A stretch of DNA of 64,000 nucleotides, from positions 62,001 through 126,000 of the forward strand of contig NZ_FOQM01000008.1 of assembly GCF_900113735.1 (NCBI RefSeq), given 5' to 3'. Position 1 is the first letter of the stretch. Every line of letters starts with the position of its first letter. Of this stretch, positions 1 through 64,000 are shown piece by piece. Under the pieces are notes generated by a model. The model searched no databases. It was not told the origin of the DNA and saw only the letters and a program-made list of their open reading frames with translations. A program made the translations under genes and the position numbers. The DNA comes from Bradyrhizobium sp. Gha (GTDB taxonomy: Bacteria; Pseudomonadota; Alphaproteobacteria; Rhizobiales; Xanthobacteraceae).

Positions 1-2
1 GG

Positions 3-104
3 GAAGACGATTTTCCTGCTCGGCGATTGGAGGACAGCATCCCGAACATCATCGCGAGCTTCACGGTTTGGGCATTTGAACGGAAGCGCAGCGCGCGAGG
101 TTAA
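3..104 (+). CDS. 3' end of an upstream gene, probably phage structural (partial)
   Basis: An open frame runs in from the left edge and stops at TAA 102-104, giving about 33 residues ending in VWAFERKRSARG. It lies just upstream of the tail-fibre-like gene and on the same strand, as expected for the preceding gene of a tail operon. The piece is too short to assign a family. A second frame is also open from base 1 to the TGA at 181-183, so the choice of frame is uncertain. Confidence 0.25.
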   Translation, partial: EDDFPARRLEDSIPNIIASFTVWAFERKRSARG

Positions 105-228
105 CCGACAACAAAGTCGGGTTGAGTTTGATGAAGGCGTTGCCGTTTGGGCTCTTTTGCGATACTCTATCCTCACTGGCTGATCACAAGTCGCTTCGCC
201 GGCGGCGTACCTCTCTTGAGGATGCCCC

Positions 229-1797
229 GTGTCTCAGCCTCCGGCCTACAATCGATCGTTCAGCTTCTCAAATTTCCAGGCGCAGAACCCCACTGCGGCG
301 CTGCCCGGCTCGCAAGTCGATATCGAGCTAAACAACGTCAAAGCCACCCTCGACGCGACGCGAGCAAACCTGGCGCAGATTCAGCGCGACGACGGTGGAC
401 TGAAAAATGGGACCGTCACCTTCGATGCGTTGTCGCCCGCGCTGCAGACTGCAGGGCTGGCTCCTGCGTTGCCCTGGGTGACTGCGACAGCCTACGGCGT
501 CAATGCGAGCGTGACACACGGCAGCGCCTTCTATCGGTGCCTTGCCGCACACACTTCCGGAGTCTTCGCAACCGATCTCGCTGCGGGAAACTGGGTGCTC
601 ATCGTCGACTTCTCGACGATTGCGCTTGTAGCCGCCAGCATGATCGCCGTCACACCCTCCGGCACGCTCACCAGCAACGTTCAGACTTCGCTGCAAGCGC
701 TTGATACCGGCAAGGCGCCGTTGTCTCACACACAGCCGTCCTCCACCATTTCCGACAGCACTGCCGCAGGGCGTGCGCTGCTGACTGCGGCCGATGCCAC
801 TGCGCAGAACGCGCTTTTGGGTACCTCGCTATTGGGTTTTCAGGCCGGCGACATCAAAGAGACCGCCTGTCTGACCCTTCAGTCCGGCTGGTACTGGTGC
901 GACGGCTCGGCCAAGAGCCGGGTAACGGACGTCAATCTCTTCAACGCCATCACGATCCAGCAAACCGGCACGCTGGTGTCGGGATCGGCGGTTGTGACCG
1001 GGCTTACGGACACGACCAACGGCGGCTACACGCCGATCTCTCCCGGCATGCAATTGAGCGGCACCGGCATCACGAACGGGACAAGGGTTCAGTCCGTCGA
1101 TTCTGCCACTCAAGTCACGTTGAGCGCGCCGGCGACCATCTCTGGTACGTCACCCCTGGTCTTTGCGCCGTACGGCATAGGCGACGGCTCCACGACGTTC
1201 AATATTCCAAATCGCGCGTACATTGGCGTCGGTCGTGACAACGCCAGCGGCAGCGCCGCGAACGTTACGCAGGTCTCGACCACCATCAGCACGACTTCGG
1301 GCAGCCAGACGGCCACCGTGACGTCTGCGGCAGGGCTGTTCGTTGGCATGTACGTGTCGACGAAGAACATCCAGTCGAACGCCAAAATTATTGGCATCAG
1401 CGGCACCACGATCACCTTTGATACCGCGGCGTCGGCAACGGCGGGCGGTGTCTCCGCACGATTTTCGCCATTGATAGACGCTCAGACCTTGGGCGCGGTC
1501 GGTGGCGAACTCAGCCACGTCAACTCCGTTGCCGAAATGGCTGCGCACAATCACGTCGCGCACAGCGTAGACTTGGGTCACGTTCACAACACTCAAATCC
1601 CGTTGCAAGGCGACACCGGCACGCATGTCGCCAACAAAGTCAGATTCGGCTCTAACGACACCGGGGCGACGGTGCTCAACGTCTCCACTGATGTCGCCTC
1701 TGCGAACCTTGTGACGAGTATCGACAACACCGGAGGCGGCCTCGCACACAACAACATGCCGAAAACGATCGTCATGAACTACATCATCAAACGCTAA
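229..1797 (+). CDS. Phage tail fibre / tail-collar-like protein
   Basis: This is a 522-residue virion protein, probably a distal tail or receptor-contact protein. The start is GTG, chosen because GAGG at 218-221 sits at good ribosome-binding distance. The N-terminal part (about 1-150) is low-complexity and helical. The middle carries the tail-collar signature: a GDIKET...GWYWCDG stretch near residues 206-226 and GDGSTTFNIPNRA near 318-330. Two Ser/Thr/Gly-rich beta segments are inserted around it. A His-rich run with MAAHNHVAHS and DLGHVHNT (about 433-455) resembles the metal-binding HxH repeats of trimeric phage fibres. Two same-strand phage genes follow. The family assignment rests on these motifs, and the exact phage type is not determinable. 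Confidence 0.75.
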   Translation: MSQPPAYNRSFSFSNFQAQNPTAALPGSQVDIELNNVKATLDATRANLAQIQRDDGGLKNGTVTFDALSPALQTAGLAPALPWVTATAYGVNASVTHGSAFYRCLAAHTSGVFATDLAAGNWVLIVDFSTIALVAASMIAVTPSGTLTSNVQTSLQALDTGKAPLSHTQPSSTISDSTAAGRALLTAADATAQNALLGTSLLGFQAGDIKETACLTLQSGWYWCDGSAKSRVTDVNLFNAITIQQTGTLVSGSAVVTGLTDTTNGGYTPISPGMQLSGTGITNGTRVQSVDSATQVTLSAPATISGTSPLVFAPYGIGDGSTTFNIPNRAYIGVGRDNASGSAANVTQVSTTISTTSGSQTATVTSAAGLFVGMYVSTKNIQSNAKIIGISGTTITFDTAASATAGGVSARFSPLIDAQTLGAVGGELSHVNSVAEMAAHNHVAHSVDLGHVHNTQIPLQGDTGTHVANKVRFGSNDTGATVLNVSTDVASANLVTSIDNTGGGLAHNNMPKTIVMNYIIKR

Positions 1798-1809
1798 GGA
1801 GGACACACA

Positions 1810-2277
1810 ATGACAACTCGACTTGTCGAGCTGCCGGAAAAGCCAGGCAATCAAATCTCGCATCTCGAAGACGGCACAGTGTGCCTTCTCGTCTACCCCT
1901 TCACGCGCGAGTGCACGGACGCTGAACGCCAGCTGCTCGAGGTCGCCCCTCGGGCGCGAATTCTGTTCTACGCGGCTTACGACGCGCCCGTGCCGCATGG
2001 CCTGTCACGCCCCGCTTCATTCGAAGATCTACCGCAAGACACCCTTGGCTGGGCGATCCGGAAAGCGACGTTTTTTGCTCCAGCTGTTCTGGACCCGAGA
2101 AGCGAAGATTTTCCCGGCGATCTCGCGAAGGTGCTGCGCAAGATTGTCGACGCTACGGCGAAAGGCGCGGCGCAGAAGCTTCACGTCACCGTCGTCACTG
2201 ATGAGCCAATCGCGCTGGGCCAATATCTGGGCAGGACGCGGCCGAACATTCCGAGCAACGGCGTCGCCGTTGCCTGA
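1810..2277 (+). CDS. Hypothetical phage-associated protein
   Basis: This 155-residue protein starts 12 bases after the tail-fibre gene. It is preceded by an excellent ribosome-binding site, AAGGAGG, so it is almost certainly translated from the same message. I do not recognise a family. The sequence looks like a compact soluble alpha/beta protein with no membrane segment or signal peptide. Its position directly behind a tail-fibre gene suggests a fibre-assembly chaperone or accessory virion protein, but that is inference from context only. Confidence 0.7.
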   Translation: MTTRLVELPEKPGNQISHLEDGTVCLLVYPFTRECTDAERQLLEVAPRARILFYAAYDAPVPHGLSRPASFEDLPQDTLGWAIRKATFFAPAVLDPRSEDFPGDLAKVLRKIVDATAKGAAQKLHVTVVTDEPIALGQYLGRTRPNIPSNGVAVA

Positions 2278-2362
2278 CCGCAACTTTCGCTACGATTCAA
2301 CTTCTCCGCTGCGCCATCCGGAATTCGCGAGCCCGGTCTTTCAAACCAATCTTGAGGACTAG

Positions 2363-4081
2363 ATGCCGCGCATCATCAACGCATACAACGAAAACTCCGC
2401 TCTCGGAAAAACCATCGCTGACCTCGGCGAAGCGATGTTCGGCGATCAAGCGCAAAAGGAGGTCTACCGCCAAAAGGCGTTCGGCCTCAAACGCGAGAAC
2501 GACAACATCCCGCTACTGGCTGACGCCGCGGCGAGCGGAGATCGCAACGCCATTGCGCGTTACGGCGTGCTCGCGGGCAAGACCGGCCAGGACGCTGCAG
2601 ATTTCAATCGGCTGGCCGTCTCAAACCACGCGTCGGGAGTGGACGACCTCCGTCTCGCTCTTGCCACGATGGGCGCAGGCGGGGCCTTCTCCTCGACGGC
2701 CGCAGGCCAGGGTCGGGATCTTGCGAACCGCAGCGGCATCGCGAACATCCAAGCGGGTGCCTCGCGGGACGTCGCGCATATTCAGGCCGACAAGCAGGCT
2801 GCGAGTGACAAGTACAAGTTCGACAACACGTTCGAGCAGACCTACGACGATAATCCGTCAAGCCCCACCTATGGCCGCACCGTTCTGACGCCGCGTTCGC
2901 AGGCAGCCGGGCGCGAGGCGGCGCCAACCAAGGATAGCGTGGTCGGCGGCATGCTCCGACGTGTCGCGGATACGCAGCAGCCCGGCGCTACGCCGGCGGC
3001 GGCCGCAGACCCCTTCAGCAGCATGTCTCCGCGGTGGCAGAAGATCGCCGGCGTCGACCTGCCGGAGCAATCACTCATTGAGCCGCGTAGCGGCACCACC
3101 GGCATCTCTCGGGATGGCGGCCAAACGGTGATCCTGTCTGACGGCCGAACGGTGCCGGCGACGGGCTTTCAGCCCGTCAGCCAGGAGACCGCACTGGGCC
3201 AGGCGCGAGACAACAACGTGCGCGCCAGCGCTGCGCAGCCGTTGACGGCGCCGAACCCGGCGAGCGGTCGTGCTGCGGCTGACGCCGCCGCCACCTCCGG
3301 CCTCGGGCCGAAGCTTTCGACCTTCTTGAACGAAGACATTGGCGCAATTCCTGGTGCGACGACGGTGTTGAAGGCTGCCACCGGATCTCCGCAGATCGCT
3401 CCAGCAGTGCAGGAAGCGCGGCAAAGCCAGGAGATCCGCAACAATCTTGCGCGAACCGTGCTCCTCGGCGCGCCGGGTCGTCAGACCGTCCAAGCACAAA
3501 AGTGGGTGAACGACCTGCTGCCGCAGGGTAATGCACTGGCCAACCCGGCGACGGAGGCCGGGAAAATTCCGGTCGTCGTCAACGCCCTGAAGGCCGACCA
3601 CGAACAGTACCGTCAACTGGCTCTGGACCCCAATACGGCGCCCCAGGAACGCGCCAAGGCGGTCCAGGCGATGCACCAGATCGAAAACACAGTCCGGCTC
3701 TTCACGGAGCCCGCGGCAGGCCCGCCGCCGCCCCAGGAGACCTCTACGCCGACGGCAGGCCGGCCGACAGGCCCCGCTCAGCCTGCCGCGGCCGACCCGC
3801 TGGCGCAGGCCCGAGACGCGATCGCGCGTGGCGCCGACTCGGCCGCTGTCCGCCGGCGGCTTCAGCAGAACGGGATTGATCCCTCCGGCCTCGACGTCGG
3901 CCAGGCGCCACCGCCGCCTAAGATCGGGGAGATGCGGGACGGTTACTCGTTTCAGGGCGGTGATCCTGCTGACCCGAATAACTGGTGGAAACCCCCGCAG
4001 GGAGGCGCGCGGAATAAACCGCAGCAGGTCATCCAGAATGGCCACACCTACACGCTTCAGCCGGACGGAAGCTATCAGTGA
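2363..4081 (+). CDS. Phage virion/ejection-like protein, Ala-Gln-Pro rich
   Basis: This 572-residue protein follows the two preceding phage genes on the same strand, with TTGAGGA upstream of its ATG. It is rich in Ala, Gln, Pro and Asp and has long predicted helical and disordered stretches. A proline-rich linker (residues about 450-490) precedes a short C-terminal module with GYSFQGGDPADPNNW and an NGHTYTLQPDGSY tail. The GGDP..NW module recurs at the C terminus of podovirus internal or DNA-ejection proteins as I remember them. That makes a structural or ejection role likely but not proved. No enzymatic motif is visible. Confidence 0.6.
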   Translation: MPRIINAYNENSALGKTIADLGEAMFGDQAQKEVYRQKAFGLKRENDNIPLLADAAASGDRNAIARYGVLAGKTGQDAADFNRLAVSNHASGVDDLRLALATMGAGGAFSSTAAGQGRDLANRSGIANIQAGASRDVAHIQADKQAASDKYKFDNTFEQTYDDNPSSPTYGRTVLTPRSQAAGREAAPTKDSVVGGMLRRVADTQQPGATPAAAADPFSSMSPRWQKIAGVDLPEQSLIEPRSGTTGISRDGGQTVILSDGRTVPATGFQPVSQETALGQARDNNVRASAAQPLTAPNPASGRAAADAAATSGLGPKLSTFLNEDIGAIPGATTVLKAATGSPQIAPAVQEARQSQEIRNNLARTVLLGAPGRQTVQAQKWVNDLLPQGNALANPATEAGKIPVVVNALKADHEQYRQLALDPNTAPQERAKAVQAMHQIENTVRLFTEPAAGPPPPQETSTPTAGRPTGPAQPAAADPLAQARDAIARGADSAAVRRRLQQNGIDPSGLDVGQAPPPPKIGEMRDGYSFQGGDPADPNNWWKPPQGGARNKPQQVIQNGHTYTLQPDGSYQ

Positions 4082-4113
4082 GGAGGCTGGGAGCACACGA
4101 CGTTGCCGTGTGC

Positions 4114-4818
4114 TCAGTTCTTCGGACCCGGATCTTTGTCGGGCCAAATTTTTTCAAGCCCGTCGATCCACTCGGGCATCAGATCAGAGATATTGTTGTA
4201 GCCGAGTTCGAACGTCATCAGCCCAGAGACCAGGGCGTGCGCCAACTGGCTCGCCGCCTCCTCGTCGCGGAGCCCTCGGCCAAAATGAACAATGAAGTTC
4301 GGCTGGTCGATCTTCGAATAAAGGCCGGAGACGCCGCGCCAGTTGGGGTGAACATACTCGCTCAGCACGTCGTATGCGGCTGAAAATCCCGGCAGCTTTC
4401 GGTCGATTCTCTCGACCAAGGTCAAGACGTTGACCGGATCTGGCATGTCCTGCCAAAGCTTGGTGCCCGCAAACAATCGCATCAGTTTATCGTTGAGTTG
4501 CCCCGGCGTGTAGTTCGCTCGCTGCTCCAGAATTTCGAGGAGATACCAAACCATGGCGGCGCTCTCGGCGATGCCGCGTATCAGCATCGCGGCGACCGTG
4601 AAATCCTTCCTCTCGAGAACGTCGCACGCGTTGCGTCCGAGTTCTTCGGTTCGCCAAATTAGCGCCTCCCGAACGGAAAGAAGCTGGAACGGCGCCTTAG
4701 ACAATACACCGATCGCAGCGATGTCGACGCTATCAGGCAGGCTGGCGCTCAACCGCGCGGAGATGCCCCGGGCTTCTGAGAGATCGTCTAGCCATGTCTT
4801 CTTTTCGTCGCTGCTCAT
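4114..4818 (-). CDS. Hypothetical helical protein, downstream partner of a DUF4238 gene
   Basis: This 234-residue protein is on the strand opposite to the phage structural genes. It lies 49 bases downstream of the DUF4238 gene and in the same direction, so the two probably form one transcript. The sequence is mostly helical. It has an R-G-I-A-E-S-A-A pattern followed by VWYLLE, then an LSEYVHPNW motif about 70 residues later. This spacing of an Arg/Glu helix and a Ser...His-Pro helix resembles DUF5677-type and HEPN-like families, but I cannot confirm membership. I used the ATG at 4818; an in-frame GTG at 4830 would add four residues. Confidence 0.6.
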   Translation of the reverse strand: MSSDEKKTWLDDLSEARGISARLSASLPDSVDIAAIGVLSKAPFQLLSVREALIWRTEELGRNACDVLERKDFTVAAMLIRGIAESAAMVWYLLEILEQRANYTPGQLNDKLMRLFAGTKLWQDMPDPVNVLTLVERIDRKLPGFSAAYDVLSEYVHPNWRGVSGLYSKIDQPNFIVHFGRGLRDEEAASQLAHALVSGLMTFELGYNNISDLMPEWIDGLEKIWPDKDPGPKN

Positions 4819-4867
4819 TGATCGGACCACAGACCGGCGGCTCTGGCTCTCGCGGAGTCCCGAAACG

Positions 4868-5785
4868 CTAGGCGCCGCGCGCCACCGCTAGGATCTCTTG
4901 GCGCTGCTGATCTGACAAGATGTCGCGGTCCGGCAAACTGCCAATGTGCTTTTTTACAAACGCCGCTTGCGTGTCGTCGCTGCCCCAGACGTACTCGCGC
5001 GCCTGCCGGACCACATCAAGATTCATCGCCTTGACGACCTTGGTGTGTCCCGTATTCGGAAGCATTTTTGCGTAGCGCTTGTCTTTTGACGCGACGAAAA
5101 GCTTATACGGCGACAATGGCAACGCCATATAGCAGGCAGGATTATCCAAGCCTAACGGCATAACGAGCGGTCGATCCGAGGTGAGTAGCGAGACGCTTGA
5201 CCTGCTGACATCGACAACCGTGAAGGGAAGCGCTGCAATGTCTGGCACGGCGCGGCTGTCGTGGATAATGTCGACAATCATGTTGGCGGTACTGATCCCC
5301 ACCGCGCCCGGGTTACGCCGCGCCGTCTCTTCTGCCAGCGTACGGATGGGCAAACCACTCCTCGCCTGCGCCTCAGCGAAATCAACCTTCAGCGCGTCAG
5401 TAGCTTCGCGCCACATGTCGGCCATATGCGTGCTGATTGCCTTGACCCCCTCAGGATGCCGATAAAACAGCGAGAGCAGATAGCGCGCCCACGTCAGCCG
5501 GTGTTCTACGGTCAGCGGCTTGCCCGTGATGAGGCGGTCCAGCACCACGGCCGCGTCGTTGTCGAGCGGCGACATGAATTCAACTTCAAGGTCTTGCGAA
5601 TTCGCCTCGGGCACGCCGTCGATGCGGTACAAGTCGTACCGCTTGCCGGTGGCGGCAGGAGGGCGGCGCTTTGCCCAGAGCTTGCCGCCATGGACAAGCT
5701 TCATCGCGCACAGCATGCCGTCGCTTCCGACCCAGCGGCTCTGCGCGAACCTAGGATTGTAATGATGGTCCCGGGGCAGGTTCAT
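4868..5785 (-). CDS. DUF4238 domain-containing protein
   Basis: This 305-residue protein begins MNLPRDHHYNPRFAQ, the characteristic N-terminal HHYxPxF motif of DUF4238 proteins. A central LLTSDRPLVMPLG segment matches the conserved TSDxP region of that family. Its biochemical role is unknown to me. Members often occur as orphan cargo in phages and genomic islands. Here it heads a two-gene minus-strand unit with the unknown gene at 4114-4818, inserted after the plus-strand tail genes, which is the usual layout of a moron or defence cassette. No signal peptide is evident. Confidence 0.75.
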   Translation of the reverse strand: MNLPRDHHYNPRFAQSRWVGSDGMLCAMKLVHGGKLWAKRRPPAATGKRYDLYRIDGVPEANSQDLEVEFMSPLDNDAAVVLDRLITGKPLTVEHRLTWARYLLSLFYRHPEGVKAISTHMADMWREATDALKVDFAEAQARSGLPIRTLAEETARRNPGAVGISTANMIVDIIHDSRAVPDIAALPFTVVDVSRSSVSLLTSDRPLVMPLGLDNPACYMALPLSPYKLFVASKDKRYAKMLPNTGHTKVVKAMNLDVVRQAREYVWGSDDTQAAFVKKHIGSLPDRDILSDQQRQEILAVARGA

Positions 5786-6003
5786 ATCGGCCCCGTATAT
5801 TCCGGTGTGCCGCGATCCTCAAGCTGGTTCCGCCGGTAGTGTTCTGGTAGCTTCTGGCCGCGTGACGCTGGGGAATTGCGCGCCCAGCCCGGCGCCAAAA
5901 ATATTCAACCGATATTGGGCTGTTGAGCCAGAGAAGTTTTCCGTGACCTCGGGCATGACCGCGATCAGGGCGTCAGCCGGCGGCGCAGAGGTGGGAGGGT
6001 GTT

Positions 6004-6468
6004 GTGTCTGACATTGAAATGGCCTTCACCAACAAGGATGCGGTGAGCAACGCAAGGTACGGACTCGGCTGTGCGATTGAAGGAACCTTCGCAGTTTGGC
6101 TTTTCTCGCACGGAAATGAGTATGGGCAAGCTGGCATATGGTTGGCGTATTTTCTCCTAGCTGCAACAGCGACATGTCTGCTCGTCGGCTTCTGCTGGTA
6201 CTTCTTATGGGCATCTGAGAGGCGCATTGCGCAATGGTACTTGGCGAGTATGACCTCGCTGGTAGGCATCGCTTGCTTGATCCTCGACAGACTTTTTGAT
6301 TTCGGCTTTGGAAGCTGGGACGTCGCTCTCGCCTTTGGCCTTCTATATTTCGTCGCAGCATACGGCGTTTGGCGTCTTGTTCGCCGCTCTACTGCGGGAT
6401 GTTTCAACCTCCTGCTGTCGGCCGTGTCGCAGCTCGGTGCCGCTTGGCGCGGGCAACAGCGCAGCTGA
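6004..6468 (+). CDS. Small integral membrane protein, four TM segments
   Basis: This 154-residue protein has about four hydrophobic spans: GIWLAYFLLAATATCLLVGF-like segments near 44-68, LASMTSLVGIACLIL near 80-96, VALAFGLLYFVAAYGVW near 106-122, and a weaker N-terminal one near 25-40. The start is GTG, supported by a GGGAGGG run just upstream. Its composition looks visibly AT-richer than the flanking chromosome, in line with acquired DNA. No family was recognised. Between phage genes it could be a superinfection-exclusion or membrane-acting protein, which is speculation from context. Confidence 0.55.
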   Translation: MSDIEMAFTNKDAVSNARYGLGCAIEGTFAVWLFSHGNEYGQAGIWLAYFLLAATATCLLVGFCWYFLWASERRIAQWYLASMTSLVGIACLILDRLFDFGFGSWDVALAFGLLYFVAAYGVWRLVRRSTAGCFNLLLSAVSQLGAAWRGQQRS

Positions 6469-6523
6469 AAATGGCCTTCACTCTACTGACGGCAAAACCG
6501 CGAAAGGCCCACCCCCCTGGGTA

Positions 6524-7063
6524 TCATCGGAAAGGCGCCTTGTCCGAGCACTCCGACGGACGTTCGCCGGTACGGATACAGGCCCGGTAGCGCCACGGCT
6601 CGACAAAGCTACCAGACCACATGCCGGCGCCGGCTCCTTCGGCCCGGCGCTGGGCATCTGCGTACTGGCCCGCAGAATATTGCGGCCAGTCGAGCGCATG
6701 CCCGTTCGAGACCATCCAATGCGCGATATCCGGTCCGGGGTCGCCGAGCTTACACACGGCGACGATGCGACCGTACTGGTCTCGATCCTTCGGTGCACAG
6801 ATGACAGGGCGCTGGATCGCAAAGAACAGGCCAGCCAGGACGGCGGCCGCCTTCTGCCCGCATCGGTAAAGCTCGCTGTCGTCGCCCCGGCAAAGCTGAT
6901 CGCTCTCCGGCGCATCGATGCCCCACAATCGAATCCTGGTGCCGTGGATCTCTATCGTGTCGCCGTCGATCACGCTGGCGCGGCCCTCGATGTTCTCGGC
7001 CGCCGCGACGCCGCCAGGCATGAGCATCGCCAAGATGGCTAACAGCGCTGACAGCCGGGTCAT
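6524..7063 (-). CDS. Secreted thermonuclease (SNase-like) family protein
   Basis: This 179-residue protein has a clear Sec signal peptide (MTRLSALLAILAMLMPGG, cleavage probably after AAA near residue 22). An SNase-like OB fold follows. VIDGDTIEIHG and IRLWGIDAPES carry the conserved Asp and Arg/Asp residues of the nuclease site, and DQYGRIVAVC corresponds to the second conserved block. Such proteins cut DNA or RNA in the periplasm in a Ca-dependent manner. The start ATG is preceded by AAGG. The gene lies alone between a membrane-protein gene and a ligase-like gene. The family is recurrent in Bradyrhizobium, and its biological role there is unclear. Confidence 0.8.
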   Translation of the reverse strand: MTRLSALLAILAMLMPGGVAAAENIEGRASVIDGDTIEIHGTRIRLWGIDAPESDQLCRGDDSELYRCGQKAAAVLAGLFFAIQRPVICAPKDRDQYGRIVAVCKLGDPGPDIAHWMVSNGHALDWPQYSAGQYADAQRRAEGAGAGMWSGSFVEPWRYRACIRTGERPSECSDKAPFR

Positions 7064-7166
7064 GACACCTTCTTTGTGCGCCGGGAGAGTGCGGCAGGTT
7101 GAGGATCGTCGACCGGCCGACTACGTACTGGGGGAGTGGTTGTTGTAAGCCATCACAGCTGAGCCA

Positions 7167-7757
7167 TCACAGCTCCCGTTCCATCGAGGGGTGAGCCCGG
7201 TTCTTCACCTTCACCCAGTGCTTCTGCCGTCCGCCTCGGTACGGCCGATCCCGATGCTTTGAGACCAAGCCTTCGAGACCCATGCGGCACGCCGCTCGGA
7301 ATAGCTCCGGCCCGATCTCGCCGCGCTCGAAAGGCGCAACGGTGATGCCGTCCGGACGGCGCGCCAAAAGCGTTTCCAGGTTGGTCTTGCGCAGGTGCAA
7401 GGGCAGGGCGCGCAGATCATCACCGCCCATGGCGAGGATATCGAAGGCGTAAAGCTGCACCTCATGCTCGTGCTTGCGGGAGTGCAGCGCGTTGAAATCG
7501 GAAATGCCGTCGAGGCCGAGGACCACGGCTTCGCCATCGATGACGAACTGCTTCTGCCGATTCTTCAGCGCGGCCTCAGCAATCCAGGGATAGCGCTTGG
7601 TCCAGTCGGTGCCATTGCGCGAGAGCAGGCGCACGCGTTCGTTCTCCCGAATAACCAGCATCCGGTAGCCATCATGCTTTACTTCGTGAATCCAGTCCGG
7701 CCCGTCGGGCACCTGCTTGCCAGCGGTAGCAAGGCACAGCTCGTACGCGATACGCAT
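7167..7757 (-). CDS. ATP-dependent DNA ligase, catalytic domain only
   Basis: This 196-residue protein matches the nucleotidyltransferase domain of LigD/LigC-type ATP-dependent ligases. It contains motif I KHDGYR with the adenylated Lys, motif III LYAFDIL, motif IV EGLVSKHRD and motif V KHWVKVKNR. It stops soon after motif V, so the C-terminal OB-fold domain that holds motif VI and closes over DNA is absent. No Ku, polymerase or phosphoesterase domain is adjacent. Standalone catalytic-domain proteins like this recur in Bradyrhizobium genomes. It may be a truncated paralogue, an RNA or nick-sealing variant, or inactive. I chose the ATG at 7757; a GTG at 7775 is also in frame. Confidence 0.8.
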   Translation of the reverse strand: MRIAYELCLATAGKQVPDGPDWIHEVKHDGYRMLVIRENERVRLLSRNGTDWTKRYPWIAEAALKNRQKQFVIDGEAVVLGLDGISDFNALHSRKHEHEVQLYAFDILAMGGDDLRALPLHLRKTNLETLLARRPDGITVAPFERGEIGPELFRAACRMGLEGLVSKHRDRPYRGGRQKHWVKVKNRAHPSMEREL

Positions 7758-8059
7758 GAAAGCCCAGATATGCACTCACACGCGAATTTACCAAGCCGAG
7801 CCGACAGGGCGAGTTCCTAACCGGAACAGTGCTGAAGCGAACAGTAGGAATGCTGCAAGCTTGATAGCCTCGTTCTCGCTTGGTCCTTGCTAGCGTGAAG
7901 ACCAGGTAACCTCCAGCGGCCCCGACCTCACCGCTCCCCTCTACCGGGGCCGGGGCCGTCCACGCCCTCATCGTCCCTCGCTGCCCGCGCGCAGGATGGC
8001 GCGTTGTTGGCCGCAAGCTGACAGACAATCCTCCCACGGCGTGTGTCGAGCGGATTGCC

Positions 8060-8422
8060 TTACGCCGTGCCTCGGAGCGGTAGAGCGAGCTGTACGTCTA
8101 GGCGCCTCGTGGCGTTGGCCTGGACGAAAGCCTCAAGCGCGGGCGAGAGATCGAGCCTTTCATGAGCAGCGCGCTCGGCGAGCGCATCGGCGATGTCCTC
8201 TGTTGCGTCGCGGGACCAGCCCTCGATGGCGTTGAAGACGACGATCCGCACTGGATAGGCATACTGGCCCGAGATCAAGTCCCGTAGCACCGTCTCGCGG
8301 TCGGTGTCCTGCTCGTCGGTCTCGCGCCAAGAGCAGCCGGCGCGCGCCCCGAAGTCCTCCAGCACCAGGTAAATGTCGCGGTCCAAACGATCCAGCGGCA
8401 CAATCGAGGGCGAGGCACGCAT
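8060..8422 (-). CDS. Conserved small hypothetical protein
   Basis: This 120-residue soluble protein begins MRASPSIVPLDR and contains LVLEDFGARAGCSWRETD and VFNAIEGWSRDATEDIA. I remember this pattern as a recurring uncharacterised family in Bradyrhizobium, often with several copies per genome. The start was chosen at 8422 because GGAG lies upstream at a suitable distance; the frame is open further up but lacks such a site. No catalytic motif or membrane segment is seen. Function unknown. Confidence 0.7.
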   Translation of the reverse strand: MRASPSIVPLDRLDRDIYLVLEDFGARAGCSWRETDEQDTDRETVLRDLISGQYAYPVRIVVFNAIEGWSRDATEDIADALAERAAHERLDLSPALEAFVQANATRRLDVQLALPLRGTA

Positions 8423-8567
8423 GCGCTTACTCCGATACTCTGCGGAGAGACGGCCCCGGCTCGCAGGGGGCAAGGGGGGAGTGGGGCCGGGGCCGCTCCG
8501 CCAGCTCGTACCCGCGAGCCAGCGGGATTCACAAGCTTATGCGGCGGCCATTGTTCCTGAAACTCTA

Positions 8568-8600
8568 AGCGGTTGGGTGCAGTTCGCACCGCCGCTTTTT
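8568..8600 (+). terminator. Terminator-like hairpin with T-run
   Basis: AGCGG (8568-8572) pairs with CCGCT (8592-8596), and an inner arm GGTGC (8576-8580) pairs with GCACC (8586-8590). Five T residues follow at 8596-8600. No plus-strand gene lies immediately upstream, so either it ends a small untranslated transcript or it is a relic. Confidence 0.4.
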
Positions 8601-8670
8601 GTTCTCGTTTCTCGGATGCATGGAGTGCTGTGTGCTGATGTGTCCGAGCCCAGTGGCACCATTACAAGAA

Positions 8671-8705
8671 AGGGCCCCAGCCGGGGGGCTTCCCGCCAGG
8701 GCCCT
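8671..8705 (-). terminator. GC-rich hairpin, probable minus-strand terminator
   Basis: AGGGCCC (8671-8677) and GGGCCCT (8699-8705) are perfect inverted arms around a G/C-rich loop. On the minus strand the hairpin is followed by a T/C-rich run. It starts at the stop codon of the 18-codon open frame listed next. Confidence 0.4.
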
Positions 8706-8761
8706 CAGTTATCCGGCACGACCATTTGGATAGAAGTGCCAGCCGCCTCAAAACTGAACAT
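8705..8761 (-). CDS. Candidate 18-residue micro-ORF ending on a hairpin
   Basis: ATG at 8761 opens an 18-codon frame (MFSFEAAGTSIQMVVPDN) whose stop overlaps the first base of a GC-rich hairpin on the same strand. The tight coupling of stop and hairpin is the only positive sign, since the ribosome-binding site is weak. It may instead be the remnant end of a decayed gene. Conservation across Bradyrhizobium islands would decide. Confidence 0.2.
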   Translation of the reverse strand: MFSFEAAGTSIQMVVPDN

Positions 8762-8920
8762 CGCCCGTGCGGGCTCGGTATGGCGACATTTTGCGGAAAG
8801 CTAATCCAGGTTGTGGCGCTTAGGGCGATTGTGTGATCTGCGCTCCACTCTGCCCGCCGGGCGACGATCAGACGGTCCACCTGGTGAAGGATGATGGCAG
8901 TGTGGAACTTGACTGATGCA

Positions 8921-9163
8921 TTATGGCCGACGCTTGCCCCGGCGCGTTGGCCGAGCGACAGAACGTGTTCTCCGCTGCGTAACGAGGTCGTCCATCAGCT
9001 TCTGCTGAAGCTCTTCGGCCTGTTCCTTTGTCAACCTCTCTGCGAAGTAACCATCTTTTCCCAACTGCGCTGGTCTCTTGAGTTCTCGATCGTAGACCAT
9101 CCAGTCAACGCTACCCTTCCGAACGATGAACCTAGGGCCCGGCGGCGGTGTGTTGTTGGGCAA
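8921..9163 (-). CDS. Conserved small hypothetical protein
   Basis: This 80-residue basic protein contains WMVYDRELKRPAQ and a C-terminal ERLTKEQAEELQQ helix. I remember this pattern from many Bradyrhizobium proteins of unknown function. The start was placed at a TTG (9163) because GGGAGG lies six bases upstream of it. The frame extends further upstream only through a second TTG without such a site. No membrane segment or catalytic motif is visible. Confidence 0.6.
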   Translation of the reverse strand: MPNNTPPPGPRFIVRKGSVDWMVYDRELKRPAQLGKDGYFAERLTKEQAEELQQKLMDDLVTQRRTRSVARPTRRGKRRP

Positions 9164-9396
9164 CGTTAGCCTCCCACCTGGTGGGGCCGCTGGTTTCAAA
9201 TTTGCACACCAGGCGGCCGTTTATTCTTGAACTGGGACACCGAAAGTCTCAGCACCGTCTAAACTGCAACCTCTATGCCGGTCGGTACCTCGGCGCGTTT
9301 CAGCGTGCTCAAATCTGAGCGCTGGTAGCACGATTTGGAGCAAGCCGTGCGGCACATTACCCAAGGCGAACGAAAAATCCGCTACTCACCAAAGCC

Positions 9397-9666
9397 TTAG
9401 GCGCCGTCGCCACCGCGCTCCGGGGTTTTCTCCGGGGATTTGCCGATCGCCTGGCGCAGCAGAGCGATGTCGCGCTCGCAAGCTTTAAGCTTACGCGCGG
9501 CCTCCGCGGGAGCCATGAGCCATGTGCCGGCCGGTGCGCGGGCGATGACGCCAAGATTGCGGGCGCGTTCTTCCCATCGCTCGAGGGTCTCGGCTAACGC
9601 CTTGACCGCCACGCGCCGCACAGCGGCACCGTGGTGCGTTATTTCGGCTTGGGGCTTGTCCGTCAT
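9397..9666 (-). CDS. Small hypothetical protein
   Basis: This 89-residue, mostly helical protein begins MTDKPQAEITHHGAAV and contains TLERWEERARNLG and KLKACERDIALLRQAIG, suggesting a short coiled coil. An AGAGAG sequence lies upstream of the ATG at 9666; the frame remains open upstream but without a better start. Function unknown. It sits between other small island genes on the same strand. Confidence 0.5.
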   Translation of the reverse strand: MTDKPQAEITHHGAAVRRVAVKALAETLERWEERARNLGVIARAPAGTWLMAPAEAARKLKACERDIALLRQAIGKSPEKTPERGGDGA

Positions 9667-10126
9667 GGTCGAAAGTCTCTCTGGCGCATGGGCGGGGTTG
9701 CTAGGGGGTTTCCAAAAGGCGGTAATGATCCGGCCCTTTACAACAATCTCCGCCTCGCTACCCTGCGCCGAGACTCCAGTTGGTGATGGCCAGATCGTGC
9801 GGACCTGGCCATCACCGTGCGGGTGTCGCTCCAGAGGGGCGGGGGTCGGGTTTACATCCTTGCCAAAGGGCCGGTCTCCGTCCCTCGTGTGAGCCGCAAC
9901 CAGCGACTCAGCGGTTGCAATCTGCCATGCTCCGTGACTCACGCGCATCCGTGCCTGTACGGACCAGCGAGTTATTCGACCTATTCACAGCCTCTGTGAG
10001 TTTCGGGGATACCGGGGATTTATCGTCGGGCTGCGGAAGGGCGTTGACCGCCTCAACCGTCTCGCTTGAGCTGGCGCACGTTAGGGTGGTAAGCCCAACC
10101 GCAACTCTTTTGAGCCCATTACCTTC
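9667..10126. other. Intergenic stretch with a perfect 12-bp inverted repeat
   Basis: No convincing gene occupies this 460-base interval upstream of the ATPase-TOPRIM gene. It contains perfect 12-base inverted arms at 9782-9793 (GGTGATGGCCAG) and 9805-9816 around an 11-base loop. No T-run follows, so it is more likely a protein-binding site or an RNA hairpin than a terminator. The rest holds nothing I can name. Confidence 0.45.
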
Positions 10127-11728
10127 ATGCCTGATATCAAACTTCCTTCCGGCCTGGTTGTCCCAGGCGATCACCCGCTTGCCATCATCGGTCCTAATGG
10201 AGTCGGCAAAACTCGATTGGGCGTATCGATTTCGCAGAACAGCGACGGGGAGCGGATCGCGGCACTCCGTAATGTCGAAATTCCTGACATTCCGATGCAG
10301 CGCTTGGCGCAGGCCAGTCAAAACGTGAGGAATGTGCTGAATGAAATGATGTCCCAGCACTGGCGGCAGTCCTATGAGCTCCAAAACCTCCTGTCTGAAA
10401 TATTAGCTGAGGACCGTGAGAGAGCTGTCGGCTTTCGGACGGAAACGCTCGCTCAGAGAAAGCCGTCTGACGATCTCGTGTACACTCGCCTCGATAAGGT
10501 AGTCGGCTGCTGGAATCGTCATTTTCCCAATCGCCAAATAAAGATCGACTACGAACCTGTGGTGGAGCGGAAAATTGGATCCGAAAAGGTCACCTATCCC
10601 ATCGCTCGGATGAGCGAGGGTGAGCGCACGGCTCTCTATCTTGCCGCTCGCGTAGTCAGCTGCACGAGAGCCGTGATCGTCGTCGATGAGCCCGAGTCAT
10701 TCTTCCATCCGTTGCTAGCGCGCGCCCTATGGGATGATCTCGAAGACTTGGCGCCCAATACTCGGTTCGTTTACATCACTCACGATATCCCGTTCGCATT
10801 GTCACGGAGAAGGGCGCAGTTTGCGATCGCTCGCTCGGAAACAACTGCCGATCTCCTTCCCCCTGCTTCTGCCCTCCCGGCCGATTTAGTGGCCCAAGTT
10901 TTTGGCGCAGCATCTTTCTCGGTCACCGCGTCAAGACTCGTCTTCTGCGAGGGAAAGCCGGACAGCTATGACCTGGAGATCTTGAGCGCTTGGCACGACT
11001 GCCCCCGGACAGCTGTCGTTGCAACGGGCGGCTGTCATGCCGTCCGCGAGTGCGTTTCGGTTTTTCGGTCCGGTGTGGTTACAGGTGGGCTTGAGGCTGT
11101 TGGCTATATTGATCGAGATGGTCAGCCGGATTCTGTGCTGAATTCACATCCACATGTGAAAGCTCACCCGGTCTTCGAGATCGAGGGGTTCATTTGTCTC
11201 GAGGCGATTTTCAAAGCAATTGCGAAATATACCGGTATCAGCGAAGCAACAGCGGACGACCGATACCGAGACTTCATCACGACGGCGAAGGCCTCATTCA
11301 GGGGCGTGACCTTGCACAAGGAAATTCTTTCGCGCTCAAAGTTGCGTGCGGAGGTCATGCTTGTCGCCTTGATGAACCCGATCAAACCAGATCCCGATTT
11401 GGCTAAAGTGAGGACAGCTTTCGAGGTCGCCGCTCCGGTTGGTGGCTGGCAGCCGGCGTTCGCAACGATCTTCACCGAGGAAGGATCTCGTCTGCAAGCT
11501 TCACTAACTGGAGCATTCCACGATTTTATCCGCGACTTCCCTTCTAAGAGCTACTACTCCTTGGCCGCGCAACGACTGGACATGACTCCGGATGCAGTCG
11601 TCCGCCTAATGTGCCAAGCGCTGAAGATCACGGACAAGGAGTCTGCCGAAAACAAGAAGCTGGTAGAGTTGCGCGACGTGATCGTTACCGCACTGACGCC
11701 GTTTATGTGGCCGCGCAAAGTAGCCTAG
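10127..11728 (+). CDS. ABC-type ATPase fused to a TOPRIM/DUF4435-like domain (PARIS/OLD-like defence effector)
   Basis: This single 533-residue protein has two halves. Residues 1-265 form an ABC/SMC-type ATPase: Walker A GPNGVGKT (22-29), signature MSEGER (162-167), Walker B VIVVDEPE (183-190, D187/E188) and the switch His in ITHD (H219). Residues 270-533 resemble TOPRIM/DUF4435: FCEGKPDSYD (E275, D279) supplies the first acidic motif, GYIDRDG (D329, D331) the DxD motif, and FEIEGFI (E351, E353) the third acidic patch. This order is known from fused PARIS systems (AriA ATPase plus AriB nuclease) and from OLD/GajA nucleases. No UvrD-like GajB helicase or reverse transcriptase lies nearby. The gene looks AT-richer than the chromosome and sits next to an attachment site. 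It overlaps the convergent 11725-11955 gene by four bases. Confidence 0.8.
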   Translation: MPDIKLPSGLVVPGDHPLAIIGPNGVGKTRLGVSISQNSDGERIAALRNVEIPDIPMQRLAQASQNVRNVLNEMMSQHWRQSYELQNLLSEILAEDRERAVGFRTETLAQRKPSDDLVYTRLDKVVGCWNRHFPNRQIKIDYEPVVERKIGSEKVTYPIARMSEGERTALYLAARVVSCTRAVIVVDEPESFFHPLLARALWDDLEDLAPNTRFVYITHDIPFALSRRRAQFAIARSETTADLLPPASALPADLVAQVFGAASFSVTASRLVFCEGKPDSYDLEILSAWHDCPRTAVVATGGCHAVRECVSVFRSGVVTGGLEAVGYIDRDGQPDSVLNSHPHVKAHPVFEIEGFICLEAIFKAIAKYTGISEATADDRYRDFITTAKASFRGVTLHKEILSRSKLRAEVMLVALMNPIKPDPDLAKVRTAFEVAAPVGGWQPAFATIFTEEGSRLQASLTGAFHDFIRDFPSKSYYSLAAQRLDMTPDAVVRLMCQALKITDKESAENKKLVELRDVIVTALTPFMWPRKVA

Positions 11729-11955
11729 AAATCTGGTCGCACGTCGGCCCCGCGGCGGCCGCATTTCGTGCAGGTGAATTGCGGCTCGAGATCCGACAGT
11801 CTGACGTCGTCGGCCCACTTTTCGACCTCGTCCGGCGCCAGGCGCACCATGTGGCCGCAGCGGTAGTCGGCGCAATAGACCAGCAAGCCGGGCGTCCCGC
11901 CTTGGCCGGCGCGCATTTCGCCCAGCGTGATCTTTTGCTCGCGGCCCTGGCTCAT
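11725..11955 (-). CDS. Small zinc-ribbon-like hypothetical protein
   Basis: This 76-residue protein begins MSQGREQKITLGEMR. It has cysteine pairs Y-C-A-D-Y-R-C and C-T-K-C-G, spaced like a small zinc ribbon, and ends GADVRPDF. I remember this as a recurring Bradyrhizobium hypothetical family. ATG at 11955 is preceded by GAGGG. The frame stays open upstream through a hydrophobic segment but without a clear start. Its stop overlaps the stop of the ATPase gene on the other strand by four bases. Function unknown, possibly nucleic-acid binding. Confidence 0.65.
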   Translation of the reverse strand: MSQGREQKITLGEMRAGQGGTPGLLVYCADYRCGHMVRLAPDEVEKWADDVRLSDLEPQFTCTKCGRRGADVRPDF

Positions 11956-12235
11956 TCGCCACCCTCGACCAGCTTTGATCACGCCTGAGTTGACGTCCAC
12001 GAACGTGTTGAGTGCCACAAACGCTGTCGCGACGATCGCACAGGCGACAAACGGTCACCTTGAACCAATTGGTCGTTCATTCCGCCTCCTGCTTTCCACT
12101 ACACCTCACCCGGGCGGCAGCTTATGTCACGCGAACGCAGTGAGAACAAACCGTTGCCAATAGGAATGGAAAGCGCAACGGTTTCAACGCTGGGAATTTT
12201 CCCAGGTTGCCAAAAATGACAAGCAAAAACAAAGA

Positions 12236-12712
12236 TTAATGCGCATCTGGGAGACTAGGGGTCGGAGGTTCAAATCCTCTCGCTCCGACCATTTTCTTCA
12301 GAGATTGACTAAATGCTTGCGTGATCGCGGGTCGGCAAGCGAGGTCCTGCTTTCGGGACGAGTCTGTGCCGGCGGCTGGCCATCCGCACGCGTGGCTCTG
12401 GCAGTGCGGCTCTGGAGCAGCCTTGCCATGAGCCCGGGTCTCGTGGGTCCAAATCTTCTTGGTCCAAGTCTCCTGGGTCCAAGTCTCCTGGGTCGGCGTC
12501 TCCTGGGGCAACGTCTCATGGGTCCACGCCCGGACGGCGAAAGCGAGCTGATGCTGCCCCATCGTGTCGACGAAGGAGGCTCCTGCGCTCTGCAGCCGTT
12601 TGACCAGTGCGCTGGCGCTCAGGTCCATGAGGGCATCGGCTGCCAAAAGGGACACTGACAGCAACGCAATCGCTGACCCAACGACAATTCCCTTCCATTC
12701 CTGTGACTGCAT
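12236..12712 (-). CDS. Hypothetical membrane-anchored ORF running across the attachment site
   Basis: This 158-codon frame has an N-terminal hydrophobic segment (VVGSAIALLSVSLLAADAL). A threonine/tryptophan repeat of the form TQETW follows, encoded by 15-base tandem repeats. The C-terminal residues VGARGFEPPTPSLPDAH are the antisense reading of the tRNA-Pro fragment, a well-known artefact. The tail is therefore not genuine ancestral coding sequence; if the gene is real, integration changed its end. The ribosome-binding site is weak. The N-terminal half may be real and the whole frame is doubtful. Confidence 0.3.
   Translation of the reverse strand: MQSQEWKGIVVGSAIALLSVSLLAADALMDLSASALVKRLQSAGASFVDTMGQHQLAFAVRAWTHETLPQETPTQETWTQETWTKKIWTHETRAHGKAAPEPHCQSHACGWPAAGTDSSRKQDLACRPAITQAFSQSLKKMVGARGFEPPTPSLPDAH
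12247..12291 (+). other. Attachment site: displaced 3' half of tRNA-Pro(GGG)
   Basis: From the anticodon loop onward this matches a tRNA-Pro: anticodon GGG at 12249-12251, 3' anticodon arm ACTAG, T arm GGAGG-TTCAAAT-CCTCT, acceptor strand CGCTCCG, discriminator A and encoded CCA (12289-12291). The 5' half is absent: the upstream bases do not form the D arm or the 5' acceptor strand. A tRNA truncated at its anticodon loop is the classic right-hand attachment site left by a tyrosine-recombinase element that integrated in the tRNA gene. The intact tRNA-Pro and the integrase should lie to the left of this window. Confidence 0.8.
12439..12528 (+). repeat. Six tandem 15-bp degenerate repeats
   Basis: Six head-to-tail copies of a 15-base unit close to TCTCCTGGGTCCAAG fill this 90-base stretch. 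Copies three and four are the most alike and the outer ones diverge. Because the unit length is a multiple of three, they read as a repeated T-Q-E-T-W peptide on the minus strand. They lie about 150 bases outside the attachment site, on the chromosome side. Confidence 0.7.
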
Positions 12713-12882
12713 CAACTTACTTTATCAGGTAATTCGCCGCCCGGATAGGTGGGGTTTCTGTACGCGGTTCAACCCCTGGAGGGACCAACGCACGTATTCT
12801 TGAAGAGCGACGATTCTGTAACGGGGCCCGCCCGATCCTCGCACATGCCGGCCGGCCGCAACCCCGTCAAGGCCAGACGCCG

Positions 12883-13512
12883 CTACGCGGACCGCCGCAG
12901 ATACCCCACCAGCATCCGCGTCGTTTCATCCACCAGCCTCCGCACAACTTTCTCCGGCAGGATCTCGGCCTGGTTCAGCACCACGTTATGCGCGACCGCC
13001 TCGGTTGCGCTGACGCAAATGAAGGTTGCGACATCGAGGTCGAGCTTGCGCATCTCCTTGCGGCGGCTGTCGAGATAGGCGCGCACGAGCGCGTGGACCT
13101 CGCGGCCATAGGCTTCGACGTCGAGCTTGCCCGCACGCGGGATCTGCTCGGCGAGGACGCGATGCAGTTCGGGCCTGATGCGGTGCGCCTCGATCGCAAC
13201 GGTGACGAGGCGGCGCACGGCTTTTTCGATCGGCATCTCGGCGACTTCGACGAGCGCTGCGCGAACCAGCGCCATGATTTCCTCGTTGTGACGATCGATC
13301 ACGGCGGCCACCAGCGCCTCCTTGCCCGGAAAATACTGGTAGAGCGAGCCGATGCTGACGCCGGCGACTTCGGCGATCCGGTTGGTGCTCGTCTTCTCAA
13401 AGCCTTCGCGAACCAGAATGCGAGCAGTTGCCTCGACCAGCGCATCGACCGTGGCGCGGGATCGCTCCTGCGAGGCTTTTTTCCGGGGTTTCGTCGCTGC
13501 CTTGCGCGCCAT
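12883..13512 (-). CDS. TetR/AcrR family transcriptional regulator
   Basis: This 209-residue repressor has an N-terminal helix-turn-helix in residues about 15-70. Its signature TSTNRIAEVAGVSIGSLYQYFPGKEALV is split here as TSTNRIAEVAGVS plus IGSLYQYFPGKEALV. A helical ligand-binding domain follows. It starts at ATG 13512 with a Lys/Arg-rich tail; the frame remains open upstream but MARKAATKPRKK is the natural start. It is divergent from the esterase gene at 13633, with a palindrome between them, so it probably represses itself and that gene in response to a small hydrophobic ligand. Confidence 0.85.
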   Translation of the reverse strand: MARKAATKPRKKASQERSRATVDALVEATARILVREGFEKTSTNRIAEVAGVSIGSLYQYFPGKEALVAAVIDRHNEEIMALVRAALVEVAEMPIEKAVRRLVTVAIEAHRIRPELHRVLAEQIPRAGKLDVEAYGREVHALVRAYLDSRRKEMRKLDLDVATFICVSATEAVAHNVVLNQAEILPEKVVRRLVDETTRMLVGYLRRSA

Positions 13513-13526
13513 GGCCTGCCGTTTCG

Positions 13527-13561
13527 AATGCGAGTAGAAAAAGCGAGCGATTGCTCGCATT
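13527..13561. promoter_or_regulatory. Likely TetR operator
   Basis: A perfect palindrome GCGAGC-GATT-GCTCGC (13543-13558) is nested in a wider inverted repeat, AATGCGAG at 13527-13534 and CTCGCATT at 13554-13561. It lies just upstream of the tetR start and 70 bases before the divergent hydrolase gene, the expected place for the operator of that regulator. Confidence 0.6.
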
Positions 13562-13632
13562 ATGGCGGGGTCAACGATGCAAGGATAGAAGCAAAATGGT
13601 GCTAGCCGGGCGCAGAAAATGAGGGCAGGAGC

Positions 13633-14604
13633 ATGAGCGTTGCGAAGATGCTGTCGATCGGGCGGCTTTGCGAATGCAATTTCTCGTGGGCGACACGTTC
13701 GAACGATCCTGCGCCGAGCTTGCAGAGCCGCCTCTTCAATTGGCTACTCGGCCTGCTTCCCTACAAGAAGCAGCTTGCCTCGGCCGAGGCCGTGCAGGCA
13801 CATGTTCAGAGGCTCGCGCTGAAGCCGGCCTCGCACGAGCCTACGGGGCTTGGCCGCGGCGTTCAGGTGACGCTGACGAAGATGGGCGGATGGCCGGTCT
13901 ATTACACGGCACCGTCGTCGGGTCACGAGGGCTGCAACCACGTCATGTTCCTGCATGGCGGCGGCTATATCAACGAGATCGTGCCGGCGCACTGGCGCTT
14001 CGTCGGCCAGATGACGCGCAAGGCGGGCGTCGTCTGCGTCGTGCCGATCTATCCGCTGGCGCCGCGCGCGACGGCCAAGGACGTCGTGCCGGCGACGGCT
14101 GAGCTGTTGCGGATGCTGATGGAGGATGCCGGGGCTGCAAAGGTCACCGTGGTCGGCAATTCAGCCGGCGCGGGCCTCGCGCTTGCCGCCTGCCAGTGGC
14201 TGCGCGATCGCGGACATCGGCAACCGGCCCGGCTCGTGCTGATCTCGCCGGGCGTCGATGCGACGGTCGGCCGCCCAGAGCAGACGGAGATCGCGGCGCG
14301 CGATCCGATGCAGGACATTCCGGGCATCATCGAGGCGGGGCGGCTCTATGCCGGTGAGCTCGATGTCGGCCATCCCTTCGTCAGCCCGCTCAACGGTGCC
14401 TTCCGTTCGCTCGCGCCCATGACGATCTTTTCGGGTACGCGCGATCTGCTCTATCCGGACAGCGTTGCACTCTCGGAGCGGGCAAGGGCGGCGGGGGTGC
14501 CGGCGGAGCTGCATCTGCTGCGCGACCAGCCACATAATTACGCACTGATGCCGACCCCGGAGGGGCGACGCGCGCGTGCGATGATTGTGCGTGCGGTGGC
14601 TTAA
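13633..14604 (+). CDS. Alpha/beta hydrolase, hormone-sensitive-lipase family
   Basis: This 323-residue cytoplasmic esterase has all the family marks. The oxyanion motif HGGGY is near residue 111-115. The nucleophile elbow GNSAG (Ser near 177) is followed by the Asp in GTRDLLYPD and the His in DQPHNYALM near the C terminus. Family members hydrolyse short or medium acyl esters. The ATG is preceded by AGGAG. The gene is transcribed divergently from the tetR gene with a palindrome between, so it is probably the regulated target. The substrate is unknown. Confidence 0.85.
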   Translation: MSVAKMLSIGRLCECNFSWATRSNDPAPSLQSRLFNWLLGLLPYKKQLASAEAVQAHVQRLALKPASHEPTGLGRGVQVTLTKMGGWPVYYTAPSSGHEGCNHVMFLHGGGYINEIVPAHWRFVGQMTRKAGVVCVVPIYPLAPRATAKDVVPATAELLRMLMEDAGAAKVTVVGNSAGAGLALAACQWLRDRGHRQPARLVLISPGVDATVGRPEQTEIAARDPMQDIPGIIEAGRLYAGELDVGHPFVSPLNGAFRSLAPMTIFSGTRDLLYPDSVALSERARAAGVPAELHLLRDQPHNYALMPTPEGRRARAMIVRAVA

Positions 14605-14696
14605 AGCGAAGGTGTGATCGTCCTCACGCTGGGCGCCGCCCCCTGGACAAGACGGCCCCCGGCGCGTCTCCTCGCTACGAGTCGTTTTGCAGGCCG

Positions 14697-14936
14697 TTAG
14701 GCGCGGCCCTTGATCTCGTAGTGACCCGGCACGCATTTGAAGCGCTCGAGGCGCCAATTGGCGTGATAGATCGGATGCTCGCCCATCCATTTCGCGAGCG
14801 GGGCTTGTGCACCGACTGCACACGCCATCATCGATATATCGGGCGTCATGTTGCTGTCGGTCACGATTTCCTCGACACAGCTACCTGAAGCAGCACCGCT
14901 AAGCCTGCAGAGCACGGCAACGACGGTAATGAACAT
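14697..14936 (-). CDS. Small secreted hypothetical protein
   Basis: This 79-residue protein begins MFITVVAVLCRLSGAASG, a short signal-peptide-like segment. It then contains CVEEIVTDSNMTP and a C-terminal WRLERFKCVPGHYEIKGRA with paired cysteines. I remember similar short periplasmic proteins in Bradyrhizobium, without known function. GAGG sits nine bases before ATG 14936, which decides the start over longer upstream frames. Confidence 0.6.
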   Translation of the reverse strand: MFITVVAVLCRLSGAASGSCVEEIVTDSNMTPDISMMACAVGAQAPLAKWMGEHPIYHANWRLERFKCVPGHYEIKGRA

Positions 14937-15281
14937 TCCAGTCACCTCATCGGTAGCTTTGACCACGAGGGGGATGCAAGCCGAGTGCCACAGCCTGTTG
15001 TCGCCCGGCTGGGCCGACTCACCCCAGCGTCTCATTTGATGATTCGTGCCACTCAACCGAAGCCGGACAAATACGGGGAACCCGATTGGGCGGGGAGCTC
15101 TGGCGGGCAGTGCCGCGGCGACGGGCAGCAATGCGGTAGCGGCGGCGGCATAATCCGTGCCGCGAAATGAGCCGCCTCGATGGGCTTTTGCGCCCGGACG
15201 CGGCGCTGCTACATTTTGCGCGCGTCGCGGCCGCGGCGCGCCAACGAAGAAACATGCCGATAACGGGAGGGGCGACGTCCC

Positions 15282-16253
15282 ATGAAGGAGTTTGCTGGAA
15301 AGATCGCCGTCATCACCGGCGGCGGCACGGGGATGGGGCGGGAGCTCGCCCGCCAGCTCGTTGCCGAGGGATGCAATGTCGCGATGTGCGACGTCTCAGA
15401 AGCCGCGATGGCCGAGACCAAGCGGCTCTGCGAGGTCGAGAAGCTGCCGCAGGGCCTGCGCGTCACGACCCACGCCGCCGACGTCTCGATCGAGGATCAT
15501 CTCAAGCGTTTTCGCGATGAGCTCACCGAGCAGCAGGAGACCGACAAGATCCATCTGCTGTTCAACAACGCCGGCATCGGCGGCGGCGGCAGCCTGTTCA
15601 CCAACACGCGCGAGCAGTGGGAGCGCACCTTCAACATCTGTTGGGGCGGCGTCTATCTCGGCGTCCGCACCTTCCTGCCGATGCTGGTCAAGGCGGACGA
15701 AGCCCACATCGTCAACACCGCCAGCGTCAACGGCTTCTGGGCCTCGGTCGGTATGAACCAGGCGCACACCGCCTACAGCGCGGCGAAGTTCGCGGTGAAG
15801 GGATTTACCGAGGCGCTGATCAACGACCTTCGCCTGCACGCGCCGCATGTCAAATGCTCGGTGGTGATGCCCGGCCATATCGGCACCTCGATCGTCTCCA
15901 ATTCGCGTAAGCTGCAAAGCCCTGACGGCTCGGCGCGTCTCAATGCCGACGAGGTCGTTTTGACCCGCAAGCGCATGGTGGCGGCAGGCGTGCCAGATGC
16001 TGACAAAATGTCGGACGAGGACATCCAGGCGGTGTTCGCCGAGCGCGCCCGGAGCTTCCTCGAGGACGCACCGACGACGGCCGCGGAGGCGGCCAGGATC
16101 ATTCTCGATGGCGTGAAGGCGGAGCGATGGCGCATTCTCGTTGGCGAGGACGCAAATCGCCTCGACGAGCGCGTCCGCGCGACGCCCGAGCAGGCCTATG
16201 ACAGGGCATTCTTCGACAGCTTTACCCGGGACGTCGGCTGGCGGCTTGGCTGA
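15282..16253 (+). CDS. Short-chain dehydrogenase/reductase
   Basis: This 323-residue classical SDR has the cofactor motif TGGGTGMG near residues 13-20, NNAG near 90-93, and an active-site Ser in NTASVNGF followed by YSAAK (Tyr and Lys of the catalytic triad). A longer C-terminal extension of about 70 residues follows, including a DEDIQAVF segment. It reduces or oxidises a carbonyl or alcohol with NAD(P)H; the substrate is not evident. A GGGAGG box lies upstream. No operon partner is adjacent on the same strand within 100 bases. Confidence 0.85.
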   Translation: MKEFAGKIAVITGGGTGMGRELARQLVAEGCNVAMCDVSEAAMAETKRLCEVEKLPQGLRVTTHAADVSIEDHLKRFRDELTEQQETDKIHLLFNNAGIGGGGSLFTNTREQWERTFNICWGGVYLGVRTFLPMLVKADEAHIVNTASVNGFWASVGMNQAHTAYSAAKFAVKGFTEALINDLRLHAPHVKCSVVMPGHIGTSIVSNSRKLQSPDGSARLNADEVVLTRKRMVAAGVPDADKMSDEDIQAVFAERARSFLEDAPTTAAEAARIILDGVKAERWRILVGEDANRLDERVRATPEQAYDRAFFDSFTRDVGWRLG

Positions 16254-16523
16254 GACTGTCAACGAGCGCGGGCATATAGGTATGACGATTATCATCGCAA
16301 GAGGTGCGACGGTCATTTTGCTCGGATAAATCTGCGCAGAGAATTTGACCTGCCTCCCGCGCGCGTCGTCCGCATGATCCGACCGAAGGTCACGCATGCG
16401 CCATGTGTGTTTTGTTCAAGCGATGGTGATCTCGAACGGGTCTCATTCGGCGCAGCCCGGCTTGGTTGGCGAACTAAAATAGTTTACTGAATCAGGGTAA
16501 CGCCATCATAAAGCGTAGCTCCG

Positions 16524-17639
16524 ATGATACCCGCATGCCTCTCCGACGATTTTGTCCTCTGCCCGGAGAGGGAGGATATCTCCGCCGAGTTCACGCGGCT
16601 GCTCACCGCGGCCCAGGAGGGCGGCGCTACCATCGCCGAATGCCTGATGATCGCGCGGCAGCTGAACCGCGGCGACGAACAGTCCTGGCATCGCGAGTGG
16701 AAGAAGCTGGCGCGGGCCAACAGGCATCGTGCCGAAGCGGCGTTTGCCGAAGGCCATATGGTGACCGCGCAACGCAACTGGCTGCGCGCAATGAACTACT
16801 ACAGCGCGGCTGCGATGCCGCTCGATCCCGCCGACGAACGCCGATGGGTCGCGGTGCTTGCGATGCAGGAATGCGCCCGCCGTTTCCTCACGGCGCGCGG
16901 GCCAGCCGGCGAAGTCGCGACGATCCCATGGGTCGAAGGTCATTCGTTGCAGGGCTATTTCCTGCCTGCGCCTGCGACGAACGGCCGCGCTCCGGCCGTG
17001 ATCTGCATCGGCGAGCCCGGACATCGCAAAGAGGAATTCCTGGTCAAGCTTGCGCCGCATGCGCGCGATCGCGGATTCGCGATGCTGGCGCTCGATCTGC
17101 TCGGCGAGGAGCGCGACGACTACGTGGACGTGTTGCTGCAGCGTCGGGACCTCGAGAGCTCGATCGCCAGCGCGATGGATTACCTGGAGCTGCGCAGCGA
17201 CGTCGATTTCGATCGTGTTGCGATCGTGGCCGACGGGTGGGGCTCGTCGTTCGTTGCACGCGCCGTGTTGCAGGAGCCGCGGTTTGCAGCGGCCGTGTGT
17301 GATGGAGGTCTCTGGGATCTGCACGAGCGATCGTTCTTTGCCAGTCGCTTTGCAATGAGGGACCTCAGCATCGTCCCGGTGCCGCATGCGCCGCTGATGG
17401 CTTCGAGCGCCGAATGTCCGGTGCTGATCACGCTGGGCGAGGATGGTTGGCTCGAGGCAGACCGGGCGCGTCAGATCGTGCAGAAATCGCGGCTCGGCAG
17501 TTCGGACGTCGTGCTCAAGGTGTTCACGGCGGCGGAGACCGGCGCGGCGCAGGCCCATGCCGACAACCCGACCCTTGCCAACGAATACATTTTTGACTGG
17601 CTCGAATCGCAATTCGGCGCCACCGGCAGGCGGATCTGA
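16524..17639 (+). CDS. Alpha/beta hydrolase-fold protein lacking the nucleophile serine
   Basis: This 371-residue protein resembles the FrsA/DUF1100-like and 2,6-dihydroxypseudooxynicotine-hydrolase group. It has a helical N-terminal cap domain (about 1-130) and a C-terminal alpha/beta core with FLPAPATNGRAPAVICIGEPG. In the family the nucleophile elbow reads GxSxG. Here the equivalent stretch is VADGWGSSF, with Gly238 in place of the serine, while a C-terminal AQAHADNP retains a His. The protein may be non-hydrolytic or use a shifted Ser. It stands between an SDR gene and a convergent MarR gene. Confidence 0.7.
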   Translation: MIPACLSDDFVLCPEREDISAEFTRLLTAAQEGGATIAECLMIARQLNRGDEQSWHREWKKLARANRHRAEAAFAEGHMVTAQRNWLRAMNYYSAAAMPLDPADERRWVAVLAMQECARRFLTARGPAGEVATIPWVEGHSLQGYFLPAPATNGRAPAVICIGEPGHRKEEFLVKLAPHARDRGFAMLALDLLGEERDDYVDVLLQRRDLESSIASAMDYLELRSDVDFDRVAIVADGWGSSFVARAVLQEPRFAAAVCDGGLWDLHERSFFASRFAMRDLSIVPVPHAPLMASSAECPVLITLGEDGWLEADRARQIVQKSRLGSSDVVLKVFTAAETGAAQAHADNPTLANEYIFDWLESQFGATGRRI

Positions 17640-17672
17640 GCGCAGCGCCGGCGTCCAAAAGGGATTTGCGCC

Positions 17673-18236
17673 TCAAAACTCGAGGGAGATCCTGACGCAG
17701 GCCTTTTCGAGGCGGGTCTTCAGCGTCGCGAGCTTGGCGGTGAATTCCGTCAGCTCGTTCTCATCGAACTCCTGGAAGACGAATTCGCGAATCGTCTTGT
17801 ACTGCTCGTTGAGGCTCGCGATGTGCTTCTGCGTCTTTTCGACCAGCGACAGCCGCACCACGCGCGCGTCGGTCGGCGAGGGGCGGCGGCGCAGCAGGCC
17901 CTTCTTCTCCATGAGCTTGGACTGGGTGGTGACGAAGGACGGGTCGACGTGAAGCAGCTTGGAGACCACGTTGACGGGCACACCGTCGTCCTTGTCGAGG
18001 TCGGAAATCGCCATCAGGATCAGCCATTGCGGTCCGCTGATGCCGAGTGTCCTCGCCCAGTACTGCCGCAGCTCCTCGAGATACATGTTGATCGACGATA
18101 TCTCCCAGGTGAATCGCCTGATGATATCGAGATTGCCCGCGGAGCGGAGGCGCGCCCCTTCTTTCCTCGTCGCTGACACGGCGTCACTCCCGCAAGCTGA
18201 TTGTTCTGGCTGGTGTTCGCTGCAGGCATAGTCCAC
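17673..18236 (-). CDS. MarR family transcriptional regulator
   Basis: This 187-residue protein has a winged helix core: LGISGPQWLILMAIS, the recognition segment VNVVSKLLHVDPSFVTTQSK, then the wing GLLRRRPSPTDARVVRLSLV, a standard MarR pattern. The N-terminal 45 residues are an unstructured extension from a GTG start at 18236. A start nearer MYLEELRQYW would give a more typical length. It is convergent with the hydrolase-fold gene and divergent from the porin gene, so the porin could be a target; that is inference. Confidence 0.75.
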   Translation of the reverse strand: MDYACSEHQPEQSACGSDAVSATRKEGARLRSAGNLDIIRRFTWEISSINMYLEELRQYWARTLGISGPQWLILMAISDLDKDDGVPVNVVSKLLHVDPSFVTTQSKLMEKKGLLRRRPSPTDARVVRLSLVEKTQKHIASLNEQYKTIREFVFQEFDENELTEFTAKLATLKTRLEKACVRISLEF

Positions 18237-18586
18237 GCAACTCTGTCCTGACGCAAGTGCAGAGCAGGGTAATTATGTCACGGAAATTACAAATATGATC
18301 CGGTCAATCTTTTCGCCAAATCCGGTGTTGCGCGATAGACACAGAGTTAGTGAAACTACAAAGCTGATCTAATAAACTATTTTGCTTAATGGAACACTGC
18401 AGGCATATTGATCGGTGACGGTGGGAGTTCTCGATCGTCCCGTTGCAGGTGGTCCGCTCACGTCCCTCGCGTCTCGAGCGGGGGTGTCCGAAAGCGCGAA
18501 GCGGCCGAGCGGATTTGATGAAGAGACGGGGATCTGGGGGGCCTTGCGGTCCGGTCTCCGTAAAATGAGCAACTTGGAGGTTTTAA
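18237..18586. other. Divergent intergenic region between marR-type gene and porin
   Basis: The interval is 350 bases, with an AT-rich core near 18,240-18,400. It must hold the promoters of both genes, but I see no clear consensus promoter or strong palindrome. No gene is apparent in it. Confidence 0.4.
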
Positions 18587-20071
18587 ATGAAACTGGTGAA
18601 GAGCCTTTTGCTCGGCACTGCGGCGGGTCTGATCGCCGTCGGTGGAGCTCAGGCGGCTGATCTTCCGTTGAAGGCCAAGGCCGTCGAATACGTGAAGATC
18701 TGCTCGCTGTATGGTGCGGGTTTCTACTACATCCCTGGCACCGACACCTGCGTCAAGCTGGGTGGCTACGTCCGCGCCGACGCAATTCTCGGCGGCGCCG
18801 GCGACTATGGTTTCAACAACAGCACGAGCAGTACGAACGGCGGGTCGAACAACCGTCTGACCAACTACTACTACAGCCGCGCTCGTTTCGACCTCAACGT
18901 CGATACCCGCACCGCGACCGAATACGGCGTTGTCCGCACCTACGCCGATATGGTTTTCACCTACGATACGTCCAACGTCACCGGCAGCAATCCGTCCGCG
19001 ATCTCGGCCAGTGCGCCTTCGCTCGGTCTCTTCCATGCGTTCATCCAGTTCGCCGGCTTCACTTTCGGCCGCACGGTCTCGATCTTCGATGCCCCATGGC
19101 AGAGCTATCCGGCTGGCGGTCCTGATAGCATTCCTGGCGGCTCCAACCACGTCAACGGCGTCAACCAGGTTGCCTACACGGCTGACTTCGGCCAGGGCAT
19201 CACCGGTTCGCTCGCGTTGCAGGATGAGACGACGGCCTCCAACGGCCAGTCGAACCTCTGGAACGTGTCGTCCGGGACGGCAGCTCAGTTCGTGACGGGC
19301 GTTTATGGTGCGAATGATTGGGGTGGAACGCGCTCCCCCGACATCATCGGTGCAGTCCGTGTCGACCAGGCCTGGGGTCTGGCCCAGATCTCGGTCGCTG
19401 CGCATGATCTCCATACGGCCTACTATGGCTCGACGGAATCCGCCGGTCACCCGGAGGACAAGTGGGGTTGGGCTGTGCAGGGTTCGTTGTCGATCAAGAA
19501 CATCCCGACGGGTGCGGGCGACAACATCAACCTGCAGGCCGTCTACACGGACGGCGCGACTCGTTACAACTTCCAGAGCCTGTTCCCGCAGAGCTTCTTC
19601 ATGTTCGGCGGCAGCGGCTCCGCGTATCAGAGCATCGGATTTGCCGGCCTTGCTGACGGCGTCTTCGGAACGGGTACCGGGATCGACACCGTCAAGACCT
19701 GGGGCCTCCGTGGTGGTTATACCCACAACTGGAGCCCGAACTGGGCGAGCGCCGTCTATGGTGGTTATGCCCAGCTGAAGTATGGCACGACGGGCAAGAG
19801 CCTGATCTGCGCCAACTTCGCGACGATCGCCGTCGCCGGTTCGACCTGTAACCCCGACTTCAACTTCGGCGTCGTCGGTGTCAACACCGTCTGGACTCCG
19901 GTGAAGAACCTGGCGTTCACTGCGGACTTGAGCTGGTCGCGTCTGGACCAGAAGTACTCCGGCGCCATCACTGCTCCGGCGATTGCGACCGCCGCCAAGC
20001 CGGGCGCCGTGTATGAGCTGAAGGATCAGAACTCGGTCACCATGATGCTGCGCGCCCAGCGCAACTTCTGA
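18587..20071 (+). CDS. Outer-membrane porin, Omp2b/alphaproteobacterial type
   Basis: This 494-residue outer-membrane protein has a signal peptide (MKLVKSLLLGTAAGLIAVGG, cleaved after AQA). The family N terminus follows, with ADLPLKAKAVEYVKIC and GTDTCVKLGGYVRADA. Alternating beta-strand segments and a C-terminal aromatic residue (RNF) complete a 16-strand trimeric porin for small hydrophilic solutes. GGAGG precedes the start and a strong terminator follows, so the gene is a single transcription unit. Bradyrhizobium usually encodes several such porins. The upstream divergent MarR gene is a possible regulator. Confidence 0.9.
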   Translation: MKLVKSLLLGTAAGLIAVGGAQAADLPLKAKAVEYVKICSLYGAGFYYIPGTDTCVKLGGYVRADAILGGAGDYGFNNSTSSTNGGSNNRLTNYYYSRARFDLNVDTRTATEYGVVRTYADMVFTYDTSNVTGSNPSAISASAPSLGLFHAFIQFAGFTFGRTVSIFDAPWQSYPAGGPDSIPGGSNHVNGVNQVAYTADFGQGITGSLALQDETTASNGQSNLWNVSSGTAAQFVTGVYGANDWGGTRSPDIIGAVRVDQAWGLAQISVAAHDLHTAYYGSTESAGHPEDKWGWAVQGSLSIKNIPTGAGDNINLQAVYTDGATRYNFQSLFPQSFFMFGGSGSAYQSIGFAGLADGVFGTGTGIDTVKTWGLRGGYTHNWSPNWASAVYGGYAQLKYGTTGKSLICANFATIAVAGSTCNPDFNFGVVGVNTVWTPVKNLAFTADLSWSRLDQKYSGAITAPAIATAAKPGAVYELKDQNSVTMMLRAQRNF

Positions 20072-20100
20072 TCATCGATCGCGATGTCTCGATCAGAGAA

Positions 20101-20128
20101 CCCCGGCGGGTAACCGCCGGGGCTTTTT
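20101..20128 (+). terminator. Porin terminator
   Basis: Perfect 9-bp arms CCCCGGCGG (20101-20109) and CCGCCGGGG (20114-20122), with a GTAA loop and five Ts at 20124-20128, lie 30 bases after the porin stop. Confidence 0.9.
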
Positions 20129-20210
20129 CGTGAAGAAAACTGCTTAGGCTCCGAAATCTCCTGCGCGAGCGACGAAGACGAGCTATGCGATTCGACCGGA
20201 ACCAATCTTA

Positions 20211-20239
20211 TTTACTTACCTGAGTTGCTCAGCTATATA
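20211..20239 (+). promoter_or_regulatory. Candidate sigma-70 promoter for a small RNA
   Basis: TTTACT (20211-20216) and TATATA (20234-20239) are separated by 17 bases and lie downstream of the porin terminator. No coding sequence follows before the next terminator, so the promoter would drive only a short transcript. Confidence 0.4.
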
Positions 20240-20245
20240 GGGCTC

Positions 20246-20325
20246 AGCCGGTTTCGAATACTCACGGCTCTTAGCTTGATGCTAAGCCTCCAGGAACCTC
20301 CGGTAGTGCCCTGCCGGAGGTTTTT
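20246..20325 (+). ncRNA. Candidate small RNA between porin and gcrA
   Basis: Between a promoter-like pair (20211-20239) and a strong intrinsic terminator (20297-20325) lies an 80-base stretch with no open frame. It has an internal hairpin CTTAGC-TTGAT-GCTAAG around 20269-20286. Because the porin transcript already ends at 20128, the second plus-strand terminator implies a separate short plus-strand transcript. I cannot match it to a named sRNA family. Confidence 0.4.
20297..20325 (+). terminator. Intrinsic terminator of the candidate sRNA
   Basis: A 10-bp stem (CCTCCGGTAG with CTGCCGGAGG, one G-T pair) has a TGCC loop and is followed by five Ts at 20321-20325. In reverse it could also stop the gcrA message, but the T-run favours plus-strand use. 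Confidence 0.8.
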
Positions 20326-20351
20326 CGTTGGGGGAGAGGGCAGGGCTCTCT

Positions 20352-20840
20352 TCAGCCGCGCATGACACGTGCCCGGGAATTCGGACGGTAGGCGAGGCGG
20401 CTGTGGCCGGCGCAATACGGCTGGCCCTCGTGCGCGGCATTGCCGCAGAAGCAGAAATCCTCCGCGCCCGGCGTCGAGATTGGCCATCGGCAACTGTACT
20501 CGCCGAGCTCCATCAGCGAGCAGCGATTGGCTTCGTCGATCGGTCCGGTCACCACAGGTGCGTCCGGCTCGCCGTAGATCGTGGCGAGCATTTCGAATTG
20601 CAGGCGCGGCACCGCTTTGGGCGCCCGGGGAGCGTTGCTCCTGTCCCGATTTCCGTCTTGCCGCCTGCGCTCGTCGGCGGTGCGGCCGCGCGTGAGATTG
20701 AGCCGGGACAATTTGCCAATCACGGCATTGCGGCTGACGCCGATGTCGGCGGCGATCTCACGGCAGGACAGGCCGGCCTCGAAATGCTGCTTCAGAAGTT
20801 CAATTCGTTCGGCGGTCCAGGTTGGTGAGAGAACAGGCAT
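20352..20840 (-). CDS. gcrA: GcrA family cell-cycle regulator
   Basis: This 162-residue protein begins MPVLSPTWTAERIELLKQHF, with a helix-turn-helix GLSCREIAADIGVSRNAVIG and KLSRLNL, the N-terminal GcrA DNA-binding domain. A basic linker follows, then a C-terminal CRWPISTPG...FCFCGN...PYCAGH domain that binds sigma-70 region 2 in the family. GcrA activates promoters methylated at GANTC by CcrM in alphaproteobacteria. Bradyrhizobium can carry GcrA paralogues, so this may not be the only copy. The start was set at the ATG at 20840; the frame extends 11 codons further upstream. Confidence 0.85.
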   Translation of the reverse strand: MPVLSPTWTAERIELLKQHFEAGLSCREIAADIGVSRNAVIGKLSRLNLTRGRTADERRRQDGNRDRSNAPRAPKAVPRLQFEMLATIYGEPDAPVVTGPIDEANRCSLMELGEYSCRWPISTPGAEDFCFCGNAAHEGQPYCAGHSRLAYRPNSRARVMRG

Positions 20841-20909
20841 TTGTAACGGTCCCAGGTTGCGACATCTGACCATCAGTCGCTGAGATCGTCCGCTTCACGT
20901 CCGGCGCGT

Positions 20910-21107
20910 TCACGTCCTGCCATTGTCGCGAATCGACAAAAGCCCGTCCTTGATGGCGAGACGGATGCCTTCCTCGATCAGTGTACGTGCGACGCCGGGA
21001 ACGCTGGTGCCGTGGGTGCCCTGTCTCACCAACTTCTCCAGGTAGGTGATGGTCGAGAGCGCCAAGGTTACGGGAATGCGGTCAGTCTCGGCTTTTTCGG
21101 TGGCCAT
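20910..21107 (-). CDS. Small ribbon-helix-helix-like hypothetical protein
   Basis: This 65-residue protein contains RIPVTLALSTITYLEKLVRQG followed by RTLIEEGIRLAIKDGLL, the strand-helix-helix layout of a short RHH or CopG-like regulator. I recall similar short proteins in Bradyrhizobium, usually unnamed. It lies upstream of gcrA in the same direction, 70 bases away. There is no toxin-like partner next to it. Confidence 0.55.
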   Translation of the reverse strand: MATEKAETDRIPVTLALSTITYLEKLVRQGTHGTSVPGVARTLIEEGIRLAIKDGLLSIRDNGRT

Positions 21108-21309
21108 GGCCCGAACGCTAGCCTCTTACTCGGGTACATAAAAGTAACGATTAAGACTCTATTTAGGTTCGGGGGTGGAAGTCAAATCCGGGTTGTGACG
21201 GTGGTTCAGGACATTGGAATCGCTGGGAAAAAGGGACGCAATCGCGCGCGCCGCGCGATGGTCCGTGACGGCGGTGTGGCGTCGGCAGGTCAGGAAGTGC
21301 GAGCCAGGC

Positions 21310-22287
21310 TCAGCCGTGCACGATCGTCTTTTCGATCATGCAATGGATGCCTTTGGAGCCGTTGACGGTCTGGGTCACCCGCAAATCGGCCGCGAGACTG
21401 CACAGCGTATAGGCGTCCTCGCGCGACAGGCCCCTGATCTCGCCGAGCAGCACAATCATGTCGCGCAGCGCCCGCACTGCGCATTGGTCGAGGTCGGGGT
21501 CCATTGCCATGGTCATGTAGTGGGTCGAGGTTTCCGCGCGCGGATAACCGAACCGCAAATCCTTGCGCAGCGTCAGCCGGAAGCGGCCTTGCAGCGCGGT
21601 CTCGATCGCGGTGACGCAGACCTCGCCGTCGCCCTGCACGCCGTGGCCGTCGCCGCAGGAGAACATCGCGCCCGGGACGAACACCGGCAGATACAATTTC
21701 CCGCCGGCGCCGAGCTCCTTGTTGTCGAGATTGCCGCCCATCGCGCGCGGGATCAGCGAGGAGATGCGGCCCCAGGCGCGCGGCGGGGACACGCCCATCA
21801 CGCCGAAAAACGGCTTCAGCCGCAGCTCGAGACCCCAGGGCATGCGGCCGACCATTCGCGACCGGTCCAGCGGGATGTTGAGGATGCGCGTCTCGTGGAA
21901 ATCGTCGGGCAGGGTGCCGGACAAGGGCTTGATGAGATTCCAGCCCCAATCCTGCCGCAGCTGGACGTCGAGAATGTCGACTTCCAGCACGTCGCCGGGT
22001 TCGGCGCCGTCGACCGCGACAGGACCGGTGAGGATGTGGCCGGGGAGCATGCGTTCGTTCCTGGCATGAACCTCGAACATTTCAGGCGGGATGTGAAACT
22101 TGCTGCGATCGGGCAGGACGTCGGGACCGCCGCTGATGGTATCGATGGTCACCTCATCACCACTGGCGACGGTGAGAACGGGCTTGAGTGCGGCTTCAAA
22201 GAAGCCCCAATGGCAGGTTTCGGGGCTCGAATGCAGGTGGTGATGGGTCATTTGCCGCGTCCATCCGGTTTCATCAGAACTCGTCAT
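21310..22287 (-). CDS. Acetamidase/formamidase family protein
   Basis: This 325-residue cytoplasmic amidase has FmdA/AmdA hallmarks: an N-terminal HHLHSSPETCHWGFF, GDVLEVDILDVQ, a central GGNLDNKELGAGGKLYLPV and the conserved GDGHGVQGDGEVC loop. Family members hydrolyse formamide or acetamide to ammonia and the acid. The start is ATG 22287 (MTSSDETG); the frame is open upstream into a palindromic repeat that is not coding. It is divergent from the ydcF-like gene, and the two probably share a control region. Confidence 0.85.
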   Translation of the reverse strand: MTSSDETGWTRQMTHHHLHSSPETCHWGFFEAALKPVLTVASGDEVTIDTISGGPDVLPDRSKFHIPPEMFEVHARNERMLPGHILTGPVAVDGAEPGDVLEVDILDVQLRQDWGWNLIKPLSGTLPDDFHETRILNIPLDRSRMVGRMPWGLELRLKPFFGVMGVSPPRAWGRISSLIPRAMGGNLDNKELGAGGKLYLPVFVPGAMFSCGDGHGVQGDGEVCVTAIETALQGRFRLTLRKDLRFGYPRAETSTHYMTMAMDPDLDQCAVRALRDMIVLLGEIRGLSREDAYTLCSLAADLRVTQTVNGSKGIHCMIEKTIVHG

Positions 22288-22406
22288 GAGAACCTGATAT
22301 GCCCGGGCTTGACCCGGCAATCGATCCTCTTCCAAGAAGATTTCTGAAGACGGGCGGGCCGGTCAAGCCTGCGTGTCATCGGCACGATCATTTCAGCGAG
22401 GCTCCC

Positions 22407-23210
22407 CTGTTCTTCGTTCTGTCCAAGACGCTTGGCGCTGCGGTGCTGCCGATCAATCTTCTGGTCGAGCTCGGGATCATCTCGGTGGTGCTGATGGCAA
22501 CGCGCTTTGCCGGGCTCGGGCGGAAAGTCGCTGCGACCACGCTCGTTCTGCTCGCGCTCGCCGCATTTTCGCCGCTCGGCAATCTCTTGCTCTATCCGCT
22601 GGAATCGCGCTTTCCGCCATGGAATCCGGCGCGCGGTACGCCCGACGGCATCATCGTGCTGGGCGGCTCCGTCGATACCGAGTTGTCGGCGGCGCATCAC
22701 ACGCCGGTGGTCTCACACGGAGCCGATCGCCTGTTCGCGCCGGCCGATCTAGCGCGCCGCTATCCCAATGCACGGATCGTCTTCACCGGAGGCTCTGCGA
22801 ACCTGGTCTCGACCGACGCCAGGGAAGCCGATTATTCCGTGCCGGTCCTGGAAAGCATCGGCATCCCGAAAGAGCGCCTGATCGTGGAACGAGACTCGCG
22901 CAACACCTACGAGAACGCGATCTTCACGAAACGTTTGGTGGCACCGAAGCCGGGCGAACACTGGCTGCTGGTGACGTCCGCCTACCACATGCCACGTTCG
23001 ATGGGCATTTTCCGCAAAGCCGGCTTCGACGTCGAAGCCTATCCCGTCGACTGGCGGATGGGCGGTCGCGACGATCTGTTCTCTTTCACCAATATCGGCG
23101 CGGACGGCCTTGGTCGAACCGATGTGGCTGTGCGCGAGTGGATCGGCCTTCTGGCCTACCGTCTCATGGGACGGACCAGTGAGTTGCTTCCCGGGCCGGC
23201 CAAGGACTAG
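22407..23210 (+). CDS. YdcF/ElyC family (DUF218) membrane protein, likely CTG start
   Basis: This protein of about 267 residues has two N-terminal hydrophobic segments (INLLVELGIISVVLMATRF and TTLVLLALAAFSPLG). A DUF218 domain with DGIIVLGGSVD, RIVFTGGSAN and the conserved ESxxTxEN-like SRNTYENA motif follows. Relatives act in envelope glycan metabolism. Homologues start right at the residue encoded by CTG 22407 (FFVLSK...). GCGAGG lies six bases before it, while the only upstream ATG (22299) falls in a palindromic repeat. I therefore prefer the rare CTG start. Confidence 0.75.
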   Translation: MFFVLSKTLGAAVLPINLLVELGIISVVLMATRFAGLGRKVAATTLVLLALAAFSPLGNLLLYPLESRFPPWNPARGTPDGIIVLGGSVDTELSAAHHTPVVSHGADRLFAPADLARRYPNARIVFTGGSANLVSTDAREADYSVPVLESIGIPKERLIVERDSRNTYENAIFTKRLVAPKPGEHWLLVTSAYHMPRSMGIFRKAGFDVEAYPVDWRMGGRDDLFSFTNIGADGLGRTDVAVREWIGLLAYRLMGRTSELLPGPAKD

Positions 23211-23252
23211 AACAGACCGCAGAAACGCAACGATCCGCGTCGGGAGGAATCC

Positions 23253-24035
23253 ATGCAGCAGCAAGCCGCCGGTACGATCGATCTTGCCGGCCTCGTGGCC
23301 GATCTCAACAGCCTGTTGCGGCTGAAGACGACGGTAACAGGCATGAAGCTGTTCGCGCGCGCCGCCGACATGGAGGCGATCCCGAAGATCCGGCGGCCCA
23401 ATGCGGTCCACACCACCGATCAGATCGTCAGCATGGCCTCGCGGCTCGGCTGGACCGTCGGTATCACCGGTGATGACCTCGTCGGTGCGCAGTGCCGCGC
23501 GGTGATTGGCCTTGGCCCACAGGACGAGAAATGGCTCTCCGGCGAAAACTATGTCGGCGTCTGGCATGGTACGGTGGAGGATGCGCGCAAACGCCAGGAG
23601 GCGCTCGACGTCGTTCCATTCGGGCAATATCAGGCACTCGCGGTCAGTCCGCTGGCGAGCGGCCGGCTCGATCCGCCCGACATCTGCCTCGTCTATGCGA
23701 CGCCCGGGCAGATGATCATCCTGATCAACGGGCTGCAATATACCGGCTACAAGAAGTTCGAATGGGGCGTGGTCGGCGAGACGGCTTGCGCAGATTCCTG
23801 GGGGCGGGCGCTGAAATCAGGCGAGCCCAGCCTGTCCTTGCCATGCTATGCCGAACGGCGCTATGGCGGCGTGCCGGACGAGGAGATGTTGATGGCCTTG
23901 AAGCCTCATCATCTCGCCAAGGCGATCGAGGGTATGAAGGCGCTGGCCAAGAACGGCCTGCGCTATCCGATCCCGCCCTATGGAATTCAAAGCGACGTCC
24001 GCGCCGGCATGGGCGTGAGTTACGCAAAGAAATAA
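23253..24035 (+). CDS. DUF169 domain-containing protein
   Basis: This 260-residue soluble protein of the DUF169 family contains GQYQALAVSPL, PDICLVYATPGQMIILI, CADSWGRALKSGEPSLSLPCYAERRYGG and a C-terminal Ala/Lys-rich end. The central cysteines are conserved in the family, whose biochemical role is unknown to me; split motifs appear near residues 170-200. It starts 42 bases after the ydcF-like gene and ends nine bases before the saccharopine-dehydrogenase-like gene, so the three probably form an operon. Confidence 0.75.
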   Translation: MQQQAAGTIDLAGLVADLNSLLRLKTTVTGMKLFARAADMEAIPKIRRPNAVHTTDQIVSMASRLGWTVGITGDDLVGAQCRAVIGLGPQDEKWLSGENYVGVWHGTVEDARKRQEALDVVPFGQYQALAVSPLASGRLDPPDICLVYATPGQMIILINGLQYTGYKKFEWGVVGETACADSWGRALKSGEPSLSLPCYAERRYGGVPDEEMLMALKPHHLAKAIEGMKALAKNGLRYPIPPYGIQSDVRAGMGVSYAKK

Positions 24036-24044
24036 AGGCCAGTC

Positions 24045-25223
24045 ATGAGCTCCGCGAAGTACGACATCATTGTCTATGGCGCGACCGGTTTCACCGGTCG
24101 GCTCGTCGCCGAATATCTGGCGGCGCATTACAAGGGCGACGTCTCCCTGAAATGGGCGATGGCGGGCCGCAGCCTCGACAAGCTCAAATCCGTGCGCGAC
24201 GGCATCGGTGCGCCCGCGGACACGCCGCTGATCGTGGCGGATGCGTCCGACGCGGCCTCGCTGAAGGCGATGACGGAGCGGACGATGTCCGTCATCACGA
24301 CGGTCGGTCCGTATCAGCTCTACGGCGAGGAACTGCTAGCTGCCTGCGTCGCGACCGGTACGGACTATTTCGATCTGTGCGGTGAGCCGATCTGGATGCG
24401 GCAGATGATCGATAAATACGAGCCGGCCGCGAAGGAGAGCGGCGCGCGCATCGTGTTCTCCTGCGGCTTCGATTCCGTGCCGTTCGAGCTCGGTACGTTC
24501 TTCGTCCAGCAAGAGGCCAGGCGCGCGTTCGGCGCGCCCGCCGCGCGCGTAAAGGGCCGCGTCCGCGACATGCGCGGCACGCTCTCAGGCGGCACCGCTG
24601 CGAGTGCCAAGGCGACCTTTGATGCTGTCGCGAGGGACATCAGCCTCGTCGCAATCCTGAACGATCCGTTCGCGCTGACGCCCGGGTTCACCGGCCCGAA
24701 GCAGCCGAGGGGCAACAAGCCGCTGCTCGAGGAGGACCTGCAATCCTGGGCCGCGCCATTCATGATGGCGCTGATCAACACGCGTAACGTTCATCGCTCC
24801 AACATGCTGATGGGCTTTCCCTACGGCCGGGACTTCGTTTACGACGAGATGGTTCTGACCGGTCCCGGCGAGAAGGGCGAGGCCAACGCCAAGCGCGTGA
24901 TGGCGGCCAATGCCGAGAAGACCGGCCCGAGCGCGCCGAAGCCGGGCGAGGGGCCGTCGAAGGAAGAGCGGGAGAACGGGCTGTTCAATTTGCTCTATGT
25001 CGCAATTGCGCCCGACGGCCGCATGGTCCGTGCCGGCGTCACCGGTGACCGTGATCCCGGCTACGGCTCGACCTCGAAGATGATCTCGGAATGCGCGATC
25101 TGCATGCTGCGCGACACAACGGACGTCGCCGCCGGATTCTGGACGCCCGGTGCAGCCATGCAGCACAAGCTGATCAGACGGCTGCGGGACAATGCCGGGC
25201 TGGCGTTCGAGGTGGAGACGTAG
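24045..25223 (+). CDS. Saccharopine dehydrogenase-like NAD(P)-binding protein
   Basis: This 392-residue protein has an N-terminal Rossmann fold (YDIIVYGATGFTGRLVAEYL). Conserved VGPYQLYGEELLAAC, DYFDLCGE and CGFDSVPFELG blocks are typical of the trans-acting enoyl-reductase-like and saccharopine-dehydrogenase-like family. The C-terminal half carries FGYGS-type glycine motifs near GYGSTSKM. The reaction in bacteria is uncertain; relatives reduce lipid or polyketide enoyl groups. It lies nine bases after the DUF169 gene in the same direction, so it is probably co-translated, and it ends before a palindromic repeat. Confidence 0.8.
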   Translation: MSSAKYDIIVYGATGFTGRLVAEYLAAHYKGDVSLKWAMAGRSLDKLKSVRDGIGAPADTPLIVADASDAASLKAMTERTMSVITTVGPYQLYGEELLAACVATGTDYFDLCGEPIWMRQMIDKYEPAAKESGARIVFSCGFDSVPFELGTFFVQQEARRAFGAPAARVKGRVRDMRGTLSGGTAASAKATFDAVARDISLVAILNDPFALTPGFTGPKQPRGNKPLLEEDLQSWAAPFMMALINTRNVHRSNMLMGFPYGRDFVYDEMVLTGPGEKGEANAKRVMAANAEKTGPSAPKPGEGPSKEERENGLFNLLYVAIAPDGRMVRAGVTGDRDPGYGSTSKMISECAICMLRDTTDVAAGFWTPGAAMQHKLIRRLRDNAGLAFEVET

Positions 25224-25249
25224 AACCGTCTTGCACGCCACAACCACGC

Positions 25250-25355
25250 TGTCATGCCCCGCGAAGGCGGGGCATCCAGTATGCCGCGGCCTCTCGGTTC
25301 GATCATTGCCGTCTCTGGAATACCGGATCGCCCGCCTTCGCGGGCGATGACAGCG
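25250..25355. repeat. Inverted pair of extragenic palindromes (REP/BIME-like)
   Basis: Left unit 25250-25282 has GCCCCGC-GAA-GGCGGGGC inside TGTCATG...ATCCAGTAT. The right unit 25320-25355 is the same design inverted, with CGCCCGC-CTTC-GCGGGCG. The pair separates two convergent genes. The TGTCAT and ATCCAGTA flanks recur at 28451-28563. Confidence 0.8.
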
Positions 25356-25364
25356 AGATTGTCG

Positions 25365-26561
25365 TTACGCGGCCCGCGCATCATAGGCGTACATGAAATC
25401 CATGCTCTTCGATCCCAGCGGCAACAGCAACTTGATCATCTGATTGCGGATGAACGCGCCGGCGGCGCTCAACTCGCGCTTGTTGTTGCCGTTGCGGCGG
25501 GCGATGGCGACGATCTTTTCCGCGCGCGGGCGCCGCTCGGCCTCAAAGGCCTGGAAGGTAGCGGTCAGCTCCTGGCCCTCCTGCATCAGACGGGCGAGCC
25601 GCATCGCATCTTCGAGCGCCAGCGAGGCGCCCTGGCCGGCATGCGGGCTGGTTGCATGCGCGGCGTCGCCGATCAGCAGCGAGCGCTTGCGCGACCAGGT
25701 CGGCAGGGTCGCGACGTCGAGCGTATCGGTGACCACGATGTTCTCGGCGGCGTCGATGATATCAGGGATCGGATCGTGCCAACCGCGATGGAAACCACGC
25801 AGATGCTGCTTCAAGGTCTGCGCGTCCAGTGCGCGGAACATCGCGGCATCCATGCCGTGCGCCGGCTGCGTGCTCCACCACATCGCGCCGTCCTTCGGGT
25901 CCGGACTGCAATATCCGTAGCCGAAGAAGCCGCTCTGGCCGAAAGTGGTCTCGACGTGGCGGCCGATCTCCCGGCCATGGAGGACCGCATGGGGCACGAA
26001 GCCGCCAAAGCCGATCAGGCCGGTGTTGAACGGTGTGGGACCATCAGGCACCACCTGTCGCCGCGTGATCGAGTGCACGCCGTCGGCACCGATCAGGAAG
26101 TCGCCCTCGGCCGTCGTGCCGTCGGCGAAATAGGCGATGACAGGCTGATCGCCGCGATCCTCGATCTTGATCAGGCGCTTGTCGAAATAGAGCGAGACAC
26201 AGGCGCACCAGGCCTTGTCGATCAGCATCTCGTTCAGCGCGGCGCGGGAGATGTTGACGGCGGGCTGACCGAAACGCCGCGCCATGTCGCGGTTCATCGA
26301 GCCGAGCCGCCGGCCTTCTTGCGAATAGAAGTCGAAGGACTCCGCGATCGAGCCGCGACTGATCAGCTCGTCAGCGAGCCCGATCTCGTCCATCACATGC
26401 ATTCCGTTGGGCGCGATCTGCAGGCCGCCGCCGATGCCCTTCGAATAGGGCCAGGCTTCGTAGATTGCCGATTCGATGCCGGCACGGCGCAGCAGGATCG
26501 CGGCAACGGGTCCGGCGATGCCGGCTCCGATGATCAGGGCTTTGCGGGGACGAAATGACAT
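25365..26561 (-). CDS. FAD-dependent monooxygenase
   Basis: This 398-residue flavoprotein hydroxylase of the PHBH/salicylate-hydroxylase type has the N-terminal dinucleotide fold KALIIGAGIAGPVAAILL, the DG motif FLIGADGVHS and the FAD-ribityl motif LLIGDAAHATSPHAGQG. No signal peptide is present. It hydroxylates an aromatic or related ring with NAD(P)H and O2; the substrate is unknown. It is divergent from the MarR gene at 26646, with overlapping palindromes in the 84-base gap. It is very probably the MarR target, as is usual for aromatic-degrading or drug-modifying monooxygenases. Confidence 0.85.
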   Translation of the reverse strand: MSFRPRKALIIGAGIAGPVAAILLRRAGIESAIYEAWPYSKGIGGGLQIAPNGMHVMDEIGLADELISRGSIAESFDFYSQEGRRLGSMNRDMARRFGQPAVNISRAALNEMLIDKAWCACVSLYFDKRLIKIEDRGDQPVIAYFADGTTAEGDFLIGADGVHSITRRQVVPDGPTPFNTGLIGFGGFVPHAVLHGREIGRHVETTFGQSGFFGYGYCSPDPKDGAMWWSTQPAHGMDAAMFRALDAQTLKQHLRGFHRGWHDPIPDIIDAAENIVVTDTLDVATLPTWSRKRSLLIGDAAHATSPHAGQGASLALEDAMRLARLMQEGQELTATFQAFEAERRPRAEKIVAIARRNGNNKRELSAAGAFIRNQMIKLLLPLGSKSMDFMYAYDARAA

Positions 26562-26603
26562 TGCTTGCTCCCGAGGTTTCCGTGGTGTTAGGAGAAATTA
26601 CGG

Positions 26604-26647
26604 TCGCTAATTCTCTTAGCGACTAAGATATATATCGACTAAGATAT
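26604..26647. promoter_or_regulatory. Overlapping palindromes/direct repeats: likely MarR operator
   Basis: TCGCTAA-TTCTC-TTAGCGA (26604-26622) is a perfect inverted repeat. CTTAG-CGA-CTAAG (26615-26627) overlaps it. CGACTAAGATAT occurs twice (26620-26631 and 26636-26647), the second copy covering the marR start codon. The array fills the gap between the divergent MarR and monooxygenase genes. Confidence 0.7.
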
Positions 26648-27191
26648 GAGGCCGACCTTGTCAAGGACGAAAGCGCGCGCGGCGTTGTTGGTTGAACTGG
26701 AGGAGGCAATGCGCAGGTCCTCTGCGCAGGGCGTGCTCTACGGACAAGCCGTGGCAAACGTGGCCGGGATTGCCAATTCCGATCTCGAATGCATGGACAT
26801 CCTCTATCTCGAGGGACGCGTGACCGCGGGCCGGCTCGCCGAAGTCACGGGGCTGACGACCGGCGCCATCACCGGTGTCGTCGATCGGCTCGAGAAGGCC
26901 GGGCTGGTGCGCCGCGAGCGGGACGAGACTGACCGCCGCAAGGTCTATATCGCCGTCGTGCCGGAGACCGCGATGAAGATCGGCCAACTCTACGTGCCGA
27001 TGCAGCAGGCGATGGAGAAGGTGTTCAATGCCTATTCGGACGAGGAACTGCGGCTGCTGCTGCGCTTCGCCAACGAGGGCTACAAGAGCATCATTGCTGC
27101 GACGGCGACGCTGAAGGGGCTGATCGACACACCGCCCGAGAAGAGGCCAGCGCTGAAACTCAAGCCGACGAAGCGTCCTCGTCAGACCTGA
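26646..27191 (+). CDS. MarR family transcriptional regulator
   Basis: This 181-residue winged-helix regulator contains NSDLECMDILYLEG, the recognition segment AGRLAEVTGLTTGAITGVVDRL and the wing GLVRRERDETDRRKVYIAVV. It probably represses the divergent FAD monooxygenase gene and itself through the repeats at 26604-26647, the last of which overlaps its own ATG. The 3' end overlaps the convergent polymerase-like gene by 32 bases. The basic C-terminal tail KLKPTKRPRQT lies in the overlap. Confidence 0.85.
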   Translation: MRPTLSRTKARAALLVELEEAMRRSSAQGVLYGQAVANVAGIANSDLECMDILYLEGRVTAGRLAEVTGLTTGAITGVVDRLEKAGLVRRERDETDRRKVYIAVVPETAMKIGQLYVPMQQAMEKVFNAYSDEELRLLLRFANEGYKSIIAATATLKGLIDTPPEKRPALKLKPTKRPRQT

Positions 27192-28416
27192 TCTTGTAGG
27201 CCTGTGCGGCGCTGATCATGCCCCACATCGCGCCGAGCATCATCCAGAAGTGGCGCCAGTGGTCGGTGTCGATCACGAAGCTTTCGCCGACCGTGCCGAC
27301 GAAAGCCGAGAACACCGCCAGATAAGCGCGCTGCCAGGGCACGCGGACGAAGATGTGGCGGAAGCCTGTGATGACGGTGGTGAAGACGAGCGCGGGATAG
27401 CACACGCCTGAGAGCCAGCCGCCGGACATGAAGGCGTTCAGATAGGAATTGTGGGTGTCTTCCGGAAAGAAGCGGTGGAATTGCAGCGGCCCGATGCCGA
27501 ATGGCAGGTCCAGCGCCATCTGCGCGCCCAGGATGTGCCGGCCGAACCGGCCGAAGCGGCCTTCGTCATAGCTCTGGTCGAAGCTCGCGCGCTGCTTGAA
27601 CATCTCGGCGACGGAGTCGAACGACAGCAGCACTGCGATCAGCGCCAGGCCCAGCACCACCGCGACGATGGCCATGATGATGATGCGCGAACGCTGCGCA
27701 TTGGTGCGGCTGGTCAGCACCATCAGCACCAGCATGAAGGCCGAAGTCAGGATCAATCCGCCCCAGGCGGCGCGCGAGAAGGCCAGCAGGATCGCCAGCG
27801 ACATGATGCCGAAGGCGATGACATTGCGGAAGGCCTTGGCGAGCTTGTCCGAAACCACGCTCTGCAGTGCAAACAGCGCCGGCAGGATCAGAAAAGCGCC
27901 GAGCACGTTCGGGTCCTTGAACGTGCCGCGCGCACGCTCATAGAGTGTCAGCAGATCGTGGCCGCCGGGAACGAGGTTGAAATAGCCCGCGATCGCCGAC
28001 AGCGAGGCGACCATCGCACCGGCCACGAGGCCACGGCGCAGCATGTCGAGCCGCGCCTCCGTGTCCTCCGTGGTGACCATGGCGAAGAAGATCACGGTGA
28101 TCGCCATATACCAGGAGGTCGCAATCCAGCTTGCGACCTCGGACTGGTCGAGCAGCGGGACCGCGCTCATGGTGTAGCCGACATTGAGCAGCACCAGCGC
28201 CAGCACCAGCGGCATCAGCACCAGCCGCAAGCGCAGCCCGGTGGCGAAGAAGGCGACGGCGGCGAGCAGGGTCGCGATCTCGTAGGGGCTCGGCTCGATG
28301 AAGACGATCGCGCCGGAGGCCCCGACCAGCCACACCAGCGCGCGCTGAAGGGCCAGAACGCCCGGCGCAGCCGGTGCGGCTAGTTTCATTCCACCGGCTG
28401 TTGCCGCATACGCCAT
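27160..28416 (-). CDS. O-antigen ligase/polymerase-like membrane protein
   Basis: This 418-residue inner-membrane protein has about ten to twelve hydrophobic spans. It carries the Wzy/WaaL-family loop with GTFKDPNVLGAFLILP in the first half, and FGIGPLQFHRFFPEDTHNSYLNAF (Gly-rich then a His-Asn pair) in the large periplasmic loop. Such proteins polymerise or transfer undecaprenyl-linked glycans. It begins the polysaccharide cluster and shares direction with the two genes upstream of it (28571-31369). The last 32 bases overlap the marR gene. Polymerase versus ligase cannot be told from sequence alone. Confidence 0.8.
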   Translation of the reverse strand: MAYAATAGGMKLAAPAAPGVLALQRALVWLVGASGAIVFIEPSPYEIATLLAAVAFFATGLRLRLVLMPLVLALVLLNVGYTMSAVPLLDQSEVASWIATSWYMAITVIFFAMVTTEDTEARLDMLRRGLVAGAMVASLSAIAGYFNLVPGGHDLLTLYERARGTFKDPNVLGAFLILPALFALQSVVSDKLAKAFRNVIAFGIMSLAILLAFSRAAWGGLILTSAFMLVLMVLTSRTNAQRSRIIIMAIVAVVLGLALIAVLLSFDSVAEMFKQRASFDQSYDEGRFGRFGRHILGAQMALDLPFGIGPLQFHRFFPEDTHNSYLNAFMSGGWLSGVCYPALVFTTVITGFRHIFVRVPWQRAYLAVFSAFVGTVGESFVIDTDHWRHFWMMLGAMWGMISAAQAYKIRSDEDASSA

Positions 28417-28450
28417 CAGATGCTCACACTAATCGTATGCCAAAACACTG

Positions 28451-28563
28451 CTGTCATCGCCCGGCTTGACCGGGCGATCCAGTATTCCGTGGCGCGCGTT
28501 GGAGAAGTCGGCTGGCGCTACGGCGTACTGGATGCCCCGGTCAAACCGGGGCATGACGAAGAA
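28451..28563. repeat. Inverted pair of extragenic palindromes
   Basis: The left unit TGTCATCGCCCGG-CTTGA-CCGGGCGATCC is mirrored by the right unit GGATGCCCCGG-TCAAA-CCGGGGCATGAC. The pair lies between two same-strand polysaccharide genes and is of the same family as 25250-25355, with a different loop (CTTGA instead of GAA). Confidence 0.75.
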
Positions 28564-28570
28564 ACTCAAT

Positions 28571-30094
28571 TCAATACGCGTTCTCGTTCTTGGTCAGCAG
28601 CGAGATCGGCGTCTTCAGGAGAATGACGAGGTCGAACAGCACCGACCAGTTCTCGATGTAATAGAGGTCGAACTCGACGCGCTTCTGTATCTTCTCTTCG
28701 TTGTCGATCTCGCCGCGCCAGCCGTTGATCTGGGCCCAGCCAGTGATGCCGGGCTTGACGCGGTGGCGCGCGAAATAGCCATCGACGGCCTCGTCGAACA
28801 GGCGGCTCTGGAGCTTGCCCTGCACCGCGTGCGGACGCGGGCCGACCAGCGAGAGATTGCCTGAAAACACCACGTTGAAGAGCTGCGGCAGCTCGTCGAG
28901 GCTGGTCTTGCGGATGAAGCGGCCGACGCGGGTGACGCGTGGATCGTTCTTGGTCACGACCTTCGAGGCGGCCGGATCGGCCTGGTGATGATACATCGAG
29001 CGGAATTTGTAGACGTCGATGCGCTCGTTGTTGAAGCCGAACCGCTTCTGGCGGAACAGCACCGGACCGGGGCTGTCCAGCTTCACCGCCAGCGCCACCA
29101 CCGCCATCACGGGGAGGGCTGCGAGCAGCGCGAGACTGCCGACGATACGGTCAAACAGCCATTTCATCACCAGATCCCAGTCGGTGATCGGTGCCTCGAA
29201 CACGTCGAGCGTCGGTACCTTGCCGAGATAGGAATAGGAGCGGGGGCGGAAGCGCAGCTTGTTGGTGTGTGCGGAGAGACGAATATCGACCGGCAGCACC
29301 CACAGCTTCTTCAGCATCTCCAGGATGCGCGTCTCAGCCGAGATCGGCAGCGCAAACAGCACCAGGTCGACGCGGGTGCGGCGGGCGAACTCGACGATGT
29401 CGTCGACCTTGCCCAGCTTGCGCGCGCCGGCGCAGGTATCGAGCGCGCGGCTGTCGTTGCGGTCGTCGAATACGCCGAGCACGTGAATGTCGGAATCCTC
29501 TTGCGCCTTCAGCGCCTCGACCAGCTGTTCGCCGTTGCTGTCGGAGCCGACGATGATGGTGCGGCGGTCAAGCCGGCCCTGCCGCGCCCAGCTCCGCACC
29601 AGGGAGCGGAGGATCAGTCGTTCGGCGACCAGCGCGGCGAGGCCGAGGAAGTAGAACGCAGCGAGCCACAGCCGCGAGATTTCGCTGCCGAACTTTGCGA
29701 AGAAGGAGATTCCGATGAACATCAGGAAGACGAACGACCAGGACGAGATCATCCGCGTCATCTGCCGGAGCTGCCCGCGGAACAGCTGCACCTGATAGAT
29801 GTCCGCAGCCTGGAAGCAGACCACGGCGGCTGTCGCAACGGCGGCGATTTCCGTGGGGTACACCCAGCTGAAGCCGACGACCGGCACGACGTAACCGATA
29901 TACACGACGATGCCGACCAGGCTCAGCAGTACGAAATCGATGACGCGCGCAAACCCGGCGATCACGATCGGCGAATAGGCGCGGGCGACCTTCTGGTTGA
30001 CGACATCGAGCGCCGCCGGAGTGAGCCGACGACGGCGTTCGACGAAGGCTGACTCAGCCGGCTTCGCCGCGGCACTGGTTGCGGCGTCGAGCAT
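28571..30094 (-). CDS. Undecaprenyl-phosphate sugar phosphotransferase (WcaJ/PssZ-like)
   Basis: This protein of about 507 residues has four N-terminal membrane spans, a central nucleotide-sugar-binding-like Rossmann segment ([19 protein letters not shown]), a fifth span and a C-terminal catalytic domain. The catalytic motifs [31 protein letters not shown] and [15 protein letters not shown] define the bacterial sugar transferase family. It loads the first sugar phosphate (usually glucose-1-P) onto undecaprenyl phosphate for exopolysaccharide synthesis. In-frame starts upstream at 30118 (GTG) and 30175 (ATG) are possible, and none has a strong ribosome-binding site. It belongs to the cluster with the GT4 and polymerase-like genes. 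Confidence 0.9.
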
Positions 30095-30235
30095 CGAGCG
30101 TGCGTTGAGCGGTTCCACGCGTGTCCACGTCCATTCCGAAAACCCGTGACGCCGCTTTGCGCGCCGGGCGTGCATCCCCTGGCAGTTCGAGTATCGGACA
30201 AATCGGAAGATTCTCTAAAGCCGGCTTAAGGATGG

Positions 30236-31369
30236 TTAATGATTTGCAAATGCATCCCGGTAGCCCGCGAGCACGCCGTCGACCATGGCCTGCTGGGAGA
30301 AATGCGCCGAGATGCGCTCGCGCAACGCGGATGCGCGTTGCGCGGTAGCCTGATGATCCCCCAGCGCGTCGCCGATCGCCTCGGCCATGGCTTCGGCGTT
30401 GCTGGCGGCGAACAGGGACGGGCTATCGCTGCCGAAAATCTCGGGGATGCCGCCGACACGCGCCGCGATCATGGGGATGCCGGCCGCACCCGCCTCGATC
30501 ACGACGTAAGGCATGGAATCACCGCGCGAGGGAACCACCAGCAGCCGTCCCTTGGAGAAGCCGTAGCGCGCCTTGACGTGGCCGATGAAGCGGATTGCCT
30601 CCGTCAGGTGGAGGCGCTCGACTTGCGCCTTCAACGACGCCGTCTCCTCGCCGTCACCGCCGAGCGTCAACGTGACCTTCTTGCCGCGCTCGTGCAGCAG
30701 CGCCACCGCATCGATCAGCAGATCAGCGCCCTTGATGTGCCTGAATTCGCCGACATAGGCGAGGTCGGTGGCGTCGTCGGCCGTGACGACGGGCTCGAAC
30801 TCCTCCGGCGTGACGCCGTTGAAGACGCAGTGAACCACCCCCCCGGGCGTGCCGACGATGCGCTGGTAGGTGTCACGGGCAAAGGCGCTCTCGAACAGGA
30901 ACAGGTCCGTCGCGTGAATCAGCGTGCGTTCGAGGCGCGCGTAAAACTCGCCCTTCAGGGTGTTGAGCGGGTAGTGCAGCGAGCCGCCGTGCGGCGTGTA
31001 GATGCGGATGGTGTCGTCCGCGCGGCGTCGCATCCGCACGAAGGCGCCGGCCTTGGCGCCGTGGCCGTGCATGACGTCGGGCTTGAGCGCGGCGATCAGA
31101 CGCTGCATGCGCAGCCACACCAGGAAATCCTCCGGCGAGGGTTCGCGGCGGATCGCAAGCCGGTGCACGCCGAGCTTCAGCCGCGGCGCAAGCTCGGCCA
31201 GCGCCTTGTCCGCACGTTCGCCCCCGGTGAGACTGTCGGCGAGAATCCCGACATGGTGGCCGCGATCGACCTGACCGTTGGCTAGGTCGAGGATGTGCCG
31301 GAAAATGCCGCCGACCGGCGCGCGCACGGCATGCAGGATTCGGAGCGACTGGTCGGGAGAAGGGGGCAT
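30236..31369 (-). CDS. Glycosyltransferase family 4 protein
   Basis: This 377-residue cytoplasmic GT-B enzyme has an N-terminal acceptor domain (RILHAVRAPVGGIFRHILDLA) and a C-terminal nucleotide-sugar domain with YVGEFRHIKGADLLIDAV. The GT4 donor-site block VVPSRGDSMPYVVIEAGAAGIPMIAARVGGIPEI is split here as RGDSMPYVVIEAGAAGIPMI and ARVGGIPEI; it has the E-x7-E-like spacing. The enzyme adds a sugar to the lipid-linked precursor made by the neighbouring phosphotransferase. The start MPPSPDQ at 31369 was chosen; the frame is open to 31507 but the extension is unlike the family. Confidence 0.85.
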   Translation of the reverse strand: MPPSPDQSLRILHAVRAPVGGIFRHILDLANGQVDRGHHVGILADSLTGGERADKALAELAPRLKLGVHRLAIRREPSPEDFLVWLRMQRLIAALKPDVMHGHGAKAGAFVRMRRRADDTIRIYTPHGGSLHYPLNTLKGEFYARLERTLIHATDLFLFESAFARDTYQRIVGTPGGVVHCVFNGVTPEEFEPVVTADDATDLAYVGEFRHIKGADLLIDAVALLHERGKKVTLTLGGDGEETASLKAQVERLHLTEAIRFIGHVKARYGFSKGRLLVVPSRGDSMPYVVIEAGAAGIPMIAARVGGIPEIFGSDSPSLFAASNAEAMAEAIGDALGDHQATAQRASALRERISAHFSQQAMVDGVLAGYRDAFANH

Positions 31370-31567
31370 GATCACAACGAGCGGTCGACGCAGCCGAACA
31401 ATGTTCTCGAAATATCGAAATGGATTAAGGGGTCTCGTGGTTAACAAAGGGTGACGAGCGCGTATGCGCTGTCCGCGCGAGGGCGTGATTAACCCAGCGG
31501 CAACCATAATGGAGTGTAATCGGCCCCGTTGAGGTGGATGGTTGGCGTTGCCCTGCGGGAGTGTTCG

Positions 31568-33799
31568 ATGCGTTTAGCGTTCTGGCGTGCCGGCAAGGAC
31601 AAGGCCCTCATCGAGCGGGCGGTTTCGAAGGCCAAGGTCGAGGCCAAGCCCGCAACGAAGCCCAAGGTTGAAGCCAGCCCCGCGCCGATCGCCGCAAAAC
31701 AGGCTGCGGCCGAATCCGGTGACATCGATCTGCACGCGCTCGGCGGCGCACTTGCGCGCAAGCGCGGCTGGATCATCGTGCCGACGGTGCTGGCGCTGGT
31801 CGCATCCGTCGCCGTCGTCAATCTCATTACGCCGCGCTACAAATCGGAAGCTCGCATCCTGATCGACGGTCGCGAGAATGTCTTCCTGCGTCCAAGCAGC
31901 GATCGCAGCACTGAAGAGCGGCAAGCGCTCGACCCCGAGGCCGTCACCAGCCAGGTGCAGCTCGTGCTGTCGCGCGATCTCGCGCGCGAGATCATCAAGA
32001 AGAACAAGCTTGCCGAGCGGCCGGAATTCGATCCGGTTCTGCAAGGCATCTCGCCGCTGAAATCGCTCGCCGCGCTGCTCGGCTTCGTCCGCGACCCGTT
32101 CTCGATGACGCCGGAAGAGCGCGTGATGGACGCCTACTACGATCGCCTTCAGGCTTACGCCGTCGACAAGTCGCGCGTGATCGTGGTCGAATTCCAGTCG
32201 GCTGACCCGGATCTCGCTGCGCGCGTCGCCAACTCGATTGCGGACGGCTATCTCGTGCTCCAGCAGAACGCACGCCAGGACCAGGCCAAGAACGCCAGCC
32301 AGTGGCTCGCCGGCGAGATCGAGAATTTGCGCAAGAAGGTCTCCGATGCCGAGGCCAAGGTCGAGGATTTCCGTTCGAAATCGTCGCTGTTCGTCGGCAC
32401 CAACAACACGACCCTGTCCAACCAGCAGATGGGCGAGGTCAACACCCAGCTCAACAATGCGCGTGCGCTGAAGGCGGATGCGGAGGCCAAGGCGCGGCTG
32501 ATCAAGGAAATGCTTCAGAGCGGCAAACCGATCGAGGCCTCCGAGGTGCTGAATTCGGAGGCGTTGCGCACGCCATCGCAGCAGCGCGTGGCATTGCGAG
32601 CCCAATTGGCGGAACAATCGTCGACGTTGCTCGGCAATCATCCCCGCATCAAGGAATTGAAGGCGCAGCTCGCTGACCTCGACAACCAGATCCGCGACGA
32701 GGCTGCCAAGATTGCCCGTTCGCTCGAAAACGACGCGCGGGTCGCTGGCGGGCGCGTTCAGGAATTGTCGGCGAGCCTGGAACAGCTGAAGAAGCAGGCG
32801 ACCTCGACCAACGGCCAGGATGTCCAGCTCCGCGCGCTCGAGCGCGAGGCCAAGGCGCAGCGCGACCTGCTCGAATCGTATCTGGCCAAATACCGCGAGG
32901 CCAACACTCGCGAGACCATCGACACGGCCCCTAGCGATGGTCGCATCATCTCGCGTGCCATCGTCTCGAACACGCCGGCCTATCCGAAGAAGCTGCCGAT
33001 CGTGCTGATCGCGACGCTGGCGACCCTGTTGCTCTCGTCGGGTCTCGTCGTCACCGGTGAACTCCTGCGCCAGACCGCGCCGCGTACCGTCGCCACGCTG
33101 GCGCCGGCGGTGGTCCGTCGCGAGCCGGTGGTGGACCAAGTGGAGGTGGATCCGGCGCCGCTCCAGCCGGACATGACCGCCGATGCCGGGCTCAACGAAT
33201 TTGCCGAAATCGCGCAGCTGGCCGATAGCCTGAGGGCTGCCGGCGTGAACGCGAAGAAAGTCACCGTGGTTGGGACCGCACCGGGTGACGCCATCACGTT
33301 GTCGGCCTTGACGCTCGCCCGGCATCTGGCTCGCGACGCGCGGGTTGTCGTGGTTGATCTTGCCGCGTCTTCGCCGACTATCGCGGCCATCTCCGTCGAC
33401 GCCTCGGCCCCGGGGCTTGCCGAATTGATGCAGGGACAGGCTTCGTTTGCCCAGGTCATCACCCGCGACAGGCTCTCGCGGCTCCATCTGGTCATGGCCG
33501 GACGCCCCGGCTTCGATCATAGTCTGCTCCAGTCGCCCCGGGTGACGCTTGCAGTCGACGCGTTGCTGCGCGCCTATGACTACGTATTGCTCGATGCCGG
33601 CGCCGCCTCCGAATTGCCGGCGGAGCTCCTGACGACGAACGCCCGCGCCGTCGTGGTACCTGACGTCTCGATGGAGGCGGATGCACGTGCGCTGATGTGC
33701 GAGCAGCTCAAGGCCGTCGGCTTCAGCGATGTGAAGATGCTGGAGCGGCCGGTGCAGCCGTCGGATGCCGGTGAGACGCCGCGCGTGGTCGCGGCATAG
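31568..33799 (+). CDS. GumC/Wzc-like polysaccharide copolymerase with degenerate kinase domain
   Basis: This 743-residue inner-membrane protein has a first span near residues 60-80 (RGWIIVPTVLALVASVAVV). A Wzz domain (RYKSEARILIDG), a long periplasmic coiled coil (about 230-430) and a second span near 475-500 (PIVLIATLATLLLSSGLVV) follow, then a cytoplasmic BY-kinase-like domain. In that domain the P-loop position reads VVGTAPGDAITLS, without the GK[ST] needed for ATP binding, and no C-terminal tyrosine cluster is present. It likely controls chain length and export without autophosphorylation. The start ATG 31568 has GGGAG upstream. It is divergent from the GT4 gene. Confidence 0.85.
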   Translation: MRLAFWRAGKDKALIERAVSKAKVEAKPATKPKVEASPAPIAAKQAAAESGDIDLHALGGALARKRGWIIVPTVLALVASVAVVNLITPRYKSEARILIDGRENVFLRPSSDRSTEERQALDPEAVTSQVQLVLSRDLAREIIKKNKLAERPEFDPVLQGISPLKSLAALLGFVRDPFSMTPEERVMDAYYDRLQAYAVDKSRVIVVEFQSADPDLAARVANSIADGYLVLQQNARQDQAKNASQWLAGEIENLRKKVSDAEAKVEDFRSKSSLFVGTNNTTLSNQQMGEVNTQLNNARALKADAEAKARLIKEMLQSGKPIEASEVLNSEALRTPSQQRVALRAQLAEQSSTLLGNHPRIKELKAQLADLDNQIRDEAAKIARSLENDARVAGGRVQELSASLEQLKKQATSTNGQDVQLRALEREAKAQRDLLESYLAKYREANTRETIDTAPSDGRIISRAIVSNTPAYPKKLPIVLIATLATLLLSSGLVVTGELLRQTAPRTVATLAPAVVRREPVVDQVEVDPAPLQPDMTADAGLNEFAEIAQLADSLRAAGVNAKKVTVVGTAPGDAITLSALTLARHLARDARVVVVDLAASSPTIAAISVDASAPGLAELMQGQASFAQVITRDRLSRLHLVMAGRPGFDHSLLQSPRVTLAVDALLRAYDYVLLDAGAASELPAELLTTNARAVVVPDVSMEADARALMCEQLKAVGFSDVKMLERPVQPSDAGETPRVVAA

Positions 33800-33844
33800 G
33801 CCTAGGGAAGGCTTGCAAGACAGGCATCTGCGGACGCGAATTTG

Positions 33845-35026
33845 CTAGCCGAACGTTCGGCGCAACCGGCGGGCCAGGTCAAACAGCATCTGGTTCTGTT
33901 TGACCAGGCGCTTGCCGTGGTTGAGTGAGGACATCGCCATTGCCGCGAGCTTGCCGCGCAAGGTCAAGGGCAAGAAGCTGTCGAAGATGTCCTCGTCGTC
34001 CTTGCAGAACATGCGCTTGTAGTCATCGGATCCGATGCCGAGGTCGAGCGAGTGGTAGCCGCGCTCGCCGTAACGGTCGATGATGTACCGCATCAGGATC
34101 AGCCCCGGGCTGTAGCGGCCATGTTCCGACATCGTGTAGGTGTTGAACATCATCGAGAAGCGCTGGCCGTCGGCGACACCGGCGAAGATCGCGATCACCT
34201 CGTCGTCGCATTCGAGAGCATGGATGTCGATGACGCGGCCGTCGCCGCGCGGCGCGAGGCAGGCGCTGCGGATGAATTGCTCGACGCCAGGCTCAGCGAA
34301 CACGTTCGGCAGCTTCTGCTCCGCCATCCGGGCCGGCTTGACGTGGAAGAACCAGTCGAGCAGGCGCGTGATGTCAGCGTCCGCTGTTGCAAGATGATAG
34401 CGATAACCGGCGAGCACCTGGAGTTTCTTCTCCTTGCTCTTGAGCCGGCGCCGCAAGGAGTTGCTGATCCGCGACGCGGGCGGGCCGCCCGGCTCCATCA
34501 CCAGCACCGGGCAGCCATTGACGGCGCGCTGCTGGGTCAGGAGAGCAAAAGGATTCTGCCGATCGTGCCAGCGTCTGGGCTGCTGCGTCAGGGCGAGAAC
34601 GTCGACCTGGTCACGCAAGGCGGCGATCAGCGCGTCGAGATCGGCGGCGACCGCCTGTGCCGCGAACTCGGCGTTCCACAGACCCATGTTGAAGCTCGTG
34701 TGCTTGCCGCCCATGAAGCAGACCGTGCGCACACCGGAGCCCTGGCGCAGCACGAGCGGAAGCAACGCGAGCGGCTTGTGCTCGGCGTCACGGGCAATCA
34801 CGATGAAGGGGCGGGCGCCCTCGCGTTGCCCGACCGATCGCTGCCATGAGCCCAGCAGATCGAAGCGCTGATAGGGCGTGAAGAGATGACCGGGCTCTTC
34901 GAGCGCGCGCCAGACCAATTCAGCCTCGGCGAGATCCCGGATGATGTCGACATGCGCGATCCGGCTCGCTTTCGAACGCGCTGGCGATTGTGCCGTCCGG
35001 CTTTGCATCGCCGCAGCCATGGTCAT
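33845..35026 (-). CDS. GNAT family N-acetyltransferase, CelD/BcsL-like
   Basis: This 393-residue protein matches the CelD/BcsL-type acetyltransferase family. An N-terminal half with VWRALEEPGHLFTPYQRFDLLGSW is followed by a C-terminal GNAT fold with VIAIFAGVADGQRFSMMFNTY, SPGLILMRYIIDRYGERG and YHSLDLGIGSDDYKRMFC. Members acylate polysaccharide or cell-wall precursors. It is convergent with the GumC-like gene and divergent from the deacetylase gene, consistent with tailoring of the same glycan. No signal peptide or membrane span is visible. Confidence 0.8.
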   Translation of the reverse strand: MTMAAAMQSRTAQSPARSKASRIAHVDIIRDLAEAELVWRALEEPGHLFTPYQRFDLLGSWQRSVGQREGARPFIVIARDAEHKPLALLPLVLRQGSGVRTVCFMGGKHTSFNMGLWNAEFAAQAVAADLDALIAALRDQVDVLALTQQPRRWHDRQNPFALLTQQRAVNGCPVLVMEPGGPPASRISNSLRRRLKSKEKKLQVLAGYRYHLATADADITRLLDWFFHVKPARMAEQKLPNVFAEPGVEQFIRSACLAPRGDGRVIDIHALECDDEVIAIFAGVADGQRFSMMFNTYTMSEHGRYSPGLILMRYIIDRYGERGYHSLDLGIGSDDYKRMFCKDDEDIFDSFLPLTLRGKLAAMAMSSLNHGKRLVKQNQMLFDLARRLRRTFG

Positions 35027-35152
35027 TCGCGAAACCTGTCGAGAAAACGAAAATACGTATTTCGGCCTGCGGCCGACCTTTGCAAATAAATGTCAACAAA
35101 GGGTAATGACAATAGCTGAGGGAACTGGCCGCCGGCGACGCGAAGGTGGGTA

Positions 35153-36202
35153 TTGGCATCAGACGACACATGGCTGGAGCGGTTGCGGCTCGAACTGGCC
35201 TGGTTCAGCGGCCAGCCCTTGCTGCACAGCCGCGGCGCGGGCGCAATCCTGCGCTTCCAGCACGTGCGGCCGCGGCGGAGCGGCGCATTCCAGCCACGGC
35301 GCGAAAGCGAGATCACGCCGCAATTCCTCGATCGCGCCATTCGCGCGCTGAAGCGATGGGATTACGATTTTCTCGGCATGGACGAGGTCTGCCGGCGCGC
35401 AGTGACGCTGCCGGAGAAACGGCGCTTCGTGGCGCTCACCTTCGACGGCGTGCCCAAGGACCTCATCAGCTTTGCCTATCCGGTGCTGACGCGCCACGCA
35501 GTGCCGTTCACGCTCTATGTTCCCACCGCCTTTCCTGATGGTGTCGGAGAAGCGTGGTGGCTCGGGCTCGAGCGGGTGATCGCGCGCGAGAGCCGCATCA
35601 GCCTGATGATGGGTGACCAGGAGCAGCGCTTCACGGCCACCAGCAATGCCGAAAAGCAGGTGCTGTATTCTCATCTCGAGAGCTGGCTGCGCTCGCTGCC
35701 GCCGGCCAATTTGTCAGCCGCGATCGCAGATCTTTGCGCGCGCTACAGCATCGATCTCGCCGCGCTCTCGCGCGAGGCGTCGATGGATTGGGAGGATCTG
35801 GCCAGGTTAGCTGCCGATCCGTTGGTCACGATCGGCAGTGCGACCGTAAACTATCCCGTGCTGGCGAATATGAGAGACGCGGCCGCGCTGCGCGAGATGA
35901 CGATGGGCAGGGCGGTGGCGGAAGCATGTTTCGGCCGCGAGATCCGGCATCTGGCGTTTCCGTTCGGCGATCGCTCCTCGTTCCGGCGCAACCACGTCGT
36001 GATGGCGGAGGAGGCGGGCTTTGCCAGCGCGGTCTCGACCATCCCTGGCATCGTGGACGCGGAAGGGCGCACCAATCTGCGCGCACTGCCGCGGATTTCC
36101 TGGGACGGACGCGTGCGCTCGCTGCGGATCATGCGCGTTCTGGTCTCCGGTGTCGCCTTTGCGCCGGTGAAACCGACGGGCAGCGCTACGAGCCGGACTT
36201 GA
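35153..36202 (+). CDS. Polysaccharide deacetylase family protein
   Basis: This 349-residue protein of the NodB/carbohydrate-esterase 4 group contains a degenerate first motif LTFDGVPKDLISFAYPVL, where most members have TFDDG. It then has VPFTLYVPTAFPDG, and later HLAFPFGDRSSF, corresponding to the PxG/R motif. The change of the metal-binding Asp-Asp pair to Asp-Gly may alter activity. The start is TTG at 35153 with GAAGG upstream. It is divergent from the acetyltransferase gene. It probably deacetylates the cluster's polysaccharide. The stop overlaps the convergent DUF2842 gene by 17 bases. Confidence 0.75.
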   Translation: MASDDTWLERLRLELAWFSGQPLLHSRGAGAILRFQHVRPRRSGAFQPRRESEITPQFLDRAIRALKRWDYDFLGMDEVCRRAVTLPEKRRFVALTFDGVPKDLISFAYPVLTRHAVPFTLYVPTAFPDGVGEAWWLGLERVIARESRISLMMGDQEQRFTATSNAEKQVLYSHLESWLRSLPPANLSAAIADLCARYSIDLAALSREASMDWEDLARLAADPLVTIGSATVNYPVLANMRDAAALREMTMGRAVAEACFGREIRHLAFPFGDRSSFRRNHVVMAEEAGFASAVSTIPGIVDAEGRTNLRALPRISWDGRVRSLRIMRVLVSGVAFAPVKPTGSATSRT

Positions 36203-36407
36203 CGCGATCGGGCCGCTGCATCCAGCTCACGATCGGCATTGCCGGCAGCACCCAGCCCATGCCGACGACCACGTAATAGATCGCCTGACGCCAGCCGGAC
36301 TCGGCAATCCACGGCATTTGTGCTGCCGCCATGCCGAGCAGGGCCCAGACAGTGGCCAGCACCAGGAGCAGGATGGCGCCGAGGAACTTGCGGGTGCGGA
36401 TCGTCAT
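36186..36407 (-). CDS. DUF2842 family small membrane protein
   Basis: This 73-residue protein has two membrane spans (FLGAILLLVLATVWALLGMAA and AIYYVVVGMGWVLPAMPIVSW). The family pattern, with R-T-R-K at the start and W.LPA.P in the second span, is that of alphaproteobacterial DUF2842 proteins. Function unknown. It is often found near heme A synthase genes, as here, where ctaA-like 36518 is divergent from it. It overlaps the deacetylase 3' end by 17 bases. Confidence 0.8.
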   Translation of the reverse strand: MTIRTRKFLGAILLLVLATVWALLGMAAAQMPWIAESGWRQAIYYVVVGMGWVLPAMPIVSWMQRPDRVKSGS

Positions 36408-36517
36408 GGCGGAAAAATGCGGCTTTCGCGTAACTTGCGCTGCGGGAGCGGGGGACTATAAGGGGCACGCAGTCCGGTTCAAGTCTCTTCGGTTCAAGGC
36501 TTGGTTTCACCCCTGAA

Positions 36518-37600
36518 ATGACGATGGTTTTCGCCCCGACCAATCCGCATCGCGCCGTGCGCTGGTGGCTGATCTCGGTGGCCGCCTTGATCGCGCTGAT
36601 GGTGCTGGTCGGCGGCGCGACGCGGCTGACGGAATCCGGCCTGTCGATCGTCGAGTGGAAGCCGGTCACCGGCAGTGTTCCACCGCTGTCCGAGGCGCAG
36701 TGGACCGACGCCTTCGAGGCCTACAAGAAGATTCCCCAATATCGCGAACTCAATGCCGGCATGAGTCTGTCCGAGTTCAAGCAGATATTCTGGTGGGAAT
36801 GGAGCCACCGATTGCTCGGCCGCTGCATCGGCGCCGCTTATCTGCTGCCGTTCCTGTTCTTCCTGTGGCGCGGCGGTCTCTCCGGTGAGTTGAAGCGGCG
36901 ACTGTGGCTGCTGTTCGCGCTCGGCGGTCTCCAGGGGGCGGTCGGCTGGTGGATGGTGGCGTCTGGCCTCTCCGAGCGGGTCGAGGTGTCGCAATATCGG
37001 CTGGCGACCCATCTGGTGCTGGCGCTGCTGATCTTTGCCGGGATCGTCTGGACGGTGCGGCGGCTTGCCGATCGGCCGCAGATTTCGGTCCCGGCGCGGT
37101 TGCGGTTCACGGGCGCGGTGCTGGTGATCGTGACCTTCATCCAGATCTATTTCGGCGCGCTGGTCGCGGGCCTGCGCGCAGGGCGCGCCTACAACACCTG
37201 GCCGCTGATCGACGGCGCGTTCATTCCGTCGGCGGAACGGCTGTGGTTCGAGACGCCGTGGTGGCGCAACATGTTCGACAGTGTGCTGACGGTGCAGTTC
37301 GAGCACCGCATGACGGCCTACCTGCTGTTCACACTGGCGGCGCTGCACGCATTCGACGCGGTGCGCTCACATGCTGGTTCAGCGGCAAGCGGCGCGCTCT
37401 GGTTGCTCGCAGCCGTCAGCGTGCAGGCGGTGCTCGGCATCCTCACGCTGCTCAATCAGGTGCCGATCGACATTGCGCTGTCGCACCAAGCCTTAGCGAT
37501 CGTCGTGTTGACGTTGGCGGTGATCCAGGCGGAGCGGCTGGCGTCGCGGCAGAGCGCGCAAGAGCAGCCGCGTGCGGTTCCGCTCGGTCAGCCCGGCTGA
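36518..37600 (+). CDS. ctaA: Heme A synthase, COX15/CtaA type
   Basis: This 360-residue inner-membrane enzyme with eight predicted spans oxidises the C8 methyl of heme O to give heme A for aa3-type cytochrome oxidase. The four heme-ligand histidines are visible in [30 protein letters not shown] and [11 protein letters not shown]. The N terminus has [21 protein letters not shown], diagnostic of the alphaproteobacterial/mitochondrial class. No cysteine pair is present in the first loop, unlike the Bacillus type. It stands alone, divergent from the DUF2842 gene. Two ATGs, at 36518 and 36524, are possible starts. Confidence 0.9.
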
Positions 37601-37619
37601 TCACCATCAGCCCGGCTCA

Positions 37620-37961
37620 TCAGCAATAACCGTAGATGCCGCACGCGTAGGGCAGGCGCCAGAAATAATCGACCTGCTTCCCGCCGTAATACGAACCCTG
37701 ATAGTCGTAGTCCCACGGGCGGCCGTAATAGCCCGGCAGTGTACGGGAGCCCGGCAACAGCGGCGTGCCTGGCAGATTACGGACGTAGCTGCCGATGCCA
37801 TCGGCCGGCGAGATCAGCGCATCCGGATCGGTCTCGACGTAGACCTGCGGCGGTTCCTGCGGCGCGACGACGCGCCGCTTCGGATGGGCCGACAAGTCGG
37901 CGGCATCTGCAACTGAAACCGTCAGCATCACTGCCAGGGCAGGCACCATCCAGCGCAGCAT
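37620..37961 (-). CDS. Small secreted hypothetical protein
   Basis: This 113-residue protein has a clear signal peptide (MLRWMVPALAVMLTVSVADA). The mature part is rich in Tyr, Gly and Pro, with LPGYYGRPWDYDYQGSYYGG, and ends in a Cys pair (CGIYGYC). It may be an envelope or extracellular protein. I recognise no domain. It lies convergent with the heme A synthase gene and downstream of nothing on its own strand. Confidence 0.6.
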   Translation of the reverse strand: MLRWMVPALAVMLTVSVADAADLSAHPKRRVVAPQEPPQVYVETDPDALISPADGIGSYVRNLPGTPLLPGSRTLPGYYGRPWDYDYQGSYYGGKQVDYFWRLPYACGIYGYC

Positions 37962-38040
37962 CGTCGGCTCCGAATCAAGGGCGGTCCAAGGACGATGTAT
38001 GGGGCAGGTGTGGTTAATGACGGTTAACGAGGTCGTCGTT

Positions 38041-38067
38041 CCGGGGCGGTTTTGAGCACCGCCCCGG
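38041..38067. terminator. Strong hairpin downstream of metY
   Basis: Perfect 9-bp arms CCGGGGCGG (38041-38049) and CCGCCCCGG (38059-38067) lie just beyond the metY stop. Neither strand has a good T-run, so it is more likely a 3'-end stabiliser or a Rho-linked structure than a classic intrinsic terminator. Confidence 0.5.
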
Positions 38068-38076
38068 AAGGCGCAG

Positions 38077-39357
38077 TTAGGCGCCGAGCGCCTGCTCCAG
38101 ATCGGCGATCAGGTCTTCCTTGTCCTCGATGCCGATAGAGAGCCGGACCACGTCGGGGCCTGCGCCGGACTTGGTCTTGGCGGCGTCGTCGAGCTGGCTA
38201 TGGGTGGTCGAGGCCGGGTGGATCACCAGAGAGCGGGTGTCGCCGACATTAGCCAGGTGCGAGAACAGCTGCAGTTTCGACACCAGGCTGACGCCGGCGT
38301 CGTAGCCGCCCTTCAGGCTGAAGGTGAACACGGCGCCCGCCCCCTTCGGCGCGTATTTGCGCGCGAGCTGGTTGTACTTGTCGCTTGCCAAGCCCGCATA
38401 GTTCACCGAAGCCACCGCCGAATGGCCGGCGAGGAATTCGGCAACCGCCTTGGCGTTGTCGCAGTGCTTCTGCATCCGCAGCGGCAGCGTCTCGATGCCG
38501 GTGAGGATCATGAACGCGTTGAATGGCGACAGCGCCGGTCCGAGGTCGCGCAGGCCCAGCACGCGGCAGGCGATGGCGAACGCGAAATTGCCAAATGTCT
38601 CCTGCAGACGGATGCCATGATACTCCGGTCGCGGCTCCGACAGCATCGGATATTTACCGCCGGTCGACCAATCGAACGTGCCGGCATCGACGATGATGCC
38701 GCCGAGCGAATTGCCGTGGCCGCCCAAAAATTTTGTCAGCGAGTGCACGACAATGTCGGCGCCGTGGTCGATCGGCCGGATCAGATAGGGCGAGGCCAAC
38801 GTGTTGTCGACGATCAGCGGCACGCCCGCCTTGCGTGCGACCGTCGAGATCGCCTCGATATCGGTGATGCTGCCGGCGGGATTGGCGATGGACTCGATGA
38901 AGATCGCTCTCGTGCGCGGCGTCACCGCGCGCTCGAAGCTCGCGACATCATCAGGATCGGCCCACACCACGTTCCAGCCAAAGCTCTTGAACGCGTGCGT
39001 GAATTGGTTGATCGAACCGCCATAAAGCTTTCGCGCGGCGATGAATTCGTCGCCGGGCTGGAGCAATTGCTGCAACACCACGACCTGCGCGGCATGGCCC
39101 GAGGCCACGGCAAGCGCGGCGGTACCGCCCTCGAGCGCGGCAACGCGCTCTTCCAGCACGGCATTGGTCGGGTTGCCGATGCGGGTATAGATGTTGCCGA
39201 ACGCCTGCAGGCCGAACAGCGAGGCGGCGTGGTCGGCGTCGTTGAAGACGAACGAGGTGGTTTGATAGATCGGAGTCGCGCGCGCACCGGTGGTCGGATC
39301 GGGCTGTGCACCGGCATGCACGGCGAGGGTCGAAAATCCCGGAAGGCGATCGCTCAT
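38077..39357 (-). CDS. metY: O-acetylhomoserine sulfhydrylase / aminocarboxypropyltransferase
   Basis: This 426-residue PLP enzyme of the Cys/Met metabolism family contains TRIGNPTNAVLEERVAALEGG, SGHAAQVVVLQQLLQPGDE, VDNTLASPYLIRPIDHGADI and the PLP-lysine motif VVHSLTKFLGGHGNSLGG. C-terminal SLGDTRSLVIHPASTTH is represented by GDTRSLVIHPASTTH. The length and the LASPYL...HGADIVVHS context fit MetY rather than MetZ or MetB. It makes homocysteine from O-acetylhomoserine and sulfide. It is a single gene with a hairpin after it. A MetZ-like specificity cannot be excluded. Confidence 0.9.
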   Translation of the reverse strand: MSDRLPGFSTLAVHAGAQPDPTTGARATPIYQTTSFVFNDADHAASLFGLQAFGNIYTRIGNPTNAVLEERVAALEGGTAALAVASGHAAQVVVLQQLLQPGDEFIAARKLYGGSINQFTHAFKSFGWNVVWADPDDVASFERAVTPRTRAIFIESIANPAGSITDIEAISTVARKAGVPLIVDNTLASPYLIRPIDHGADIVVHSLTKFLGGHGNSLGGIIVDAGTFDWSTGGKYPMLSEPRPEYHGIRLQETFGNFAFAIACRVLGLRDLGPALSPFNAFMILTGIETLPLRMQKHCDNAKAVAEFLAGHSAVASVNYAGLASDKYNQLARKYAPKGAGAVFTFSLKGGYDAGVSLVSKLQLFSHLANVGDTRSLVIHPASTTHSQLDDAAKTKSGAGPDVVRLSIGIEDKEDLIADLEQALGA

Positions 39358-39495
39358 TGAGGGCGTCCTGTTCTTGTGATCTGAAATCGGGCGGCATGCT
39401 GATCGGCGCCGCGCCCGGCGTCAAGCCGCGGCTTCACATTGCAACGACCGTGCTGCGCGTTGACGCGTTCGCGAAACGGATCCTTCGCGATTGCG

Positions 39496-40080
39496 TCAGC
39501 TTTGCTCGCTCTTGTTTTTGGCCGCGCGATCCGAGGCCGCGGTGTCGCCGCCGCCGACACTCATCCGATTGAGGGACAGGCGCATGCCCTGGGTCGGCGC
39601 CGGCGCGCGCTTGGAGCTCAGCGTGCGCGAATTGACGCCCATCCAGGAAATCTCCGACGACAGCCGGCCATATTCGATCTTGGGGCAGCGGTTCATCACG
39701 ACCTTGATGCCCGCGGCCTCGGCCTTTTCCGCCGCCGCATCGTCACGCGCGCCAAGCTGCATCCAGATCACCTTGGGCAGCGGATCGAGCGTGAGCGCTT
39801 CGTCGACAACAGGCATGATGTGGCTGGAATTGCGGAAGATGTCGATCATGTCGACGGGGCGGCCGATGTCGCGCAGCGAGGCGACGAACGGCTTGCCGAG
39901 CAGATCCTTCCCGACATGGCCGGGGTTGACGGGAATCATGTCGTAGCCGCGCTGCGCCAGATATTTGAATGCGAAATAGCTCGGCCGCACGTTGACCGGT
40001 GAGGCGCCGACCATCGCGATCGACTTCACGCCGTTGAGGATGCTGCGGATGTAGTTGTCGGGATAGGAGTCGTGGTTCAT
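39496..40080 (-). CDS. CoA-binding protein (YccU family)
   Basis: This 194-residue Rossmann-fold protein contains KSIAMVGASPVNVRPSYFAF, GYDMIPVNPGHVGKDLLGKP, a VDMIDIFRNSSHIMPVVDEAL segment and KVIWMQLGARDDAAAEKAEAAG, the standard order of a stand-alone CoA-binding domain. Function in the cell is uncertain; the domain binds CoA or a nucleotide. The last 40 residues are low-complexity. It lies between metY and a crotonase gene, separated from the latter by a palindromic repeat. Confidence 0.85.
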   Translation of the reverse strand: MNHDSYPDNYIRSILNGVKSIAMVGASPVNVRPSYFAFKYLAQRGYDMIPVNPGHVGKDLLGKPFVASLRDIGRPVDMIDIFRNSSHIMPVVDEALTLDPLPKVIWMQLGARDDAAAEKAEAAGIKVVMNRCPKIEYGRLSSEISWMGVNSRTLSSKRAPAPTQGMRLSLNRMSVGGGDTAASDRAAKNKSEQS

Positions 40081-40093
40081 GTGCCGCTCTTTT

Positions 40094-40187
40094 TGCTGTC
40101 ATTGCGAGGAGCGAAGCGACGAAGCAATCCAGCCTGTTTCCGGGGAGGGATTTCTGGATTGCTTCGCTTCGCTCGCAATGACGAATG
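40094..40187. repeat. Inverted pair of extragenic palindromes, TGTCATTGCGAG class
   Basis: GCTGTCATTGCGAGGAGCGA with GAAGCAATCCAG (left) is mirrored by CTGGATTGCTTCGCTTCGCTCGCAATGACG (right, about 40151-40187; key halves CTGGATTGCTTC and CGCAATGAC). A half copy of the same class, GTCATTGCGAGCGCAGCG, is visible near 47036-47060. It is a distinct sequence class from 25250-25355. Confidence 0.75.
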
Positions 40188-41012
40188 TCACTCATCCCGC
40201 CATGTCGGCGCGCGCTTCTCGATGAAAGCGCCGATGCCTTCTTCGGCGTCGCGGGCCATCATGTTCTCGGTCATCACCTCTGCCGCATAGCGATAGGCAT
40301 CCGCAAGGCTCATCTCGGCCTGGCGGTAGAACGCTTCCTTGCCGAGCTTGATGGTGTAGGCGGATTTCAGCGCGACCTGTTGCGCCAACGCCATCGCCGC
40401 GTCGCGCTCGGTGCCCGCCGCGACGACGCGATTGACGAGGCCGATCTCGCGGGCGCGCGCGGCCGGGACCGGCTCGCCCGTCAGCAGCATCTCCATCGCC
40501 TGCTTGCGCGGCACGTTGCGCGACAGTGCCACCATCGGCGTCGAGCAGAACAGGCCGATGTCGACGCCGGGCGTGGCGAAGCTTGCGATTTCGGAGGCGA
40601 TCGCGAGATCGCAGCTGGCCACGAGCTGGCAGCCGGCCGCGGTCGCGATGCCCTGGACGGAGGCGACCACCGGTTTGGGCAGATGCACGATCGCCTGCAT
40701 CATCGCGCTACAGGCGTTCATGGTTTCCGCGAAAAAGGCGCGGCCGCGATCGGGATCGGTTCGGCGCGCGGTCAGCTCCTTGATGTCGTGACCGGCCGAG
40801 AAGGCGGGACCGTTGGCCGCAAGCACGACGCCGCGGACGGCCTTGTCGTCGCGGATCGCATCGAGCTCGGCATGCAGGCTGGCGATCATCGCGGTCGACA
40901 GGCTGTTGCGCGCGGCCGGCCGGTTGAGGGTCAGCACCGCGATGGAGCCGACCATTTCGCGCAGCAGAATTGGCTGATGCGGCGAGGGGGCGCGGGCGGC
41001 CTGGGCTGACAT
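40188..41012 (-). CDS. Enoyl-CoA hydratase/isomerase family protein, ECHDC3-like
   Basis: This 274-residue crotonase-fold protein has the CoA/oxyanion segments NGPAFSAGHDIKEL and GIATAAGCQLVASCDLAIAS. The two catalytic glutamates of classical enoyl-CoA hydratase are missing: AAGCQL has Gln, and ATPGVDIGLFCSTP has Gly at the second position. This combination, with the FCSTP and VPRKxAxEMLxTGEP strings, is the pattern of the mitochondrial ECHDC3 group. Hydratase activity is thus doubtful, and a different acyl-CoA reaction is likely. It is a single gene that begins just before a divergent thioesterase gene. Confidence 0.85.
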   Translation of the reverse strand: MSAQAARAPSPHQPILLREMVGSIAVLTLNRPAARNSLSTAMIASLHAELDAIRDDKAVRGVVLAANGPAFSAGHDIKELTARRTDPDRGRAFFAETMNACSAMMQAIVHLPKPVVASVQGIATAAGCQLVASCDLAIASEIASFATPGVDIGLFCSTPMVALSRNVPRKQAMEMLLTGEPVPAARAREIGLVNRVVAAGTERDAAMALAQQVALKSAYTIKLGKEAFYRQAEMSLADAYRYAAEVMTENMMARDAEEGIGAFIEKRAPTWRDE

Positions 41013-41098
41013 GGCGGCGTTTCCGGTTGGATTATTACAGTGAGATGATGCAGATAACCTAATGTAGCAGGCGACGCGAAGCGAGGGTGGGGAACAGC

Positions 41099-41527
41099 AT
41101 GGCGGCAGCGAAAATGAGCGTGGCGGAGGTCGAGCAGTTTCTCCGCGACGAGTTTCCCCAGGCCTTCGGTGGCGACGACATCACGATCGAGAGCGCCGAC
41201 GGCCAGACCTGTCTTTTGCGCCAGCGCTTCAGCGAACGGATGCTGCGGCCGGGTGGAACCGTGTCCGGCCCCACGCTGATGGCGTTGGCCGATTTCGCCA
41301 TGTACGTCGTGCTGCTGTCAGCCATCGGGCCGGTCGGGCTCGCGGTGACCACCAATCTGAGCATCAATTTCCTGCGCAAGGGCCTGCCGGGACAGGATGT
41401 GCTGGCGGAGGCCCGCCTTCTGAAGCTCGGCAAGCGTCTCGCGGTCGGGGAGGTTAACCTGCTGTCCGGCACGTCGCCCGATCCGATCGCCCATGTCACC
41501 TCGACTTATTCCATTCCAAATGTTTGA
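41099..41527 (+). CDS. PaaI family thioesterase (hotdog fold)
   Basis: This 142-residue acyl-CoA thioesterase-like protein has the hotdog core RPGGTVSGPTLMALADFAMY, with the Asp of the helix active site. LAVTTNLSINFLRKG and LAEARLLKLGKRLAVGEVNL follow. Family members hydrolyse aryl- or acyl-CoA esters. I prefer ATG 41099, preceded by GGGTGGGG, over a GTG at 41087. It is divergent from the ECHDC3-like gene, hinting at joint acyl-CoA metabolism. The region between its stop and rplM contains the rplM promoter. Confidence 0.8.
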   Translation: MAAAKMSVAEVEQFLRDEFPQAFGGDDITIESADGQTCLLRQRFSERMLRPGGTVSGPTLMALADFAMYVVLLSAIGPVGLAVTTNLSINFLRKGLPGQDVLAEARLLKLGKRLAVGEVNLLSGTSPDPIAHVTSTYSIPNV

Positions 41528-41599
41528 TCTTTTTGCAGGTAATATCGCACCATATTTTTAAGATGCTGATTTTGCTTCTATAAATTCGGTCGCGGGACG

Positions 41600-41628
41600 T
41601 TGACGGTTGCACGTCTCTTCTCTAGAAA
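41600..41628 (+). promoter_or_regulatory. Likely sigma-70 promoter of rplM-rpsI
   Basis: TTGACG (41600-41605) and TAGAAA (41623-41628) are separated by 17 bases and lie about 60 bases before the rplM start. That leaves a leader of roughly 50 bases. Confidence 0.55.
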
Positions 41629-41685
41629 GCCGCCCAGTCCGGTGCGGTGTTCGCGCCGATGCTCCCCGTCCACGGAAACTCTGAC

Positions 41686-42150
41686 ATGAAAACCTTTTCG
41701 GCAAAGCCGGCTGAGGTGACGAAGAAGTGGGTGCTGATCGACGCCAAGGGTCTGGTCGTCGGCCGCCTCGCCACCATCGTTGCCATGCGCCTGCGCGGCA
41801 AGCACCTCCCGACCTACACCCCCCACGTTGATTGTGGTGACAACGTCATCATCATCAATGCGCAGCATGCGGTCCTCACCGGTCGCAAGCGCGAGCAGAA
41901 GACCTACTACAAGCACACCGGCTATGTCGGTCACGTCAAGGAGCGCACCGCGCGCCAGATCCTTGAAGGGAAGCATCCCGAGCGCGTGCTCGAGAAGGCC
42001 GTCGAGCGCATGATCCCGCGTGGTCCGCTCGGCCGCGTCCAGATGGGCAACCTTCGTGTTTATGGCGGTGCCGATCATCCGCACGAGGCCCAGACCCCCG
42101 AGAAGATCGATATCGCCAAGTTGAACCGCAAAAACACGAGGGCCGCATAA
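41686..42150 (+). CDS. rplM: 50S ribosomal protein L13
   Basis: This 154-residue protein begins [20 protein letters not shown]. It has the L13 signature near [20 protein letters not shown], then [21 protein letters not shown]-like ([10 protein letters not shown]) and [10 protein letters not shown]-type ([14 protein letters not shown]) segments. It assembles early into the 50S subunit. The ATG 41686 is the family start, and the frame is open 13 codons further up. The stop is two bases from the rpsI start, the universal rplM-rpsI operon. Confidence 0.97.
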
Positions 42151-42152
42151 TC

Positions 42153-42632
42153 ATGGCCGAATCCATTCAGTCGCTCGACCAGCTCTCGCAGCTCAAGACC
42201 GCCGCGGCGCCCGACGCGCCCAAGCACGAGAAGAAGGTCGACAAGTTCAACCGCGCCTACGCCACCGGCAAGCGCAAGGACGCGGTCGCCCGCGTCTGGA
42301 TCAAGCCCGGCGCCGGCAAGGTTACCGTCAATTCGCGCGAGCTCGCGGTCTATTTCGCTCGTCCCGTGCTGCGCATGATGATCGAGCAGCCGTTCTCCGT
42401 GGCCGCGCGTTCCGGCCAGTATGATGTGATCTGCACCGTGGCCGGCGGCGGTCTGTCCGGTCAGGCTGGTGCCGTGCGTCATGGCATCTCCAAGGCTCTC
42501 ACCTATTTCGAGCCCGAGCTGCGCAGCGTGCTCAAGAAGGGCGGCTTCCTCACCCGCGACTCCCGCGTGGTCGAGCGCAAGAAGTACGGCAAGGCCAAGG
42601 CCCGCCGGTCCTTCCAGTTCTCGAAGCGTTAA
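42153..42632 (+). CDS. rpsI: 30S ribosomal protein S9
   Basis: This 159-residue protein has an N-terminal alphaproteobacterial extension, then [39 protein letters not shown] and the conserved basic C terminus [18 protein letters not shown], whose final Lys-Arg contacts tRNA in the P site. It lies two bases after rplM, so it is translationally coupled, and is followed by a strong terminator at 42682-42705. Confidence 0.97.
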
Positions 42633-42681
42633 TCGCTTCGGTCACATTCGCCGCGAAAGCGGCTCCAATGAGAGGCAAAAA

Positions 42682-42705
42682 GGCGCTGATTTCAGCGCCT
42701 TTTTT
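42682..42705 (+). terminator. rplM-rpsI operon terminator
   Basis: GGCGCTGA (42682-42689) pairs with TCAGCGCC (42692-42699), followed by six Ts. It is flanked by an A-run upstream and lies about 50 bases after the rpsI stop. Confidence 0.9.
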
Positions 42706-42860
42706 GTTGTTCGTTTGTACGCAAATTGATGGCGTGTTTCCCGAAAACTTGGCTTCGCGTGAAAACCTGAATGGAACTCGCGGGACATAGCGTCGCATCC
42801 GGAAGGGCGCGCAAATCGGATTGCCGATCGCGTAACTGCTATGTTCAACAGGGGGCCGAC

Positions 42861-44078
42861 ATGATGTCGCTCGATAGCATCACGCTCTATTTGGTCGCCA
42901 CGATGATCGCCGCGTTGCTCGGCGCCATGATGGTGTTTTTCGGCAAACAGGAGAACAGCCCAGCGCTGAAATGGTGGGGCACCGCCTATCTGCTCGGCGC
43001 GGCGTCCGTGGCGCTGTGGACGGCGACCGGCGACAAGCTCGGCCCGCATCTCCATCTCGCGCTGAACGCCGTCGGGTTCGTCGCCTGCGGCATGGTGTGG
43101 AATGCGGCACGCGTCTTCCACGGCCGCAAGCCGAACTGGCCCGGTCTCGTGCTCGGCGCGCTCGCCTGGGTCGCGGCCGTGACGTTGCTCGATCCCGCTG
43201 CATCGATGCTGCGCATGATGATCGGTGCCGGCATCGTCTCGGTCTATGCGGCGCTGACCGCGAGCGAGCTCTGGGTCGAACGGCGCAAGAGCCTGCAACG
43301 GCGCTGGCCGGCTTTCGTCGTGCCGGTGATGCACGGCTGCGTGCTGATGCTGCCGATCCTGCTCGGCAGCTTGCTGCGCCCGAACGACGTGGGTTTCTCC
43401 GGCAGCATCTGGGTCACCGTGTTCGCGGTCGAGCTCGTGCTCTATGCCGTCGGCACCGTGTTCGTGATCTTCATGCTGGTGTCCGAGCGCACCGTCACCG
43501 CGCACCGCACCGCCGCGTCGACCGATCCGCTGACCGGCATGCTCAACCGTCGCGGCTTCTCGGAAGCCTGTGGGCGCGTGATCGAGCGCGAGGCCAAGGG
43601 CGGCCGCCCGGTGACGGTGATGATCTTCGACATCGACCATTTCAAGTCGATCAATGACCGCTTCGGGCATCCCGCCGGCGACGAGATGCTGAAGCTGTTC
43701 TCGACCATCGTCGTCAACAATTTGCGCATCTCGGACCTGTCGGGCCGCATCGGCGGCGAGGAGTTCGCCGCGCTGCTGCCCTGCGCGCTGGAGGAAGGCG
43801 TCTTGGTCGCCGAGCGCGTGCGCGAGGCGTTCGAGACATCGGGCATCGTGGTCGACGAGGGCGCGGTCGATACCACCGTCAGCATTGGTGTCGCGGGCGG
43901 TCCCGCCGGCACCGAGCTCGAGGTGCTGCTGGCTTCGGCCGACACCGCGCTCTACCAGGCCAAGCGCGGCGGCCGTAACCGCGTCGAGGCGGCTGAGGAG
44001 CTGCCGCTGTCGCTGGAAAACTGGCGCCGCCAGAGCGCGGCCCGGACCGCTGTTCCAAAGATGCAGCCGGCGGCCTGA
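42861..44078 (+). CDS. Diguanylate cyclase (GGDEF) with N-terminal membrane sensor
   Basis: This 405-residue protein has six or so hydrophobic spans in residues 1-210 (for example TLYLVATMIAALLGAMMVFF and WVTVFAVELVLYAVGTVFVI). A GGDEF domain follows, with TDPLTGMLNRRGF, FDIDHFKSINDRFGHPAGDE and the active-site loop RISDLSGRIGGEEF. GGEEF is a fully active variant, and the RxxD five residues before it is an intact I-site for product inhibition. It makes c-di-GMP from GTP at the inner membrane. The start was set at ATG 42861 after GGGGG; the frame is open upstream to 42771. Confidence 0.9.
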   Translation: MMSLDSITLYLVATMIAALLGAMMVFFGKQENSPALKWWGTAYLLGAASVALWTATGDKLGPHLHLALNAVGFVACGMVWNAARVFHGRKPNWPGLVLGALAWVAAVTLLDPAASMLRMMIGAGIVSVYAALTASELWVERRKSLQRRWPAFVVPVMHGCVLMLPILLGSLLRPNDVGFSGSIWVTVFAVELVLYAVGTVFVIFMLVSERTVTAHRTAASTDPLTGMLNRRGFSEACGRVIEREAKGGRPVTVMIFDIDHFKSINDRFGHPAGDEMLKLFSTIVVNNLRISDLSGRIGGEEFAALLPCALEEGVLVAERVREAFETSGIVVDEGAVDTTVSIGVAGGPAGTELEVLLASADTALYQAKRGGRNRVEAAEELPLSLENWRRQSAARTAVPKMQPAA

Positions 44079-44136
44079 CGTGGTTGGGGCTTGCGGGTAA
44101 TCCTCTGTTTACCGTTCGGTTCCTACCATTGCGGTC

Positions 44137-44373
44137 ATGGAATCGATCCGTCGACAGAACCCGCAAGCTGCCCTGATGTCGCTCGAAGCCGCCGCAAGCT
44201 CGGCACGCGGCGGCTTTGCCTGTCTGTTCTCGACCGCGGACGAATACGAGAGCGCGTTGATCGCCGAACGGCGCGCCCAGGGGCGCTACGCGCAGACCCG
44301 CGGCCACTGGCCGATCGCGCTGTTCCTTGGTTGTGCGCTTGTCGTTGCCGGAACCGTGCTGCTGTTCGCCTGA
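44137..44373 (+). CDS. Small single-span membrane protein, hypothetical
   Basis: This 78-residue protein has a soluble N-terminal part (LEAAASSARGGFACLFSTADEYES) and one C-terminal transmembrane helix (HWPIALFLGCALVVAGTVLLF). No family was recognised. It lies 58 bases after the diguanylate cyclase gene in the same direction, and a strong terminator follows, so the two may form one transcript. Confidence 0.55.
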   Translation: MESIRRQNPQAALMSLEAAASSARGGFACLFSTADEYESALIAERRAQGRYAQTRGHWPIALFLGCALVVAGTVLLFA

Positions 44374-44398
44374 GAGCGACGCATTTTCGGCCGGGCAG

Positions 44399-44420
44399 GG
44401 CGCCATTTCGGCGCCTTTTT
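44399..44420 (+). terminator. Intrinsic terminator
   Basis: GGCGCC (44399-44404) pairs with GGCGCC (44410-44415) around an ATTTC loop, followed by five Ts. It ends the diguanylate cyclase/small membrane protein unit. Confidence 0.85.
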
Positions 44421-44473
44421 CTTTGGTCCTGGGTGCGTTAGACACCCGTCACCAAACAACGGGGTGGAAACCA

Positions 44474-44770
44474 ATGATCACCGAGATCGCGCAAATCGAC
44501 GTCAAGCCGGGCAGCGAGAAGGATTTTGAGGCCGCTGTCGCCAAGGCCAAGGCCGCCTTTGGCCGCTCCAAGGGTTTTCAGGGTTTCGAGCTGCACAAGT
44601 CGATCGAGAAGCCGCAGCGCTACCGGCTGATGGTGAAGTGGGCGACGCTGGAGAACCATACTGTCGACTTCCGCGGCTCCGAGAATTTCACCGAATGGCG
44701 CGGCCTCGTCGGCCAGTATTTCGCTTCACCTCCTGATGTCGAGCACACCGAGACCGTGCTGACGACCTGA
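44474..44770 (+). CDS. Antibiotic biosynthesis monooxygenase (ABM) domain protein
   Basis: This 98-residue dimeric alpha/beta-barrel protein begins MITEIAQIDVKPGSEKDFEAA and contains GFQGFELHKSIEKPQRYRLMV and NFTEWRGLVGQYFASPP, the ABM/YgiN pattern. Members oxidise quinols or small aromatics or bind heme-like ligands; the substrate here is not known. A GGGGTGG stretch precedes the ATG. It is followed by a short palindromic repeat and the convergent AI-2E permease gene. Confidence 0.8.
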   Translation: MITEIAQIDVKPGSEKDFEAAVAKAKAAFGRSKGFQGFELHKSIEKPQRYRLMVKWATLENHTVDFRGSENFTEWRGLVGQYFASPPDVEHTETVLTT

Positions 44771-44787
44771 GGCGATTTATTTTGGCA

Positions 44788-44832
44788 GCATGATCTTTTC
44801 AGAAAAACGCTGCACACTTTTCCGGATCATGC
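44788..44832. repeat. Rhizobiales short palindromic repeat (GCATGATC...GATCATGC)
   Basis: GCATGATC (44788-44795) and GATCATGC (44825-44832) bracket a T/C-rich then GCACACTTTTCCG segment. I recall this 45-base element as widespread in Rhizobiales intergenic regions. It lies between two convergent genes. Confidence 0.65.
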
Positions 44833-44833
44833 T

Positions 44834-45970
44834 CTACGCCGCCTCTGCAAGGGGTGGCGCCTCATACGTCTTGAAATGGTCGATTATGACCTTGGCGATG
44901 GCGACCAGTGGCAGCGCCAGCGCGAGGCCCCAGATTCCGAAGACCACGCCGAGCAGGATCTGGAACGCGAACAGCGTGGCGGGCGGGATGTCCAGCGCCT
45001 GGCGCTGGAGGATCGGCGTCAGGACGTAGCTCTCCATCGTGTGCACGCCGAGGAACAGGATCAACGCCGACAGCGCGGGGATCCAACCCGAGGCGAGGCT
45101 CGCCAGCACCACCACGAGCCCCGCGATGATGGCGCCGACGGTCGGGACGAAGGCGAGCAGGCCGGCCTGAATTCCCAGGATGAACGAGCCGGGGATGCCG
45201 ATGACGGCAAGCCCGATCCAGGTCACCGCGCCGACTGCGAGCATCACGATGATCTGCGCGATCAGCCAGCGCTCCAGCGTCTCACCGATGTGGTCGATGA
45301 TCAGGGTCGCGCGCATGCGGTGCCTGGCCGGGGCGAGAAACAGCAGGCCGTCGTGATAGACGCCGGGCTGCGCGGCGAAGGCCAGCCCCAGAAACAGCAC
45401 GATGAAGATGTTTCCCACACCGTGGATGGTGCCGAGCAGCAGCTTGAAAGTCTGGCTCACGATCGCTCCTCCGCTGGAGGCCAGCGCGCCGGCGCCGGAT
45501 AACGGGCCGCGCGAGGGCGCTGCCGGCGAAGGTGTCGAGTCCGGCGTACTGGCCGCGGTGTCAGATCCACCGTTGCCGAACTCGAAGAAGCTGGTGTCGA
45601 TGCCGTGGTTGTCCAGGAAGGACTTCGCATTGCCGATCTGCGACTTGATGGTGTTGCTCAGCAGCGAGGCCTGCTCGGCGATGGTTGCACCGCCGAGATA
45701 GGCGACACCGGACAGCATGGCGGCAAGCGCGACGCAGACGATCGCGAGCCGCACGGCATGCGGCAGCCGGACACGGCGGCCGAGCGCGTTGGTGAGTGCA
45801 TTGAGCCCGACGCCGAGCAGCATGCCGGCGAAAATCAGCAGCAGGGTGGCGGCAAAATACCAGGTGAAGAGCAGCGCCGCGGTGAACAGCACCACGGCGA
45901 TGCCGCCGACGGCAATGGCCCAGGCGAGATCAAAGCGGGTTTTGGCCTGTTCATCTCTGGAGACGGTCAC
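44834..45970 (-). CDS. AI-2E family transporter (PerM-like permease)
   Basis: This 378-residue inner-membrane protein has eight hydrophobic spans and the DUF20/AI-2E family layout: paired N-terminal spans (FTAALLFTWYFAATLLLIFAG), a periplasmic helical region with a Ser/Pro-rich insert, then IVMLAVGAVTWIGLAVIGIPG, LLAFVPTVGAIIAGLVVVL and a final LGVHTMESYVLTPILQRQA signature. The substrate is not established. The start is GTG 45970, preceded by AGAGGA; the frame extends to 46177 through non-family sequence. It is divergent from the C26 peptidase gene. Confidence 0.85.
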   Translation of the reverse strand: MTVSRDEQAKTRFDLAWAIAVGGIAVVLFTAALLFTWYFAATLLLIFAGMLLGVGLNALTNALGRRVRLPHAVRLAIVCVALAAMLSGVAYLGGATIAEQASLLSNTIKSQIGNAKSFLDNHGIDTSFFEFGNGGSDTAASTPDSTPSPAAPSRGPLSGAGALASSGGAIVSQTFKLLLGTIHGVGNIFIVLFLGLAFAAQPGVYHDGLLFLAPARHRMRATLIIDHIGETLERWLIAQIIVMLAVGAVTWIGLAVIGIPGSFILGIQAGLLAFVPTVGAIIAGLVVVLASLASGWIPALSALILFLGVHTMESYVLTPILQRQALDIPPATLFAFQILLGVVFGIWGLALALPLVAIAKVIIDHFKTYEAPPLAEAA

Positions 45971-46217
45971 ATCATGTCCTCTGCGAAGCGCGCGGAAAGC
46001 ACTCTTTCGTGAAATCTGAGCCGTGATCAAGCCGGGACCGTGCACCCGGCATGAGTCGTCCTCGGCCAAAAGCCGACGCCGCGGCCCGACGGGGGGGCCG
46101 GGACAGGCGCATTTGCGCGAAAATAGCATTGCCGTCCCGTGATCCGCTCTGTTGAATTTGTTCCATCCGGGGGGCATGTTTGGAGAATCTTCTTCGGCGG
46201 GGAGGTCGGAACGGGAG

Positions 46218-46991
46218 ATGAGAAAACCGGTCGTCGGCGTGATCGGGAATGCCCATCGCGTTGAAAATCGATTTCAGGTCCAGATGGTCGGCGAGCGCAA
46301 TTTGCGCGCCGTGGCCGAGGTCTCCGGCGGCTTGCCGGTGATGTTCGCGGGCTCCCCTGACATCACCGATATCGCGGCACTGCTTGATACCGTCGACGGC
46401 ATCGTGCTGACCGGCGCCCGCGCCAACGTCCATCCGACCCGGTTCAACATGGACCCCTGCGAGAAGCACGAGCCCTACGACATTCACCGCGACGAGGTCG
46501 CGCTGGCGCTCTCGGTCGCCTGCGTCTCGCGCGGTATCCCGTTGTTTGGCATCTGCCGCGGCCTGCAGGAGATGAACGTCGCTTTCGGCGGCTCGCTGCA
46601 TCCCGAGATCCGCGAGCTTCCCGGCCGCATGAACCACCGCATGCCCCGACTCGAGAATGGCGAGATCCATCCCGATCCGACCGTGGTGTTCGCCGACCGT
46701 CACGACGTCGACCTGACGCCGGGCGGCGCCTTCGCAAAGCTGCTCGGTTGCGAGAAGATCCGGGTCAATTCGCTGCACGGGCAGGGCATCCTCGATCCCG
46801 GCAAGCGCGTGTTGATCGAAGGCGTCGCCGAGGACGGCACCATCGAAGCCATCCGCATCGCGGAAGCCTCGACCTTCGCGCTCGGCGTGCAATGGCACGC
46901 CGAATACGATCCCCAGCGCAATCCCGTCAATCGCAAGCTGTTCGAGGCCTTTGGCGAAGCGATGGTGGCGAAGCAGAGGGCTGCGGCGTAG
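46218..46991 (+). CDS. Gamma-glutamyl-gamma-aminobutyrate hydrolase family (peptidase C26)
   Basis: This 257-residue class-I glutamine-amidotransferase-like hydrolase has ARANVHPTRF, the nucleophile elbow FGICRGLQEMNVAFGGSL (Cys) and the His in LGVQWHAEYDP. PuuD-type enzymes release GABA from gamma-glutamyl-GABA in putrescine catabolism. Without other puu genes nearby the substrate is unproven. Start ATG 46218 (MRKPVVGVIGN) follows GGGAG; in-frame ATGs at 46152 and 46176 would add a non-family extension. Confidence 0.85.
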   Translation: MRKPVVGVIGNAHRVENRFQVQMVGERNLRAVAEVSGGLPVMFAGSPDITDIAALLDTVDGIVLTGARANVHPTRFNMDPCEKHEPYDIHRDEVALALSVACVSRGIPLFGICRGLQEMNVAFGGSLHPEIRELPGRMNHRMPRLENGEIHPDPTVVFADRHDVDLTPGGAFAKLLGCEKIRVNSLHGQGILDPGKRVLIEGVAEDGTIEAIRIAEASTFALGVQWHAEYDPQRNPVNRKLFEAFGEAMVAKQRAAA

Positions 46992-47227
46992 GCCGAGCGT
47001 TCGGCGGGAACCCTCGGGCGCGCTCTCGGCGCATCGTCATTGCGAGCGCAGCGCCGCAATCCAGACTTTCTCCGCGGCGGCAATCTAGATGGCTTCGATG
47101 GCATATCGCGGGCGACGTAAACCAATCAGCAAGATTCAACGCGCACCGGTTTTTGCGATTCCGATTCGTTCTTTGAGAACGAAGTGGAGTCAGATGCAGA
47201 ACGAAAGTTGATGGCTTAGAATTGTCC

Positions 47228-47253
47228 GTAGGGCGGATTAGCCGAAGGCGTAA
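47228..47253 (+). repeat. REP sequence, left copy flanking a RAYT gene
   Basis: This 26-base element, containing GGCGGATTAGCCGAAGGCG, is the exact reverse complement of 47835-47860. The two frame the RAYT gene with opposite orientation. The preceding 46992-47227 holds half-palindromes of other classes but no gene. Confidence 0.85.
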
Positions 47254-47279
47254 CCTGCCGTCTCGGGTGGGCGCTCCCG

Positions 47280-47813
47280 ATGCCAAACTACCGACGTGCA
47301 TCTGTTCCGGGTGGTTGCTGGTTCTTCACCGTCAACCTGCTTGACCGCCGGCAGAGGCTGCTTGTCGACCACATCGTGGCCTTACGCAGGGCCGTAGCGG
47401 CTACACGCCAGGACTACCCTTTCACGATCAATGCCTTCGTCGTTCTTCCGGACCATCTTCATGCCATCTGGACGCTTCCAGGCGACGACTCTGACTTTTC
47501 CGTGCGGTGGAGACTGATCAAGACGCGCTTTGCCAAAACCTTGCCGAAGACGGAGCCGTTGAGCGTCGTGCAGATTGCAGGGAAACAGCGCGGTGTTTGG
47601 CAGAACCGGTTCTGGGAGCACCTCATTCGTGATGAGGCCGACTACGCACGCCATGTTGAGTATTGCTACATCAACCCCGTGAAGCACGGACATGTCACGC
47701 GCGTGCTGGATTGGCCGCATTCGTCATTTCATCGAGATGTGCGGGCGGGATTGTTCCCTGAGGATTGGGCGGGAGATAGTGGTGCAGAGGGAGAATTTGG
47801 CGAGCGTGGGTGA
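47280..47813 (+). CDS. REP-associated tyrosine transposase (RAYT, Y1_Tnp)
   Basis: This 177-residue IS200-like single-strand DNA transposase has the family order GCWFFTVNLLDR, the HUH motif in VVLPDHLHAIW (H59 and H61), then WQNRFWEHLIRDEAD and RHVEYCYINPVKHG, whose Y128 is the likely nucleophile. RAYTs process and spread REP palindromes and are domesticated, usually one copy per locus. Perfectly inverted REP copies lie 26 bases upstream of the start and 21 bases downstream of the stop. All key residues are present, so it looks intact. Confidence 0.9.
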   Translation: MPNYRRASVPGGCWFFTVNLLDRRQRLLVDHIVALRRAVAATRQDYPFTINAFVVLPDHLHAIWTLPGDDSDFSVRWRLIKTRFAKTLPKTEPLSVVQIAGKQRGVWQNRFWEHLIRDEADYARHVEYCYINPVKHGHVTRVLDWPHSSFHRDVRAGLFPEDWAGDSGAEGEFGERG

Positions 47814-47834
47814 TTGGCGAGAGCGTTTGGCGGA

Positions 47835-47860
47835 TTACGCCTTCGGCTAATCCGCCCTAC
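47835..47860 (-). repeat. REP sequence, right copy flanking a RAYT gene
   Basis: This is the exact reverse complement of 47228-47253. Within it GGCGGATTA and TAATCCGCC (47829-47837 and 47849-47857, the first extending just outside) form a hairpin with a CGCCTTCGG-type loop. Confidence 0.85.
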
Positions 47861-47873
47861 GATCGCACACAAC

Positions 47874-47897
47874 AAAAGGGCGCCCCGAGGGGCGCCC
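47874..47897 (-). terminator. glnA terminator
   Basis: GGGCGCCCC (47878-47886) and GGGGCGCCC (47889-47897) form a 9-bp stem, and AAAA at 47874-47877 gives the T-run on the minus strand. It lies 28 bases after the glnA stop. Confidence 0.9.
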
Positions 47898-47924
47898 TTC
47901 GCGTGTTCTGATCGTTCGAGCCAC

Positions 47925-49334
47925 TTAGCCCGAATAATACATGTCGAACTCGACCGGGTGTGGGGTCATTTCGAAGCGGGCGACTTCGGTCATCTTCAGC
48001 TCGATGTAAGCATCGATGAAGTCATCGTCGAACACGCCGCCGGCCTTGAGGAAGCCGCGGTCCTTGTCGAGATTTTCGAGCGCCTCGCGCAAGCTGCCGC
48101 AGACGGTCGGGATCTGCTTCAGCTCTTCCTTCGGCAGATCGTAGAGGTCCTTGTCCATCGCCGGACCCGGATCGATCTTGTTCTTGATGCCGTCGAGGCC
48201 CGCCATCAGCATCGCGGCGAAGCCGAGATAGGGATTGGCGAGCGGATCGGGGAAGCGCACCTCGACGCGCTTGGCCTTCGGCGAAGCGGTGTAGGGGATG
48301 CGGCAGGAGGCCGAGCGGTTGCGCGCGGAGTAGGCGAGCAGCACGGGGGCCTCATAGCCCGGGACCAGGCGCTTGTAGGAGTTGGTCGAGGGGTTGGTGA
48401 AGGCGTTGATCGCCTTGGCATGCTTGATGATGCCGCCGATGTAATGGAGGCAGGTCTCCGACAGGTCGGCGTACTTGTTGCCGGCGAACACCGGCTTGCC
48501 GTCCTTCCAGATCGACTGGTGCACATGCATGCCCGAGCCGTTGTCCCCATAAACAGGCTTCGGCATGAAGGTGGCGGTCTTGCCGTAGATGTGCGCGACC
48601 TGATGGATGCAGTATTTGTAGATCTGCATGTGGTCGGCCATCAGCGTCAGCGTGTCGAATTTCATGCCGAGCTCGTGCTGGGCGGAAGCAACCTCGTGGT
48701 GATGCTTCTCGACCTTGACGCCCATCTTGGCCATGGCGCCGAGCATCTCGGAGCGCATGTCCTGCACCGAGTCCTGCGGCGGGACGGGGAAGTAGCCGCC
48801 CTTGGTGCGGATACGGTGGCCGAGATTGCCGCCTTCATATTCGGTGTCGGAGTTGGTCGGCAGCTCGGAGGAATCGACGCGGAAGCCGGTGTTGTAGGGG
48901 CCGGAGGAGAAACGGACGTCGTCGAACACGAAGAACTCGGCTTCGGGGCCGACGAACACGCTGTCGCCCACGCCCATCGACTTCACCATGGCCTCGGCCT
49001 TTTTGGCGATGCCGCGGGGGTCGCGGTTGTAAGGTTCGCCGGTGGTCGGCTCGAGCACGTCGCAGGTGATGACCATGGTGGTTTCGGCAAAGAACGGATC
49101 GATCGTCGCGGTCACCGGATCGGGCATCAGGCACATGTCGGACTCGTTGATCGCCTTCCAGCCGGCGATCGAGGAGCCGTCGAACATGGTTCCTTCGGCG
49201 AAAATGTCCTCGTCGATCATGCTGACGTCGAACGTCACGTGCTGCCACTTGCCGCGCGGATCGGTGAAGCGCAGGTCGACGTACTTAACGTCGTTGTCCT
49301 TGATCGATTTCAGGACGTCTTTGGCGGTCTTCAT
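47925..49334 (-). CDS. glnA: Glutamine synthetase, type I (GSI)
   Basis: This 469-residue dodecameric enzyme makes glutamine from glutamate, ammonia and ATP. Present are [28 protein letters not shown], the ATP-binding [48 protein letters not shown] and the adenylylation loop [12 protein letters not shown] (Tyr near 398). Regulation by ATase and PII is therefore likely. The length is normal for GSI-beta. It follows glnB in the same direction by 150 bases, the Bradyrhizobium glnBA arrangement. Confidence 0.97.
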
Positions 49335-49424
49335 GCATACCCCTTTTGGCTCTGCGGGTCGGTTTCCAGATGAGCAGATTCGTTCTCGCTTTCGGCGAGT
49401 TTGCGCAACCGCACAAACGAAATC

Positions 49425-49447
49425 AGGCCGCCGAAGCAGCCTTTTTT
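49425..49447 (+). terminator. Plus-strand terminator-like hairpin in the glnB-glnA gap
   Basis: AGGCCGC (49425-49431) pairs with GCAGCCT (49436-49442) with one mismatch around CGAA, followed by six Ts. Its T-run is on the strand opposite to glnBA, so it would stop an antisense transcript. On the minus strand it may only be a processing hairpin between glnB and glnA. Confidence 0.35.
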
Positions 49448-49484
49448 CTTTCAGAGTGTCGCAAAATTCGGGATAGCACCCGGC

Positions 49485-50202
<718 letters not shown>

Positions 50203-51702
50203 ATGGAAGTTCTGACCACCGCCGAGATGCAACGGGCTGATCAACTCAGCATCACGGCTGGCACGCCCGGCTTCAAGCTGATGCTGAGCGCCGGCCAGGC
50301 GGTCGCGGAAGCCGCCCAAGCGCTGGTCGAGGAGGGGCCGATCCTGATCGTCGCAGGGCCCGGCAACAATGGCGGTGATGGTTTTGTCGCAGCCGCCGAG
50401 CTCGCCGCGCAAGGCCGCGAGGTCTCGGTCATCCTGATGTGCGAGCGCGACCAGCTCCAGGGCGATGCGGCCTCGGCCGCGCGTGGCTGGAAGCATCCCG
50501 TGCTGCCGTTCAATCCGCAGGCGATCGGACGACCGGCGCTGATCATCGATGCGCTGTTCGGCGCGGGGCTCAACCGTTCCGTCCACGACGAGGCGCGCGC
50601 GATGATCGAGGCGATCAATGCCAATGGCGCGCCGGTGTTGGCCGTCGATCTGCCGAGCGGCATCAACGGCACCAGCGCGGCCGTGCTGGGCGCTGCTGTG
50701 AACGCTACCGAGACGGTCACCTTCTTCCGCAAGAAGCCCGCGCATCTGCTGCTGCCGGGCCGCATGCATTGCGGCCGCGTGCGCGTCGCCGACATCGGCA
50801 TCGACGCGCAGGTGCTGGATGAGATTGCGCCGAAGACATTTGAGAACGATCCGGACTTCTGGGGCGCCGCCTTTCCGGTGCCGCGCATCGACGGCCACAA
50901 ATATGCCCGCGGCCATGTGCTGGCCCTCTCGGGCGATGCGGCCGCAACCGGCGCTGCGCGATTGGCCGCCCGGGGCGCCTTGCGCGCCGGGGCGGGTCTC
51001 GTGACACTTGCGAGCCCGCGCGATGCGCTGGCCATCAATGCGAGCGCGCTCACGGCCGTAATGGTGCGTCCCGTCGACACCGTGGTCGAGTTCGGCGAGC
51101 TACTCGAGGACGTTCGCTACAACACCTGCATGATCGGCCCCGGCGCCGGGGTCGGTGAGCGCACAGCCGATATGGTTCACACCGCAATCACGGCACAGCG
51201 TAACGTCGTGCTCGATGCCGATGCGCTGACGAGCTTTGCGGCCTATCCCGAGCGGCTGTTTGAATCGATCAAGTCGTCGTCAGGGGGTCAGGTGGTGCTG
51301 ACGCCGCATGAGGGCGAGTTTCCGCGGCTGTTCTCCGATCTCAGCAACAAGACTCCGGGCCGCTCGAAGCTCAAGCGCGTGCGGGCCGCCGCTGAACGAT
51401 CCGGGGCCGTCGTGCTGTTGAAGGGCCCTGACACCACGATCGCCGCGCCCGACGGCCGCGCCACCATCGCCGCCAATGCGCCGCCCTGGCTCGCCACCGC
51501 CGGCGCCGGCGACGTGCTCGCGGGCATCATCGCAGGCCTCCTGGCGCAGGGCGTGCCGGCGTTCGAGGCCGCCAGCATCGGCGTCTGGATGCATGGCGAG
51601 GCGGCAAGCGAAGCGGGGCCGGGCCTGATCGCCGAAGATCTGACCGAGACGCTGCCCGCCGTGCACCGGCGGATCTATGGCGCGCTCGGGATCGAGTACT
51701 GA
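50203..51702 (+). CDS. nnr: Bifunctional NAD(P)H-hydrate epimerase / ADP-dependent dehydratase
   Basis: This 499-residue protein joins two domains. The N-terminal YjeF epimerase (about 1-215) has IVAGPGNNGGDGFVAA and VDLPSGINGTSA. The C-terminal ribokinase-like dehydratase (about 225-495) has HKYARGHVLALSG, MIGPGAGVGE, VVLDADALTSF, LTPHEGEFPRLF and the anion-hole motif TAGAGDVLAGIIAGLLAQG. Together they repair hydrated NADH and NADPH. The start ATG 50203 follows AGGGAAG; the frame is open upstream from 50068. It is divergent from glnB, a neighbour pair common in Rhizobiales. Confidence 0.93.
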   Translation: MEVLTTAEMQRADQLSITAGTPGFKLMLSAGQAVAEAAQALVEEGPILIVAGPGNNGGDGFVAAAELAAQGREVSVILMCERDQLQGDAASAARGWKHPVLPFNPQAIGRPALIIDALFGAGLNRSVHDEARAMIEAINANGAPVLAVDLPSGINGTSAAVLGAAVNATETVTFFRKKPAHLLLPGRMHCGRVRVADIGIDAQVLDEIAPKTFENDPDFWGAAFPVPRIDGHKYARGHVLALSGDAAATGAARLAARGALRAGAGLVTLASPRDALAINASALTAVMVRPVDTVVEFGELLEDVRYNTCMIGPGAGVGERTADMVHTAITAQRNVVLDADALTSFAAYPERLFESIKSSSGGQVVLTPHEGEFPRLFSDLSNKTPGRSKLKRVRAAAERSGAVVLLKGPDTTIAAPDGRATIAANAPPWLATAGAGDVLAGIIAGLLAQGVPAFEAASIGVWMHGEAASEAGPGLIAEDLTETLPAVHRRIYGALGIEY

Positions 51703-51803
51703 TGCTGCGGCCGCTCGCGCTCACCGACATGGGCGCGGCGGCGCAACAACGAGGAGAAGGAGCCCGACGCGCGGTACCTATGGGTGCGAACGCGCCGGTA
51801 GCC

Positions 51804-53108
51804 TCACTCCACCCCGTACCACCGCACAAGCCGCGGCGCGGCCCAGTCGGTCAGGACGGATTCGATCAGCCATCGTCCCGGTGAAGTTGCGGCGAAGGCG
51901 ATGCGCTGGGTCTGGCCGGGCTCGATGGCGAGCGTGTCGAGCCAATAGGGCTTCCAGCCATCGTCGAGCCGGTCGAGCAGGCGGAAATGGTGGCCGTGCA
52001 GGTGGAAGACGCTGGTGACGGGAGCGGGGTTTTTCACAGCCAGCACGACGGTCCGGCCGATCTTGGCGCGGAAGGCGGGCGCGGAGGCGGTGGAAAAATT
52101 GGCCGTCCGGGCCCAGCCTGTGTCGGCCGCGCCGAGCGCGACATCGCACCGCAGGGCGTCCTTCAGGTCGAGCTTCTCCGGAAGGTCGTTGGAGGGGAGC
52201 GGTTGCGGTGGCGGCAGAGGTGCGCGCCGCCCCGGCTTGCCGGACACCGCGAGGCGGCCGATCGGGCGCGCCTCTTTGCCGTCATGCAGCAGGAACGCGG
52301 CCGATGTGGCGGCATCCACGAAGGCATCGGCGCGAGCACCGGGAGCCAGTACCAGGGCGCCGTTGCGGGCCGGAAAGGGCTCGGCCGGCTGGCCGTCCAG
52401 GGCCACGACCTGGACCTCGTGGCCTTCCAATTTGATCGCCAGAACAGACCGTTGCGAGCCATTGATGAAGCGCAGCCGTAGCCGGTCGCCGACCGAGGCT
52501 GAGAGTTCGAATGAAGTCCGCCCATTCAGCGTGTAGATGGGGGTGGTGTCCTTGGGATCGCGGCCCGGTGGAATTGCGATGCCGTCCGGCCCGATGCGCC
52601 ATTCTTCGAGCAGCAGGACCTCGTCAAGATCGACGGTGATGGGGCTGGTTTCGTCCGCGATGATCGGAAGCGGGCGCGCGGGCTGCTTCAGCCGGTCCTC
52701 AAACAGCCTGAAGTCGGCTACCAGGGTTCCGGCGCTGGGTATTGAAATGATTGATATTTCCGTCGCGTCCGGCGCGGTAGGCGCGCGGCCCCGCAAGGGA
52801 TCGGCTATCGCCGCGCCGTTGAGCCCGGACCAGGCGGGCGCAAGCGGCACGGGCAGGGCGTTCCGGAAAGTCACCTCGCAGCGGTCGCCGCGCCTGAGAT
52901 GGACGTTGCCGAGGTGGCTTACGGCAGCCAGTTCCCAGATCGGTGCAGGGGGCTGATCCGGCCTCAAAGCCAGCGTCGCAGGGCGGGCCTGGAGGGCGAG
53001 CTGCGTGGTCGTAACCGGTGTTGCGCCCCCGCCCAGCAGGCCTGCGGCCGAGCCGGCGAGGCCAGCCAATAGCTCGCGCCTGTTCAGGTCAAATATCCGC
53101 GGTTTCAT
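51804..53108 (-). CDS. Multicopper-oxidase-like protein lacking most copper ligands (SufI/FtsP-like)
   Basis: This 434-residue protein has a twin-arginine signal (DLNRRELLAGLAGSAAGLLGG) and three cupredoxin-like domains. In active multicopper oxidases the first site reads HWHG and the last HCHxxxH. Here the equivalents are APAWSGLNG and WLIESVLTDWAAP, with only FHLHGHHF retained near the C terminus. It therefore probably cannot form the full type 1/2/3 copper centre. FtsP/SufI is a Tat-exported homologue that lost copper sites and supports cell division, and this protein may be similar. It is a single gene, convergent with nnr. Confidence 0.8.
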   Translation of the reverse strand: MKPRIFDLNRRELLAGLAGSAAGLLGGGATPVTTTQLALQARPATLALRPDQPPAPIWELAAVSHLGNVHLRRGDRCEVTFRNALPVPLAPAWSGLNGAAIADPLRGRAPTAPDATEISIISIPSAGTLVADFRLFEDRLKQPARPLPIIADETSPITVDLDEVLLLEEWRIGPDGIAIPPGRDPKDTTPIYTLNGRTSFELSASVGDRLRLRFINGSQRSVLAIKLEGHEVQVVALDGQPAEPFPARNGALVLAPGARADAFVDAATSAAFLLHDGKEARPIGRLAVSGKPGRRAPLPPPQPLPSNDLPEKLDLKDALRCDVALGAADTGWARTANFSTASAPAFRAKIGRTVVLAVKNPAPVTSVFHLHGHHFRLLDRLDDGWKPYWLDTLAIEPGQTQRIAFAATSPGRWLIESVLTDWAAPRLVRWYGVE

Positions 53109-53262
53109 GCAGCGATCCGGACCACGCGGCGCTGGATAAGTCCAGCCATCGTGCCTACTTGGAGACTGTCTCTATCAGGCCATTTTTTTGCTGCGAACAG
53201 TCAGGCACATGTTATAAGCCCGGCCGCCCGCGGCATCGCGGCCGGTCTAGATGCAAATTCAC

Positions 53263-53347
53263 GCGGGCGTGGCGGAACTGGTAGACGCGCTGGATTTAGG
53301 TTCCAGTGACGAAAGTTGTGGGGGTTCGAGTCCCTCCGCCCGCACCA
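53263..53347 (+). tRNA. tRNA-Leu (anticodon TAG)
   Basis: This is an 85-base class II tRNA. The acceptor GCGGGCG pairs with CGCCCGC before A-CCA. The anticodon arm CTGGA-TTTAGGT-TCCAG puts TAG at 53297-53299. A long variable arm (GACGAAAGTTGTG region) and T arm GGGGG-TTCGAGT-CCCTC follow. CCA is encoded. It lies between the minus-strand MCO-like gene and tig. Confidence 0.97.
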
Positions 53348-53528
53348 AGCGCTTTCAGCGTTTGCACGGATTACTGAGGAGCCTTGCTCCGCGCGGAAGC
53401 TTTTCCGTCCGGGGCCGGGCTCGATGAACCACCGGCGTTGAGGCGTTTTGCCTCGCGCTGGATCGATTAATGACAGCGTCCCGACGCGGGTAGCGGGCCG
53501 GGACCGAACGGGAAGAAGATTGGACGCC

Positions 53529-54887
53529 ATGCAGGTCACAGAAACCCTCTCGGAAGGTTTGAAGCGCGAGTTCAAGATCAGCGTTCCCGCGTCTGATCTC
53601 GACGCCAAGGCTGGCGCCAAGCTCGTCGACCTCAAGGACAAGGTCCGCCTCAACGGCTTCCGCCCCGGCAAGGTGCCGGTCACTCACCTCAAGAAGGTCT
53701 ATGGCCGGTCGGTGATGGCCGAGACCATCGACCAGACCATCCGCGACACCAACACCCAGCTGTTCTCCGAGCGCGGCTTCAAGCTCGCGACCGAGCCGAA
53801 GATCACGATGCCGACCGAGCAGGCCGAGGTCGAGGAGTTGCTGAACGGCAAGACCGACCTGACCTACACGGTTGCGATTGAAGTGGTGCCGGCCATCGCG
53901 CTCGCCGACTTCAAGACCTTCCAGGTCGAGAAGCCCGTTGCCGACGTGTCCGATTCGGATGTCGACGAGGCGATCAAGCGCATCGCCGACAGCAACCGGA
54001 CCTATGCCGCCAAGGCCGAGGGCGAGAAGGCCGCCTCCGGCGACCGCGTCACCATCAACTTCAAGGGCACCATCAACGGTGAAGCTTTTGAGGGCGGCAC
54101 CGGCGACGGCATCCAGGTCGTGATCGGCTCCAACACCTTCATTCCCGGCTTCGAGGAGCAGCTGATCGGCATCGGCGCGAACGAGACGCGCACGCTGAAA
54201 GTGACGTTCCCCAAGAACTACATGAGCGAGAAGCTCGCCGGCCAGCCGGCCGAGTTCGAAACCACTGCGACCCTGATCGAGGCGCCGCAGGATGTCGCCA
54301 TCGACGACGCGTTCGCCAAGACGCTTGGCCTGGAATCGCTTGACAAGCTCAAGGAAGCCGCGCGCGAGCGGCTCACGGCCGAGTACGCCGGTGCAACGCG
54401 CCAGCGCGTCAAGCGCGCGCTGCTCGATCGTCTCGACGAGGCCCATCGCTTCGAGGCACCGCCCTCGCTGGTCGACGAGGAGTTCAATCTGATGTGGAAC
54501 TCGGTCAAGGCCGAGATGGATTCGGCCGGCAAGACCTTTGCCGACGAGGACACCACCGAGGACAAGGCGAAGGAAGAATACCGCAAGATCGCCGACCGCC
54601 GCGTGCGTCTCGGTCTCGTGCTCTCCGAGATCGGCGAGAAGAACAAGATCACCGTGACCGACGACGAAGTCGGCCGCGCCGTGATCGAGCGTGCGCGCCA
54701 GATGCCGGGCCGCGAGAAGGAAGTCTGGGACTTTTACCGCAACAATGCCCAGGCGCTGGCCCAGCTTCGTGCACCGATCTACGAAGACAAGGTCGTCGAC
54801 TTCATCCTCGAGCTCGCCAACGTGACCGAGAAGAAGGTCTCGCGCGAGGACCTGTACAAGGACGACGAGGAAAAGACTGCAGCCTGA
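53529..54887 (+). CDS. tig: Trigger factor
   Basis: This 452-residue ribosome-associated chaperone has an N-terminal ribosome-binding domain with the signature NGFRPGKVP (near 42-50). The FKBP-like PPIase domain (about 160-245) has [17 protein letters not shown] and a long C-terminal helical domain follows. It binds L23 and shields nascent chains. The start [10 protein letters not shown] at 53529 is the family start. It heads the conserved tig-clpP-clpX-lon order, with its own terminator downstream. Confidence 0.97.
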
Positions 54888-54941
54888 GCGCCTTGAGCAG
54901 CTCTCTTTGAGAAAGTCCTCTATTAAGGATGATCAGCGAAC

Positions 54942-54977
54942 AGGCCCAGCTAGCCAGATGGCCGGCTGGGCCTTTTT
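54942..54977 (+). terminator. tig terminator
   Basis: AGGCCCAGC (54942-54950) pairs perfectly with GCTGGGCCT (54965-54973), ending in five Ts (54973-54977). Confidence 0.9.
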
Positions 54978-55038
54978 GCCAGAATCAGCTTCAAGTCCCC
55001 CAAAGGGCCAGGTGGATTCAGCCTTAATTCGCTCCGTA

Positions 55039-55065
55039 CTTGTCTGGCGCGAATTGCGCTATATC
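55039..55065 (+). promoter_or_regulatory. Candidate heat-shock (sigma-32) promoter of clpP
   Basis: CTTG (55039-55042) and CTATATC (55059-55065) are separated by 16 bases, close to the alphaproteobacterial sigma-32 pattern. The pair lies about 140 bases before clpP, a gene commonly controlled by RpoH. Confidence 0.35.
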
Positions 55066-55206
55066 TCTCGGTACCTACGCGTTCTACTTCTACCAACTTC
55101 CTGCATCACGGGACGTCCATCGGCCGACCGGCACATCCAGTCCGACTTGCAGGCAAGAACTGCAGCCAAGACTGGCGATGTCCGCCTCTTAAACCCTAGG
55201 TGACTC

Positions 55207-55842
55207 ATGCGCGATCCGGTTGAAACCTACATGAACCTCGTGCCCATGGTGGTCGAGCAGACCAACCGTGGCGAGCGCGCCTACGACATTTTCTCGCGCC
55301 TGTTGAAAGAGCGCATCATCTTCGTGACCGGACCGGTCGAGGACGGCATGTCGACGCTGATCGTCGCGCAGTTGTTGTTCCTTGAGGCGGAAAACCCGAA
55401 GAAGGAAATCTCGATGTACATCAACTCGCCGGGTGGCGTGGTGACCTCGGGCCTTGCGATCTATGACACCATGCAGTTCATCCGCCCGCCAGTCTCGACG
55501 TTGTGCACCGGCCAGGCCGCCTCGATGGGCTCGCTGCTGCTTTGCGCCGGTGAGAAGGATATGCGCTTCTCGCTGCCGAACGCGCGCATCATGGTGCACC
55601 AGCCCTCCGGCGGCTTCCAGGGCCAGGCCACCGACATCATGCTGCACGCGCAGGAAATCCTGAACCTGAAGAAGCGGCTCAACGAGATCTACGTGAAGCA
55701 CACTGGCCAGACTTACAAGACGATCGAGGACGCGCTGGAACGCGACAAGTTCCTGACCGCCAACGACGCCAAGGAATTCGGTCTGGTCGACAAGGTCATC
55801 GACAAGCGCGCCGAAGAGGCTGCGCCCGCGAAGCCCCAGTAG
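55207..55842 (+). CDS. clpP: ATP-dependent Clp protease proteolytic subunit
   Basis: This 211-residue serine peptidase forms the tetradecameric proteolytic barrel with ClpX or ClpA. The catalytic Ser lies in [11 protein letters not shown], the His in [14 protein letters not shown] and the Asp in [30 protein letters not shown] is the substrate-binding handle. The length is typical. It lies downstream of tig and upstream of clpX, separated by a 450-base gap. Confidence 0.97.
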
Positions 55843-56294
55843 TATTTCCGGGACTGCAGCCTTGATCCCAGCGATGCGTGGGATCGTCAGCACGGCGTTC
55901 TTCTCGTCAAGGATGCGTTCGCGACGGCGCAAAAAACCCATTTTGCGCCCTGCGGCAGGCAGAAAGTTCCGCTTTCGTGCTGGTTCTTTCGTGGTAATCC
56001 AGCAACGCCGGGGTGATTTCGGTCACTTCGCCCGTGCCAAGACGTGAAATCACGGTATTGTCACGGGTAGCCAGCGAGCCCCCGATTAGCGAATTCTTGA
56101 TAGTCGGGTGACAGCATGGTTGGCTACGAATGATGGGCTATGATCGCGGAGTATCGAGTGACCGTGATTCGCACGGGATGTAACGCGTAGGGTCTTTTTT
56201 GGTACGGAATTTGCTCTATTTGAATCCCTTACCCGCCAACGTTTCGGGATGGGACGATCGAGCGGACGGGATCGAACCGCGGACGGAGACATGA
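55843..56294. other. clpP-clpX intergenic region with a hairpin
   Basis: The interval is 452 bases without a convincing gene. GGCGCAAAA (55926-55934) and TTTTGCGCC (55941-55949) form a perfect 9-bp hairpin that may end the clpP message. The AT-rich 56040-56230 segment should hold a clpX promoter, but I could not fix its elements. Confidence 0.5.
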
Positions 56295-57566
56295 ATGAGT
56301 AAGGTCGGCACGAGCGACTCCAAGAACACGCTATATTGCTCGTTCTGCGGCAAGAGCCAGCACGAAGTCCGCAAACTGATCGCGGGTCCCACGGTCTTCA
56401 TCTGCGACGAGTGCGTCGAGCTCTGCATGGACATCATCCGCGAGGAGAACAAGTCCTCGCTGGTCAAATCGCGCGACGGAATTCCGACGCCGAAGGAAAT
56501 CTGCAAGGTGCTGGATGATTACGTCATCGGCCAGAGCCATGCGAAGAAGGTCCTGTCGGTCGCGGTGCACAATCACTACAAGCGCCTCAACCACCAGACC
56601 AAGCACAACGACGTCGAGCTCGCGAAGTCGAACATCCTGCTGATCGGTCCGACCGGTTCGGGCAAGACGCTGCTTGCGCAGACGCTCGCCCGCATCCTGG
56701 ACGTTCCGTTCACGATGGCGGATGCGACCACGCTGACCGAAGCCGGCTATGTCGGTGAGGACGTGGAGAACATCATCCTGAAGCTGCTCCAGGCCGCCGA
56801 CTACAACGTCGAGCGCGCCCAGCGCGGCATCGTCTATATCGACGAAATCGACAAGATCAGCCGCAAGTCCGACAATCCCTCGATCACGCGCGACGTGTCG
56901 GGCGAGGGCGTGCAGCAGGCGCTGCTCAAGATCATGGAAGGCACGGTGGCTTCGGTCCCGCCGCAGGGCGGCCGCAAGCATCCGCAGCAGGAATTCCTGC
57001 AGGTGGACACCACCAACATCCTGTTCATCTGCGGCGGTGCCTTCGCCGGTCTCGAGAAGATCATCTCGGCGCGCGGCCGCTCCACCTCGATCGGGTTCGC
57101 CGCGCAGGTGATGGCGCCGGAAGACCGCCGCACCGGCGAGATCTTCCGTCACGTCGAGCCTGAGGATCTCCTGAAGTACGGCCTCATCCCCGAGTTCGTG
57201 GGTCGTCTGCCGGTCGTCGCGACGCTCGAGGATCTGGACGAGACCTCGTTGAAGAAGATTCTCACCGAGCCGAAGAACGCGCTGGTGAAGCAGTACCAGC
57301 GGCTGTTCGAGATGGAGAACATCGAGCTGACCTTCGCCGACGAGGCGCTCGGCGCGGTTGCCCGCAAGGCGATCGAGCGCAAGACCGGCGCGCGTGGTCT
57401 GCGTTCGATCCTCGAAGCAATCCTGCTCGAGACCATGTTCGACCTGCCGGGCCTCGAGGGTGTGGAAGAGGTCGTGATTTCCCGCGAAGTTGTGGAAGGC
57501 ACGGCGCGTCCGCTCTACATCTATGCCGATCGCTCCGATCGTGCCGTCGAGAATGCCAGCGCCTGA
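56295..57566 (+). CDS. clpX: ATP-dependent Clp protease ATP-binding subunit ClpX
   Basis: This 423-residue AAA+ unfoldase has an N-terminal zinc-binding domain with cysteines in YCSFCGKSQ and [10 protein letters not shown]. Walker A GPTGSGKT (near 120), Walker [10 protein letters not shown], the pore loop GYVGEDVEN, the sensor-2 box GARGLRSI and the IGF-type loop (SIGFAAQV nearby) follow. It unfolds substrates for ClpP, in alphaproteobacteria including CtrA. ATG 56295 with GGAG upstream was used. It lies downstream of clpP, and a hairpin follows at 57607-57632. Confidence 0.97.
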
Positions 57567-57606
57567 TTTTGCGGCGCTGGAACGCTCCTGTCGTCTGTCA
57601 TGGTAG

Positions 57607-57632
57607 CGGCTGCGGATATGTTTCCGCAGCCG
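57607..57632. other. Hairpin downstream of clpX
   Basis: CGGCTGCGG (57607-57615) pairs with CCGCAGCCG (57624-57632) around ATATGTTT. There is no T-run, so a 3'-stabilising or Rho-assisted end is more likely than an intrinsic terminator. The 57567-57890 interval holds no gene. Confidence 0.55.
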
Positions 57633-57689
57633 GATTTGCGTCGCTCATCCCAGTGCGTAAGCGCCTGATGGCGCGTGTTTTTCAATGAC

Positions 57690-57720
57690 TTGACACCCCC
57701 CCGGTCGATAGCCACCTAAT
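57690..57720 (+). promoter_or_regulatory. Candidate promoter of lon
   Basis: A perfect TTGACA (57690-57695), preceded by C to give CTTGACA, is followed 19 bases on by CCTAAT (57715-57720). The spacing is long for sigma-70. The CTTGAC start also fits a heat-shock -35, reasonable for lon. Confidence 0.35.
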
Positions 57721-57890
57721 GTCGGCGGCGAGCAAGAATTCTGTTCAAGATTCGCCTCAGTTCCGATCCGGCAAGCCCGGTCCTACCTTCGAATGGTCGG
57801 CCGGATGTGTGGATCAAGTCGGCACCTTGTGGCGGTTGCGCATGAGAGAAGCGGACTGCGTGCGAGGGGGCAAAGCAAAAGGAAAAGGCC

Positions 57891-60314
<2,424 letters not shown>

Positions 60315-60336
60315 GATCGCAACCCGGAAAGATGAT

Positions 60337-60363
60337 AAAACGGCGCCTTAGGGCGCCGTTTTT
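60337..60363 (+). terminator. lon terminator
   Basis: CGGCGCC (60341-60347) pairs with GGCGCCG (60352-60358) around TTAG, with an A-run before (60337-60340) and five Ts after (60359-60363). Confidence 0.9.
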
Positions 60364-60377
60364 GTTGGGAGGACGCG

Positions 60378-60782
60378 ATGCAAGTCGACGGGCAATGCCA
60401 TTGCGGACAGATCACCTTCAGGGCCGACATCGAGCCCGAGGCGGTCTCGGTCTGTCATTGCCGCGACTGTCAGGCCCTGACGGGCTCGCCGTTCCGTGTG
60501 ACGGCGGTCTGCAACGCTGGTGATGTCAAGCTCACCGGCGGTACGCCCAAGGTCTACGGCAAGCGCGGCGATAACGGCCGGATGCGTTTCCAGCATTTTT
60601 GCGGCAACTGCGGCTCCCCGGTGTTCACCAGCGGCGAAGGCGACCAGGCCGACGATTGGGGCATTCGCTGGGGCTCGATCCGCCAGCGCGACAAATTGCG
60701 CCCGGTCAGGCAGATTTGGTGCCAGTCGGCCGCGGTCTGGATCGACGCAGTGCCGCTGCTGCCGGGCCGGCCGGGGGATTGA
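60378..60782 (+). CDS. GFA family (CENP-V/glutathione-dependent formaldehyde-activating) protein
   Basis: This 134-residue zinc-binding protein has the family cysteines in CHCGQITF, VCHCRDCQALTG and HFCGNCGSPVF, which hold two zinc ions in a beta fold. Gfa itself speeds the reaction of glutathione with formaldehyde, but most homologues are uncharacterised, so the name is a family label only. GGAGG precedes the ATG. It lies just after the lon terminator and before tRNA-Val, probably as its own unit. Confidence 0.85.
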   Translation: MQVDGQCHCGQITFRADIEPEAVSVCHCRDCQALTGSPFRVTAVCNAGDVKLTGGTPKVYGKRGDNGRMRFQHFCGNCGSPVFTSGEGDQADDWGIRWGSIRQRDKLRPVRQIWCQSAAVWIDAVPLLPGRPGD

Positions 60783-60846
60783 GAGCCTGAGGACCCTCGT
60801 TCCGGACTTGCCCGTACAGGGCGGGTAGGGATAAAGAAGCGCCGTG

Positions 60847-60923
60847 GGGCGGTTAGCTCAGCTGGTTAGAGCATCTCGTTTACACCGAGAGGGTCCGCGG
60901 TTCGAATCCGTGACCGCCCACCA
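60847..60923 (+). tRNA. tRNA-Val (anticodon TAC)
   Basis: This is a 77-base tRNA. The acceptor GGGCGGT pairs with ACCGCCC before A-CCA. The D arm is AGCTCAGCTGGTTAGAGC, the anticodon arm TCTCG-TTTACAC-CGAGA puts TAC at 60881-60883, and the T arm is GCGG-TTCGAAT-CCGT. CCA is encoded. A small hairpin (GCTCGC-TTC-GCGAGC, about 60930-60944) follows. Confidence 0.97.
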
Positions 60924-61022
60924 GCCTTCGCTCGCTTCGCGAGCTTCGGCTTGGCAGGCCAGCCTCACCCATCGTGGCGCGAAGCGAGCGAAAGCGGGCG
61001 ATATCGAGAGAAAGAGGCCTGC

Positions 61023-61883
61023 ATGCAACAGCCCAGCGGACACGAGCAGAACGCCGATCAGATCGCCTATTGGAACGGCCCGAGCGGGCAGCGCTGGGCC
61101 GACCGCCACAGCGCGCAGGAAGCCCTGCTTGGGCCCATTGCCGACGTGCTGATCGACCGCGCCAGGCCGAAGCCGGGCGAGCGCGTACTCGACGTCGGCT
61201 GCGGCTCGGGAGGGACGACTTTCGCATTCGCGAAGGCGGTGGCGCCGGCTGGCTTTGCGCTCGGCCTCGATGTCTCCGGTCCGATGCTGTCGCAGGCGCG
61301 CGCATTCGCGCCCAAGGGCCTGCCGCTCGATTTCGTGCTGGCGGACGCGACGGTGCATCCGTTCGAGCCTGCCAGCTTTGATCTGCTGGCCTCGCGCTTT
61401 GGCGTGATGTTCTTCGCCGATCCCATCGCATCCTTCACCAACCTTCGTCGCGCGCTGAAGCCATCCGGGCGGCTCGCGTTCGTCTGCTGGCGCGAGCCGA
61501 AGCAAAATCCGTGGATGATGGCGCCGCTGATGGCGGTCTACAAACACGTGCCGAAGATGCCGCCGGTCGGACCGGAGGAGCCGGGCCCATTCGCGTTTGC
61601 GTCCGAGGAACGCGTGAAGCGGATCCTCGAGGGGGCAGGCTTCGCCGACATGGCGATGGAGCCGCATGATCTGCCGATGGACATCGCCATCGGCGGTGGC
61701 CTCGATGCGGCCGTCGACGGCTCGCTCCAGATCGGCCCCGCCAGCCGCGCACTGCAGGGCCATCCGCCGGAGACGGTCACGGCTGCCAAGGCCTCGATCC
61801 GCGAAACGCTCGCGCCGTTTCTGCAAGGGCAGAGCGTGGCGCTGCCGGGCGCGATCTGGATCGTCACGGCGAAGGCGGCGTAA
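61023..61883 (+). CDS. SAM-dependent methyltransferase
   Basis: This 286-residue class I methyltransferase has motif I VLDVGCGSGGTT (near 58-69), then LGLDVSGPML, ADATVHPFEPASFDLLASRFGVMFF and LRRALKPSGRLAFVCW, the Methyltransf_11/25 order. The N-terminal IAYWNGPSGQRWADRH is typical of a group of small-molecule methyltransferases. The substrate is unknown. The start ATG 61023 was chosen because the upstream frame from 60951 reads through spacer after tRNA-Val and does not fit the family. Confidence 0.85.
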   Translation: MQQPSGHEQNADQIAYWNGPSGQRWADRHSAQEALLGPIADVLIDRARPKPGERVLDVGCGSGGTTFAFAKAVAPAGFALGLDVSGPMLSQARAFAPKGLPLDFVLADATVHPFEPASFDLLASRFGVMFFADPIASFTNLRRALKPSGRLAFVCWREPKQNPWMMAPLMAVYKHVPKMPPVGPEEPGPFAFASEERVKRILEGAGFADMAMEPHDLPMDIAIGGGLDAAVDGSLQIGPASRALQGHPPETVTAAKASIRETLAPFLQGQSVALPGAIWIVTAKAA

Positions 61884-62041
61884 GCGCGGCGGCTACGTCG
61901 CCATTTCCGGCGAGGCGGTTCTAATCCTCATTAACCACGGAGAAGTAGCCGCGCCCTGAACAACGCGCTGGACGGGGCAGGGAACTCCGGCGACACTGCT
62001 GTCTTGTCTGGTATTGTTCTGCGAGTTTGATTGCGCGTTCG

Positions 62042-63445
62042 ATGCTGCATTTGCGTGAGGTTGATCTTTCAGAGAGTTTTTGCCCCCCGGCACCGCGTCC
62101 GCCGGACCAGCGGCTTGGGCTGTTCAAGCTGCTTGCCACGCTGAAACGCAATCCGCTGGAGTGCTGGAGCGCCGAATTCTTTCGCGAACCGATCGCGAGG
62201 GTCAGGCTGCCATTCACCGACGCGATCCTCGTCCACGACCCGGCGGCCATCAAGCACGTGCTGGTCGACAATGCCGGCAACTACCGCAAGGACCCGATCC
62301 AGCGCCGCATTCTCGCCAGCGGTCTCGCCGATGGGCTGTTGAGCGTCGAGGGCGAGCGCTGGGAGGTGCAGCGGCGGACGCTGGCCCCGCTGTTTGCGAA
62401 GCGTACGGTGACGTCCTTCACCTCCGCAATGCTGCAAGCGGCCGATCAGATGGCGCAGAGATGGTACAGCCTGGGACCGCGGGCAAGCATCGACGTCGCG
62501 GCGGAGATGACCCTGATCACGCTGAATGTGCTCGCCCTGACCATTTTTTCGGACGGCATCGGCGGCGACTACGATGAGTTTCGCGCCGCCATGAGCGCCT
62601 ACTTCGCGGGGATCGGCCGTATCGGTGCGTTCGACCTGCTCGGCCTGCCTCAGTCCGCCCCGCGGCTGGGGCGTCGCCGCTTGCGCCGGACGATGGCTTA
62701 TTTCGAGGGGGTCATCGACCAGATTATCGCGACACGGCAACGGAGATTGGCCGGCGTTGCGGCGGACGAGGGATCTCCCGATCTGCTGACGCTGCTGTTG
62801 CGCGCGCTCGATCCGGCGACCGGGGAAGCAATGTCGCTCGCGGACGTCAGGTCGAACGTCCTGACCTTCCTGTCGGCCGGCCATGAAACCACGGCCAACA
62901 CCCTCGCCTGGTCGATGTTCCTGCTGAGCCAAGCGCGGGAATGGCGCGCGCGGGTGCGGGAGGAGGCGAGGCGCGAGCTTGCGGGGCCGGTCGAGGGTCT
63001 CGCCGACCGGCTGGTCGTGACCCGTGCGGTGGTCGAGGAGGCGTTGCGCCTCTATCCCCCGATCGCGGCGCTGAGCCGGACGGCGCAGGGGCCCGACAGG
63101 CTCGCGGGCGTCGCGATCAAGCCGCGCGCGCTGATCGTGATTGCCCCTTACGTGCTGCACCGCCACCGCCTGCTGTGGCAGCGGCCGGACATGTTCGATC
63201 CGGCGCGGTTTCTTCCCGATGTCCGCGGCACGATCCCGCGTTTTGCGTACCTTCCGTTTGGCAGCGGGCCGCGCACCTGCATCGGCGCCGCTTTCGCATT
63301 GCAGGAAGCGACGATCGTGCTCGCCGCGCTGGTACATCGCTTCGACATGGAGCTGCTGCCGGATGCCCGGGTCTGGCCGTCGCAGAAAATCACCTTGCGT
63401 CCGGCTTACGGACTGCCGATGCGCGTCACGGCGTACGATCGCTAG
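62042..63445 (+). CDS. Cytochrome P450
   Basis: This 467-residue soluble P450 has the I-helix LSAGHETTANTLAW (Thr for O2 activation), the K-helix ExxR in VVEEALRLYPPIAALSR and the heme-binding loop PFGSGPRTCIGAAFAL with the axial Cys. The N-terminal part (LKLLATLKRNPLECWSAEFF) resembles CYP families acting on fatty acids or terpenes, but the substrate is not known. No ferredoxin partner is adjacent. ATG 62042 was used; an in-frame TTG at 62027 adds five residues. It is convergent with the cation efflux gene. Confidence 0.9.
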   Translation: MLHLREVDLSESFCPPAPRPPDQRLGLFKLLATLKRNPLECWSAEFFREPIARVRLPFTDAILVHDPAAIKHVLVDNAGNYRKDPIQRRILASGLADGLLSVEGERWEVQRRTLAPLFAKRTVTSFTSAMLQAADQMAQRWYSLGPRASIDVAAEMTLITLNVLALTIFSDGIGGDYDEFRAAMSAYFAGIGRIGAFDLLGLPQSAPRLGRRRLRRTMAYFEGVIDQIIATRQRRLAGVAADEGSPDLLTLLLRALDPATGEAMSLADVRSNVLTFLSAGHETTANTLAWSMFLLSQAREWRARVREEARRELAGPVEGLADRLVVTRAVVEEALRLYPPIAALSRTAQGPDRLAGVAIKPRALIVIAPYVLHRHRLLWQRPDMFDPARFLPDVRGTIPRFAYLPFGSGPRTCIGAAFALQEATIVLAALVHRFDMELLPDARVWPSQKITLRPAYGLPMRVTAYDR

Positions 63446-63500
63446 GCGGTCGCCGTTCAAGACATTCGCCGCGCTCGCAACGGAGACGGACGTGCAAGTC

Positions 63501-64000
63501 CTAAACGACGTCATCCCGTGCCAACGCGCAGCCATTGTCCGGATGCGTTTCGACCTGGAGTGTGGTGTGCCCGATGCGAAACGACGCCCTGAGCATCTCC
63601 GCGGTTTCCATCAGGAACGCGTCGACGGTGCCCGCGGGCATCACCAGATGACATGTCAGCGCCGTCTCGGTCGTCGAGATCGGCCAGACGTGGAGATCGT
63701 GGATCGCTGACACCCCCGGGCGCGCGAGCAGGAATGCCCTGATCGCAACGAGGTCCGTGCCCTTGGGCGCTGCGGCCATCGACATGTCGATGGAGCCGCG
63801 GAGCAGGCTGGTCGTGCCCCACAAAATGCTGGCGCAGATGACGAGGCTGGTGAGGGGATCGAGCCAGAGCCAGCCGGTCCAGATGATCAGCGCCGCCGAG
63901 ACCACGACGCCGAGCGAGACCGCGGCATCGGCCGCCATGTGCAGGTAGGCGCCCTCGATGTTGATATCGTCCTTGCGGCCGCTCGCAAACAGCATCGCGG
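63501..64000 (-). CDS. Cation diffusion facilitator family transporter (partial, 5' end beyond window)
   Basis: The gene enters from the right edge on the minus strand, so only the C-terminal 165 or so residues are seen. The metal-binding span YLHMAADAAVSLGVVVSAALI has the HxxxD motif of CDF transporters. Another span, LDPLTSLVICASILWGTTSLL, and a cytoplasmic C-terminal domain with IHDLHVWPISTTETALTCHLVM follow. Members export Zn, Co, Cd or Fe/Mn by proton antiport. A His-rich intracellular loop cannot be judged because the N-terminal half is missing. Confidence 0.85.
   Translation of the reverse strand, partial: AMLFASGRKDDINIEGAYLHMAADAAVSLGVVVSAALIIWTGWLWLDPLTSLVICASILWGTTSLLRGSIDMSMAAAPKGTDLVAIRAFLLARPGVSAIHDLHVWPISTTETALTCHLVMPAGTVDAFLMETAEMLRASFRIGHTTLQVETHPDNGCALARDDVV

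Follow-up and report, generated by a model that had tools for sequence, protein, structure and literature searches.

Genomic islands that integrate into tRNA genes leave a recognisable layout, with a regenerated tRNA gene at one end, a displaced 3' tDNA fragment at the other and the integrase between them, and of the 3,919 islands in the Islander collection 2,083 are anticodon-centred and 3,760 have a 3' fragment (PMC4383910). Among rhizobia, the Sinorhizobium phage phiLM21 and the prophage phiSM11-017 integrate in tRNA-Pro(GGG), and their attP holds the 45-bp 3' end of the gene (PMC12429752). A tRNA-Pro gene is also the target of a Bradyrhizobium symICE of 0.33 Mb, symICEs being elements with a T4SS locus (PMC9174649, PMC9239051), and tRNA hotspots have been described in S. 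meliloti (PMC11476347).

The locus described here, in Bradyrhizobium sp. Gha, has the layout and the anticodon-loop site of Islander-type islands and, measured against that description, its sole difference is an integrase gene split between reading frames. It resembles phiLM21 in its 45-bp core, the 3' end of tRNA-Pro(GGG), but the element is 22.8 kb long whereas the phage is 50.8 kb (phiLM21/phiSM11-017; PMC12429752). Its integrase may belong to another lineage than the phiLM21 type: when the full-length integrase of a relative was compared by tblastn with 50,697 phage records, eight matched, none of them from Sinorhizobium. The tRNA-Pro target is shared with the Bradyrhizobium symICE, yet the element is far shorter, and no relaxase, T4SS or other conjugation gene was found among the 20 ORFs scanned with Pfam, which argues against a conjugative element of that kind. 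The site and the mode of integration are already known and the footprint is a textbook one, of which this element is a new instance; no paper naming the element or its integrase family was found among titles and abstract openings, a coverage that mostly leaves out subscription papers.

The DNA analysed (hereafter the window) is a stretch of 64,000 nucleotides, C64:62001-126000 of an 8.25-Mb genome in a 95-contig draft; coordinates without a prefix are those of the window. An earlier note on this DNA had proposed that a truncated tRNA-Pro(GGG) at 12247-12291, cut at the anticodon loop with its CCA kept, marks the right end of a tRNA-integrated element, and for the tRNA part these coordinates are exact. 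The bases read CTGGGAGACTAGGGGTCGGAGGTTCAAATCCTCTCGCTCCGACCA, the 3' half of tRNA-Pro(GGG) with CCA included, and begin two bases before the GGG anticodon, i.e., at base 1 of the canonical seven-base anticodon loop CTGGGAG, while the bases to their left are unlike the tRNA 5' half except for one T. ARAGORN called no tRNA at this position, and in the whole window it called only a tRNA-Leu and a tRNA-Val. The displaced core (C64:74247-74291) and the core of an intact tRNA (C64:51422-51466) lie on the plus strand of one contig, 22,825 bp apart from core start to core start. The repeat exceeds the tRNA part by one base on the left and nine on the right, and chance is excluded because its two copies, in the same orientation, are identical at 55 of 55 bases (E = 7.9e-22 in a one-genome search). 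The features of the window that bear on the element are as follows.

1-12246, no strand: the part of the element inside the window, 12.2 of 22.8 kb on its right-hand side (limits of the element set by the two core copies)
229-1797, plus strand: phage tail collar / tail fibre protein (PF07484, E = 2.7e-5, 24.5 bits against a cut-off of 24; phrog_8763 tail protein, 7e-13)
2363-4081, plus strand: 572-aa protein of no known family, with a relative in an island of genome G190 at the tRNA-Pro core
6524-7063, minus strand: staphylococcal-nuclease-like protein (PF00565, 7e-10)
7167-7775, minus strand: fragment of a LigD-type ATP-dependent DNA ligase (PF01068, 1.6e-28; TIGR02779 covers 3-187 of 302 model positions, under the curated cut-off)
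10127-11728, plus strand: AriA-like ATPase (PADLOC AriAB, 2.8e-39, residues 5-377 of 533; PF13304, 1.9e-9)
12167-12246, plus strand: the element's right arm inside attR, carrying a putative arm-type integrase site GTTGCCA (aligns with seven other attR ends; heptamer present twice in its own attL arm)
12246-12300, plus strand: full 55-bp direct repeat (55/55 identity with the attL copy at C64:51421-51475)
12247-12291, plus strand: displaced 3' half of tRNA-Pro(GGG), the attR core (same bases as in the intact tRNA's 3' half, C64:51422-51466)
12883-13560, minus strand: TetR-family regulator, the nearest gene on the right that is clearly chromosomal (TetR-type models, all under curated cut-offs)

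Directly right of the junction, a unit of about 15 bases (CTCCTGGGTCCAAGT-like) was seen by eye to recur in imperfect tandem at 12440-12510. A 159-aa ORF on the minus strand at 12236-12715 ends in antisense tRNA sequence (GARGFEPPTPSLPDAH), and ORFs with such an end are a common annotation artefact.

The whole element occupies C64:51422-74246, of which the left 10.6 kb precede the window, and its GC content of 61.0% is lower than the 63.7% of the left 7.4 kb and the 63.6% of window positions 12301-64000. The earlier note had expected an intact tRNA-Pro with an adjacent tyrosine recombinase upstream of base 1, and both are there. The intact tRNA-Pro(GGG) called by ARAGORN at C64:51389-51466 holds the left repeat copy, and a tyrosine recombinase frame lies about 0.5 kb from it on the minus strand (C64:52010-52723; PF00589, 8.8e-7; phrog_1, 5.4e-14), adjoined by a small HTH-type gene (phrog_25900, 1.5e-4; phrog_66, 7e-4). 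The second core copy, whose absence the note had named as evidence against its own reading, is thus present. The integrase gene as a whole covers C64:52010-53133, with its N-terminal part in another frame and the split near C64:52960-52980. In all eight of the relatives compared (eight of 12 close ones, without G171, G099, G117 and G113), the integrase reads through to its end in one open frame, N-terminal domain included, and all eight split when set against this locus; a stop codon falls within the integrase match in G171, G099 and G117, G171 having nonetheless a 368-aa open frame. The gene appears from its sequence to be broken, barring a draft-assembly error at that spot, which in a draft of 95 contigs could account for the split.

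A search of 195 genomes of the genus, including this one, with the tRNA half and the right flank as query recovered sites that lack the insertion. In all seven genomes read (G055, G105, G061, G063, G071, G002 and G131, chosen because the tRNA hit adjoined the flank hit), the flanks of the present element, once joined, give a single alignment that runs through the core and across the junction at 82-88% identity with 9-26 gap positions; the tRNA is intact in every one, and DNA homologous to the right flank, on the TetR side, comes after it. G009 and G118 look similar to these in the search but were left unread, and G154 was excluded from the alignment, having one core copy with the flank about 1.7 kb away. 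The strains with an empty site that the note had proposed looking for therefore exist, and they have the same right flank. Five other genomes (G036, G116, G171, G161 and G034) have a truncated copy beside the same flank, and since an intact tRNA-Pro sits further left in each, they also carry an insertion, so that the same arrangement without an insert, which the note had held would tell against it, was not encountered in them. Among these five, an integrase of this kind occurs only in G171 and G161. The core, allowing up to three mismatches, was present in 180 of the 195 genomes, which by our own count have one copy in 141 cases and two or more in 39, and was missing from 15. The tRNA-Pro site is a hotspot in the genus, with at least two copies of the tRNA half in 39/195 genomes; a second core copy is not always an occupied site, the copies being on separate contigs in G113, G112 and G080 and on opposite strands in G088, G106 and G118.

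A tRNA island is marked by an intact tDNA and a like-oriented displaced 3' fragment on one replicon, by an integrase between them and by empty sites in relatives, and this locus shows all three. It is almost certain in our judgement that a tyrosine-recombinase element integrated at tRNA-Pro(GGG), with the tRNA restored at attL and the original 3' half displaced to attR, and that it has since decayed. The attP of the element would have carried a copy of the tRNA-Pro(GGG) 3' half and recombined with the chromosomal gene, by an exchange that we place at the repeat's anticodon-loop end. A full tRNA would then have been rebuilt at attL, beside the integrase, with the 3' half brought in by the element, and the chromosome's original half would have moved 22.8 kb off to attR, at 12247-12291. 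Under this model the truncated copy is presumably the 3' half that the chromosome had before the insertion, and the intact gene would now bear that of the element. Later decay would have split the integrase frame and reduced the recognisable structural phage genes to one.

The truncated copies that were read lose their resemblance to the tRNA at the anticodon loop, only copies with the whole 45 bases being findable. The allele-replacement model is supported by G057 (C170), because the displaced half there differs from the intact tRNA by a G-C to A-T pair: the intact tRNA has the common G-C pair in its T-stem and the displaced half A-T (pairing taken from the fold), and the G057 element appears to have replaced its host's tRNA allele. 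Against the simple model, in G099 an element with a related integrase has, at the integrase end, the core without a tRNA 5' half; both core copies there (on C1) are without a 5' half, and the intact tRNA-Pro(GGG) of G099 is unaccounted for.

Close relatives of the integrase, at 65-80% identity over at least 190 residues, occur in 12 other genomes of the 195 searched; the search had matched 26 genomes including this one, from which G187 (72 residues), G106 (66 residues) and matches at 30-38% were dropped. The named contigs carrying the integrase, in a scan that finds close relatives only, are six from Bradyrhizobium and one from a Hyphomicrobiales MAG. The integrase-side end was read in ten of the 12 (leaving out G177, whose sequence was not retrieved, and G113, whose cores are on two contigs), and an intact tRNA-Pro(GGG) stands there in nine (G171, G108, G057, G117, G193, G078, G133, G150 and G161), the exception being G099. 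Judged from core positions, the elements span 11.9 kb in G193, 12.1 in G078, 22.8 here, 26.6 in G133, 37.7 in G171, 39.1 in G150, 39.4 in G108, 40.4 in G057, 41.1 in G099 and 45.5 in G177; G117 has a single core copy. Three core copies stand in a row on contig C1 of G161, in what looks like a tandem of two elements of 20.0 and 54.5 kb.

The integrase and its HTH neighbour are common to all nine relatives compared. Of the 19 other genes of the element, just four (the AlpA-like, DUF3987, collar and ligase genes) were matched in these relatives, each over parts only and at 38-52% identity in G161 or G133, in a comparison that lacked G117, G113 and G177 and included the elements of G161, G057 and G099 with gaps. 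Scans for phage genes in the relatives, which covered G108, G161, G193 and one protein of G078, found terminase, head and tail genes in G108, portal, head and tape-measure genes with a piece of terminase in G161, a terminase and a tape-measure gene in G193, and an exonuclease in G078. The same-integrase elements (G108, G057, G150, G171, G161 and others) are therefore like the present one in integrase, HTH neighbour, arm organisation and tRNA-Pro(GGG) target, but differ from it in largely unrelated cargo and, in G108 and G161, in having head and packaging genes. As the integrase and HTH gene are shared and the other genes are largely unrelated, one integration module serves different cargoes.

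The DNA inside attR can be aligned across eight elements and that inside attL across ten. Both arms carry a seven-base motif, GTTGCCA here and TTTGCCA, GTTTGCA, GTTTACA or GTTGTCA elsewhere, which may be an arm-type integrase site. In seven of the eight elements, including this one, the attR heptamer equals an attL heptamer of the same element, and G171 is off by one base. A pairing as good arose in only 8 of 40,320 permutations, a figure that is not an independent probability as the columns were picked after alignment and the elements are related. The eight were those left after excluding G133 (right end of another type), G117 (one core), G113 (cores on two contigs), G177 (sequence not retrieved) and G099 (no tRNA 5' half at the integrase end). 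The matching attR and attL heptamers support reading the two ends of this element as one pair, and such a match offers a simple means to pair element ends at crowded sites. Ends need not pair at every site, since the right end of G133 is of another type than the arm of the integrase family and resembles that of G190.

Now that both ends of this partly visible island are fixed, annotation can treat the opening 12.2 kb of the window as mobile cargo. From the tRNA, the gene order is split integrase, HTH-type gene, 254-aa ORF, AlpA/HTH_17 gene (PF12728), 904-aa DUF3987 protein, two ORFs and a resolvase (PF00239); within the window follow the tail collar gene, 155-aa and 572-aa ORFs, a DUF4238 protein, the nuclease, the LigD-type ligase and the AriA-like ATPase, with familyless ORFs interspersed. 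A structural phage family was matched by one of the 30 ORFs scanned against PHROGs (a subset of the element's ORFs), and this is the tail collar protein. Most likely the element is an island, or what is left of a prophage, stranded at a site of a type already known. With its integrase gene divided between reading frames and a single recognisable structural phage gene, it can probably no longer move on its own. The earlier note had called the segment 1-12,291 mobile or formerly mobile: it is indeed element DNA, of which the window has only the right 12.2 of 22.8 kb, and "formerly" fits better given the split integrase. Of its wording "island or prophage", the island stands, and the prophage finds no head or packaging family among the 30 ORFs.

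The 904-aa DUF3987 protein matches the phrog_2373 helicase, and its similarity to RepB primases is weak. Its relatives in ten other genomes of the 195 are at 33-41% identity over the helicase part, none of them close, and neither of two candidates in viral contigs was confirmed. The 572-aa protein has no Pfam or PHROG match; no relative was found in phage records, and none of four viral-contig candidates was confirmed. G190 is the only other genome of the 195 with a match at E <= 1e-10, at 54% identity, or 56% in the comparison of element genes. The G190 locus (C12; L092:5900-17039) holds another integrase beside a copy of the tRNA-Pro core, with a primase, a resolvase 88% identical to the present one and a 548-aa homologue of the 572-aa protein; the resolvase and this homologue were matched together, some 8-11 kb from the core copy. 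The cargo is thus mosaic, with the resolvase and 572-aa gene recurring in a different island, and the history of the element may be composite. The AriA-like ATPase, near the right end, is possibly a fused PARIS (AriAB) defence gene; residues past 377 lie outside the AriAB match, and a sequence search of the PDB returned no PARIS structure and two weak ABC-transporter matches. As a possible sign of phase variation, inverted repeats were sought around the resolvase and tail gene, and of 28 pairs none was convincing among the 25 listed.

A formal alternative, for which nothing was found and to which we give practically no credence, is that an ordinary duplication or rearrangement on a small scale, without site-specific integration, produced the tRNA half: resemblance to the tRNA breaks off at the anticodon loop here as it does in the other truncated copies that were read, an integrase adjoins the other copy, and empty sites join the flanks. 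A composite origin, in which two elements inserted in tandem at tRNA-Pro were fused by deletion and the right boundary is not that of the integrase's element, has more to commend it, as tandem occupancy is known from the three core copies of G161, the right-end arm of G133 is unlike that of the integrase family and like that of G190, and the resolvase and 572-aa gene match a G190 island bearing another integrase. We nevertheless regard it as unlikely, given that this genome has just two core copies and that its attR arm shares a heptamer with its own attL arm and aligns with the attR arms of elements carrying the same integrase.

The single decayed element that we favour could also be misjudged in kind. 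An intact, inducible prophage would agree with the tail collar gene and with the phage genes held by same-integrase relatives (G108, G161), but it is very improbable: the integrase is split over two frames where eight of eight relatives compared have one (an assembly error being possible), no terminase, portal, head or tape-measure gene was matched in the 30 ORFs scanned, and 22.8 kb is short against the 37.7-45.5 kb of six relatives, two others being only about 12 kb. P4-like and PICI satellites have an integrase, an AlpA-like regulator, a primase-helicase and a defence-like gene. The present element resembles them in all four, with PF00589, PF12728 and DUF3987 above cut-off and the RepB primase weak and below it; unlike them, it has no recognised satellite packaging or packaging-hijack gene, and it carries a tail collar gene. 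It might conceivably be a phage satellite and not a dead prophage, one of a little-described rhizobial group at tRNA-Pro sites that swaps integrases and lends a tail part to its helper phage, although we think this doubtful; the swapping is suggested because this genome and G190 share the resolvase and 572-aa protein and differ in integrase. An equally speculative part of this reading is that the integrase, AlpA, primase-helicase, resolvase, tail collar gene, 572-aa protein and PARIS-like defence gene would travel as a set.

Elsewhere in the genome, at C39:178789-178871, stands a lone 84-bp piece that is 92% identical to the DNA inside attR and stops at the first bases of the core (CTGG). It runs on into a fragment resembling the end of a G071 gene, which we take to be a YqaJ-type exonuclease, and the piece has the look of a scar left by another element that has since gone.
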